From Treponema sp. (GTDB taxonomy: Bacteria; Spirochaetota; Spirochaetia; Treponematales; Treponemataceae), in NCBI RefSeq assembly GCF_024696245.1, contig NZ_JAILGZ010000012.1, positions 1-43,783 on the forward strand: DNA of 43,783 nt, given 5' to 3'. The notes under the pieces are model-generated. The model was not told the DNA's origin, searched no databases, and worked only from the letters and a program-made list of their open reading frames with translations. Positions 1 to 43,783 of this stretch are shown piece after piece. Each line of letters begins with the position of its first letter. Positions within the stretch are counted from its first letter, which is position 1. Position numbers and translations under genes: made by a program.

Positions 1-330
1 TTTGATTACACATTATTATGTGACCGTCCAATTATTTATGCAGACACCAAATTTGACCCACGTCCTTATGATGCCGGATGTCTTGATCACCCAATGTGGC
101 GTTTTGAAATTTTAAAGGATCTTGGTATTAAACTCGATGAAAAAGATTTTCCTGATATTAAGACAGTAATCGAAAAGACAATTAAAAGTGAAAATCTTGC
201 ACAAGGTCGTGCAAAAGCAAAAGCACAGGCATGGATGCATATTGGTGAAAGTGCAAAAAGAACAGTAGACTTTCTTGAATCAAAATATAATGAAATTAAT
301 TCAAAGAATAATAATCAGGAGAATAAATAA
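1..330 (+). CDS. CDP-glycerol glycerophosphotransferase-like protein, C-terminal part (5' truncated by window edge)
   Basis: The reading frame is open from base 1 and ends at TAA 328-330, so only the last 109 residues are present. The visible part begins FDYTLLCDRPIIYADTKFD and contains DAGCLDHPMWRF, then a helical tail ending in an Asn/Lys-rich stretch. This resembles the C-terminal end of TagB/TagF-type CDP-glycerol glycerophosphotransferases, where a 'DY..L.RPI..Y' segment sits in the nucleotide-binding half. Such enzymes move glycerol phosphate from CDP-glycerol onto a lipid-linked or glycan acceptor at the inner face of the membrane. The stop codon overlaps the next start (TAATG), so the three genes are probably one operon. 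The catalytic His residues lie outside the window, so the family call rests on the C-terminal signature only. Confidence 0.6.
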   Translation, partial: FDYTLLCDRPIIYADTKFDPRPYDAGCLDHPMWRFEILKDLGIKLDEKDFPDIKTVIEKTIKSENLAQGRAKAKAQAWMHIGESAKRTVDFLESKYNEINSKNNNQENK

Positions 331-1043
331 TGATAATTGGTATTTTAGGAGGAATGGGTTCCTACGCTACTTTAAATATCTTTGAACGAATTTTAAGTCT
401 TTTCCCAGCAGAAAAAGAGTGGGACAGACCTCGTATTCTCATTGATAATAACTGTACAATGCCAAGTCGTGTTGTTGCAGCTCTTTATGGTAGAGACAGA
501 GATAAACTTGTCAAAGAAATGTCCTCTTCCGTAAAGCATTTAATTGAAAGCGGAGCTACTCATATTTTTCTTGCCTGCAATACCTCTCATATTTTTCTTG
601 AAGATGTATATAAAAATGTTCCTGAAGCAAAAGGTAAAATTTACAGTATAATTGAGACTCTTGCTCAAGATATTAATGAAAAAAAGATAAACGAACCATT
701 TGCTTTAATCGCAACAGAGGGAACTTTAGAAACTAAAATATATCAAAAAATTTTTGAACCTTATCACATTCAAATTATTCAGCCAGATGAAGAAAAATTT
801 TCTCTAATGAGAGAATTAATTGAAGCTGTTAAACAAAATAATTTATCTAACGAACACTGTAAAAAATTCATTCAACTTATTAAGAGTTTCAATTTAAATA
901 ATATAATTCTTGGTTGTACCGAATTTCCAGTATTATATAGTGCTTTTAAAAATGAAATTGATTCAACAGGCTTAAATATTTATGATCCTCTTGAATCTAC
1001 AATTCAAAAACTTCATAAAATATATGTATCGGAGGCAAAATAA
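330..1043 (+). CDS. Aspartate/glutamate racemase family protein
   Basis: A 237-residue cytoplasmic protein of the Asp/Glu/hydantoin racemase superfamily, of usual length. The N-terminus carries the glycine-rich MIIGILGGMGS signature. The two catalytic cysteines sit where expected: Cys83 in LACNTSH and Cys196 in LGCTEFP. These enzymes invert the alpha carbon of an amino acid without cofactor by two-base chemistry. The start ATG overlaps the upstream TAA by one base and the stop overlaps the next ATG in the same way, so translation is coupled on both sides. Between a glycerophosphotransferase and a cytidylyltransferase-like gene it may supply a D-amino acid for a surface polymer, but that is inference. 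The substrate (Asp, Glu or other) cannot be read from the sequence. Confidence 0.85.
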   Translation: MIIGILGGMGSYATLNIFERILSLFPAEKEWDRPRILIDNNCTMPSRVVAALYGRDRDKLVKEMSSSVKHLIESGATHIFLACNTSHIFLEDVYKNVPEAKGKIYSIIETLAQDINEKKINEPFALIATEGTLETKIYQKIFEPYHIQIIQPDEEKFSLMRELIEAVKQNNLSNEHCKKFIQLIKSFNLNNIILGCTEFPVLYSAFKNEIDSTGLNIYDPLESTIQKLHKIYVSEAK

Positions 1044-1789
1044 TGCAGGCAATGATTCTGGCGGCAGGTACAGGAAGCCGTCTTCGTCCACTTACAAATG
1101 AAGTACCTAAATGTATGGTAAAAGTTAACGGCGTTCCAATGATTGAACGTGCCATCGATGCCCTTGTTGCAGCAGGTATTAAAAAACTCATTATTGGTCT
1201 TGGTTATAAAAGCGAAGTTCTTAAGGATTTTATAAGAAAGACTTTTGACGAAAAACGTCTTAATGGAATGACAATTGAATTTGGAGAAAATCCTGATTAC
1301 GAAAAGACAAACAATATTTATTCACTTTATCTTTTAAAGGACTTCTTTAAGGCAGACGACACCCTTCTTTTAGAAAGTGACCTTGTTTACAAGCCTGAAG
1401 TTATTAAGGACCTTGTTAATTCAGCAGAAAAAAATCTTGCTGTTGTCAGCCACTGGGAAGACTGGATGGACGGAACAGTTACACTTCTTGATAAAGAAGA
1501 TGGCATTACAAACTTTATCGTAAAGAAAAATCAGAAGGCAGAAGAAAAAGCTTCTTATTATAAGACAGTAAACATTTATAAATTCTCAAAGGAGTTTACA
1601 AATAACTACTACCTTCCTTTCCTTGAAACATACATGAATGTTTTTGGAAAGAACTCTTATTACGAAACCTGTCTTAAATTCATTGCAGAAACAGATTCAT
1701 CTCTTCTTAAGGGATTTAAGATTGACCAGAGCGTCTGGTACGAAGTTGATAACGCTGATGACCTTAAGGTTGCAGAAAGTCGTTTCTAA
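1043..1789 (+). CDS. LicC-like nucleotidyltransferase (CTP:phosphocholine/polyol-phosphate cytidylyltransferase type)
   Basis: A 248-residue NTP-transferase-fold enzyme. The nucleotide-binding signature LAAGTGSRLRPLT is at residues 6-18, followed by PKCM with the conserved lysine; LLESDLVY near residue 112 supplies the metal-binding acidic residue. The closest pattern I recognise is LicC-type phosphocholine cytidylyltransferases, which activate a phospho-alcohol with CTP; sugar-1-phosphate nucleotidyltransferases are a real alternative. Its ATG overlaps the upstream TAA (TAATG). With the glycerophosphotransferase at the head of the operon, it could make the CDP-alcohol donor for the same surface polymer. 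No LicA-type kinase is fused or adjacent here. Confidence 0.75.
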   Translation: MQAMILAAGTGSRLRPLTNEVPKCMVKVNGVPMIERAIDALVAAGIKKLIIGLGYKSEVLKDFIRKTFDEKRLNGMTIEFGENPDYEKTNNIYSLYLLKDFFKADDTLLLESDLVYKPEVIKDLVNSAEKNLAVVSHWEDWMDGTVTLLDKEDGITNFIVKKNQKAEEKASYYKTVNIYKFSKEFTNNYYLPFLETYMNVFGKNSYYETCLKFIAETDSSLLKGFKIDQSVWYEVDNADDLKVAESRF

Positions 1790-1823
1790 TTAATATAAAG
1801 TCTGATAAGGCTTAAGGAGAAAT

Positions 1824-2867
1824 ATGCTGGGAATTTATCTGAACCTTGTTCTTATAGCTCTGGCAGTCCTCTCTCTTGCTGCAGGAATTTCTTTCTGCAT
1901 TAATGCAAGTTCACCCCGATACATCAGGCATTATACCCTCTTCTTTGGAATAGCTTCTGCCCTTATCTGCGGGGGCTATGCCTTAATGGCCTTTACTCCA
2001 GATACAGATAAAGCCTGGATTCCCCGCTTAGTAGGTTTATACGGAGTGGATGTTTTTCTGCTTATGGAATTTACTTTCCTTATGACAGATATGAAAATTC
2101 CTACGTCAAAAAAATATTTTCCTTCAGGAGCCTTTGGAGTCTATCTTATTCTTGACATGATGATTCACGGGGACAAAAATACGCTGGCCTTTATAAGGGA
2201 TTTTGGTTTTACTTACTATGTCCCGGTTAATTCCTCTTCCCATCTTTTTCACTACTCATACGTAACGGTAATTGGCATTACTCTTTTTGTCTGTGCAATT
2301 TTCTGGTACAGAAAGGCAAGTATCCGCAGGGATAAACTTTTTATCATAAAAATTGTCAGTGCCAACTTTTTAATTCTCTTTAGTGCCATTCCTGATATTA
2401 TGGGCAGCCGCATTGATTCCTGTTACAGAAGCGTTGGTTATTGCACAGCCTTTGCTATTGTATTTTTTATGTGGTGGCAAGCTGTAAGCATTCAATCGGA
2501 ATTTACGCCTACAATTAAAAACATCAGCAAGGATATCTTTAACACTCTTGATATTCCTGTTTTTATTTTTAATCTTGATCAGAGTGTTACAGTCTTTAAT
2601 CTTCAGGCAAAAAAACTTCTTCTGGATTGTGACAGTCAGTCTGTAAATGAATGCAGTCTCAGCGATATTTTTGTAATGACAGATGTAGAAATCATGCATC
2701 TTCTTGCCAGGTCCCGCCGGGGTGAAGACAGTTTTATTACAGTTACTTCCAGACTTACCCAAAAGAAACTCAACCTTAAATGCACTGTAAAACTTGATTT
2801 TACAAATGAACCTTATTGTGTAGTAGGAACGATTTCCCAGCTTAAGGAGGAATATAAAAAAGAATGA
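1824..2867 (+). CDS. 7TM membrane sensor with C-terminal PAS domain, no output domain
   Basis: A 347-residue protein. Roughly residues 1-225 form about seven hydrophobic segments in the arrangement of the '7TM' input region of some histidine kinases. Residues about 228-345 read as a PAS domain (DIPVFIFNLDQSVTVFNLQAK to CVVGTISQL). It stops there: no histidine-kinase, GGDEF or methyl-accepting domain follows. A clear Shine-Dalgarno AAGGAGA lies at 1814-1820. The last four bases overlap the start of the next gene (ATGA), a large HD-GYP sensor, so the two are translationally coupled and probably act together. Likely role: membrane sensing or adaptor subunit for the downstream phosphodiesterase; the ligand is unknown. 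Confidence 0.65.
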   Translation: MLGIYLNLVLIALAVLSLAAGISFCINASSPRYIRHYTLFFGIASALICGGYALMAFTPDTDKAWIPRLVGLYGVDVFLLMEFTFLMTDMKIPTSKKYFPSGAFGVYLILDMMIHGDKNTLAFIRDFGFTYYVPVNSSSHLFHYSYVTVIGITLFVCAIFWYRKASIRRDKLFIIKIVSANFLILFSAIPDIMGSRIDSCYRSVGYCTAFAIVFFMWWQAVSIQSEFTPTIKNISKDIFNTLDIPVFIFNLDQSVTVFNLQAKKLLLDCDSQSVNECSLSDIFVMTDVEIMHLLARSRRGEDSFITVTSRLTQKKLNLKCTVKLDFTNEPYCVVGTISQLKEEYKKE

Positions 2868-5800
2868 ACAGGTATAAAAATTCACAAATTGTTTTTATAA
2901 CGGCCTTCAGTATTCTGGCAAATATTTTTCTTCTAAATATTGCAAGGTATCTGTCACTGCCTTTATGGCTCGACACCCTGGGAACCTTTTTTGCCGCCTA
3001 TGCCCTGGGTCCCTTCTGCGGCGCCTTTATCGGATTTTCTACAAATATCATTCTTTCCTTTTCTATACCCCTTTTAATTCCTTATTCAATGATCGGTATT
3101 ATAGCCGGACTTATAACCGGACACATGGCAAAGCATGGCATGATGAAAAACATGTTCAACACAATGACACTGGCTGTGCTGGTAACAATTATAAGTGTAG
3201 CAATTTCTTCGGTTCTTGCCTTTATTGTCAGAAATGGTTCAACAGGAAACCTCTGGGGAGATGGTATTATTGCCCTTCTTGAATCTATGGGTGTAAATAA
3301 AATTCTTGCTGTTGTTACAGGTTCTTTTTATGTTGAATTTTTAGACAAGATGCTGTCTCTGGTAATTCTTTATGAATTCCTTAAACTCTACAGAAACATA
3401 AAATCTCTTATTCCGGATTTTTTTAAAATTCAAAATAAAATTACTGATGAAGAAAAAACAAAGCATGGTCCCCTTTTAAAAAGCCTTCTGCTTATTTTTA
3501 CGACAGGTCTTACACTTTCTTCCTATAAAGCCAGTGCCCAGAATGTAAATTATAATTCCTATGTAAGGACAATCTATAATAATTACAACGGTCTTCCTGG
3601 TGGAGTTGCAAATGATATTGCAGCAACCAATGACGGTATTCTCTGGATAGGAACTTATGCCGGCCTTTACAGGCACAACGGCAGGGAATTCCGTCTTATG
3701 GATGACTATCCGGAAATTAAATCCGTAAGGTGTCTTTATGTAGATGACGAGGGCCGCCTTTTTACAGGAACAAATGATTCAGGTCTTTCCATTATTATTA
3801 ACGAAAGCGTTACAAACACCCTTCAGGAAAAAGACGGGCTTCCTTCTGATTCTGTCAGATGTATAGTAAGAAGTTCAGACGGCTATTATTACGTTGGAAC
3901 TTCCAGGGAAACAGTTGTTCTGTCTATTTCAGACGGTCTTAAAATAAAAACTATTTTCAGTGATTTATGTGAAGGCAGAAGAATTGCAGCAGATTCTAAA
4001 GACCATGTTGCCCTTGTTACTTCTGACGGCAGGCTTAGTATTTTAAAAAATGCAGAAGTGCTTTATTCATTTAAGGAAGAAGAAGATTTCTTTACGGCTG
4101 TTAATTTTAGTGAAAATGGAATTCTTTACGCAGCAACAGGTTCCGGTATTCTTAAGTCCTATAGTCTTTTAGAAAATGGCCGTCTTAAAAAATTAAATGA
4201 ATTGAACTGTAAGAATCTGCGTCATATTAATTCAATTGATTTTTATGATTCAAACATAATTCTTTGTTCTGATACAGGTGCAGGATACATAAAGGATGAA
4301 ACTTATTTTACAATAGAAACTTCTTCTTTTAACAATTCCATTGAACACATGATAGAAGATTATCAGGGCAATCTCTGGTTCTCTTCTTCCCGTCTTGGTA
4401 TCCTTAAATTGTGCCGATCTTCTTTTACAGAGGTTTATCTTTCTGCAGGATTTGATGAAGCTGTTGTAAATACAATTACAAAATTTAACGGAGATTTATA
4501 TTTTGGAACAGACAAGGGGCTTTCCGTAATTCCTCAATCAGGCAGTCAGACAAATAATCAATCTGGTAAAAATTCCCTTACTGAATATCTTGAAGGAACA
4601 AGGGTCAGATGTCTCTATCCTGATTCAAAGGGAAATCTCTGGATATGTACAAAAGGAAAAGGACTTATTTGTGCTGATAAAAATCTAAAAATAAAAAGCT
4701 ACGAAAGTAATGAGACCATGAGGGTTGTAACTGAACTTTCTGACGGGAGTATTGTTGCCGGCAGCAGCAGGGGAATTATTTTTTTAGAAGACAATAAAAT
4801 TACAGGAAGACTTACTCAGGCGGACGGGCTTGAAAACCCTACTATATTAACTTTAAGTCAGGCAGCAAACGGAACTATTCTTGCAGGAACTGATGGTGGT
4901 GGTCTTGCCATTATTAATGATAAAAAAATTTTCAGAGTAATCAAAAAAAGCAATGGTCTTTCTTCAAATGTAATTCTAAGAACAGTCAATGATGTAAAAA
5001 ACGGCAGGCTGACTGGGGGAACTTTTATTGTTACCAGCAGCGGTCTTTGTTATACAGAGTCCAGCCTTAACTTTAGTGTAAAAAAACTTTCCAACTTTCC
5101 TTACTTTAACAATTACGATCTTGTAATAAATAATGATTCAAATATTTTTGTTTTAGGCAGTGCAGGAATTTTTGTAGTTAACAGGGAAGAACTGCTTTCC
5201 GGACAAAAAGTTGACTACGAACTTCTTGATCTAAAAAAGGGACTCAGAAGTTCCCTTACAGCAAATTCCTGGAACTATATGGATGAAGATAAAAATCTTT
5301 ACCTCTCATGTGACAGTGGTGCCAGCTGTATAAATCTTGATGATTATGATAAACATGACAGGTCTTACCGCATTCAGCTTAAGTCAATTCTTATTGATGG
5401 AAAACGTCATATCGTACAAAAAGATATTCCTTTTGTTATTCCTTCTGATGCAGTCAACCTGGAAATTTTTCCGGAAATAATTAATTATTCCATTAACAAT
5501 CCTTACATAAAGCTTTACCTTGAAGGTGCAGATTCAAAAGCCCTTATTACTTTACAAAGCAGTATGTCAGGCATAAGTTATTCTGATTTAAAGGCAGGTT
5601 CCTATAAATTCCATATCAGCCTTTTAGACAGCAAGGGTAAAAACGTAACGGAAGAAGCTGTTTACGAAATTAAAAAGACCTACAGGATTTACGATAACTG
5701 GTGGTTCCTTCTTTATGCTGGAATTGTACTTATACTTGCAGTAGCCTGGGTATCATGGTTTTTAACCATTACTCTTGTGCACAGGCGAATTCAGATTCAG

Positions 5801-6454
5801 ACCAGGGAACTTGAGGCTGTTAAAAAAGAAGTGCAGATGGGTAACGAAACAATTTTCTCTATTGCAAATGCAGTCGAAGCCAGGGATAAAAGTACAGGAA
5901 GACATTCCTACCGTGTTGCAGAGTATGCCGTAAAAATTTCCCAGGAGCTGGGCTTTACACAAGAAGAACAGGAAGAGCTTCGTAAAACAGGGCTTCTTCA
6001 TGACATCGGTAAAATCGGTGTACCTGATTCAATTTTAAATAAACCTTCTCCCCTTACTGATGAAGAATATAAAATTATGAAAAAGCACGTGGACATTGGT
6101 GGAGAAATCTTAAGGGACTTTACTCTTATTAAAAATGTTTCTTATGGTGCAAAGTATCATCATGAACATTATGACGGTTCCGGTTACAGTGAAGGCTTAA
6201 AGGGAGAAGAGATTCCTCTTAACGCAAGAATTATTGGTATAGCTGATGCCTTTGATGCCATGACTGCAAACCGTGTTTACAGAAAAGCCCTGGATATGGA
6301 AAAGGTAAAGGAAGAGCTTAGAAAAAACAGTGGTACTCAGTTTGATCCTGAACTTACAAAGATTATGCTGGAGCTTATTGAAAATGGAAAAATAAATGTT
6401 CATTCTGTAATAGAAGCCAGTGCAGAACCTCTTAACGATAAAGGAGAACAATAA
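2864..6454 (+). CDS. ECF-S-like membrane domain / two-component-regulator beta-propeller / HD-GYP phosphodiesterase
   Basis: A 1196-residue sensor. Domains in order: residues 1-185, five or six membrane segments resembling the substrate-binding (S) subunit of ECF vitamin transporters (LPLWLDTLGTFFAA, then GPFCGAFIGF); about 204-226, an internal signal-like membrane segment ending AQN; about 230-770, repeated 'I..G.. GL' and 'DG.LW.G' blocks typical of Reg_prop propeller repeats; about 840-930, a Y_Y_Y-like beta domain; 946-971, a membrane segment; then a short coiled coil and an HD-GYP domain from about 1000 to 1180. The HD pair is His1046-Asp1047 (LLHDIGKIG), with further metal-ligand motifs KKHVDIG, HHEHYDGSGY (1099-1108) and ADAFDAM. 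The hallmark proline of GYP is Ser1109. HD-GYP domains hydrolyse c-di-GMP (some c-GAMP). The gene overlaps both neighbours. Confidence 0.85.
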   Translation: MNRYKNSQIVFITAFSILANIFLLNIARYLSLPLWLDTLGTFFAAYALGPFCGAFIGFSTNIILSFSIPLLIPYSMIGIIAGLITGHMAKHGMMKNMFNTMTLAVLVTIISVAISSVLAFIVRNGSTGNLWGDGIIALLESMGVNKILAVVTGSFYVEFLDKMLSLVILYEFLKLYRNIKSLIPDFFKIQNKITDEEKTKHGPLLKSLLLIFTTGLTLSSYKASAQNVNYNSYVRTIYNNYNGLPGGVANDIAATNDGILWIGTYAGLYRHNGREFRLMDDYPEIKSVRCLYVDDEGRLFTGTNDSGLSIIINESVTNTLQEKDGLPSDSVRCIVRSSDGYYYVGTSRETVVLSISDGLKIKTIFSDLCEGRRIAADSKDHVALVTSDGRLSILKNAEVLYSFKEEEDFFTAVNFSENGILYAATGSGILKSYSLLENGRLKKLNELNCKNLRHINSIDFYDSNIILCSDTGAGYIKDETYFTIETSSFNNSIEHMIEDYQGNLWFSSSRLGILKLCRSSFTEVYLSAGFDEAVVNTITKFNGDLYFGTDKGLSVIPQSGSQTNNQSGKNSLTEYLEGTRVRCLYPDSKGNLWICTKGKGLICADKNLKIKSYESNETMRVVTELSDGSIVAGSSRGIIFLEDNKITGRLTQADGLENPTILTLSQAANGTILAGTDGGGLAIINDKKIFRVIKKSNGLSSNVILRTVNDVKNGRLTGGTFIVTSSGLCYTESSLNFSVKKLSNFPYFNNYDLVINNDSNIFVLGSAGIFVVNREELLSGQKVDYELLDLKKGLRSSLTANSWNYMDEDKNLYLSCDSGASCINLDDYDKHDRSYRIQLKSILIDGKRHIVQKDIPFVIPSDAVNLEIFPEIINYSINNPYIKLYLEGADSKALITLQSSMSGISYSDLKAGSYKFHISLLDSKGKNVTEEAVYEIKKTYRIYDNWWFLLYAGIVLILAVAWVSWFLTITLVHRRIQIQTRELEAVKKEVQMGNETIFSIANAVEARDKSTGRHSYRVAEYAVKISQELGFTQEEQEELRKTGLLHDIGKIGVPDSILNKPSPLTDEEYKIMKKHVDIGGEILRDFTLIKNVSYGAKYHHEHYDGSGYSEGLKGEEIPLNARIIGIADAFDAMTANRVYRKALDMEKVKEELRKNSGTQFDPELTKIMLELIENGKINVHSVIEASAEPLNDKGEQ

Positions 6455-7668
6455 TGACTTGTCTTTTAAAAAACAAATATTTTATATGTGCCCTCACCTG
6501 CATGACTTTAATTTTTATTGCCTTTACTGCCAGACAACTTTTTTACACTGATTATTCCAGAAGAACAATTAAAGCAGGTTTTGTTTACATTGGAGATCCG
6601 GGAACTGCCTACACAAATAATTTTTGTCGTGCCCAGCTGGAACTGGAAGAAAAATATGGTGACAGGGTAAAAACTATTGCCAAATATAATATTTCTGAAA
6701 AGTCCTGTGAAGAGGCGATTCTTGATCTTGTAAACGAAGACTGTGATATAATTTTTACCACAAGTTATGGCTACAGTAAAAAAACAAAAGAAATAGCAGC
6801 CAGATATCCCGGCATTCAGTTCTGCCAGGCAACAGGAGACAATGCAAAGGAAGGTCTCTACCTGTCCAACTACCACAACTTTATGGGGCGTATTTACGAA
6901 GGCCGCTATATTGCAGGAATCACTGCAGGGTTAAAAATGCAGGAATTAATTGATCAGGATAAAATTAAAGTAGATCAGGCTATTGCAGGTTATGTTGCAG
7001 CATTTCCTTATTCAGAAGTTATATCCGGTTATACTGCTTTCTTTTTGGGAATAAGGCAGATTGTTCCTCAGGCCAGGATGAAGGTAATGTACACCAACAC
7101 CTGGAGTAATCACAATGCAGAAAAAAAATGCGCTTCTCAATTAATAGATGAAGGCTGTGTAATAATCAGTCAGCATTCAGATACTACAGGAAGTGCCATG
7201 GCCTGCGAAGAAGCTTCTACTAAAAAAGGTAAGACAGTTTATCATGTAGGTTACAATCAGAGTATGACAGACATTGCCCCAACTACATCTTTAATATCCT
7301 GCAGAATTAACTGGGCCCCTTACATTCTTACGGCAGCAGAAGCAGTCCTTACTAATAAAAAAATAGAAAAGTGCATAAAAAGCCCTCTTAGCGGTAATGA
7401 CAGTGCAGCAGGTTTTGACAGGGGCTGGGTAGAAATGATTGGCCTTAACAAACTGATTGCAGCTTATGATACGGAAGATATAATTGAGCAATACATTTCT
7501 GATTTTAAGGAAGACAAAATAGAAGTTTTTAAAGGCAACTATATTGGTATCAATCCCTTTGACCACAGTGATACTTACAATCTTCGAACTCCTTATAAAG
7601 AAAACTCCAGAAAATCATCTCCAACTTTTTCTTACGTACTAAAAGATGTAATAGAAATCTGTAACTAA
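6454..7668 (+). CDS. BMP/PnrA-family periplasmic binding protein with N-terminal membrane anchor
   Basis: A 404-residue protein. Residues about 8-28 are one hydrophobic segment without a convincing lipobox cysteine, so it is more likely membrane-anchored than a lipoprotein. The rest has the pattern of the BMP family (Med/TmpC/PnrA): IKAGFVYIGDPGTAYTNNF near residue 40, DIIFTTSYGY, NYHNFMGRIYEGRYIAGI, and the C-terminal NPFD. Characterised relatives bind purine nucleosides. The start overlaps the stop of the HD-GYP gene (TAATG), and no ABC permease or ATPase follows. I infer that it presents a ligand to the two preceding sensors rather than feeding a transporter. The N-terminal anchor fits that view; the nucleoside ligand is a family-based guess. 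Confidence 0.8.
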   Translation: MTCLLKNKYFICALTCMTLIFIAFTARQLFYTDYSRRTIKAGFVYIGDPGTAYTNNFCRAQLELEEKYGDRVKTIAKYNISEKSCEEAILDLVNEDCDIIFTTSYGYSKKTKEIAARYPGIQFCQATGDNAKEGLYLSNYHNFMGRIYEGRYIAGITAGLKMQELIDQDKIKVDQAIAGYVAAFPYSEVISGYTAFFLGIRQIVPQARMKVMYTNTWSNHNAEKKCASQLIDEGCVIISQHSDTTGSAMACEEASTKKGKTVYHVGYNQSMTDIAPTTSLISCRINWAPYILTAAEAVLTNKKIEKCIKSPLSGNDSAAGFDRGWVEMIGLNKLIAAYDTEDIIEQYISDFKEDKIEVFKGNYIGINPFDHSDTYNLRTPYKENSRKSSPTFSYVLKDVIEICN

Positions 7669-7770
7669 AATTTTCACACGAAAATGCAGACCTTCAACCG
7701 AAAAGTTTAAACTTTAAAATCATTAAGGCTCCATTTAAGATAATTTAAACACTTTTTAAATGGAGTCAAA
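7669..7770 (+). promoter_or_regulatory. Chitinase upstream region: candidate promoter with 14-bp palindrome
   Basis: A 102-base gap. It holds a perfect 14-bp palindrome AAAGTTTAAACTTT at 7702-7715 touching a possible -10 box TAAAAT (7715-7720); the -35 region (about 7692-7697) is weak, as expected for an activator- or operator-controlled promoter. A small AT-rich stem (7670-7675 with 7680-7685) follows the upstream gene but lacks GC content and a T-run, so it is not a convincing terminator. The regulator is unknown. Confidence 0.35.
7727..7767 (+). promoter_or_regulatory. Hairpin that would cover the chitinase Shine-Dalgarno sequence
   Basis: The left arm CTCCATTTAA (7729-7738) pairs perfectly with the right arm TTAAATGGAG (7756-7765). 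Adding flanking G-C, G-U and A-U pairs gives about 14 pairs (7727-7740 with 7754-7767) around a 13-base loop. The right arm contains the GGAG ribosome-binding site (7762-7765), five bases before ATG 7771. Folding would hide that site. The fold is read by eye and its stability was not computed. Confidence 0.5.
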
Positions 7771-10700
7771 ATGAAAAAAGTTAAAGTACTTGCTGCAAGT
7801 CTTGCCTTAAGTCTTGCAGCTCTGTTCACTTCCTGTAACAGTGAAATATCTGTTTCAGAAAGTTCCATTGGTTCTGTTACCGCAAATAATGCAGTTAGCA
7901 GAAGCAGCAATTCCAGTAGTCCCGACAAAAGAGTAACAGGTTACTTTTGTGAATGGGGAATCTATGCAGGACACGGAAACTATTTTCCCCAGTATATTCC
8001 TTATGACAAACTGACTCATATTAATTATGCTTTTGTGGGACTTAATCCAGAAACCCAGGCTGTTGAAATTTATGATTCATGGGCAACTAATGAAATCGTA
8101 AGCGATGGAGAAAAATGGGATTCTCAGTACAAAGGTTGTCTTGGTCTTTTAAAAAAGTACAAGGCAAAGTATCCTCATGTTAAAGTTCTTATTTCTGTTG
8201 GAGGATGGACTAAATCTCACGGTTTCCATAATGCCGCAGCAAATGAAGAAAGCCGTAAAAGGGCTGCAGAAAACCTCCTTGACTTTGTAAGGAATAATGA
8301 TCTTGATGGTATCGACATTGACTGGGAATATCCTGGTGTAGATCGTGCAGCAGATCAGAATGACCAGTATGATAAAGGAGCACCAGGAGGAATTGAAGAC
8401 AAAGAAAACTTTACACTCTTCCTTAAAGAACTCCGAAATGCTCTTGACCAGCAGGGAGCAAAAGATGGTAAGCACTATGAACTTACAGCTGCAATTGGTG
8501 TAGGTTACGATAAAATTGCAGTAACTAATCCAGGTGAATACAGTAAGTATCTTGATGCCCTTAACCTTATGAGTTATGACATGCATGGAGCTTTTGAAGC
8601 TACAACAGGTCACCAGGCACCTCTTTATCCAAGTCCTTACGATAACCATGCAAATCCAGAAATAAGGGAAAAATATAACATCGACTGGGCTGTAAAAGAA
8701 TTTATAAGACAGGGTGTACCTTCAAATAAAATTGTTATTGGAGTTCCTTTCTATAGTCGCGGCTGGGACAATGTAAACGGTGGCTGGGACTTTGATGGCA
8801 ACGGAAGTCCTGACGGTATGTTTGGAACAGGCGGTTCTACTCTTCCTGGTTCCTGGGGTCCTGGAGGACAGAGTCCTTACTATGAAATCAAGAAACTAGA
8901 AAATACCCAGGGTTGGGATAAGTACAGGGATCCTTATTCAAAGTCCTGCTGGCTTTACAACCCTTCTTTAAAACAGCTTTACACATACGATGACGCAGAA
9001 AGCATTCGTGTTAAAATGAACTACATCAAGGATAACAATCTTGGTGGAGCAATGTACTGGGAACTTGACGGTGACGACTGGCAGAATGGTTATGATCTTG
9101 TAAACATAATATCAGATTCAATTCTTGAAGGAGTTGTATTTGATGACGATCCAAATCCTGTAGAAAGTCCTGATCTTCCACCTTCAGGTGACAATCCTTC
9201 TACAGAAAAGCCTTCAACTGAAACACCTGCAACAGACACACCTTCTACAGAGATTCCTGACAGCAGTAAAGCTACAGGACTTCCTTCAGTTCCTTCAATT
9301 GAACAGACAAGCTGGAACGGTGAATCTGATTTTTCTATCCGCATGAATATGTGGTGGGGTCAGAATGGTACTCTTGCTGAACTTCTTGAAAACGGCAAAA
9401 GCATTCAGTCTTTAAAACTTACAGATAATTCACCATCTGCTCAGAGCTGTACATTTACTGTAAAGGGAAAGGCAAATGGAACTTATGAATATCAGGTAAG
9501 ATTATCAAATAAGTTTGGTTCGAGTCTTTCTAACAAAGTTAAATATACTGTAACTAAAGCAGGCTCTTCACTTCCGTCTGAAAATAATGATTCAAATAAT
9601 GATTCAAATAACGATCAGCCTGACACTAACCCATCAGAGGATACTCCAGTAATTATTCCTCCAGTTTCAGGGGGTGCCATTGAAGTAGAAGGTCTTCCTA
9701 CTTATGTTCTTACAGGTTACTGGCAGAATTTTAATAACGGTGCAAAAGTTCTCCGCATTCGTGATGTTCCTGAAGCTTACAATATTATTTGTGTAGCTTT
9801 CGGTGAATCTACATCCCTTCCTGGACAGGTTGTATTTAATCTTGACAGCTCACTTGGTTTTTCAAAAGCAGACTTTATTGCAGACATAGCTTCAGTTAAA
9901 GAACGTGGTCAGCATGTAATTCTTTCTGTTGGTGGAGAAACGGGTAATGTTCTCATTAACAGTGATGCAGCTGCTTCTAACTTTGCTTCAAGCATTACAG
10001 CCCTTATGAATGAATATGGATTTGAAGGTGTAGATATTGACCTTGAACATGGAATCAACGCAACTTATATTTCAAAAGCCCTCCGCGCAATTCCAAAAGG
10101 TTCAATCATCACTATGGCACCACAGACCATAGACATGCAGTCAACAGGAACGGAATACTTTAAGCTTGCCCTTGCAATTTCTGACATTCTTACAATCAAC
10201 AACATGCAGTACTACAATTCAGGATCTATGCTTGGAGAAGACGGAAAAGTTTATTCCCAGGGAAATGAAAACTTCCTTACAGGTCTTGCAGCAATTCAGC
10301 TTGAACATGGTCTCAGACCAGATCAGGTAGGTCTTGGACTTCCTGCTTCAACTCGTGGTGCCGGTTCCGGATACGTAGATCCACAGATTATCATTAACGC
10401 CCTTGATACTCTTATTCACGGAAGAAGACACGGCTCATACATGCCTCCACACACATACCCTGGACTCAGGGGTGTAATGACATGGTCAATCAACTGGGAT
10501 GCTTCAAACAACTGGAACTTTGCAAGAAAAATAGGAAACTATCTTGCAGAACTTAACAACACTGATCCTGTTGAACCTTCAGATCCTGTAATTCCTTCAG
10601 AACCTGATACTCCTGATACACCTGATACTCCTTCAGAGCCTGATACTCCGGATCTTCCTGAAACACCTGAAACACCTGAAACACCTGAAACACCAGACAC

Positions 10701-11976
10701 TTCTGCATCATATCCTGCCTGGTCTGACAATAGTGTTTCCTATGCAAAAGGTGATCTTGTAATTTACAATGGTGCTGTTTATGAATGTGATTATGCCCAT
10801 ACATCAAATTCAGCATGGATTCCTGGAACAGCAGGACTCTGGTTCTGGAAGCTTAGAACAGACCTTGATGGTTCAAAAAGCCCTGTTACAGTAACTCCTT
10901 CACAGCCTGATACTCCTGATATACCAGATACTCCGGATCTTCCTGAAACTCCGGATACACCAGATACTCCTGAAGGTCCTGTAAACACAGAACTTCCTGC
11001 AAGAATTATGAGTGGTTACTGGCATACATGGGACGGCAACAATCCTTTTATTAAACTCAGAAACGTTGATGAAAACTGGGATGTAATAAATGTTTCTTTT
11101 GCTGAACCTGTTACTCCAGGAAGTGGTAACGGTAACATGAAGTTTTCAGTTGCAACAAAAGACGGATACAGCCTTAGTGAATTTAAAAGCGATATAAAGA
11201 AACTTCATGCAAAAGGTAAGAAAATAGTTCTTTCTATCGGAGGTTATGAAGGTTATTTCTATCTTGAAAATCAGGCTGCAGTTTCTAATTTTGTTTCACA
11301 GATTAATGCACTTGTAGACGAATACAACTTTGACGGAATTGACATTGATCTGGAACAGTCATCTGTTCAACTTAACAGTGGCGCTGACCCGGATTTTAAA
11401 AATGTTAAAACACCAAGAATTGTAAACATGATTTCTGCAATAAGACAGATTTGTGATGCTCACGGAGATAACTTTATTCTTTCCTGGGCTCCGGAAACAT
11501 TTTACATGCAGCTTGGACACCAGTTTTACGGTGGAGCAAATTCTTATGTAGATAGTCGTGCAGGAGCTTATCTTGGAATGGTATATGCCCTCAGGGATAA
11601 GACAACTTATGTACAGACTCAGCTTTACAATTCTTCACCAATTACCGGTCGTGACGGCAACTCTTATAACATGGGAACAGTAGAAGGTATTGTAGAAATG
11701 TGTAACATGCTTCTTGAAGGATTTACTGTAAACAATAACAGCCACTATTTCTTCCCTGCTCTCCGTCCGGATCAGGTAGTAATTGCTGTTCCATGTTCTT
11801 CTGGTGCTGCAGGTTCAGGACAGATTTCCAATGCAGGACTCCAGGAAGCATTCAAAAAAATTAATGCTAAGCATCCTGGTCTCAGGGGAATTATGACCTG
11901 GTCAATTAACTGGGACAGTCTGCAGAACGGAAACTCCTTTGTAAAAGAAAACAAAAGGTTTCTTAATTCACTGTAA
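7771..11976 (+). CDS. Secreted lipoprotein chitinase with three GH18 domains and a chitin-binding module
   Basis: A 1401-residue exported protein. The signal peptide ends LAALFTSC, so Cys22 is a plausible lipidation site. GH18-1 (about 52-450) carries DGIDIDWE with catalytic Glu186. An Ig/FnIII-like module (about 500-595, with MWWGQNG) follows a Thr/Pro/Glu linker. GH18-2 (about 643-925) has EGVDIDLE (752-759), so the first Asp of DxxDxDxE is Glu752 while Glu759 is kept. A Pro-Glu/Asp-Thr linker precedes a CBM5/12-like module (about 981-1028, rich in Trp and Tyr), then a second such linker. GH18-3 (about 1075-1400) has canonical DGIDIDLE with Glu1195. GH18-2 and -3 resemble each other (GYW start, TWSINWD end) and differ from GH18-1, suggesting complementary specificities. 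It probably hydrolyses chitin or chito-oligosaccharides at the cell surface. Confidence 0.93.
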   Translation: MKKVKVLAASLALSLAALFTSCNSEISVSESSIGSVTANNAVSRSSNSSSPDKRVTGYFCEWGIYAGHGNYFPQYIPYDKLTHINYAFVGLNPETQAVEIYDSWATNEIVSDGEKWDSQYKGCLGLLKKYKAKYPHVKVLISVGGWTKSHGFHNAAANEESRKRAAENLLDFVRNNDLDGIDIDWEYPGVDRAADQNDQYDKGAPGGIEDKENFTLFLKELRNALDQQGAKDGKHYELTAAIGVGYDKIAVTNPGEYSKYLDALNLMSYDMHGAFEATTGHQAPLYPSPYDNHANPEIREKYNIDWAVKEFIRQGVPSNKIVIGVPFYSRGWDNVNGGWDFDGNGSPDGMFGTGGSTLPGSWGPGGQSPYYEIKKLENTQGWDKYRDPYSKSCWLYNPSLKQLYTYDDAESIRVKMNYIKDNNLGGAMYWELDGDDWQNGYDLVNIISDSILEGVVFDDDPNPVESPDLPPSGDNPSTEKPSTETPATDTPSTEIPDSSKATGLPSVPSIEQTSWNGESDFSIRMNMWWGQNGTLAELLENGKSIQSLKLTDNSPSAQSCTFTVKGKANGTYEYQVRLSNKFGSSLSNKVKYTVTKAGSSLPSENNDSNNDSNNDQPDTNPSEDTPVIIPPVSGGAIEVEGLPTYVLTGYWQNFNNGAKVLRIRDVPEAYNIICVAFGESTSLPGQVVFNLDSSLGFSKADFIADIASVKERGQHVILSVGGETGNVLINSDAAASNFASSITALMNEYGFEGVDIDLEHGINATYISKALRAIPKGSIITMAPQTIDMQSTGTEYFKLALAISDILTINNMQYYNSGSMLGEDGKVYSQGNENFLTGLAAIQLEHGLRPDQVGLGLPASTRGAGSGYVDPQIIINALDTLIHGRRHGSYMPPHTYPGLRGVMTWSINWDASNNWNFARKIGNYLAELNNTDPVEPSDPVIPSEPDTPDTPDTPSEPDTPDLPETPETPETPETPDTSASYPAWSDNSVSYAKGDLVIYNGAVYECDYAHTSNSAWIPGTAGLWFWKLRTDLDGSKSPVTVTPSQPDTPDIPDTPDLPETPDTPDTPEGPVNTELPARIMSGYWHTWDGNNPFIKLRNVDENWDVINVSFAEPVTPGSGNGNMKFSVATKDGYSLSEFKSDIKKLHAKGKKIVLSIGGYEGYFYLENQAAVSNFVSQINALVDEYNFDGIDIDLEQSSVQLNSGADPDFKNVKTPRIVNMISAIRQICDAHGDNFILSWAPETFYMQLGHQFYGGANSYVDSRAGAYLGMVYALRDKTTYVQTQLYNSSPITGRDGNSYNMGTVEGIVEMCNMLLEGFTVNNNSHYFFPALRPDQVVIAVPCSSGAAGSGQISNAGLQEAFKKINAKHPGLRGIMTWSINWDSLQNGNSFVKENKRFLNSL
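10568..10986 (+). repeat. Two tandem Pro-Asp/Glu-Thr linker repeats flanking the chitin-binding module
   Basis: Within the chitinase gene, 10568-10704 and 10894-10986 consist of degenerate 9-base units encoding PDT or PET (for example GATACTCCT and GAAACACCT). They flank the CBM5/12-like module at 10711-10854. Such linkers are flexible and prone to copy-number change. The units within one block are more alike than the two blocks are to each other. Confidence 0.75.
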
Positions 11977-12014
11977 GTAAAAAAGAAAATTCAGATTTCT
12001 ATATACTCTGATAA

Positions 12015-12088
12015 AAAAAATGCATCTCCTTAATTCCTAAAAAAGTCAGAAGTAATCTTCTGTTAAAGAATTAAGGGATGCATTTTTT
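12015..12088. terminator. Bidirectional intrinsic terminator between convergent genes
   Basis: The left arm AAAAAATGCATCTCCTTAATTC (12015-12036) pairs with GAATTAAGGGATGCATTTTTT (12068-12088). This gives a 9-bp stem (CCTTAATTC with GAATTAAGG), a one-base bulge, then TGCAT with ATGCA, flanked by an A-run on the left and a T-run on the right. It would end the chitinase mRNA (+) and the DUF3943-like mRNA (-). Confidence 0.8.
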
Positions 12089-12121
12089 ATTTGTATAAAA
12101 CTATTTATAAAAAATATTTTA

Positions 12122-13618
12122 TTATTTAAGATTGTACCTTACAAAAAATCCTGTTGAATACATAAGTGAAACTACATCAGGATAAGAGTCAAAGCATGAC
12201 CAGGCAGCATACAAAATATTTTCTCCACCAAGACTGATTTGTGAACTTACAGGGAATGTAACTTCACATCTAAGGTAGTCAAATAAAGAAAGTCCAGGTT
12301 CAACTTCATGTTTGGCATCCTTAAAATCATAGAAGGCATAAAAGTGATTGTTCAATACAAAAGCCGGTCCATCGTTAAACTTATAGCGCAAGGCTGCAAC
12401 GGCTTCTCCACCTACAGAATAATTGTAAGCCTTGTAGATTTTATCTGAATCAATAACCTGACGGCGGTAATACCATACGTCATGTGTTCCAAGAAGAACT
12501 GCATCAAGGTGAAGTTCCCATTCAGCTTTTGCCCTGTCTCCTGCAAAGCGCTGCTTGATACCAAAACCTGGAGCAAGGGTAGAAAAGTTCATAAAGGAAT
12601 GCCAGAGGAAGTCATAGTCAAAAATAATACCAATGCTTGTATCCCTGTCTTCGTCAGCAAGAACTGAACGTGAAATTACCCAGCCGTCAGAAAAAATGTA
12701 AAGGTTATGCATAAGGTCTTTTTCAAGAGACCTGTATCCCTGACCGCAGCCCTTTCCCATGGAACCGCCTATAGAAAGATTAAAGGCAGAAAAAGGATCA
12801 TTGGAATTATGATTAAAGGAATCTCCGTAAACTATATCAAGTCCAAGGCTTCCAAAAAGTGGATAGGTTTCCCTTGACTTATCATAAGTATCAGCATCGT
12901 TTACACCGTTAGCTGCTCCAAAACCTGTATAAAAAGAAAGTTCCTTTATGTTGCCGTGACTGCCGTATGGCTTTTCTCCAGTAAGGCCTTCGTTCCAGAG
13001 ACGCATTGGTGTAATAAGAAAGCGCAGTGGTCCCCAGGCAGCATCTGCTTCAAAAGAAAGACGGTGAAGCATTTCTCCCATAGGCCAGGCACCAACAGAA
13101 GTATATACCATGTCATTAAGGGAAGGCGTATTGTTTTCGCACATTGTTTCCCAAACAAAAGAACCAAAAGTAGCAGCAAGCATACTTTCAAACTGAGAAA
13201 AATTTGCTGTCCTGAATGCTGAATAAGAAAGCTGCCCCTGATATGGATGAAGAACAAAGTTAGTCCAGTACCAGTCAGTATCCCATTCCCATTTTACAGT
13301 CCCGTTCTTAAGCCTGTTAAAATTTCTTTTGTAGTCAACCTTAGCCCAGCCTGATCCGGAAGCATAGCGGTTCCACAAAGAAAGAACTACAGTTGGAACA
13401 AACATTCCTGTAGAAGCTGTCAGAAAATGACGGTCACCATGATGGGTAAATAAATTGTCATCATCAAAAAAATCACTTGAGGCATCAAAATTATTAGTCA
13501 GCCTTGAAGATTCAGATTCCGATTTTGATTCAGACTGAATTACTTCTTCCTGGCTCCATGCAGGTAAAGCTGCTGTAATTGATGCAATAATTAAAAATAA
13601 CTTTAAGCTTTTTTTCAT
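12122..13618 (-). CDS. DUF3943-like outer-membrane beta-barrel protein
   Basis: The start is placed at 13618 (MKKSLKLFLIIASIT), giving 498 residues. The longer open frame upstream encodes hydrophobic, unrelated sequence and runs into the divergent gene. Residues 1-21 are a signal peptide ending AWSQ. A Ser/Glu-rich stretch follows, then a conserved block with WYWTNFVLHPYQGQ, ARTANFSQFES-like and PSLNDMVYTSVGAWPMGE, which I associate with DUF3943. The rest alternates aromatic and polar residues, as in a beta barrel. No enzymatic role is evident. It is divergent from the glycosyltransferase cluster and shares a 63-base promoter region with it, so it may act on or with the glycan made there; that link is only contextual. 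Confidence 0.6.
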   Translation of the reverse strand: MKKSLKLFLIIASITAALPAWSQEEVIQSESKSESESSRLTNNFDASSDFFDDDNLFTHHGDRHFLTASTGMFVPTVVLSLWNRYASGSGWAKVDYKRNFNRLKNGTVKWEWDTDWYWTNFVLHPYQGQLSYSAFRTANFSQFESMLAATFGSFVWETMCENNTPSLNDMVYTSVGAWPMGEMLHRLSFEADAAWGPLRFLITPMRLWNEGLTGEKPYGSHGNIKELSFYTGFGAANGVNDADTYDKSRETYPLFGSLGLDIVYGDSFNHNSNDPFSAFNLSIGGSMGKGCGQGYRSLEKDLMHNLYIFSDGWVISRSVLADEDRDTSIGIIFDYDFLWHSFMNFSTLAPGFGIKQRFAGDRAKAEWELHLDAVLLGTHDVWYYRRQVIDSDKIYKAYNYSVGGEAVAALRYKFNDGPAFVLNNHFYAFYDFKDAKHEVEPGLSLFDYLRCEVTFPVSSQISLGGENILYAAWSCFDSYPDVVSLMYSTGFFVRYNLK

Positions 13619-13625
13619 ATTTAAA

Positions 13626-13654
13626 AGAATACGATATTTACACTTCTTTATCAA
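13626..13654 (-). promoter_or_regulatory. Promoter for the DUF3943-like gene, probably leaderless
   Basis: On the minus strand TTGATA (13649-13654), a 17-base spacer and TATTCT (13626-13631). A start about seven bases downstream falls at 13619, next to the ATG at 13618. No Shine-Dalgarno sequence precedes that ATG. Confidence 0.45.
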
Positions 13655-13675
13655 CAAAGGGCCATTTGCTATAAT
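13648..13675 (+). promoter_or_regulatory. Promoter for the glycosyltransferase genes, probably leaderless
   Basis: A perfect TATAAT at 13670-13675 with a weak -35 (TTATCA, 13648-13653). The expected transcription start is 13682, the A of the ATG itself. The AAAGG before the ATG is too close to serve as a normal ribosome-binding site. It overlaps the divergent promoter on the other strand. Confidence 0.45.
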
Positions 13676-13681
13676 AAAGGA

Positions 13682-14788
13682 ATGAAAGTTGCAATTGTAC
13701 ATGACTGGCTTACTACTTACGGCGGTGCAGAACGTGTAGTAGAAGAAATGCTTAAGGTTTATCCTGATGCAGATATTTACACTCTTGTTTATGATAAAAA
13801 AAAGATGGCAAAACATTTTCCAGAAGAAAAGGTTCATACATCTTTTGTTCAGAAGATTCCCTTCAGTAAAAAACTTTATACCAAGCTTTTATTTTTAATG
13901 CCTAAAGCTTTTGAATCCTTTGACCTTACCTCCTATGATCTGGTTATTGCAAGTTCATCCTGCTGTGCCAAAGGTGTAATTACAAGCCCTGATACCAGGT
14001 TTATTGCTTATGTACATTCTCCTATGCGTTATGCCTGGGACCTTTACTATGATTACTTTAAGTCTTCAGGATTTTTAACCCGCTTTTTTATGAAGCGCAT
14101 GATGCCAAAGATTCGTCTCTGGGATTATATTTCAAGTCAGAGAATTGATGCAATTGCAGCAAACTCTTCTTACATTAAGCGCCGCATTAAAAAATTCTGG
14201 AACAGGGATGCAGAAGTAATTTTTCCACCTGTAGATACCGACAGACTGGGGCCGGACGGACTTCCACCAGAGGATTTCTATGTTGCATTCAGCCGTTTTG
14301 TTCCATATAAAAGAATTGACCTGGCAATAAAGGCCTGTGGTGAATTAGGAAAAAAACTTGTTGTAATAGGAAGCGGCAGTCAGGAAGCAGAACTTAAAAA
14401 ACTTGCCGTCCAGTACAAAAAAGCATCCATTACTTTTACAGGCAGAATCAGCGACGAAGAAGTATCAGCCTACCTTCAAAAATGCAAGGCCCTTATTTTT
14501 AGTGCAGAAGAAGACTTTGGAATTATTCCTGTAGAAGTTCAGTGCTGCGGCCGTCCTGTTATTGCCTACGGAAAAGGTGGAGCCTTAGAAACAGTAAAAG
14601 ACGGAATTACCGGAGTTTACTTTGATAAACAGGAAACTTCTTCCGTTAAAAATGCCATTATAAGATTTGAAGAATTAGAAAGACAGGGTGCCTTTGACTT
14701 AAAGACAATTACTGATCATGCTTCAACTTTTAGTGCACAGAGATTCAGGGATCAGATTAAGGAACTTGCCGAAAGGGGTCTTAAATGA
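13682..14788 (+). CDS. Glycosyltransferase family 4 protein
   Basis: A 368-residue cytoplasmic or membrane-associated GT-B enzyme. The N-terminus MKVAIVHDWLTTYGGAERVVE is typical of GT4 enzymes that add sugars to lipid-linked precursors. The donor-binding motif ExxxxxxxE is present as Glu277 to Glu285 (EDFGIIPVE), followed by GRPVIAYGKGGALETV. Length is normal for the family. It overlaps the next glycosyltransferase by four bases (ATGA). With that gene and the WbaP-like transferase downstream, it probably builds an oligosaccharide repeat on undecaprenyl phosphate. Donor and acceptor sugars cannot be deduced. Confidence 0.88.
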   Translation: MKVAIVHDWLTTYGGAERVVEEMLKVYPDADIYTLVYDKKKMAKHFPEEKVHTSFVQKIPFSKKLYTKLLFLMPKAFESFDLTSYDLVIASSSCCAKGVITSPDTRFIAYVHSPMRYAWDLYYDYFKSSGFLTRFFMKRMMPKIRLWDYISSQRIDAIAANSSYIKRRIKKFWNRDAEVIFPPVDTDRLGPDGLPPEDFYVAFSRFVPYKRIDLAIKACGELGKKLVVIGSGSQEAELKKLAVQYKKASITFTGRISDEEVSAYLQKCKALIFSAEEDFGIIPVEVQCCGRPVIAYGKGGALETVKDGITGVYFDKQETSSVKNAIIRFEELERQGAFDLKTITDHASTFSAQRFRDQIKELAERGLK

Positions 14789-15873
14789 AAATAGCCATTG
14801 ACTGCAGGATGAGCGGTAAAAGCGGAATCGGAACTTTTTTAGACGAGATACTTCCTTTTTTCTTTACAAGCGACCACAGCTTTTTTTTATTCGGTTCAAA
14901 AGAAAGCCCTGCCTGTAATCTTGCAAAAAGCTCTGATTCAGAAAATATAACTTTTTCAGACTGTCAGGTAAAAACTTTTTCACTAAAAGAAATGTTTGCT
15001 TTTCCAAAAGATATACTTGCTCAAATTAACAGCTGTGACCTGTATTTTTCTCCCTACTGTAACCTTCCACAGGGAATAAAGGTGCCCGTATTTACCACAA
15101 TACACGACATAGTATTTTTAGACGTAAAGGGCCTTACAGGAAGCCTTGGAAAAGCAGCCAGAAAGTTTTTTTACAAAAGGGCTGTTAAAAAGTCCGCCGG
15201 AATCTTTACAGTTTCTCAATTCAGCAGTCAGAGGATTAAAGAAAAGCTTAATTGTAAAAAAGACATTACCGTTGTATACAATGGAATTCCATCCTACCTG
15301 CAGGACAAGGGCAGTAAAATTCCATGGGATAAAAAAGACAATACAGTAATTTTTATTGGCAACATAAAAAAACACAAGGGATTAAAGACTCTTCTTAAGG
15401 CATTCCCTCTTTTTTGCTCAAAAGCAGCTGTATCTGCTCCGGACTCCTGTCCAAAGCTTATAATTGTTGGCAGTCAGGACAATTTCAGGACAAAAGACGA
15501 CAGCCTTTCAGACCTTATTGCAGATATTCCTCAAAATCAGCTGGAATTTACAGGTTTTATCAGCAACCAGAAGCTTAAGGAACTTCTTTCTTCTGCAAAA
15601 CTTCTTGTACAGCCATCTTTATACGAAGGATTTGGCATTCCACCCCTTCAGGCCCTTTGTGCAGGAACCCCGGCTGTAATTTCTGACATTGATGTCTTTA
15701 AGGAAATCTATGGAGGGCTTCCGGTAAGCTTTTTTAAGTGTCAGGATTACCAGGATCTGGCAGAAAAAATGAATGAAAGCTGGAATAATGAAAAAAACTT
15801 TTCAGAGTTTGAAAATCCCTATTCCTACCAGAAGACAGCTTCCCTTATACTGGACAGATTGTGCCGCAAATAA
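14785..15873 (+). CDS. Glycosyltransferase family 4 protein (second)
   Basis: A 362-residue GT-B glycosyltransferase. The N-terminus MKIAIDCRMSGKSGIGTFLDE and the mid-section TIHDIVFL...FYKRAVKKSAGIFTVSQFS are typical of mannosyl/rhamnosyl-type GT4 enzymes. The donor loop reads YEGFGIPPLQAL, so Glu281 is kept but the second glutamate of the E-x7-E motif is Gln289. It is translationally coupled to the preceding GT4 gene. The 226-base gap after it contains a new promoter for the sugar-phosphate transferase. It presumably adds a later sugar of the same glycan. Confidence 0.86.
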   Translation: MKIAIDCRMSGKSGIGTFLDEILPFFFTSDHSFFLFGSKESPACNLAKSSDSENITFSDCQVKTFSLKEMFAFPKDILAQINSCDLYFSPYCNLPQGIKVPVFTTIHDIVFLDVKGLTGSLGKAARKFFYKRAVKKSAGIFTVSQFSSQRIKEKLNCKKDITVVYNGIPSYLQDKGSKIPWDKKDNTVIFIGNIKKHKGLKTLLKAFPLFCSKAAVSAPDSCPKLIIVGSQDNFRTKDDSLSDLIADIPQNQLEFTGFISNQKLKELLSSAKLLVQPSLYEGFGIPPLQALCAGTPAVISDIDVFKEIYGGLPVSFFKCQDYQDLAEKMNESWNNEKNFSEFENPYSYQKTASLILDRLCRK

Positions 15874-16058
15874 TTCACGGTTATTAAATAATGCAGACTT
15901 TTAACTTATGTTAAAAAGCACTTTTATTACAGGCCCGGCTGTGCCTTAATCACTGCCGGACTTAAACACTGACAGGCTTAAGGAGAGTTGAGCCTTAAAA
16001 AAGAAGGACCAATTAAAAATAGTCTTAAAAATATAAGGATTTAATACCCTCTCCATCA
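15874..16058. other. Non-coding gap between glycosyltransferase and WbaP-like gene
   Basis: No convincing gene here. It holds an AT-only stem (15899-15905 with 15910-15916, loop TTAT), a CCGGC...GCCGG repeat near 15935-15960, and AGGCT...AGCCT near 15973-15997. None has the GC-stem plus T-run of a standard terminator for the plus strand. A small RNA or decayed sequence cannot be excluded. Confidence 0.3.
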
Positions 16059-16087
16059 TTGTATAGTTAACTTTTTTTCTATATAAT
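16059..16087 (+). promoter_or_regulatory. Promoter of the WbaP-like gene
   Basis: TTGTAT (16059-16064), a 17-base spacer and a perfect TATAAT (16082-16087). Transcription would begin near 16094, leaving only about six bases before ATG 16100. No Shine-Dalgarno sequence is present there. Confidence 0.6.
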
Positions 16088-16099
16088 TATTTTGATATT

Positions 16100-17533
16100 A
16101 TGAGCAATAACGAAGAAACATTTAAAACACAGTTACGTTCAAAGTACAAATATACAAGCTCATTTGTAACAGGACTGACACTGTTTTTCTTTGATGCCCT
16201 TGCTTTAATGATTTCTATTGGAGCAGGCTTTTTTATCATTAACTTTATAGATCCCTCTTCAATTAACTTCCGTTCGTTCATAAAATATTCAATTTTTATG
16301 CCTTTTGCAGCTGTTGCCTTTTATGCAGCAGGTCTTTATCCGGGCATTCTTCTTGCTCCAGAAGATGAGGTAAAAAAATTCTCTACCTGTTCCTTTCTCT
16401 GTCTTATGGGAATGGCACTTGCAATCACAACAATAAAATCCACCAGAGACTTTATTCCTATAGCACTGGCTCTTGTTACGGCATGGCCTTTTGCTACCCT
16501 TTTTCTCCCTCTTTTCAGGGAATGGGCAAGACGCTGCAGCTGTAAGTTCTCCTGGTGGGGCGTTCCGGCAGTTATTTATACCCATGGTAACAATGGTCAC
16601 GAAATCGTAAAGCGTCTTGTTGAACACCCTAACTTTGGTTATATTCCAATACTTATAATTACTGACGACAAGGATGCCTCAGATACTTTTATGGACATTC
16701 CTGTCAGGGTAATCAATGACCAGATTAAACAGATTCTTAGTGAATTAAAGATTAAAGTTGCCATTGTATGTGACTACAAAAATGACCTTGAAGCAATTCA
16801 GACAAGATACCGTTATATGATCAGGGTTCCAAGAAACCAGCTTGCCACCACCCTTTCTTTAAAAATGAAGAATTTTGGTGGAATTTTAGGATTTTCTTCA
16901 ACAAATTACCTGACAAAATTCGGCTCCCTGCTTTTAAAAAGAACAATTGATATTTTACTCTGCCTTTCTGTTGCACCTTTTGCCATTCCTGTAGGAATTT
17001 TCTGTGCCCTGGGAATAAAACTTACTTCAAAGGGACCGGTTTTTTACGGCCATAAAAGGGTTGGACAGAACCATAAGCTTTTAAAATGCTGGAAATTCCG
17101 TTCAATGTGTATAGACGCAGACGAAAAGCTTAAGAAAATTCTTGCAGAAGATCCTGTAAGGGCTGCTGAATGGGAAAAAGACAGAAAATTTACAGATGAT
17201 CCCCGTGTTACAAAGTTTGGTAAATTTCTTCGTAAAACAAGCCTTGATGAACTGCCCCAGCTCTGGAATATTTTTACAGGTTCCATGAGTTTTGTAGGTC
17301 CACGTCCTGTTACAGAAAGCGAGCTTTCTAAATATGGAAAATACAGCGACTATGTTCTTTCAGTAACTCCGGGCTTAAGCGGAATGTGGCAGATTTCTGG
17401 CCGCAGTGACACAGGTTACGAAGAACGCATTTCACTTGATACTTACTATATACAGAACTGGTCTATCTGGCTGGATATCTGGATTATAATTAAAACCGTA
17501 TGGGTTGTACTTAAAAGAAAAGGAGCTTACTAA
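16100..17533 (+). CDS. Undecaprenyl-phosphate sugar-1-phosphate transferase (WbaP-like)
   Basis: A 477-residue polyprenyl-glycosylphosphotransferase. About four membrane helices occupy residues 20-150, then a soluble CoA-binding-like middle, then a re-entrant or membrane helix (near 275-300) and the catalytic sugar-transferase domain. The latter shows WKFRSM, TDDPRVTKFGKFLRKTSLDELPQLWN, GSMSFVGPRP and the C-terminal DTYYIQNWSIWLDIWIIIKT, all hallmarks of the family. It transfers a sugar 1-phosphate (glucose or galactose in WbaP) from UDP-sugar to undecaprenyl phosphate, the first step of an exported glycan. Length matches full-size WbaP. It is followed three bases later by an outer-membrane protein gene, so the two are probably co-transcribed. 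Donor specificity is not determinable. Confidence 0.9.
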   Translation: MSNNEETFKTQLRSKYKYTSSFVTGLTLFFFDALALMISIGAGFFIINFIDPSSINFRSFIKYSIFMPFAAVAFYAAGLYPGILLAPEDEVKKFSTCSFLCLMGMALAITTIKSTRDFIPIALALVTAWPFATLFLPLFREWARRCSCKFSWWGVPAVIYTHGNNGHEIVKRLVEHPNFGYIPILIITDDKDASDTFMDIPVRVINDQIKQILSELKIKVAIVCDYKNDLEAIQTRYRYMIRVPRNQLATTLSLKMKNFGGILGFSSTNYLTKFGSLLLKRTIDILLCLSVAPFAIPVGIFCALGIKLTSKGPVFYGHKRVGQNHKLLKCWKFRSMCIDADEKLKKILAEDPVRAAEWEKDRKFTDDPRVTKFGKFLRKTSLDELPQLWNIFTGSMSFVGPRPVTESELSKYGKYSDYVLSVTPGLSGMWQISGRSDTGYEERISLDTYYIQNWSIWLDIWIIIKTVWVVLKRKGAY

Positions 17534-17536
17534 TCC

Positions 17537-19159
17537 ATGAACTCAATTACAAAAAAGTTTCTCATTGCCGGAACACTTTTCGTTCTGGCTCAGGCCGTTT
17601 TTTCTCAGGAAACAAAAGGCTTTCAAATTAAAAGCGTTGATTTTGACATTGACGGACGTACTCAAAAGTCTGCAATCCAGCGCAATATTACAGAAATCAA
17701 TTACGACAAGGTTTTCAAAAGCCAGGAAGATGCAGATGCCTACCTTAAGGATATTGAACAGGAACTTGAAAACACCCGTCTTTTTGCTTCTGTAGATTAC
17801 AGCTACACAGTTGACGAAGAAGGTAAAATTTCTGCAACTTATAAACTTAAGGATTCCATGTCCCTTATTGTTTTTCCAAAGCCAAGTCTTGACTCAAACT
17901 CAGGTTTTGAAGCAAAAATCAAGCTTAAGGACAATAACTTTTTAGGCCTTATGGAAGGTTTAAGCATTGATTTTAACCTTCAGCTTGGTGATGAAGATGA
18001 TCCGGAAGATTATTCTAAAGTTTACGGCGGCTTTAACTTTGATTACGACTACCCTTTTACTATAGGTAATACAGAAGAAACCTGGTCAAACGACTTCAGC
18101 TTCTCATGGCAGATTGGAGAAGACAAACCAGAGTTCTCTTATGACACAGGAATTACTGTAGCCGTGCCATTTGGAAACTATCATAATAAGCTTGAGTTTA
18201 ATTTTACCCAGTCGGTTATCAGGGATGCTTCTTATCTTGAATTTGGTGACGAATTCTACTTTAAGGAAAAGGCTTCTGTTTCTGTACCAATGGTTTTAGG
18301 CTATATCGGTAACACCACCCAGGTAAAATACACTCCTAAGCTCAGCTGCACCCACTACTGGGACCTTAACGGCATTGATAATGAAAATACAGATTTAAGT
18401 AAAACTCCTGTAATTGAACTTTCCCAGACTTTTGAACTTTCACGCATTAACTGGACAAAACAATACAACTTCCGTGACGGTTACTCAATTTCTACAACCC
18501 AGGGAATCGGATGGGACTACAGCGGTGATATTATCAGCGAAAAAGTAATGCCTTCAGTTAAGGGGGAACTTCAGTTCTTTAAGAGCCTTAACTTTGTTGC
18601 CCTTGCAGTTGACGTAAACTTCTTTGCAGGACTTAATAGTACTACAAAAGTTGGTTCATACATCCGTGGTGCCGCAGACAATCAGACTTTCAGCAGTAAA
18701 ATCGGAGAAATTGACGCCAATAATTATGCTCTTGAAACACCGGCTGCCATTGTATTTAACTTTGACATGCCTGTTCATATTATTACAACCCACTGGCTTG
18801 ACTGGAGTTATGCTTTATTCGGTTCTTACGAAACAAAACCTGCAGCTGTACGTGCAATTGCATCAGTTCCTCATTTCCTTATGAAATACCTGGACTTTGA
18901 AATGCAGTGGTCACCTTTTGTTGATGTAGGTCTTATTAAAAACAGGGGAACAAAAACTACCTTCTCCCTTAACGAAGGTATTTATACCGGTGGTCTTGAA
19001 GTTCTTATTTACCCTGCAAGATGGAAGAGCTTTGTTATCAGGGCCAGTGTTGGTATTGATATTTCCAAAAAGATTCTTGACGGAAAGAGGGACTTTGACA
19101 GTTCATGGAGAAAAGGCGGTTCCCTTGAATACTTTATCGGTTTAGGCCGCCATTTCTAA
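17537..19159 (+). CDS. Outer-membrane protein with one POTRA-like domain and a beta barrel (Omp85/BamA-like)
   Basis: A 540-residue protein. The signal peptide MNSITKKFLIAGTLFVLAQAVFSQ is cleaved near residue 24. Residues about 28-115 look like a single POTRA domain (FQIKSVDFDIDG, then LENTRLFASVDYSYTVDEEGKISATYKL). The rest alternates polar and aromatic residues with repeated short beta segments, and the protein ends in GLGRHF, a C-terminal aromatic residue typical of outer-membrane barrels. BamA itself usually has several POTRA domains, so this is a smaller relative. It directly follows the sugar-phosphate transferase gene (Shine-Dalgarno AAGGAG inside the upstream gene's end), so it may serve glycan or surface assembly; the substrate is unknown. 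Confidence 0.6.
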   Translation: MNSITKKFLIAGTLFVLAQAVFSQETKGFQIKSVDFDIDGRTQKSAIQRNITEINYDKVFKSQEDADAYLKDIEQELENTRLFASVDYSYTVDEEGKISATYKLKDSMSLIVFPKPSLDSNSGFEAKIKLKDNNFLGLMEGLSIDFNLQLGDEDDPEDYSKVYGGFNFDYDYPFTIGNTEETWSNDFSFSWQIGEDKPEFSYDTGITVAVPFGNYHNKLEFNFTQSVIRDASYLEFGDEFYFKEKASVSVPMVLGYIGNTTQVKYTPKLSCTHYWDLNGIDNENTDLSKTPVIELSQTFELSRINWTKQYNFRDGYSISTTQGIGWDYSGDIISEKVMPSVKGELQFFKSLNFVALAVDVNFFAGLNSTTKVGSYIRGAADNQTFSSKIGEIDANNYALETPAAIVFNFDMPVHIITTHWLDWSYALFGSYETKPAAVRAIASVPHFLMKYLDFEMQWSPFVDVGLIKNRGTKTTFSLNEGIYTGGLEVLIYPARWKSFVIRASVGIDISKKILDGKRDFDSSWRKGGSLEYFIGLGRHF

Positions 19160-19167
19160 TAATTCAA

Positions 19168-20280
19168 TTAATCAACATTCATATTTACACGGCGGGCTGC
19201 CATTTTGCGCCAGAAATTGTCACCAAGACAGCCTGCTAAAAGTGTAAAGAGTCTGGAAGAAAAGTTAATCCTTCCCTGGGCTGCACTTATATCTGCAAAA
19301 GAATACAAAGTTTCCCAGATACAGTTTTTACTTCCCCACACAACAATATCTTCATACCTTGCACTTTTTATAAGCAGGTCCTCAAAAGTTGTATAGTTAT
19401 AGTCAATTATTCTGTCTTTAAGGGTTTCTTCTATTTTAGTTACAATTGTAATGCTTCCCAGTGCTGAACATTCAAGAGCCTTTTCCTTTTCTCCCTTAGC
19501 AAGATAATAGCGGGAAAGTTTTGACAAAGCCTTTATTGAATCATAATCCCTGTTTCTGTAAAGCAGGAAAAACTTTTCTACGGCTTCAGGACTGTCATTT
19601 TTTACAAAGGCGGTAAAGGCATCCATAAAGTGCCTGTCTGTATAGCTTTTATTGTCTTTAAGAACAGAAAGAAGGTATTTTTCGTAGTCATCTTCTGAGT
19701 CAAGATCATGGGCAAGGTCAGCTAAAGCGTAAAGAATCTCGTATTTCTGGGCAGGCACAATAAGATTATCTGAATATTCATAAGCAAGATTCATATAACG
19801 GAGGGAAAGATCAAATTCACCTTCCAGCTGATAAACCCTGGCTATAATATAATCTGCTTCCGGACAGTGGGAAAAATACTCTTCCTTTTCCATAAGGACA
19901 GAAAAACTTCCGTTAAAGTAATCTTCTCCCCTTTCTTCCAGCTGTCTGTCTATTACAGCAGCCGCATCATTAAGGCCAAGTTCCTTCATTGCAGCCAGAA
20001 CTTCAAGAAGGTTGTCTCCGGCTTTACGGATTTTTTTCTTTTTCTGTGTATTCTGAAGAAGGTAAAGTTCCCAGTCAGCGTTCTGCTTTTGAGAAGCTTT
20101 TGCAAGTTCTGCATTTTCTATTGCAGCTGAATACTCTCCGCTGTCCAGGTTCTGTCTTGCCCTGATAATGTAACGCCAGGCTTCTTCGCCCTTTTCTACA
20201 TGTCTTACTACAACCTGAGAAAATAATGGTAAAAATACAAGGGATGTTAAAAATACTGCTGCAATAAAAAATTTCTTCAT
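19168..20280 (-). CDS. Exported TPR-like protein
   Basis: The start is placed at 20280 (MKKFFIAAVFLTS), giving 370 residues. It lies one base after the ispG stop and has GGAG about ten bases upstream; longer starts overlap ispG. A signal peptide ends PLFSQ. The remainder is alpha-helical with TPR-like repeats (AWRYIIRARQNLDSGEYSAAIENAELAKAS; YIIARVYQLEGEFDLSLRYMNLAYEYS; LSRYYLAKGEKEKALECSALGS), so it is probably a periplasmic protein-protein interaction scaffold. It is co-transcribed behind ispG. Its stop is eight bases from the stop of the convergent outer-membrane gene, with no terminator between them. No specific function recognised. Confidence 0.7.
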   Translation of the reverse strand: MKKFFIAAVFLTSLVFLPLFSQVVVRHVEKGEEAWRYIIRARQNLDSGEYSAAIENAELAKASQKQNADWELYLLQNTQKKKKIRKAGDNLLEVLAAMKELGLNDAAAVIDRQLEERGEDYFNGSFSVLMEKEEYFSHCPEADYIIARVYQLEGEFDLSLRYMNLAYEYSDNLIVPAQKYEILYALADLAHDLDSEDDYEKYLLSVLKDNKSYTDRHFMDAFTAFVKNDSPEAVEKFFLLYRNRDYDSIKALSKLSRYYLAKGEKEKALECSALGSITIVTKIEETLKDRIIDYNYTTFEDLLIKSARYEDIVVWGSKNCIWETLYSFADISAAQGRINFSSRLFTLLAGCLGDNFWRKMAARRVNMNVD

Positions 20281-20281
20281 T

Positions 20282-21382
20282 CTATAAAGACTCCAGTTCC
20301 TGCCTGAATACATTATCGGCATCTTTTGAGTCTATCGTTCGTATTATTTTGCCTTTCTTAAAGATAATGCACTTGTCTCCACCACCTGCAATTCCTAAAT
20401 CAGCATGTTTGCCTTCTCCAGGACCGTTTACAACACAGCCCATTACGGCAATAGTTACGTCCTTTTTCATGGATAAAAGTTCTGCCTGCCAACGTTCAAC
20501 AAAGGAATGTACGTCAAAACCAATACGTCCGCATCTCGGACAGCTTACAAGAGTAACTCCACCCTTTCTAAAACCGCATTCATGGAGGATTTCCCTGCCT
20601 GTAATTACTTCATTTTCCGGTGTAGAAGAAAGGCTTACCCTTATTGTAGAACCGATTCCTTCCTTTAAGAGGGCCGAAAATGCCAGTGTGGACTTTACAA
20701 TGCCTGTAATAAGGGGACCGGCTTCCGTTACGCCAATATGTAAAGGGGTATCACTTATTTTAGCAAAAGCTTCATTTGCTTCTATAGTCTCTTCTACAGA
20801 AGAAGCCTTCATGCTTACAACATAATTGTTAAAATTAAGTTTTTCAAAAGCTTCACATTCCCTTAAGGCGGTCTGAGCTAAAGCTTCACTTCTGGATAAG
20901 GTTCCTGCTTCTACCTGAACTTCCAGATCCTTAGGGAGGCTTCCGGAATTAACGCCAATTCTTATGGCAACATTCTTTTCCTTACAGCCTTCTACGACTG
21001 CCTTTACCCTGTCAAAAGAGCCGATATTACCCGGATTAATGCGGATTGCAGCTACAGGGCCTTCAAGACAGGCAAGAGCCAGTTTATAATCAAAATGAAT
21101 GTCTGCAACAAGAGGTACATCTGTTTTAGACTGAATCAGGCAGAGGGATCTGGCACTTTCCATATCCGGAACTGCAAACCTGATGATGTCACAGCCCAGG
21201 GATTTTAATGTATTAATCTGCTTAAGGATTGATTCAAGTTTTTCGGGCTTATCACATACATCAGTAATACCATCCTTCCACATAGTCTGAATGGTTACAG
21301 GATTATCTCCTCCAATAAGAATCTGACGGATGGAATTAAAGCCGCCAAGCTTTACTATACGGGGAGTTTTATAAATACTCAT
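20282..21382 (-). CDS. ispG: 4-hydroxy-3-methylbut-2-enyl diphosphate synthase (IspG/GcpE)
   Basis: A 366-residue enzyme of the non-mevalonate isoprenoid pathway. It converts 2-C-methyl-D-erythritol 2,4-cyclodiphosphate to HMBPP with a [4Fe-4S] cluster. Cluster ligands are Cys281 and Cys284 (SCPRCGRIGFDV) and Cys316 (GCVVNGPGE), with Glu323 as the fourth ligand. The N-terminal TIM-barrel is intact (VTIQTMWKDG; VPLVADIHFDYKLAL; IRINPGNIG; IRIGVNSGSLPKDL). Length is that of the compact bacterial form. The Shine-Dalgarno AAGGCGG lies about seven bases before the ATG. The upstream region has a candidate promoter with a 13-bp palindrome on its -10 box. Product isoprenoids include the undecaprenyl carrier used by the nearby glycan genes. 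Confidence 0.97.
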   Translation of the reverse strand: MSIYKTPRIVKLGGFNSIRQILIGGDNPVTIQTMWKDGITDVCDKPEKLESILKQINTLKSLGCDIIRFAVPDMESARSLCLIQSKTDVPLVADIHFDYKLALACLEGPVAAIRINPGNIGSFDRVKAVVEGCKEKNVAIRIGVNSGSLPKDLEVQVEAGTLSRSEALAQTALRECEAFEKLNFNNYVVSMKASSVEETIEANEAFAKISDTPLHIGVTEAGPLITGIVKSTLAFSALLKEGIGSTIRVSLSSTPENEVITGREILHECGFRKGGVTLVSCPRCGRIGFDVHSFVERWQAELLSMKKDVTIAVMGCVVNGPGEGKHADLGIAGGGDKCIIFKKGKIIRTIDSKDADNVFRQELESL

Positions 21383-21411
21383 AAAAATGCCGCCTTAAAA
21401 AACAAAATATG

Positions 21412-21448
21412 ATTCTTAAAGAATACCTCTTTTTTACGTTTAAGTCAT
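21412..21448 (-). promoter_or_regulatory. Candidate ispG promoter with palindromic operator
   Basis: On the minus strand ATGACT (21443-21448), a 17-base spacer and TATTCT (21420-21425). The perfect palindrome ATTCTTTAAGAAT (21412-21424, read on the minus strand) overlaps the -10 box and start region, where a repressor would act. Confidence 0.35.
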
Positions 21449-21569
21449 CTGCCGGTATAAGTTGCATTATGCCAGTTTACGCTGATTTAAGCCGCATGAT
21501 TCCAGCCTCTTCCTGCTGACTTTTCCCGCTTACTTCCAGAGCCACCTTCGACTGGCTTGATTCAATAAA

Positions 21570-21612
21570 AATAAAAAAGCCTGCATCCTTATAAAGAACA
21601 CAGGCTCTTAAA
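21570..21612 (-). terminator. Intrinsic terminator of the V-ATPase operon
   Basis: On the minus strand AGCCTG (21601-21606) pairs with CAGGCT (21578-21583), extended by flanking A-U pairs and followed by a T-rich run (21571-21578). It lies about 30 bases after the atpK stop. The stretch between here and the ispG promoter (21450-21569) shows no gene or clear structure. Confidence 0.7.
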
Positions 21613-21635
21613 AACTAAAATGGAGTTTTTACAAC

Positions 21636-22070
21636 TTAAGCAATCATTCCGAATACCATTGCGAACAAAGCAACAGTTTCACAAAGACCTACTACCATGA
21701 TGTAGTTTGTAAAACCTTTTCCTGTTTCACCAAGAGCATCAGAACCTGCAGCACCGGCTTTTCCCTGTGCAATAGCAGACATACACATTGCAAGACCAGC
21801 TGCAAAACCAAGACCAAGAAGGAAGAACTGACCAGCTTTATCAGCTACAGCAGCTGCTGCCTTCATTGAATTCATAAGAAGGAATCCGTAAATAGTCTGT
21901 GTAAGAGGAGCACCAGCAAATACAACCAGAAGGAATGGTGCCTGCTTATTGTTAAGATAACAGCGCTTCCATGCTCCAATTGCACCCTGTCCGGCAATTC
22001 CAATACCAATTGCGCTACCCATAGCAGCAATACCCATAACTACACCGGCTCCAATCATTCCCCAGTTCAT
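21636..22070 (-). CDS. atpK: V/A-type ATPase subunit K (rotor ring proteolipid)
   Basis: A 144-residue, four-helix (duplicated hairpin) ring subunit, like 16-kDa NtpK rather than the 8-kDa c subunit. The ion-carrying carboxylate is Glu131 in the last helix (GLCETVALF). The second helix of the first hairpin lacks a glutamate and reads APLTQTIYGF. Thr57, Gln58 and Tyr61 there, with Gln102 (SAIAQGKAGAAG) and Glu131, match the positions of the Na+ ligands known in Enterococcus hirae NtpK (Thr64, Gln65, Tyr68, Gln110, Glu139). This suggests Na+ coupling. It is last in the operon, separated from atpI by a 74-base gap with two hairpins, and has a strong Shine-Dalgarno (AAAGGAG). Confidence 0.95.
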   Translation of the reverse strand: MNWGMIGAGVVMGIAAMGSAIGIGIAGQGAIGAWKRCYLNNKQAPFLLVVFAGAPLTQTIYGFLLMNSMKAAAAVADKAGQFFLLGLGFAAGLAMCMSAIAQGKAGAAGSDALGETGKGFTNYIMVVGLCETVALFAMVFGMIA

Positions 22071-22144
22071 ACTTTTCTCCTTTATACGCTTTAAGCGTCT
22101 TTTTTACTATATTTTATTTAAGCAGTGACCAACGGTCACCCAAA
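22071..22144 (-). promoter_or_regulatory. Structured gap between atpI and atpK
   Basis: Two inverted repeats lie here: GTGACC...GGTCAC (22125-22139, three-base loop) directly after the atpI stop, and the 13-base palindrome ACGCTTTAAGCGT (22086-22098, as read on the plus strand) just before the atpK ribosome-binding site. On the minus strand the first is not followed by a strong T-run, so it looks like an mRNA-processing or stability element more than a full terminator. Confidence 0.4.
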
Positions 22145-24088
22145 CTACTGTTTTTCACTGAATGGACTGTATTTAGTTCCACTCCATGCCATACCAAGGT
22201 GCTGTGAGAACTCAAGAGTGTTCAGACGTACACCGTGAACTATTACTGAAAGCAGGTTCAGTATAAGGTTAAGTCCGTGTCCAAATACTAAAAGTATTAC
22301 GCCGAATACTATCATTGTAAACTTACCCAGCATAGGACCGGCCATTGTGTTGATTGTACCGCTGATTGCAGCACCTGCAAGAGCTACTGCCCAGAGGCGG
22401 ATGTAAGAAACTGTATCACTGAATACGTTTACTACACCAAGTACAACACTAATAATGTTCTTGCAGCTTTCCAGTATAGAAGCCTTGATACTTCCCTCAT
22501 AATTAGAGAATACAAAGCTTAAGGCAAAGCCAAGAAGTAAAACGCCTATAGCAAGATATGGAAGCGGAAGTCCCATAACGTAAATAGTTGATTCATTTAC
22601 GCCAAGAGAGAATCTGTCCGGATCACCTACCATAGCCATTACTACATAGAACATACCCCAGAGTTCAATAAGTGAACCAAAATCTCCGATTGCCTTTAAG
22701 GACTTTCTGTTACGCAGGGTACACATAATGTGTGCAACGCTTAACTGAAGTACCGCCAGTACAAAACAGAATATCTTCTGGTTCAGGTTTGCATAATCTT
22801 CTGCAACTGTAGAATCAAAGCCCAGACCATTAACCATAGCATATTTAGCTTTGGAGAAAGGCATAAAGGACATGTCTATCAGCTCCTTAGGAAGCTTTGC
22901 TGCATCAATACCAAACCATGAACATGTCATTACACCCCAGACCATAGTACACAGTCCAAGAAGAATTACAAACATGTTTATAGGTGCAAAGAACTTACCC
23001 TTGCCTAAACCTTTGAATGCAAGACCTATTCCTAAAAGTGCAATAAGGGCACCATAAGCTGCATCACCAAAAATCATGGCAAAGAAAATACAGAAGAACA
23101 TAAGGAACCAGCCGGAAATATCAAATTCATGATAACCCGGAGTTACGTCAAGGAAGTCTGTCAGCGGATAAATAAGGCTGACTACCCTGTTGTTCTTAAG
23201 TTTTGTAGGAACCATATCTTCGTCAGAAGGATCATCACTGGCATAAGCCCAGCCGTTTTCTGCACAGACAGACTTAAACTTACTCATGGAATCTACAGGT
23301 ACATAACCTGTAAGCCAGGCAAGACGTACTGTCTGAGTTTCTGATTCTTCTTCATGAGGCATACCGCTTCTGACATTTTCAAATTCAATATCAGAAAGAA
23401 GAGCCTTCTTATATGCAGCAAGTGATGCCGCATATTTTTTTGCAATGTAAAGTTCCCTGTTTATCTTGTCAATTTCCTGCTGAGCCTTGCGGATATCATC
23501 TGCAATAGTTTCAGTAGAAGCCCTTGGAAGAGGCACTGCATATGCTTCCGGTGGAAGTCCTGCCGGTCTTTCTTCTATTTCTGTATCAGAAATTACAAGG
23601 AATCTTGCAACCTTTAATACAGTATTTACAAGAATGGTCTTAACTTCTTCGCCGATTTCTGCATATTTTTCTGCAGGAGCTTCATACATATAGGCATAAA
23701 GGGATTTTCCTGCAAGGAATTTTAATTCCTCAGGGTCTACAATACCCCAGCTCTCAAGACGGGAAAGTTCCTGTGTATCCTGATTAATGGAATCGTAAAG
23801 GGACTTTTTTCTGTCATTAAGGGCAAGGATTTCCTTAGCCTTATCACAAGCTTCTTCCTTAGAAAGCTGAACCTGAGCAATTTTCTGCTTTTTGTCAGCC
23901 TTTATTTCGTCAAGAATACCGATTGCTTTATCTGTTTCCTGAGAAGATTCCTTAAAAGCCTGAAGTACAGGTCCTTCACCTTCTACATGTTCAAGATGAA
24001 GGACACCAGCCTTTCTTAAAGCCTTAAGGGATTCTTTTCTTGTTGAATCCAGAACCACAAGGGAAACTTTTTTCATTTTAACGATCAT
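22145..24088 (-). CDS. atpI: V/A-type ATPase subunit I (membrane stator, a-subunit)
   Basis: A 647-residue protein. The N-terminal half (about 1-320) is soluble with coiled coils (for example residues 45-120 and 195-235), forming the peripheral-stalk contact. The C-terminal half has about seven or eight membrane helices, with the conserved DVTPGYHEFDISGWFLMFFC entry, FAMIFGDAAYG, and the channel arginine in SYIRLWAVALAGAAIS. It forms the two half-channels that pass ions to the K ring. The start overlaps the atpD stop by four bases (ATGA). Length is typical for archaeal-type I subunits. Confidence 0.95.
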   Translation of the reverse strand: MIVKMKKVSLVVLDSTRKESLKALRKAGVLHLEHVEGEGPVLQAFKESSQETDKAIGILDEIKADKKQKIAQVQLSKEEACDKAKEILALNDRKKSLYDSINQDTQELSRLESWGIVDPEELKFLAGKSLYAYMYEAPAEKYAEIGEEVKTILVNTVLKVARFLVISDTEIEERPAGLPPEAYAVPLPRASTETIADDIRKAQQEIDKINRELYIAKKYAASLAAYKKALLSDIEFENVRSGMPHEEESETQTVRLAWLTGYVPVDSMSKFKSVCAENGWAYASDDPSDEDMVPTKLKNNRVVSLIYPLTDFLDVTPGYHEFDISGWFLMFFCIFFAMIFGDAAYGALIALLGIGLAFKGLGKGKFFAPINMFVILLGLCTMVWGVMTCSWFGIDAAKLPKELIDMSFMPFSKAKYAMVNGLGFDSTVAEDYANLNQKIFCFVLAVLQLSVAHIMCTLRNRKSLKAIGDFGSLIELWGMFYVVMAMVGDPDRFSLGVNESTIYVMGLPLPYLAIGVLLLGFALSFVFSNYEGSIKASILESCKNIISVVLGVVNVFSDTVSYIRLWAVALAGAAISGTINTMAGPMLGKFTMIVFGVILLVFGHGLNLILNLLSVIVHGVRLNTLEFSQHLGMAWSGTKYSPFSEKQ

Positions 24089-24759
24089 TTTTTAGCCCCC
24101 TTCTTTGTGCTGGATTTTTTAGCAGCCTTAACAGGAGTAACTTCTTCCTGTGAAGAATCTGCAACTGCACCCTGAAGCTTTTTCTTGGAAATCTTCGACC
24201 TTACAACGGCAGCAACCTGTTCATCACCTAAGAAAATACCAATCTTCTTGATATTTGCCTTGGTTTCAGGAATCTTTACCTTTTCAAAAAGGTTTACACG
24301 CTGGGTTGTAGTACGAAGCTCCTGAGAAAGCAGACGGACCTGCTCATCGAGCACTTCTGCCTGCAAGTCAAGCTCCAGAGCCTTTTCCATGCGGTCTGCA
24401 GCCATATCAATCCACAAAGGAGTTGTATAAAGGTCATAATCACCACGACCAAAATCTGCTCCTTCATAGACCGGAATCTTAACGCCGGCAATATTGCCAA
24501 AGCCTTTTTTGATATTCCTTACGGTAACCATATCAGGCTTAAAAGCGTCTTTTTCACCGAAAACTGAAATCCACTTTTCAAAATCCTCTTCCAGAGCCTT
24601 TTTCTGACTGCGGACGGATTTTGCTTTTTCTTCTATAGTGCGGATTTCTGACTGCAGCTGCTGTTTTTTAAGCGTAAGCGTAGGAAGATAGCGCTGGTAC
24701 ATTTTAAGCGCGTCTTTCTGTGCCTTCTGCTCATTTTTAGTCAGCTTTAATTTTGCCAT
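24085..24759 (-). CDS. atpD: V/A-type ATPase subunit D (central shaft)
   Basis: A 224-residue, mostly coiled-coil subunit that forms the rotating shaft inside the A3B3 head. It starts MAKLKLTKNEQKAQKDALKMYQRYLPTLTLKKQQL, the conserved N-terminal helix; the C-terminal helix includes LRTTTQRVNLFEKVKIPE, the family signature. The last ~20 residues form a lysine-rich tail (TPVKAAKKSSTKKGAKK) beyond the usual end. It follows atpB by 19 bases and overlaps atpI. The gene is named atpD as in treponemal V-ATPase operons; it is not the F-ATPase beta gene. Confidence 0.94.
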   Translation of the reverse strand: MAKLKLTKNEQKAQKDALKMYQRYLPTLTLKKQQLQSEIRTIEEKAKSVRSQKKALEEDFEKWISVFGEKDAFKPDMVTVRNIKKGFGNIAGVKIPVYEGADFGRGDYDLYTTPLWIDMAADRMEKALELDLQAEVLDEQVRLLSQELRTTTQRVNLFEKVKIPETKANIKKIGIFLGDEQVAAVVRSKISKKKLQGAVADSSQEEVTPVKAAKKSSTKKGAKK

Positions 24760-24778
24760 TCAGTTTCCTCATCTACAG

Positions 24779-26074
24779 TTAGTTTTTAGGCCAGAATGTA
24801 TCAATAAGTTCTGTCTTCAAACCAGTTTCCTGCTTGTCAAAACACTGGGCCAGGATTTTCCATCCATTATCCAGGGCTTCTTCAAGAGGAACGTTTACGG
24901 AAAGATCCATCATCTGAGCTTCAAACATTTCACCGTATTTAAGAAGCTTGTCATCCCATGCAGACATATTGAAACCCATTGATTTCTTTTCAAGGGTATC
25001 CTTGTACTGAGCATAAAGACGAATCATGGCATCCATAAGGGCACGGTGATCTTTACGGGTCTTAGAGTTTACCTGCTGCTTAAGACGTGAAAGTGAACCA
25101 AACGGTTCAATACGTCCGCCTTTAAGGTAATACTGACCTTCTGTAATATATCCTGTGTTATCAGGAACCGGATGAGTTACGTCATCACCAGGCATTGTTG
25201 TTACTGCAAGAACTGTAATGGAACCCTGATCAGCAAAGTCAACAGCCTTTTCATAACGTGAAGCAAGCTGTGAGTAAAGATCTCCAGGGTAACCACGGTT
25301 AGAAGGAACCTGTTCCTGAGTAATGGCAATTTCCTTCATTGAGTCTGCAAAGTTTGTCATATCAGTAAGAAGTACAAGTACGTCTTTTCCCTGAAGGGCA
25401 AACTGTTCAGCAACTGCAAGAGAAAGATCAGGAATCTTAATACATTCTACAGTCGGGTCAGCAGATGTATGAACGAACATAACTGTTTTAGAAAGGGCAC
25501 CACCCTCTTCAAGAGTATTCTTAAAGTAAAGGTAGTCGTCATATTTAAGACCCATTCCTCCAAGAACGATTACATCAGCCTGAGCCTGCATGGCAATACG
25601 TGCAAGAAGCTGGTTATAAGGTTCTCCTGAGATAGAGAAAATAGGAATCTTCTGAGAAACAACCAGTGTATTGAATACGTCAATCATCGGAATGTTTGTA
25701 CGCATCATACGGTTAGGATTAATACGTTTTGCAGGGTTAACCGAAGGTCCTCCAATAGGAACAAGGTTTTCTGCAAGAGAAGGACCGTGATCACGAGGTT
25801 CAGCAGATCCGTTAAAAATGCGTCCAAGAAGATTATCGCTGAATGAAACACGCATGTCGTGTCCAAGGAAGCGAATCTGGTCATTGGTTGCAACACCACG
25901 TCCACCGGCAAATACCTGAAGTGAAACCAGGTCACCGTCAATTTTGTTTACTTCGGCAAGAGACTTACCAAAACGGGTAGAGATTTCAGCAAGTTCGTTA
26001 AGCTTTACGCCTTTGGCACGAACAGTGATAACGCTACCGTTAATGCTTTCAATTTTGCTGTATACTTTATTCAT
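24779..26074 (-). CDS. atpB: V/A-type ATPase subunit B (non-catalytic head subunit)
   Basis: A 431-residue regulatory nucleotide-binding-fold subunit. Family segments are clear: [91 protein letters not shown] and [21 protein letters not shown]. The P-loop region is degenerate (SGEPYNQLL), as expected for B. It alternates with A in the A3B3 hexamer. Its ATG overlaps the atpA stop by one base (TAATG). Confidence 0.96.
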
Positions 26075-27843
26075 TACTCACCGTCCTTAAGAAGAGCTTT
26101 TGCTTCTTCTCCCAATTCAGTGCCATGATCCTTGAGGGTTTTATCAAGATTCTTTTCTGCAGCCTTAAATTCTGCGCTCTGGAAAACCTTATAGTTCATA
26201 TCAATAAAGTTCTGGCGGAGCTGGTTAAAGAATGTACGGGCTTCGTCTTTTTCTGTAATTGCAAAAGTAGAACCAAGAATCTCAATTACCTTTCTGAATA
26301 CATACTTCTGGCGTTCAATAGAAGAAGCACCTTCAGTTTCATCAAAAGAGTCCTGCTGCATGTAAACTGCATCAAGGAATTCACTCTTAAGATATGTAAT
26401 AAAGTCATCAAGACTTGTACCTTCTTCACCAACAACCTTCATCATGCTGTTTACTTCTGCACCACGGCGGTAAAGGCTGCGGGCATATTCAACAAGGTCA
26501 GCTTTGATTACTGAGTGATACTTTGACCATGAATCCAGAGGGTCAATTGAAGGATAGCGGCGGGCATCAGAACGCTCACGGCTAAGTCCGTGGAAGGCAC
26601 CTACAACCTTAAGGGTAGCCTGAGTTACAGGTTCTTCAAAGTTACCACCGGCAGGAGATACTGTACCACCAATTGTTACGGAACCTGTTTCTCCGTCACG
26701 AAGCTTTACGATACCTGCGCGTTCGTAGAAAGAAGCGATTGTAGATTCAAGGTAAGCAGGGAATGCTTCTTCTCCAGGAATCTCTTCAAGACGACCAGAC
26801 ATTTCACGCATAGCCTGAGCCCAGCGGGAAGTAGAGTCAGCAAGAAGAAGTACATGAAGGCCCATCTGGCGGTAATATTCAGCAAGTGTAACACCTGTAT
26901 AGCAGGAAGCTTCACGGGAAGCAACCGGCATTGAAGATGTGTTACAGATGATGATTGTACGTTCCATAAGGGAGCGGCCTGTACGAGGGTCTTTAAGTTC
27001 AGGGAATTCTGTAAGTGTTTCTACAACTTCACCTGCACGTTCTCCACAGGCTGCAATAATTACGATATCAACGTCAGCATTTCTTGATGTTGTATGCTGA
27101 AGAACTGTCTTACCTGCACCGAATGGTCCAGGAATACAATAGGTACCACCCTTTGCAACAGGGAAGAAAGTATCGATAAGACGAACTTTAGTAACCATTG
27201 GTTCTTTTGGCATAAGACGTTCTGCATAACAGTTAACGGCACGCTTTACAGGCCATTTGAATGACATGCAGATATCATGACTCTTACCCTTTTCATCTAC
27301 AAGAGTAGCAATAGTATCATGAATCTTATAGCTGCCAGCTTTAGCAAGCTTTTTAATTGTATAAGTACCAAGGAATCCGTATGGAACCTGAATCTTATGA
27401 GTAAAAGGTCCTTCAGGAACAGTACCTACAGCATCTCCTGCACAAACCTTTGCACCTTCTTTAGCAGTTGGTGTAAATTCCCATTTCTTTTCTGCATCAA
27501 GAGCCGGAAGATAAACACCACGTTCAAGGAAGTATCCTGAATGCTCTGCAAGGAGAGGAAGAGGATTCTGCAAACCGTCATATACCTGTCCAAGAAGACC
27601 AGGACCTACTTCTACGCTAAGAAGGTCTCCTGTAAATTCAACGGTACAGTCTGTAGAAATACCGTTGGTCATTTCATAAATCTGCATCTGTGCTGTATTT
27701 CCACGGATACGGATAACTTCACCCTTAAGGCTTTTTCCGTCAACTTTAACGTAGCCTACTTCGTTGAGAGATACCCTTCCGTCGAATTCAACAGAAACCA
27801 TGTTTCCGTTAACAGCAACTACTTTGCCTTTTGTATCTGTCAT
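26074..27843 (-). CDS. atpA: V/A-type ATPase subunit A (catalytic)
   Basis: A 589-residue catalytic subunit. Walker A is GPFGAGKT at 239-246, with Lys245 and Thr246. GERAGEV and [34 protein letters not shown] supply the catalytic glutamate and Walker B region. The characteristic insertion of A subunits ('bulge' domain) precedes the P-loop (residues ~115-190). It hydrolyses or makes ATP coupled to ion flow through I and K. The start overlaps the stop of the DUF2764 gene (ATGA). Length is typical. Confidence 0.97.
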
Positions 27844-28388
27844 TTCTTTTCTCCAAGAATCTCGTCATAGATTTTGTGGTAAGAAGCCAAACCTTCATCC
27901 CGATTAAACTTCTTCATCCGTTCTGCAAGCATAAGCTTAAGTCCGTAACAGAAAACTGCATCTGCTGAAAAAATATCAAGAGGTGCAATCTTGTCCAGGA
28001 GAGCCATACGGTACTGATTCAAAAACTGTTCAGCACTAAGGGGACTGTCCATTCCTGTTGCGGTACGTGCAGCCTGAATAACTTCACCGTCGCTGGTAAG
28101 CGGCAGATCTTTGGCTTCTTTTTTCATTTTCAGGGCACGAAGCTGGGCAAGAGCAAGACGAAGGTTTCTTTCCTTGGTGTACCAGGCATCAAGAAAAGCC
28201 GAACCCGTTGCTTTCAGTTCAAGGGGTGGTTCAAGGGAAAGGCCTTCTGCAATACGGCTGCTTTCGGCAGACATAAAGCGGCTGCACAAATCCTTGTAGT
28301 ACTCCGTTGTAAGAGGCAGTTTTGCTGAACTGTCTTCATTTACAGAGAACGATGGAAGCTGGGCAACAAGGTAATAGAGATGTTCCAC
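27840..28388 (-). CDS. DUF2764-family V-ATPase operon protein
   Basis: A 182-residue protein starting at GTG, with that codon overlapping the atpE stop (TAGTG); its end overlaps atpA. It begins MEHLYYLVAQLPSF and contains AFLDAWYTKERNLRLALAQLRALKMKKEA and ADAVFCYGLKLMLAERMKKF. This pattern matches the DUF2764 proteins found in treponemal V-ATPase operons. It is cytoplasmic and helical. It takes the place where other bacterial V-ATPase operons have subunits C and G. Its length is about half that of subunit C, but the W..E.NLR.AL.. stretch is reminiscent of that subunit, so I infer a structural role at the rotor cap or stalk; not proven. Confidence 0.8.
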   Translation of the reverse strand: MEHLYYLVAQLPSFSVNEDSSAKLPLTTEYYKDLCSRFMSAESSRIAEGLSLEPPLELKATGSAFLDAWYTKERNLRLALAQLRALKMKKEAKDLPLTSDGEVIQAARTATGMDSPLSAEQFLNQYRMALLDKIAPLDIFSADAVFCYGLKLMLAERMKKFNRDEGLASYHKIYDEILGEKK

Positions 28389-29185
28389 TATTTCTTTTCC
28401 TTTGCCGAAGTTTTCTTTGCGGCAGCTGTCTTTTTTGCAGCAGGTTTAGCAGCTGCTTTATTTGCTGCAGGTTTAGCAGCAGTCTTTTTAGCTGCAGGAG
28501 CTTTTTTAGCAGGAGCAGCAGCCTTTACTTCAGAAGCAGCCTTTACTTCTACAGGAGAAGTTTCACTGCTAACTGCACTTGCTGCATTCTTCATAAGCTC
28601 TGTTGTTTTAGGATTCAGGTAAGCACTAAAGAGCCCTGCAACTTCATCTGCACTAAAGTCGTAGAAGGCACTTCCGTTTTTACTGCCGATTCTGAATCCG
28701 GAAGAAAGACTTGAATCACCTTTTATTTCAAGTCCTTTAGAAATCTGTGATTTAAGGGCTGTTCTAAGACCTTTTTCAAGAGCCTTAAGTTCCTTTGCAG
28801 GAAGAAGAACAGAAAGTTCGTTAGTATCAGGATTAGCTGCCCAGGCTTTTACTGTCTCAGGAATAAGTTTCTTGAGAAGATCCTTGTCATAAACTTTCTC
28901 CGTTTCTGCAGTGACCAATGCAGAAAGTTCTCTGTTAATGCCATCCCTGAAAGAGATAATCAGATTGCGGCCTGCCTGAGTAATTGCATCTTCACTGGCC
29001 TTTTCCATCCGCTCTGTTTCAGATTTTGCTGCTTTAATTATGCCGTCAGCTTTTGCTTCCGCTTCCTTTACAATGGAAGCAGCTTTTTTTTCTGCTTCTT
29101 CAATGATTTTCTGAGCAGAAGATTCAGCACTGGCAACACCGTCTTTTTTGATCTTGTCGATCAATTCTTGTAACTGAACGTCCAT
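28388..29185 (-). CDS. atpE: V/A-type ATPase subunit E (peripheral stalk) with Lys/Ala/Pro-rich tail
   Basis: A 265-residue protein. Residues 1-85 are a long Ala/Glu/Lys coiled coil (DKIKKDGVASAESSAQKIIEEAEKK) typical of subunit E; residues ~85-195 form the globular part that binds the head. From about residue 210 to 265 the sequence is made of Lys, Ala and Pro (APAKKAPAAKKTAAKPAANK and onward), like histone H1 or nucleoid-protein tails, and is absent from standard E subunits of about 200 residues. It is the first gene of the operon, with GAGG before the ATG. No clear promoter was found in the 62-base gap behind galM, so read-through from galM is possible. Confidence 0.88.
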   Translation of the reverse strand: MDVQLQELIDKIKKDGVASAESSAQKIIEEAEKKAASIVKEAEAKADGIIKAAKSETERMEKASEDAITQAGRNLIISFRDGINRELSALVTAETEKVYDKDLLKKLIPETVKAWAANPDTNELSVLLPAKELKALEKGLRTALKSQISKGLEIKGDSSLSSGFRIGSKNGSAFYDFSADEVAGLFSAYLNPKTTELMKNAASAVSSETSPVEVKAASEVKAAAPAKKAPAAKKTAAKPAANKAAAKPAAKKTAAAKKTSAKEKK

Positions 29186-29247
29186 CTTAACCTCTTTTGT
29201 AGTGATTTTATAATGAATTATTACAGAAAAACCTTCCGTATTAATAA

Positions 29248-30303
29248 TTATACATTTTCAGCAAAGTCAAACCTGTATACAGAAAGCTCATGATATGGCT
29301 TTTCTGGTGTAACTATACAATCCGGGAAGTCACTGTGATTAGGTGCATCCGGATATCCTTCTGTTTCAATACAGAGGGCATCATGGTTATGATAAAGCCT
29401 TCCGAATTTACCAGTAGTTCCTTCAAGGAAGTTAGCCGTATAAATCTGAGCTGCCGGCAGACTTGTAGAAACAGTCATGGAAATGCCGGTTTCTTCACTT
29501 TTAAGGACAGCTATCTGATGGATTTTTCCATCACCCCAGCCGTCTACCAGGAAGGCATGATCATAGCCCCTGCCGGTATTTTTAATATCCTGACCGATTC
29601 TCTTAAATGACCTGAAGTCAAAGTCCTTGTCTTCATCCAGGCTGATGATTTTTCCTGTAGGAACAACAGTGTCATTAACTTCAAGATAAGCAGAAGAATC
29701 AAGTTTAAGGAGATGATTTTCTACAGTTCCGTTTCCGTTAAGATTAAAATAGGAATGATTTGTAAGATTTACAGGTGTCGGCTTGTCTGTCTTTAAAAAG
29801 TATTCAAAGGTAAGCTCATTGTTGTCATTAAGGGTATAAATTACCTTAACCTGAGCATTACCAGGAAAGCCCTGTTCTCCATCCGGGGAGAATCTTGTAA
29901 ATTCAATACCGATTCCATGTTCAGTCTTGATTTTAGAAGCCTTCCATACTTTCTTTTCAAAGCGGTCAAAACCACCATGAAGACAGTTAATTCCGCTGTC
30001 ATTTTTATCCAGTTCATATTTTTTACCGTTGATGGTAAAGGAACCGCCGCCTATTCTGTTTGCAAAACGACCAACTGCAGTACCAAAACATGCAGTATCA
30101 TTTACAAAACCGGCAAGAGTGGAATGACCTAAAACAACGTCTTTTTTTGATCCGTCTTTTGAAGGGACAATAATACTTGTGATTGTACATCCAAAGTCTG
30201 TTGCAGAAAAACTCATTTTTCCATTTGAAACAGTATAGATGTGAACCTTTTTTCCGTCGGATAATGTTCCGAATCTAGATTTTTTGAACTTACTATTTAC
30301 CAT
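29248..30303 (-). CDS. galM: Galactose mutarotase (aldose 1-epimerase)
   Basis: 351 residues from the start chosen at 30303 (MVNSKFKKSRFG). A strong promoter sits just upstream of this ATG, which excludes the 12-residue-longer alternative. The enzyme interconverts alpha and beta anomers of galactose and glucose. Seen motifs: GRFANRIGGGSFTING, LHGGFDRFEKKVW, NHSYFNLNG (catalytic His), YDHAFLVD and CIETEGYPDAPNH (catalytic Glu). No signal peptide, so cytoplasmic. No sugar kinase or transporter is adjacent. It precedes atpE in the same direction with a 62-base gap; whether they share a transcript is not evident. Confidence 0.95.
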   Translation of the reverse strand: MVNSKFKKSRFGTLSDGKKVHIYTVSNGKMSFSATDFGCTITSIIVPSKDGSKKDVVLGHSTLAGFVNDTACFGTAVGRFANRIGGGSFTINGKKYELDKNDSGINCLHGGFDRFEKKVWKASKIKTEHGIGIEFTRFSPDGEQGFPGNAQVKVIYTLNDNNELTFEYFLKTDKPTPVNLTNHSYFNLNGNGTVENHLLKLDSSAYLEVNDTVVPTGKIISLDEDKDFDFRSFKRIGQDIKNTGRGYDHAFLVDGWGDGKIHQIAVLKSEETGISMTVSTSLPAAQIYTANFLEGTTGKFGRLYHNHDALCIETEGYPDAPNHSDFPDCIVTPEKPYHELSVYRFDFAENV

Positions 30304-30310
30304 AGTAAAA

Positions 30311-30339
30311 ATTATAAGTCCGCTTTTTTCAAATTTCAA
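30311..30339 (-). promoter_or_regulatory. galM promoter, probably leaderless
   Basis: On the minus strand TTGAAA (30334-30339), a 17-base spacer and a perfect TATAAT (30311-30316). The expected start is about 30304, one base before the ATG. No Shine-Dalgarno sequence. An AGTAT...ATACT repeat (30339-30343 with 30350-30354) abuts the -35 box. Confidence 0.65.
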
Positions 30340-30398
30340 GTATATAGAGATACTAATAAATGGAGTTTTATTCTCAAAGACTGATAAAATTCTGATTT

Positions 30399-30992
30399 TT
30401 ACAGTTCCAGCTCAAGGACAAGGCGTACTTCCTGAAGACTGCGGCCAAGTTCTTTGGCGATTGCTTCCGGCTGATAGCCCTTCTGTTTGTATTCCATTAC
30501 CTGAGTTGCAAAATCCTTTACTGGATAAATCTGTTCTTTGGCATAAGTAATCTGAGGAATATTTTCTTTTGTTTCTTTGGAATCAGCAGTTTCTTCTTCC
30601 TGAATTGTAAAAAGCTCTTCCTGTCTTGCACTTTTTTTATAGCGGGAAGTTACGGAAGACTTATTTTCTGAACGGGATTTTCTTGATGCTGTAGAAAGAT
30701 TGTTTTCAAAAGCCTTAATATCTTCTGTCTTTTTAAGACCGGCCTTAAGCTCTTCTATTTTTCTTTCTGTTTCTGCAGCCACAGATTTAACCTGACGGAT
30801 TTTTTCTTCAAGAAGGTCCAGGTTACGGCTGGCATTACTGTTAATATCCTTAAGCATATTGTTAAGGTGAGTCTGAGTACGTGTCAGGATTTCATCTGTA
30901 GAAAATATTTTTCTGAATCTGTGTAAAAAAACAAGCCATAAAATTATGTTGATGCAAATAACTAAAAATAAAACAGTTGCTGCTGCAGTCAT
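30399..30992 (-). CDS. Membrane-anchored coiled-coil protein with C-terminal HTH-like motif (SwrB-like architecture)
   Basis: A 197-residue protein. Residues 3-22 form one membrane helix; about 38-90 a coiled coil (LNNMLKDINSNASRNLDLLEEKIRQV...RKIEELKAGL); a charged, disordered middle; and at the end VMEYKQKGYQPEAIAKELGRSLQEVRLVLEL, a short helix-turn-helix-like motif. This order resembles the DUF6115/SwrB type of protein encoded behind sigD in Bacillus, where SwrB helps activate flagellar export. Here it is likewise downstream of the flagellar sigma-factor gene, so a role in flagellar assembly is a reasonable inference. Six bases separate it from the upstream small gene. No terminator is obvious after it. 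Confidence 0.6.
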   Translation of the reverse strand: MTAAATVLFLVICINIILWLVFLHRFRKIFSTDEILTRTQTHLNNMLKDINSNASRNLDLLEEKIRQVKSVAAETERKIEELKAGLKKTEDIKAFENNLSTASRKSRSENKSSVTSRYKKSARQEELFTIQEEETADSKETKENIPQITYAKEQIYPVKDFATQVMEYKQKGYQPEAIAKELGRSLQEVRLVLELEL

Positions 30993-30998
30993 TATTAT

Positions 30999-31337
30999 TT
31001 ACCCCGTTATATCTATGAGCCGGCCCCTTCTTGGATCTGTAAGATGTATTGTCCTGTCAGGTTCCTTTTCTTCTTCTCCGGCATCCTTCTTTTTTTTCTC
31101 AGAAGCTTCTTCCTGGCCCTGAGAAGAATTTTTTCCGTCACTTTTTACCTTAGAGCCTTCACCATTTTTTTTGTTAACCTGGTTAACGTTCTCAGATTTC
31201 TGAAGTTCCTGCTGCTGAGAACGCTCAAGCCTTGCAAAATTTGCAACGGAAGCTGAATGTTCCTGTCCGGAAGACATACGGGCAACATTATCCATCTGAG
31301 AATACATGGTTGAAAGATCAATCGGTTGTATAGCCAC
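30999..31337 (-). CDS. Small charged protein of the flagellar sigma-factor operon
   Basis: A 112-residue, strongly charged protein starting with GTG. A strong Shine-Dalgarno GGAGGG (31343-31348) five bases upstream supports this start rather than Met11, even though it overlaps the end of fapA by 20 bases. It has no membrane segment. The middle (about 45-95) is almost entirely Lys, Glu, Gln, Ser and Gly and probably disordered; the ends are more ordered (MAIQPIDLSTMYSQMDNVARM and DRTIHLTDPRRGRLIDITG). I do not recognise the family. Its position between FapA and the SwrB-like gene suggests a flagellum-related role. Confidence 0.65.
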   Translation of the reverse strand: MAIQPIDLSTMYSQMDNVARMSSGQEHSASVANFARLERSQQQELQKSENVNQVNKKNGEGSKVKSDGKNSSQGQEEASEKKKKDAGEEEKEPDRTIHLTDPRRGRLIDITG

Positions 31338-33291
31338 TAGGACCCTCCACTTCCTGAGTTACCTGAGTAGCGTCAAATTTGCCCCTGCGGACAAATCCGT
31401 CTTCAAAATAGAATGAACAGGCCTTTACATCAGACTTAACTTCATCCTTTTCATCCCTTACAAATATTTTTGTACCGGCATAAACAGTACCGCTGGCATT
31501 TACTTTTCCTACAACTCTGAGTTCCCTTAAGCGTTCCTGAATCTCTGTAATTTCCTTGGACATGTCATTACTCTGTTCAGTAATTTCTTCCTTCTGCTTG
31601 CGGAGATTAACAAGACTTTCTTCTTTTTCCCTTGGCAGGGAACGCCTGATTTCCTTTTGATTTTCAAGAGTTGCAATATTAAGGTCTACGTCTTCCAGCT
31701 GTTTCATAAGGTTGGACTGCATTTCCATCAGTTCCATAAGACGCTGTTTCTTTTCCGGGTCAAAGCCAACTTCAAGAACAGTTTCAGTACCGCCACCAGG
31801 AGAACCAATATTTTTTGCAGAGATTTCTTCTGTTGCAAAAAGATGACCACCAATAATCTGGGCACGCTTACCACGAACAAGAATCTTTTTCATGGCAGAA
31901 ACTTCGCTGTTCATAATGTTATCATTTACGACGATATAGTCTCCGGCCTTTACTTTTGCATTCTGAATAAATCTTGCCCATACTGACTTAGGAGTAGTTA
32001 CAGTTCCTTCATCACGACCCATAATACCCTGAGAAATTACAATATCGCCTTCTGCTTCAAGATGGCAGTTTCCTACAGAGCCGTATACTTCAATATTTCC
32101 GTCTGCCTTAATGTCAAAGCCGTCTTCTACATTACCACGGCAGATAACAGTACCCATAAAGGTAATATTTCCGGTTTTAAGGTTAACACCCTGAACTTCG
32201 TATACTTCTTCTACAGTAATCTTACCGTTAACCAGCATTACCTGACCGTTCTTTTCTGCAACAACAGTTCTTCCGTCAGAATCAAGCTTAACGTTAAGTC
32301 CAAGAGGAATAGGCATATCCTTTCCGTTTTTAGCTTCAAGATAACGTCCGAATACAGTCTTACCACCCTTACCCCTTTGAGGAAGCATTTTCTGAGCAAG
32401 AGGCTGTCCTGCAACAACGTTCTGAATAAGGTTAAGTTCCTTAAAGTTAACCTGTCCTGTTTCGGATTCCTTAAGTTTAAGTTTTGAACGGTCTGTTTCA
32501 AAGTTGTAGGCAATGTAAGCATCCCTTCCGTCTACAGGCTGAACTGCAGCTGCAACTTCATAAGGCATGTTATATACAGGGTTATCAATAAATTCCTTAA
32601 TTTTATCATCTTCAATTCCGGCCACAACACCCTGAGTTGCTACAGACCTGCGGATCTGATCTTCAGTAATTTCGGCACCACCGGCAGCAGGAGGAGAAAC
32701 TGTAATAGTAACCTGCATTTCATCCTTGCTTACGTCTACAGACATAATTGCGTCACCGGCAGCAACGTGTTCGTATACACCAACCTCTTTATATTCACCA
32801 TTGGTTCCACCCTCACAGGCCTCTTTAACTGCATTTTCATCTACAGAAATAGTGTCTGCCCTCTTAAGGGAAGAAATAACTTCTTTTGCAGCAACCTTTT
32901 TACCGTTGCCCACAGGATTAACAACCTTAAGGAAGAGTCCCGCATCAAAACGATGGATATAATAATATCCGTCCTTATCAACAACTTTAATTTCTTCAGT
33001 AAGCTGGTCATCAGCAAACATCTGCTCTTCTGACTGCTTTTTCTTAAGGTCAGTTACATCAGGATTTTCATAAACACTTATTTTCCAGGGCTTTTTGGCA
33101 AGACCAATAATTCCGGCAAAACCCTTTTCTATTACTTCATATTCAAGATTAGAAACCGAAGTTTCAAGCTGAACTGCAGCATCAGCAAGACATTCATCAA
33201 GAGTATCTGCCATTACTTCTACAGTATGAATCTCACGGTCTTTTGCGAGGCGTTTTTCCATGTCAAGCCGGAGCCTGTCCAGATTAACCAT
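31318..33291 (-). CDS. fapA: FapA family (DUF342) flagellar assembly protein with Jag-N-like domain
   Basis: A 657-residue cytoplasmic protein. Residues about 22-75 resemble the Jag_N domain (VEVMADTLDECLADAAVQLE...EKGFAGIIGLAKKPWKI). The centre (about 100-530) is the FapA/DUF342 region, with right-handed beta-helix-like turns (IVAGQPLAQKMLPQRGKGG; GNVEDGFDIKADGNIEVYGSVGNCHLEAEGDIVI). Residues ~525-600 are a coiled coil, followed by a last beta segment. In other bacteria FapA-type proteins influence flagellar placement and surface polymers. It lies ten bases behind the flagellar sigma-factor gene. Confidence 0.85.
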   Translation of the reverse strand: MVNLDRLRLDMEKRLAKDREIHTVEVMADTLDECLADAAVQLETSVSNLEYEVIEKGFAGIIGLAKKPWKISVYENPDVTDLKKKQSEEQMFADDQLTEEIKVVDKDGYYYIHRFDAGLFLKVVNPVGNGKKVAAKEVISSLKRADTISVDENAVKEACEGGTNGEYKEVGVYEHVAAGDAIMSVDVSKDEMQVTITVSPPAAGGAEITEDQIRRSVATQGVVAGIEDDKIKEFIDNPVYNMPYEVAAAVQPVDGRDAYIAYNFETDRSKLKLKESETGQVNFKELNLIQNVVAGQPLAQKMLPQRGKGGKTVFGRYLEAKNGKDMPIPLGLNVKLDSDGRTVVAEKNGQVMLVNGKITVEEVYEVQGVNLKTGNITFMGTVICRGNVEDGFDIKADGNIEVYGSVGNCHLEAEGDIVISQGIMGRDEGTVTTPKSVWARFIQNAKVKAGDYIVVNDNIMNSEVSAMKKILVRGKRAQIIGGHLFATEEISAKNIGSPGGGTETVLEVGFDPEKKQRLMELMEMQSNLMKQLEDVDLNIATLENQKEIRRSLPREKEESLVNLRKQKEEITEQSNDMSKEITEIQERLRELRVVGKVNASGTVYAGTKIFVRDEKDEVKSDVKACSFYFEDGFVRRGKFDATQVTQEVEGPSGYTTD

Positions 33292-33300
33292 ACTTTTTCC

Positions 33301-34089
33301 TTAAAAGATTCCCTTCCTCATGCTTGTAAGTTTTGCCCTGAGCCTGAGGTTAGCTTTTGTATGAAGCTGACTTATGCGGCTTTCACTTACATCAAGAACC
33401 TGACCTATTTCCTTAAAGGTAAGGTCTTCATGATAGTAAAGAACTATAACCATTTTTTCATTTTCAGGAAGTTCATTAATTGCCTGAATAATAATTTTGC
33501 GGACTTCTTCCCTTTCTACGATAACATCAGGATTAAGGCTTGAAGGTGATTCAATACTGTCTGCTAAAGACATATGCTCACTGTCATCACCTGAATACCA
33601 TACATCGTTAAGGGAAAGGACACTGGTACCGCTTACTTTCATTACGGCATCCTGGTATTCCTTTTCTGTAACACCCATAGCCTTGGCAATTTCTGAATCC
33701 GAAGCAGTTCTTCCAAGACGGGCTTCAAGTTCAACAATAGTATCTTCGATTTCTCTTGACTTCTGTCTGACTGATCTAGGAACCCAGTCCAATTCACGAA
33801 GTTCATCAAAAATAGCACCCCTGATACGGGTAACTGCATATGTTTTAAATTTTACATTCTTATCAGGATCAAATTTATTAATAGCATCAAGAAGACCAAA
33901 CTGACCAAAACCTACAAGGTCATCAAACTCAACGCTGTCAGGCATGCCGGTGGAAACCTTGCCGGCTACATACTTAACAAGAGGCATATACTGCCTGATA
34001 ATCTTGTCACGGATTGCCGGAGCTTTAGTCTTTTTATACTCTTTCCAAAGTTCGTCTTCTGTCTGTTCTTCAAAAATTGAAGTTTCCAT
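33301..34089 (-). CDS. fliA: RNA polymerase sigma factor for flagellar genes (FliA/WhiG type)
   Basis: 262 residues from METSIFEEQ at 34089. A GTG three codons earlier (34098) is a possible alternative, but AAAGG is better spaced for the ATG. Region 2 reads YMPLVKYVAGKVSTGMP...FDDLVGFGQFGLLDAINKFDP...FKTYAVTRIRGAIFDELRELDWVPRSVR, the typical sigma-28 block. Region 3 follows, and region 4 ends LTFKEIGQVLDVSESRISQLHTKANLRLRAKL, an HTH. It directs transcription of late flagellar and chemotaxis genes. It is cotranscribed with the upstream membrane protein and downstream fapA. No FlgM anti-sigma gene is in the window. Confidence 0.95.
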   Translation of the reverse strand: METSIFEEQTEDELWKEYKKTKAPAIRDKIIRQYMPLVKYVAGKVSTGMPDSVEFDDLVGFGQFGLLDAINKFDPDKNVKFKTYAVTRIRGAIFDELRELDWVPRSVRQKSREIEDTIVELEARLGRTASDSEIAKAMGVTEKEYQDAVMKVSGTSVLSLNDVWYSGDDSEHMSLADSIESPSSLNPDVIVEREEVRKIIIQAINELPENEKMVIVLYYHEDLTFKEIGQVLDVSESRISQLHTKANLRLRAKLTSMRKGIF

Positions 34090-34113
34090 TCTCCACACCC
34101 TTTAAGTACAATT

Positions 34114-34917
34114 TTATTCCCTTTTTAACAGAGTCCTGATTGCTTTTGCCATCGTTTCTGTATCGTGATCCTTTGCTTTTTCTCCATCAACTACTGAAAC
34201 TTTTTCATCTTCAGTACTTTCCCCAAGAGAAGCAAAATCACTGCTTTCTATCAGCCCTTCATCTCCAGAAGAATCATCATCTGCAGAACCAAGGTCAGGA
34301 AGATCATCTATCTCCTTCATCTGAGCAGCCCTTTCTGTATTAACCTTTTGCACAGGTGCAGAAGGGGCACTTTGGGCAGTTTTAGCAGCTGCAGGCTTTT
34401 GTCCCGGTGTTACAGGAACAAAATCAGAAGGCGGAGGGTTTTGGTTTTGAACAGGAGCTGCTTCATTCTGCAAAGTCCCTGCACTTTCTGCATTCTGTAC
34501 AGAAACAGTCTCAACAGCTGCTTCATTAACTGTATTTACCGGTCTGCTTTCTGCTGCTGCAGAAACAGAAGGAGCTACAGTATCCCTCTCTCCTAAAGTC
34601 CTGCTGTTGTGGTCCACATTAAAGTGAGGACTGTCACCGTCATCAGTAAGATTTTCATCATTAATGACAATGTCAACAACGTTACCGCTGGATCTTCTTG
34701 AAACACCTTCCTCTCCTCCTGACGAATAATCATCACCTGTACTCAGGAAGCGGTCATTCAAAAAAGAAATAATGCCTCCAAGAAGTGCAAAGAGAAGAAA
34801 AAAAAGTATTGCTCTAAAAAGGGAAGAACCGAAATTACCTGTAGAAATAATACTGACCAGAAAAGAAAGCACAAGGGCACCTGTTGCCGGAACAAGTACA
34901 TTTTTAGGCTTAAACAT
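34114..34917 (-). CDS. Membrane protein with disordered acidic cytoplasmic domain
   Basis: A 267-residue protein with two membrane helices (about 8-26 and 33-53), then a long low-complexity region rich in Ala, Pro, Gln, Ser and Asp. A short acidic segment (MKEIDDLPDLGSADDDSSGDEGLIES) precedes a final basic helix (ETMAKAIRTLLKRE). The Shine-Dalgarno AAGGGGA is about eight bases upstream. It is the first gene of the sigma-factor operon; the position between flhG and the sigma factor is, as I recall, conserved in treponemes. Function unknown. A membrane scaffold for flagellar regulators is a guess. Confidence 0.7.
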   Translation of the reverse strand: MFKPKNVLVPATGALVLSFLVSIISTGNFGSSLFRAILFFLLFALLGGIISFLNDRFLSTGDDYSSGGEEGVSRRSSGNVVDIVINDENLTDDGDSPHFNVDHNSRTLGERDTVAPSVSAAAESRPVNTVNEAAVETVSVQNAESAGTLQNEAAPVQNQNPPPSDFVPVTPGQKPAAAKTAQSAPSAPVQKVNTERAAQMKEIDDLPDLGSADDDSSGDEGLIESSDFASLGESTEDEKVSVVDGEKAKDHDTETMAKAIRTLLKRE

Positions 34918-34939
34918 TCAATAAATCCCCTTCCCTCTA

Positions 34940-34968
34940 AGATTAAGACAAAAAGTCGAGACCGTCAA
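34940..34968 (-). promoter_or_regulatory. Promoter of the sigma-factor operon
   Basis: On the minus strand TTGACG (34963-34968), a 17-base spacer and TAATCT (34940-34945). It lies between the flhG terminator and the first gene, so the sigma-factor operon can be expressed by the housekeeping polymerase separately from the export genes. Confidence 0.5.
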
Positions 34969-35045
34969 GTTAAAATAAAAAATACTAGTGAAATAAGAAG
35001 AAAAGTATAAAATAAGGCAGGTGAGAAAAAAGAAAGGTATCCGGA

Positions 35046-35090
35046 TAAAAAAAACTGCCGGTTTTAAAAGGAATATTTACCACCGGCAGT
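35046..35090 (-). terminator. Intrinsic terminator after flhG
   Basis: On the minus strand ACTGCCGG (35083-35090) pairs with CCGGCAGT (35054-35061), followed by a run of eight T (35046-35053). It lies eight bases after the flhG stop and marks the end of the flagellar export operon. Confidence 0.85.
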
Positions 35091-35098
35091 ATTAAAAA

Positions 35099-35968
35099 TC
35101 ATTTATTTTTCTTTCCGCCAAGGAACTTTTTAAGGAAGTTAGAAACACCGGCGTCAGAAGCAACTTCTGTCTTTTCTATTCTTCCTACAATGTGTTTAAG
35201 GCAGACAGCAGGTTTTGAAGTAGGATTTACAATCATAAAAGGTTTCTGTCTGATAACGGAAGCCTGCACAACTGAATCTTCATAAACAAAGCCTATATAT
35301 TCAACTTTATAATTAAGGAACTGACCTACAATATTAATAATTCTGTCAGAAATACGTTTTCCTTCTTCTGCTGAATGAACACGGTTTACAAGAAGCTTAA
35401 GGTTAATATCCCTGTCAGCAAGTTCAGTAGTAATGATTTTAATAATTCCATAGGCATCTGTAATAGCTGTTGGCTCAGGAGTAGTTACTACATAAACTTC
35501 ATCAGCTGCGGCAACAAACTGAAGTACGTTATTGGCAATACCCGCACCTGTATCAATAATGATTATATCTGCATTGGAAAGGGAAGCAAATTCCGTAGCA
35601 AAATTATCAAGCTCATCTTTACTAAGATTTGCAATCTTAGAAAAACCATTGGCTCCTGCAATAAACTTAATTCCGAATTCAGTATCCAGAATTATTTCAT
35701 TCATTTTTTTCTGTCCGTTAAGAACCTGCATAAGGTTATACTGAGGAACAATACTAAGCAGAACGTTTACATTAGCCATGCCAAGGTCGCCGTCAATAAG
35801 AATAACCTTTTTTCCAAGCTGGGCGTAAGCAATAGCCATGTTTACGGAAAGATTTGTTTTTCCTACGCCACCCTTACCGCTTGTAATTGCTATGATTCTT
35901 GTTTTATGTTCTTTATTGTCACCATCATTACCAAAAATAGCACGAAGTTCTTTTGCCTGCTCTTCCAT
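35099..35968 (-). CDS. flhG: FlhG (MinD-like flagellar number/placement ATPase)
   Basis: A 289-residue MinD/ParA-superfamily ATPase. The deviant Walker A SGKGGVGKT is at residues 30-38. IDGDLGMANVNVLL and IIDTGAGI follow; the LL.LL..P. 'ANVNVLLSIVPQYNL' stretch is typical of FlhG/YlxH. A short N-terminal extension (MEEQAKELRAIF) corresponds to the segment that stimulates FlhF GTPase activity (DQAxxLR-like). It is the last gene of the export operon, with AGGAG before the ATG and a terminator just after it. It controls flagellar number and position together with FlhF. Confidence 0.95.
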   Translation of the reverse strand: MEEQAKELRAIFGNDGDNKEHKTRIIAITSGKGGVGKTNLSVNMAIAYAQLGKKVILIDGDLGMANVNVLLSIVPQYNLMQVLNGQKKMNEIILDTEFGIKFIAGANGFSKIANLSKDELDNFATEFASLSNADIIIIDTGAGIANNVLQFVAAADEVYVVTTPEPTAITDAYGIIKIITTELADRDINLKLLVNRVHSAEEGKRISDRIINIVGQFLNYKVEYIGFVYEDSVVQASVIRQKPFMIVNPTSKPAVCLKHIVGRIEKTEVASDAGVSNFLKKFLGGKKNK

Positions 35969-35993
35969 TTATAACTCCTGAAAATCTACGGGT

Positions 35994-37319
35994 CTATATT
36001 AATGTATCGGAATTTTTTCTTCCAAACTTTTCTTCAATCTTTGAAATAAATTCATCATCTAATGAAAATCCTGCCAAAGTCCTTAAAAATCTTGCAGGAG
36101 AAGTACGTTCAATAGTACCGAATACATCCTGACCGTAAGTTACATAAGAAACAGACTTTCTCTTATCAGCAAGAACACTTAATATTCCGCCAAAGGAAGA
36201 AGTTTCATCACACTTTGTAATAATTACACTTTTATAATTAAGAACTTCATAGTTCCTTAATATCTCTTCCAGATCCCTGGCCTTTGTTCCGGCAGTAAAA
36301 GTAAGGAAAACCTGACTTCCAATATCACTGCCTTTTAAAATTGCTGCCATATTGGCAATATTCTTAACATCCTTAGGACTGTAACCTGCAGTATCAATAA
36401 AAATATAATCTGCCGAATCTTTATTGGACTTAATGAACCTTGCAAGTTCATCAGGGTCTTCTGCTTTTTCTACTGTAAGATTCATAACCGAAGCCCAGTG
36501 TTCCATCTGCTCCTTGGCGCCAACACGGGTAATATCAGTTGTAATTATCCTGATTTCTGGAACAGGGTGCTGCCTTGCTTCTTCTTTTTTAGCCTGAAGT
36601 TTAATTGCTGCTACAAGTTTTGCAATAGTTGTAGTTTTTCCTACTCCTGTAGGTCCGCAGAGAACAACAACTTTTGGAGGCTTTACATAATAATCACTTC
36701 CAATATTAATATCTTCTCCAATCCAGTAAACAACCTGCCGGCAGACTGCATCTTCATCACTAAGTTCTTCTACCGTAAAAGTCTTTTTGATTCTTTCTAC
36801 AATGTCACTTATGTATTTTTTTGTAAAATCATTATCAGAAAGAAGTTCCTTTATATGAGTTATGGTCTGATGTTCCGGAGCATTCTCTGTATTGACGGTC
36901 ATATTGGAAAAACCTTCTCCAATAAGCTTTGTAATCTGATCCAGCTTCTGAGCTATATTTGCATTCTGGGCAAGGGCTGTAAATGTTCCGTCAGGTATAT
37001 TAGAAAAAGCCCCGGGTTTTGGTATTGAAGAATTCTGCTTCTGGTTATGATAATCAATTAAAGCTGCAGCCTGAGATATTCTTCCACTGTGAACGGAAGT
37101 CTCTACTGCGGCCTTTGAAAAATCCTGAAAACCACTGGTTACCTGGTAAGAAAGCCTTACACCTTCTTTTTGTCCAAAGCCCAGTATACCTTTTTTTAAT
37201 ATTATTCTGTTCCAGCCGCACTGAACCCAGTTAGAGCCGTATTTATCAGTTAATTTGCTCTTGCATTCTTCAAGATTTTTTCCTTCTACATGATAAACTT
37301 TTGAGGACATGTCATTCAT
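35994..37319 (-). CDS. flhF: FlhF (SRP-family GTPase for flagellar placement)
   Basis: A 441-residue protein. An N-terminal B region (about 1-165) precedes the N-G GTPase domain. G1 is CGPTGVGKTTT, with Gly222 to Thr229; IITTDITRVGAKEQM, FIDTAGYSPKD and ITKCDETSSFGG give the other G motifs. It is a relative of Ffh and FtsY that places the first flagellar components at the pole. Its start overlaps the flhA stop by four bases. The first residues MNDMSSKVYHVEGKNLEECKSKL are typical of FlhF; starting at Met4 is possible. Confidence 0.96.
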   Translation of the reverse strand: MNDMSSKVYHVEGKNLEECKSKLTDKYGSNWVQCGWNRIILKKGILGFGQKEGVRLSYQVTSGFQDFSKAAVETSVHSGRISQAAALIDYHNQKQNSSIPKPGAFSNIPDGTFTALAQNANIAQKLDQITKLIGEGFSNMTVNTENAPEHQTITHIKELLSDNDFTKKYISDIVERIKKTFTVEELSDEDAVCRQVVYWIGEDINIGSDYYVKPPKVVVLCGPTGVGKTTTIAKLVAAIKLQAKKEEARQHPVPEIRIITTDITRVGAKEQMEHWASVMNLTVEKAEDPDELARFIKSNKDSADYIFIDTAGYSPKDVKNIANMAAILKGSDIGSQVFLTFTAGTKARDLEEILRNYEVLNYKSVIITKCDETSSFGGILSVLADKRKSVSYVTYGQDVFGTIERTSPARFLRTLAGFSLDDEFISKIEEKFGRKNSDTLI

Positions 37320-39457
37320 ACAATTTCTCCAAGAACTTCAACTTTTACATTTGGCCCTGCAGCAACTATTTCGTTTACGGACAGTACTATAAGCCCAGGC
37401 ATCTCCCTTGATGTAGCAGACTTGACTAATGCCCTGACCTGGGAAGGACATATTATTACAGGAAGATAATTTCGTTCCCTTACCTGAGAAACCTGAGAAC
37501 TTACGGCGGCAATAAAATTACGGCCTTCAACAGGATCAAAGGCAACTACAGGTTCCTGACCTTCACTCTGTCCCCTCTTTGCATAGATTTTTTCTGCAAG
37601 TTCCTGAGAAAGCTGCAGAACATGAAGGGTTGAGTTTTCATCTACATACTGCATACAAATCTGAGAACCAAGGGCTTCACGTACTTTTTCTGTAAGAACC
37701 CACGGATCCTTTGTATACTTTCCAAAGTCAGAAAGAGTTTCCAGAATCTTAACCATATTGCGTATGCTGACAAGTTCCTTAAGAAGATTCTTAAGAACGG
37801 CTTCGATTTCTCCATAAGTGAATGGATTGCTTCCGCCCATAACTTCATCAACAACTGCAGGAGATGTTTTCTTAACTTCGTCAATAATATCCTTAACACC
37901 CTGACGGGAAAGAATATCTTTTGCATTCCGCCTGATAATTTCAGTAAGGTGGGTTGCAATTATTGTAGGAGGATCAATTACAGCATAGCCGGCCTTTTCT
38001 GCCTCCAGCCTCTTGCTTTCCGGAAGCCAGATTGCCTTCATGCCGAATGCCGGGTCCACTGTAGGTTCACCCTTGATTTCATTACCAGGAGCAACTGAAC
38101 CTGAATCAAGACACATGTAATAACCCAGCTTAAGCTTGCTGCCTCCAACCGGAACATCTTCGATTTTAAAGCAGTATTCTTCAGGAGCCAGGGACATCTG
38201 GTCAACAATATGAATAGGAGGAACAACAAGGCCAAGATCTATTGCCTGTTCACGCCTGATTTTAGTAACCCTTTCAAGAAGTTCCGCACCCTTGTCGGCA
38301 TCAACTAAAGGAATAAGGGCATAACCAATTTCAAGAGACAGGGCATCAGGTAAAACTGCAGGAGATATTTCTCCCCTGGAAGCAGCTTTCTTTGCAGAAC
38401 CCTTTTCTTCTGCAGCAGCCTCAGCTTTTTCCTTAATGACTTTTGCTGCATTAACCTGATTAAGACGGTATCCAAAAAATATAAGAAGTCCGCCGGCAGG
38501 AATAAGATAGGCTGATGATGCATTATGAAAGAAGAGTCCCATAAGGATAAGGACCAGACCTGTAATCATGTAAATTGAACCATCAGAAGCCAGCTGCTTT
38601 TTAAGCTGGGCATCAATTCCGATCTCTGAAGAACTTTTTGTAATTAAAAGACCGGTTGCATAAGAAAGCATAAGTGACGGAAACTGAGACATAAGGCCGT
38701 CACCAATAGTAAGCTTTGCATAGCTGTTAAGGGCATCACTTATATTAAGTTTTCCCATAACCATACCGGTAATAATTCCGCCGATAATATTTATGACAGT
38801 TACAAAAATACCAAACTTAACGTTACCGCTTACAAATTTGGAAGAACCGTCCATGGCAGAGTAAAAGTCAATTTCCTGCTGAAGTCCTGATATTTTTGCC
38901 TGAGCTTCTTCTTCAGAAATGGCACCGCTGTTCTGCTGCTGCTGAATGGCAAACATTTTTGTGTTCATGGCATCCAGAGTGAACCTTGCAGTAACTTCTG
39001 AAACACGGTCAGCACCCTTTGTAATAACAAGCATCTGTACGACAATAAGGATAATGAATACAACTGCTCCAATAAGAACACTGTCCCCTGCTACAATATT
39101 GGCAAAAGTCTGAACCATTTCGCTCTGACCTGGAAAACGAAGGTTACTTCCACTGCCGGTAACAGGATTACGAAGAATATTAACTGTTGAAGAAATATTA
39201 ATGGACAGACCAAAAAGAGTAAAAATAAGAACTATCTGTGGGAAAGCAGAAAAATCAGCCGCCCGTTTTGTATTAACAACTTTTAAAAGAATAAGTATAG
39301 CAAAAGCAACATTGAGAACCATTGCAATGTCAATGAAAGTTTTTCCAAGAGGAAGAAACATAAAGAGCATAAAAAGTACTACAAGTACTGCAACTCCGTT
39401 CCCGCCTATAAAAGAAAATGCACTTTTACTACTAGAAGCCTGAAGTTCCGGCATCAT
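37316..39457 (-). CDS. flhA: FlhA (flagellar export gate)
   Basis: 713 residues from ATG 39457. A GTG two codons earlier and a second ATG at 39454 are also possible, as the purine-rich GGGTGGGG lies directly upstream. About eight membrane helices lie in the first 330 residues, with the FHIPEP-family block (FTLDAMNTKMFAIQQQQNSGAISEEEAQ... in the cytoplasmic loop). The C-terminal cytoplasmic domain (~350-713) includes EKAGYAVIDPPTIIATHLTEIIRRNAKDIL. It forms the nonameric export gate and binds chaperone-substrate complexes. A 137-base gap separates it from flhB and may hold its own promoter. Confidence 0.97.
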   Translation of the reverse strand: MMPELQASSSKSAFSFIGGNGVAVLVVLFMLFMFLPLGKTFIDIAMVLNVAFAILILLKVVNTKRAADFSAFPQIVLIFTLFGLSINISSTVNILRNPVTGSGSNLRFPGQSEMVQTFANIVAGDSVLIGAVVFIILIVVQMLVITKGADRVSEVTARFTLDAMNTKMFAIQQQQNSGAISEEEAQAKISGLQQEIDFYSAMDGSSKFVSGNVKFGIFVTVINIIGGIITGMVMGKLNISDALNSYAKLTIGDGLMSQFPSLMLSYATGLLITKSSSEIGIDAQLKKQLASDGSIYMITGLVLILMGLFFHNASSAYLIPAGGLLIFFGYRLNQVNAAKVIKEKAEAAAEEKGSAKKAASRGEISPAVLPDALSLEIGYALIPLVDADKGAELLERVTKIRREQAIDLGLVVPPIHIVDQMSLAPEEYCFKIEDVPVGGSKLKLGYYMCLDSGSVAPGNEIKGEPTVDPAFGMKAIWLPESKRLEAEKAGYAVIDPPTIIATHLTEIIRRNAKDILSRQGVKDIIDEVKKTSPAVVDEVMGGSNPFTYGEIEAVLKNLLKELVSIRNMVKILETLSDFGKYTKDPWVLTEKVREALGSQICMQYVDENSTLHVLQLSQELAEKIYAKRGQSEGQEPVVAFDPVEGRNFIAAVSSQVSQVRERNYLPVIICPSQVRALVKSATSREMPGLIVLSVNEIVAAGPNVKVEVLGEIV

Positions 39458-39507
39458 CCCCACCCGTTTTTGTTTTTAAGAAAGTTCCCCTTACTTTCAC
39501 AGCAATA

Positions 39508-39536
39508 ATAATAACCCCTTTTCCTGATTTTGTGAA
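39508..39536 (-). promoter_or_regulatory. Candidate internal promoter before flhA
   Basis: On the minus strand TTCACA (39531-39536), a 17-base spacer and TATTAT (39508-39513) in the flhB-flhA gap, the largest gap in the otherwise tightly packed operon. This is suggestive only. Confidence 0.3.
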
Positions 39537-39600
39537 CTATATAATAGAAGTTCTTCCATAAATAATAATCAGTAAAGACTTATTTTAACCCTTATTTTTT

Positions 39601-40695
39601 TTACCCCTTATTTTTTGACATGTATCCTATCTGAGCATAAACCGTTGCTATAGCCTTAAGATAATCTACCGGAATAACATCTCCAACCTGTGTATCATTA
39701 TAAAGACCACGGGCAAGACTCCTGTTTTCTACAGTAGGTACGTCATTTTCCCTGGCAATACGCTTAATTGTCTGGGCAGTCATATCTTCTCCCTTGGCAG
39801 TAACCTGAGGAGCATCAGCAACTTCTTTTTTCCATTCAAGGGCTACGGCATAGTGTTCAGGGTTTGTAATTACAACATCTGATTCACTTACAGCCTTTCT
39901 TATATTCTGGGTAAGCATTTCCCTCTGACTGCGTTCAAGACGGGCTTTGGTTTCAGGGTCACCTTCAAGAGACTTAAACTCTTCCTTTACCTGCTGTTTG
40001 CTCATCTTGTGCTGTTCCATAAATTCCCTGCGCTGAACAATGTAATCTGCCACACCAATAATAACCATAAGGACTGCGGACACAACAAGAAGCTTGGCAG
40101 TCATAAGGCCTACCTGCTTCTGGGCAAGATCAATTCCCCCTGTATGAAGAAAATTAAGGGTATCTTCCATGTCAGACCTTATAAAAAAGAAGGCGATTAC
40201 ACTTATAATCACAACTTTAAGGATGGACTTAAAAATATTAAAAACTCCCTGAAGGGAAAAAATAGTTTTCTTTAAATAGCGGCCTACATGAGGAATGATA
40301 TTGGAGAATTTAGGCTGAATCTTTGAAGGAGTAAAAAGCCAGCCCTTGTTTTGAACTATATTTGCAATAACTCCTGCTGTAATACCCACCAGTCCAAAAG
40401 GAAGAACCATCTTAAGAAAGGTAAATAAGAAAATATAATAAAACTTTGAATCATCAACACGGCGGCTGTTTATGTTATTAAAAAAATAAACCAGAACCTG
40501 TTCAAACTGAGTTTCCATCCAGGGTGCAAGAACAATGAGTAAAAGAATGGCAAAAAGCCATACTATGGCAGAGGAAAGTTCAGCACTTTTGGCAATCTCG
40601 CCTTTTTTTCTAGCTTCCTGAAGGCTGTGTTCCGACGGTTTTTCTGTACGGCCTTCATCTTCTGCAGCAAACCACTGAAGGTCTATCTGACTCAT
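39601..40695 (-). CDS. flhB: FlhB (flagellar export gate / substrate-specificity switch)
   Basis: A 364-residue protein. Four membrane helices lie between about residues 40 and 215. The linker and cytoplasmic domain follow (MSKQQVKEEFKSLEGDPETKARLERSQREML). The self-cleavage site, normally NPTH, reads NPEH (Asn278-Pro279-Glu280-His281); the Asn-Pro bond that is cut is kept. The N-terminus (EDEGRTEKPSEHSLQEARKKGEIAKSAEL) is canonical. It overlaps fliR by four bases. It switches export from rod/hook to filament proteins. Confidence 0.96.
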   Translation of the reverse strand: MSQIDLQWFAAEDEGRTEKPSEHSLQEARKKGEIAKSAELSSAIVWLFAILLLIVLAPWMETQFEQVLVYFFNNINSRRVDDSKFYYIFLFTFLKMVLPFGLVGITAGVIANIVQNKGWLFTPSKIQPKFSNIIPHVGRYLKKTIFSLQGVFNIFKSILKVVIISVIAFFFIRSDMEDTLNFLHTGGIDLAQKQVGLMTAKLLVVSAVLMVIIGVADYIVQRREFMEQHKMSKQQVKEEFKSLEGDPETKARLERSQREMLTQNIRKAVSESDVVITNPEHYAVALEWKKEVADAPQVTAKGEDMTAQTIKRIARENDVPTVENRSLARGLYNDTQVGDVIPVDYLKAIATVYAQIGYMSKNKG

Positions 40696-41513
40696 GAAGA
40701 AGCTCCCGTAAGAAGTTTAAGAAGTTTTTCCAGCTCCCTCATTCCGTGGTAAAAACTGTCTGTAAAAAAATCACAGAGATAAGGAAGTAAAATTGCAATT
40801 ATAAAGAATGATGTCAGCATCATTATAGGGAATCCTTCAGAAAGGAGGTTCATCTGAGGGGCAGCTTTAGAAAGAATACCCATAGTAACATTAATTAAAA
40901 AAAGTGTTCCCATCACAGGCAGGGCTATTACCAGGGAATCCTTAAAAAGCAGAGTCAGGGATGAAGCCATAAAATGAGCAAGATTCTGTGTATGGGCTGC
41001 TATATCCATGGCATTAACGCTTTCAAAACTGGCCATAAGACCACCGGTTACCAGCTTCATAAACCAGCGGTTCTGTAAAAAGACCAGCATGGCTACCATA
41101 TTAAGAAACTGTCCCATAAGGGGATTTTCTACCTGACTTAATGAATCAAAGACTTCACTGGCAGAAAAGCCCATCTGAAAGGCAAAAAACTGACCGGCAG
41201 TACTAAATGAAGCAAAAATAATCTGAATGTAAAAGCCCATTATAATTCCGATTAAAGCCTCCCCCGCAAGAAGGAGTACATAAATCAGATTAAAATGTCC
41301 GTCTTTAGAAATAAAGGCACCGTAGTCTGCAAAATTTCCTGTATCAAGGGAAAGGGAGGGAGTAATGAATGCAGCCATAAAAAGTACAAGAGCTGCCTTG
41401 GCAACTCCGGGAATTGACCTGGAAGAAAAAAGAGGCAGAGTTACTAAAATGGCAAAGCACCTGGCAAATACAAGAAAGTAAAGGGGTGCAGCATTCAAAA
41501 GTCCTGAAGGCAT
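40692..41513 (-). CDS. fliR: FliR (flagellar export gate)
   Basis: A 273-residue protein with about six membrane helices (residues 10-30, 40-55, 75-98, 130-150, 175-205, 215-245). Conserved blocks include LPLFSSRSIPGVAKAALVLFMA, GEALIGIIMGFYIQIIFASFSTAGQFFAFQMG and NPLMGQFLNMVA. It joins FliP and FliQ in the gate complex. The start MPSGLL follows fliQ by 16 bases and the end overlaps flhB (ATGA). Length is normal. Confidence 0.95.
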   Translation of the reverse strand: MPSGLLNAAPLYFLVFARCFAILVTLPLFSSRSIPGVAKAALVLFMAAFITPSLSLDTGNFADYGAFISKDGHFNLIYVLLLAGEALIGIIMGFYIQIIFASFSTAGQFFAFQMGFSASEVFDSLSQVENPLMGQFLNMVAMLVFLQNRWFMKLVTGGLMASFESVNAMDIAAHTQNLAHFMASSLTLLFKDSLVIALPVMGTLFLINVTMGILSKAAPQMNLLSEGFPIMMLTSFFIIAILLPYLCDFFTDSFYHGMRELEKLLKLLTGASS

Positions 41514-41529
41514 GGCATAACCCTAAAGC

Positions 41530-41799
41530 TTATCTGGCCAGCTTTGGAATCATATTAAAAATACTGATGGTATAAGTTCTCAAAGAAGAAAACATCCAGC
41601 CACCTAAAAGAGAAAGAACCAGAAGAATCACCAGCAGCTTAGGCAGAAATGTAAGGGTCTGCTCCTGAATAGAAGTAGTTGCCTGAAAAATTGCAATAAT
41701 AAGACCTATAATAAGGGCAGCTCCAAGAACAGGAGCACACATAATAAAAACCTGCCATATTCCCCTTTGAAGAAGACCTGTTAAAGTATTAAGGCTCAT
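41530..41799 (-). CDS. fliQ: FliQ (flagellar export gate)
   Basis: An 89-residue protein with two membrane helices, the standard size. GALIIGLIIAIFQATTSIQEQTLTFLPKLL is the family signature. It has a strong Shine-Dalgarno GGAGGTAGTAA before the ATG and lies ten bases behind fliP. It assembles in four copies around FliP/FliR. Confidence 0.96.
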   Translation of the reverse strand: MSLNTLTGLLQRGIWQVFIMCAPVLGAALIIGLIIAIFQATTSIQEQTLTFLPKLLVILLVLSLLGGWMFSSLRTYTISIFNMIPKLAR

Positions 41800-41809
41800 T
41801 TACTACCTC

Positions 41810-42625
41810 CTATTGAACAACACTGACAAAAAGCTGATTGGTAAGAAGCCCCCATCCGTCTACAAGTACAAAAAGCATAAGTTTAAAAGGCATGGAAATC
41901 TGTACTGGAGGGAGCATCATCATACCCATACTCATAAGGATACTGGCAACAACCATATCAATTACAATAAATGGGATATAAAGAAGAACACCTATTTTAA
42001 AAGCCACTGTAAGTTCATGAAGAATATAGGCCGGAATAAGAACATGAGTCGGTACATCAGAAAGATTCTTTGCCCTTGGATAGCGTCCCATATTCATAAA
42101 GGTATGGATATAGGAATCATCACCTGCCATCTGACGGTACATAAAAAGCCTTACAGGCTGCTGGGCTTTATCTATACTTTCACTAAGGGTGATTTCGTTA
42201 TTTGAAAGAGGTTTGTAGGCGTTTGTATAAACATCCTTTAATGTGGGCCACATACAGAAAAAAGTCATGAATATTGCTATTCCGTTAAGTACTGCTGTAG
42301 GAGGAACCTGCTGAAGGGAAAGAGCCCTTTTTATAAAATCCAGCACAATACTGAACCTTAAAAAACAGGTTGTAAGGATAAGTATGCTTGGAGCTAAAGT
42401 CAGTAAAGTAAGGATAAGAAGAAGCTGCACACTAAAGGCTATCTGTTTACCTGACTGAGGTGCTGTAGCAGAAATTGAAATATTTGGAATTTCAACAGAA
42501 GAAGGTTCTGCTGTCATATTTGTTCTGCCGGCTGTAGAACCCTGAGGAAAATTAGAAGAAGTCTGTGCAGGTAAAGTAAAAAGACATGCCGTAAAAAGTA
42601 CGAGCAGGAGTATTAACTTCTTCAT
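41810..42625 (-). CDS. fliP: FliP (flagellar export gate)
   Basis: A 271-residue protein. A signal peptide (MKKLILLLVLFTACLFTLPAQ) is followed by a short Ser/Thr-rich periplasmic part, then four membrane helices. Family blocks: LAPSILILTTCFLRFSIVLDFIKRALSLQQVPPTAVLNGIAIFMTFF; YRQMAGDDSYIHTFM; DVPTHVLIPAYILHELTVAFKIGVLLYIPFIVIDMVVASILMSMGMMMLPP. It forms the core of the export gate (five copies). Its start overlaps fliO by four bases. Confidence 0.97.
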   Translation of the reverse strand: MKKLILLLVLFTACLFTLPAQTSSNFPQGSTAGRTNMTAEPSSVEIPNISISATAPQSGKQIAFSVQLLLILTLLTLAPSILILTTCFLRFSIVLDFIKRALSLQQVPPTAVLNGIAIFMTFFCMWPTLKDVYTNAYKPLSNNEITLSESIDKAQQPVRLFMYRQMAGDDSYIHTFMNMGRYPRAKNLSDVPTHVLIPAYILHELTVAFKIGVLLYIPFIVIDMVVASILMSMGMMMLPPVQISMPFKLMLFVLVDGWGLLTNQLFVSVVQ

Positions 42626-43281
42626 GACTCCTCCTCAGTATTCAGTCTTTTATTTTTAAGCTGGTCTAAAAGCTCTTCAGTTGAACCGTCAAAGGCTGAT
42701 TCAGAAGATGCTGATGATTTTTTAGGAGGCATAAAAATATCAAGTATTTCGCCAAAAGTACGAGGCTTTGACTGTCTTGTATTTTTATCATTATAAAGAT
42801 TCATTGCATTGATAAGTTCCTTGTCTTCAATCTTATCAATAAGGGAAACTCCGTTTTCGGAAACACCTACCATATAGGCCTTATCAATTAAAGTAACAAT
42901 CTGAACTGATTTACCGATTCCCAGAGAAACAGATGCGACATTCCTTAAAAAAGGATCATCTGAGGACAAATTTGGTGAAGTTCTTTTTTTTATAAAACGG
43001 AAGAATAAATAAAGGGCTGCAACTACAAAAGCCAGAACAAGAATCATTTTTATAAAGGCCCATACACCGATTCCTGTATCGGATGCAGACTGATCAAGAA
43101 GAGGATCTGAAGCGTTTAAAGCCGGATCTTCTGTCTGTGAATTTTCAACTGAAGACAATTCTGAACTTTCAGAAACCGAAGTATTTTCAGAAAGAGAAGC
43201 TTCTGTCTGTGCAAAAAGACTGGCTGTTGCAAAGAAAAGCGCAAATACAGCCAGACATAAAGCTTTTTTTGAGTTTATCGT
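42622..43281 (-). CDS. fliO: FliO/FliZ (flagellar export assembly protein) with non-canonical start
   Basis: A small export-gate assembly factor. The clear signal peptide (NSKKALCLAVFALFFATASLFAQ) begins only a few codons after ACG at 43279-43281. The membrane helix (about VWAFIKMILVLAFVVAALYLFFRFI) is followed by a cytoplasmic domain with IDKAYMVGVSENGVSLIDKI. No ATG, GTG or TTG occurs between the fliY stop (same frame, TAG 43312-43314) and the signal peptide. ACG lies six bases after GGAGG, the ideal position, and differs from ATG by one transition. The in-frame TTG at 43158 would remove the signal peptide. It overlaps fliP by four bases. The call of FliO/FliZ rests on architecture and position. 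Confidence 0.8.
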   Translation of the reverse strand, partial: TINSKKALCLAVFALFFATASLFAQTEASLSENTSVSESSELSSVENSQTEDPALNASDPLLDQSASDTGIGVWAFIKMILVLAFVVAALYLFFRFIKKRTSPNLSSDDPFLRNVASVSLGIGKSVQIVTLIDKAYMVGVSENGVSLIDKIEDKELINAMNLYNDKNTRQSKPRTFGEILDIFMPPKKSSASSESAFDGSTEELLDQLKNKRLNTEEES

Positions 43282-43311
43282 AATTCCCCTCCCACCAGAT
43301 AAACCTAAAAA

Positions 43312-43783
43312 CTAAATCTGAGAAGTAACGTGTTCAATAGCAGGAAGAATCTCTGTTACACGAACACCGAAGTTTTCATCAATGACTACAACTTCTCCCT
43401 TTGCAATAGGTTTATGGTTTACAAGAATATCAACCGGTTCACCGGCAAGTTTATCAAGTTCTATAATTGTTCCTTCACCCATACCCAGGATGTTCTTGAT
43501 GGTTCTTTCCGTACGACCAAGTTCTACGGTCATTTCCATCTTTACATCCATAATCAGGCCGATGTTACCCTGTTCACTGGCAGTCATTGGCTGCATAAGA
43601 TTAGGGAACTGAAGGGACTGTACATTTGGTGGTGTCTGCATCATAGGCTGCTGCATACCCATCATTGGCTGCTGCATTCCCATCATAGGCTGCTGCATAC
43701 CCATCATTGGCTGCTGCATTCCCATCATAGGCTGCTGCATACCCATCATTAGCTGCTGCATTCCGGCACCTGTCATCATGCCC
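43312..43783 (-). CDS. fliY: FliY/FliN-type flagellar motor switch protein, C-terminal part (5' end beyond window)
   Basis: The frame is open to the window edge; at least 156 residues are visible. The C-terminal ~85 residues form a SpoA (FliN) domain: [69 protein letters not shown]. Upstream is a methionine-glutamine-rich stretch of repeated MGMQQPM units. In spirochaetes the gene before fliO is FliY, which has a CheC-like N-terminal half, presumably beyond the edge. It forms the bottom of the C-ring and interacts with the export ATPase complex. Confidence 0.9.
43630..43765 (-). repeat. Tandem 21-base repeat encoding MGMQQPM in fliY
   Basis: About six copies of a 21-base unit (plus-strand form GGCTGCTGCATACCCATCAT with a variable base) lie in tandem. 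Two variants alternate (ATA/ATT before CCC and ATA/ATT before GGC), so the true period is 42 bases. The reading frame is kept. It is a coding minisatellite able to change length in steps of seven or fourteen residues. Confidence 0.9.

Follow-up and report, generated by a model that had tools for sequence, protein, structure and literature searches.

The window, that is, the whole 43,783-nucleotide stretch of Treponema DNA analysed here, contains a unit of three intact open reading frames on the forward strand. The first gene (1824..2867) encodes a 347-residue accessory membrane protein that, in its AlphaFold2 model, combines seven transmembrane helices with a PAS-like domain (7TM-PAS). The second (2864..6454) encodes a 1196-residue receptor in which Pfam, NCBIfam and PDB sequence matches, together with conservation in the family, delineate an ECF-S domain, a Reg_prop propeller, a Y_Y_Y domain and an HD-GYP domain, and the third (6454..7668) encodes a 404-residue membrane-anchored binding protein of the BMP/PnrA-like type (PF02608, E = 6.5e-28). 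Genes 1 and 2 overlap by four bases (ATGA) and genes 2 and 3 by one base (TAATG), as in the original prediction, which also held that the unit has no transporter or kinase partner; no ABC or kinase gene was seen inside it. Rfam searches of the window and of six related loci matched nothing but tRNA, so neither a purine nor a c-di-GMP riboswitch was detected upstream. A larger conserved operon was considered and rejected, given that the racemase, nucleotidyltransferase and chitinase genes flanking the unit in the window are not conserved. Immediately downstream of the unit (7771-11976) lies a gene for a large chitinase-like protein of several domains, GH18 and CBM_5_12 among them. The host genome encodes 14 GGDEF domains and can therefore make c-di-GMP.

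Domain organization of the receptor

The receptor begins with a membrane domain (aa 1-190, 2864..3433) that matches the NCBIfam family ECF_S_CD3073 with E = 8.8e-18 and 69 bits, below the equivalog cut-off of 180, and this profile matches all 67 aligned receptor members. The AlphaFold2 model of the domain (67 sequences, pLDDT 89) has the six-helix ECF-S fold, and its best matches are all ECF-S structures, with Z scores from 14.8 (TmRibU), 14.4 (ThiT) and 13.7 (FolT complex) down to 9.2, unrelated entries scoring 8.5 or less. A hydrophobic helix (aa 204-222, 3473..3529), read from the sequence and modelled with low confidence at residues 204-217, appears to lead out to an extracytoplasmic propeller of the two-component-regulator type (aa 225-870, 3536..5473; PF07494 Reg_prop, E = 1.3e-24; matches to 3v9f, 3ott and 3va6), which is followed by a weakly matching Y_Y_Y domain (aa 885-937, 5516..5674; PF07495, E = 0.0044). 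The putative last transmembrane helix (aa 948-970, 5705..5773) and a possible coiled-coil linker then precede the HD-GYP phosphodiesterase domain (aa 1001-1164, 5864..6355; PF13487, HD_5, E = 2e-40). The ECF-S-like membrane domain, the propeller and the HD-GYP output had all been proposed in the original prediction and are borne out by these matches. The HD, HHE, DGxGY and related catalytic residues are each kept in 76-78 of about 78 relatives, so that the catalytic residues of the BMP-linked receptors are essentially invariant and c-di-GMP breakdown is predicted. The same genome encodes a second propeller/HD-GYP protein (G000:C43:22416-25292; L110 6351-9317), with neither an ECF-S domain nor a BMP.

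The BMP protein, its anchor and its predicted ligand

Gene 3 matches the Bmp domain (PF02608) with 98 bits against a cut-off of 24.1. Its N-terminus reads as a signal anchor (aa 9-30, 6478..6543) with no lipobox, ahead of an ectodomain at aa 36-404, and all 74 signalling BMPs share this design, a short basic segment followed by a hydrophobic helix, often with a Thr-x-x-Thr/Ser pattern inside it; none of the 74 has a lipobox, consistent with the previous suggestion that a membrane anchor takes the place of a lipid anchor. Because the matches of a crude AxA scan, present in 22 of these 74 proteins, sit within the hydrophobic core, cleavage of the anchor looks unlikely, yet possible; by the same crude rule, eight of ten comparison BMPs have a lipobox or an AxA site.

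The view that the BMP stands outside any transporter also held when the neighbourhoods of the best 80 of 447 relatives were inspected, as an ABC permease was absent from 79 of these 80 loci and the single one found is part of another operon, which encodes a binding protein for itself. Within the interpretation developed below, the signalling BMPs are thus probably not transport components. The host genome encodes a second BMP next to an arginyl-tRNA synthetase gene (G000:C44:6049-6858; L109 6004-7107); its pocket residues are altered (F, R, N), and no ABC genes were recognised adjoining it. In other genera of the order there are proteins of 1147 and 1383 residues ending in a Bmp domain (L111 1065-4508 and L112 2494-6645), with no other Pfam match ahead of it.

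In PDB sequence comparisons the closest solved relatives of the window BMP are 3s99 (E = 1.4e-38), in which adenine is modelled, and AtzT (6pi5, E = 1.2e-27); the nucleoside binder TmpC/PnrA aligns weakly. AtzT binds guanine with an affinity of 110 nM and adenine with 2.5 uM, and contacts the purine through Tyr45, Ser97, the backbone of Phe98, Glu165, Trp194, Asn218 and Asn220 (PMC6834077). The corresponding residues of the window BMP are Tyr, Ser, Tyr, Glu, Trp, His and Asp, the last two being common to 3s99. Since the AtzT/3s99 pocket (AtzT positions 45, 97, 165, 194, 218 and 220) is kept in 66-72 of the 74 signalling BMPs, a purine base (adenine, guanine or similar) is the likely ligand, as judged from sequence; the pocket is damaged in a few proteins (L171, L184 and part of a clade with SBP_bac_3 genes, described below). 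The earlier proposal of a purine nucleoside is therefore retained as to the purine-type pocket, but the residues match those of the purine-base binders rather than a nucleoside binder.

Conservation and gene histories of the receptor and BMP genes

Among 98 related genomes, surveyed by genome searches and local gene calling, the BMP gene adjoins the receptor gene in 21 of the 24 loci of the genus; of the remaining three, L021 ends at a contig edge, L090 lies at a contig start, and at L082 the BMP is absent from a nearly complete genome. A wider scan with the ECF-S domain, limited to one genome per species, gave 447 relatives, the best 80 of which were analysed. This set includes many metagenome assemblies, partly overlaps the genus set and may carry wrong taxon labels; it comprises Treponema, Lachnospiraceae and further Clostridia, plus one record each under Selenomonadaceae and Chloroflexi. 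Receptor and BMP genes were adjacent in 73 of the 76 assessable loci from rumen and gut Treponema and Bacillota, the BMP gene lying downstream in 68 and upstream in five. With starts assigned by rule, the two genes overlap in 50 of those 68 downstream cases, usually by 4 or 11 bases. No other conserved neighbour was found at the best 80 loci. The persistence of this pairing in two phyla places the arrangement beyond chance. Separation of the genes in relatives would have spoken against the coupled sensory unit proposed originally; the adjacency and the overlaps support it. The three exceptions (L117, L121 and L128) form a Treponema group, two of them labelled Treponema bryantii, that retains the receptor with no BMP, so the BMP is not strictly needed. 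The cultured relative T. bryantii B25 carries the pair, and strain XBD1002 lacks the BMP. MalT-like TPR/LuxR transcription regulators are encoded next to the unit at ten loci, which come from both phyla (L127, L140, L152, L153, L166, L167, L170, L171, L175 and L196; recognised by Pfam for four and by clustering for the rest).

The histories of the two genes agree. Tree distances of receptor and BMP are correlated (Mantel r = 0.84; the best of 500 permutations reached 0.08), and 34 of 69 splits are common to both trees. In both trees a second Treponema group falls with the Clostridial locus L158 (support 0.94 and 0.50), so the pair seems to move together, which suggests joint transfer of receptor and BMP. 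Moreover, the signalling BMPs group with one another to the exclusion of ten further BMPs from the genus (SH-aLRT 97).

The 7TM-PAS gene

In the AlphaFold2 model of the gene 1 product (20 sequences, pLDDT 83), seven transmembrane helices (about aa 2-225, 1827-2498), with a beta hairpin between TM4 and TM5, are followed by a PAS-like C-terminus (about aa 236-339, 2529-2840). The window copy has no Pfam match, several family members have weak PAS matches, and loop charges indicate an external N-terminus and an internal PAS domain. No output domain was found in this protein, in line with its earlier description as a membrane sensor lacking output.

The gene occurs at 12 loci in the 98 related genomes, always adjoining the HD-GYP gene, and two of these loci have the order BMP, 7TM, HD-GYP. 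By profile search no copies were found elsewhere in these genomes, bar one marginal partial match. The 7TM-PAS protein is an optional, putative third subunit in one Treponema clade, and the conserved core therefore consists of two genes; of the three-gene unit originally put forward, the receptor/BMP order was kept in relatives and the 7TM gene in that one clade. At L132 a separate ABC operon (ABC_sub_bind, permease and ATPase; 3264-6876) is located directly upstream of the 7TM gene.

A Foldseek search with the model listed mostly chains of GPCRs and PAS domains. The top match in VIA was mGlu2 (Z 17.7, 3.3 A over 219 residues), a score to be read knowing that helical bundles can score high even with no kinship. 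For this reason we treat the GPCR likeness as an observation and not as homology. No credible PDB sequence relatives of the protein were obtained, and we found no direct literature report of a GPCR-like 7TM in bacterial kinases. The likeness to class C GPCRs extends to a two-lobed binding protein encoded beside the 7TM gene, but here there is no sequence match, the binding protein is a separate chain, the C-terminal domain is PAS-like and the 7TM protein is optional; the resemblance to mGlu2 may reflect convergence of helical bundles. A bolder and improbable idea is that, in the Treponema clade of the window, the anchored BMP and the 7TM-PAS protein constitute a split class C GPCR-like receptor with a c-di-GMP phosphodiesterase output replacing the G protein; equally conjectural is its corollary that the BMP, as a two-lobed ligand trap, would act on the seven-helix bundle.

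Outputs and partners in the wider receptor family

Receptor relatives with other outputs were also identified, namely GGDEF (L219 and L220) and hybrid histidine kinase (L213, L214 and L217), mostly with no adjoining binding protein, although an SBP_bac_1 protein with a lipobox-like N-terminus is encoded directly upstream of two kinase-type relatives. At eight Clostridial loci an SBP_bac_3 gene (detected by Pfam for one and by profile for all) lies upstream; since all eight form one clade, this is a single evolutionary episode. The BMPs of this clade share a deletion beside Ser97 and several have lost the sandwich or polar residues, which fits the replacement of one input by another. Of 200 genomes sampled from the family to which one Lachnospiraceae locus belongs, 68 had an ECF-S match; judged by reading-frame length, the matching proteins are partly ECF-S proteins on their own and partly receptors of several types. 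At L205 (2001-4160), L206 and L207 we saw a shorter ECF-S protein, about 719 residues long, that ends in HD-GYP and has no propeller, and a propeller-less protein of this kind is present in T. bryantii XBD1002. The original prediction knew of no described system with such a composition; instead of a peculiarity of one genome, the unit now appears as part of a large family whose outputs differ. Our literature search found nothing on a BMP/HD-GYP or ECF-S/HD-GYP pair.

A binding-protein-coupled receptor as the proposed mechanism

We propose, with a probability of about 0.6, that the pair is a binding-protein-coupled c-di-GMP phosphodiesterase that senses a purine base. An uncleaved N-terminal helix would keep the BMP on the outer side of the cytoplasmic membrane, where the BMP would bind the purine between its two lobes, in the pocket indicated by conservation; the closed BMP would then dock on the propeller and/or the ECF-S domain of the receptor, as the gene pairing and matching gene histories suggest, and the change would be relayed via the last transmembrane helix to the HD-GYP domain, altering c-di-GMP hydrolysis. 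As to direction, we favour, at slightly better than even odds, that purine raises hydrolysis. In one Treponema clade the 7TM-PAS protein may add a second input as a third subunit. There is precedent for c-di-GMP receptors driven by binding proteins (PMC8967002, PMC9602780).

The purine pocket, conserved across two phyla, speaks against placing the real sensor in the propeller or ECF-S domain, with a polysaccharide fragment or vitamin as ligand and the BMP only modulating or stabilising the receptor. This alternative draws on the fact that related Reg_prop proteins are carbohydrate sensors, on the persistence of BMP-less receptors in three loci, on pocket erosion in some BMPs and on glycosidases beside a few loci (the chitinase in the window and a GH16 in L229), but such flanking glycosidases are not conserved, and we consider it unlikely. 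BMP proteins are usually transporter components, the same genus has ABC operons with BMPs and EcfT genes are found elsewhere in the host genome, so the BMP might instead capture ligand for an unlinked ABC transporter, or hand it to an ECF-S importer formed by the receptor domain of modelled ECF-S fold with the ECF module of the genome, the HD-GYP domain monitoring transport. The near absence of permeases from these loci, an anchor differing from that of transporter BMPs and the fusion of the ECF-S domain to about 1000 additional residues of receptor make this quite unlikely. Finally, operon neighbours can be functionally unrelated, but a pairing inherited with no functional interaction is very improbable for two genes that are kept together in both phyla, even where their order has changed (the BMP gene comes first in five loci), and that have no further neighbour in common between loci.

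Comparison with known systems and significance

The binding-protein-coupled receptor proposed here is best read, by analogy, as working in outline like NspS-MbaA, the polyamine/c-di-GMP system of Vibrio cholerae, with parts from other families. There too the binding protein is encoded with, and overlaps, a membrane receptor and serves c-di-GMP control rather than transport (PMC8967002), and the present pair likewise has no transporter; however, the ligands of NspS are polyamines and MbaA belongs to the GGDEF-EAL enzymes, whereas here an anchored BMP would serve an ECF-S and propeller input with an HD-GYP output. AtzT and 3s99, which share the pocket positions, are thought to serve uptake, in contrast to the present BMPs with their N-terminal anchor and receptor partner. 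Bacteroides-type hybrid kinases and one-component propeller receptors also carry a propeller and Y_Y_Y outside and a signalling domain inside, but here HD-GYP replaces the kinase, an ECF-S domain stands in front and a binding protein is paired. Similarly, the ECF S components (RibU, ThiT, FolT and the CD3073 family) resemble the membrane domain in fold (Z 9-15) and profile matches, but in this case the domain is fused into a receptor. The membrane sensor domain 5TM-5TMR_LYT of LytS and BtsS, the latter of which binds pyruvate inside its helices (PMC10653868), weakly matches 34 of the 67 ECF-S members (best E = 2.4e-6), and has a kinase output instead of HD-GYP.

Because an apparently anchored purine-binding protein adjoins a predicted c-di-GMP-degrading receptor, gut Treponema and Clostridia probably sense external purines to switch lifestyle. 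We found no description in the literature searched of a c-di-GMP input of the purine-base kind in rumen or gut Treponema or Clostridia and, if the proposal is true, extracellular purine bases would have a direct line to c-di-GMP in these bacteria. More broadly, the ECF-S domain and propeller would constitute a receptor chassis that takes HD-GYP, GGDEF or kinase outputs, and the different binding proteins that adjoin this chassis in several lineages predict ligands and partners open to individual testing.
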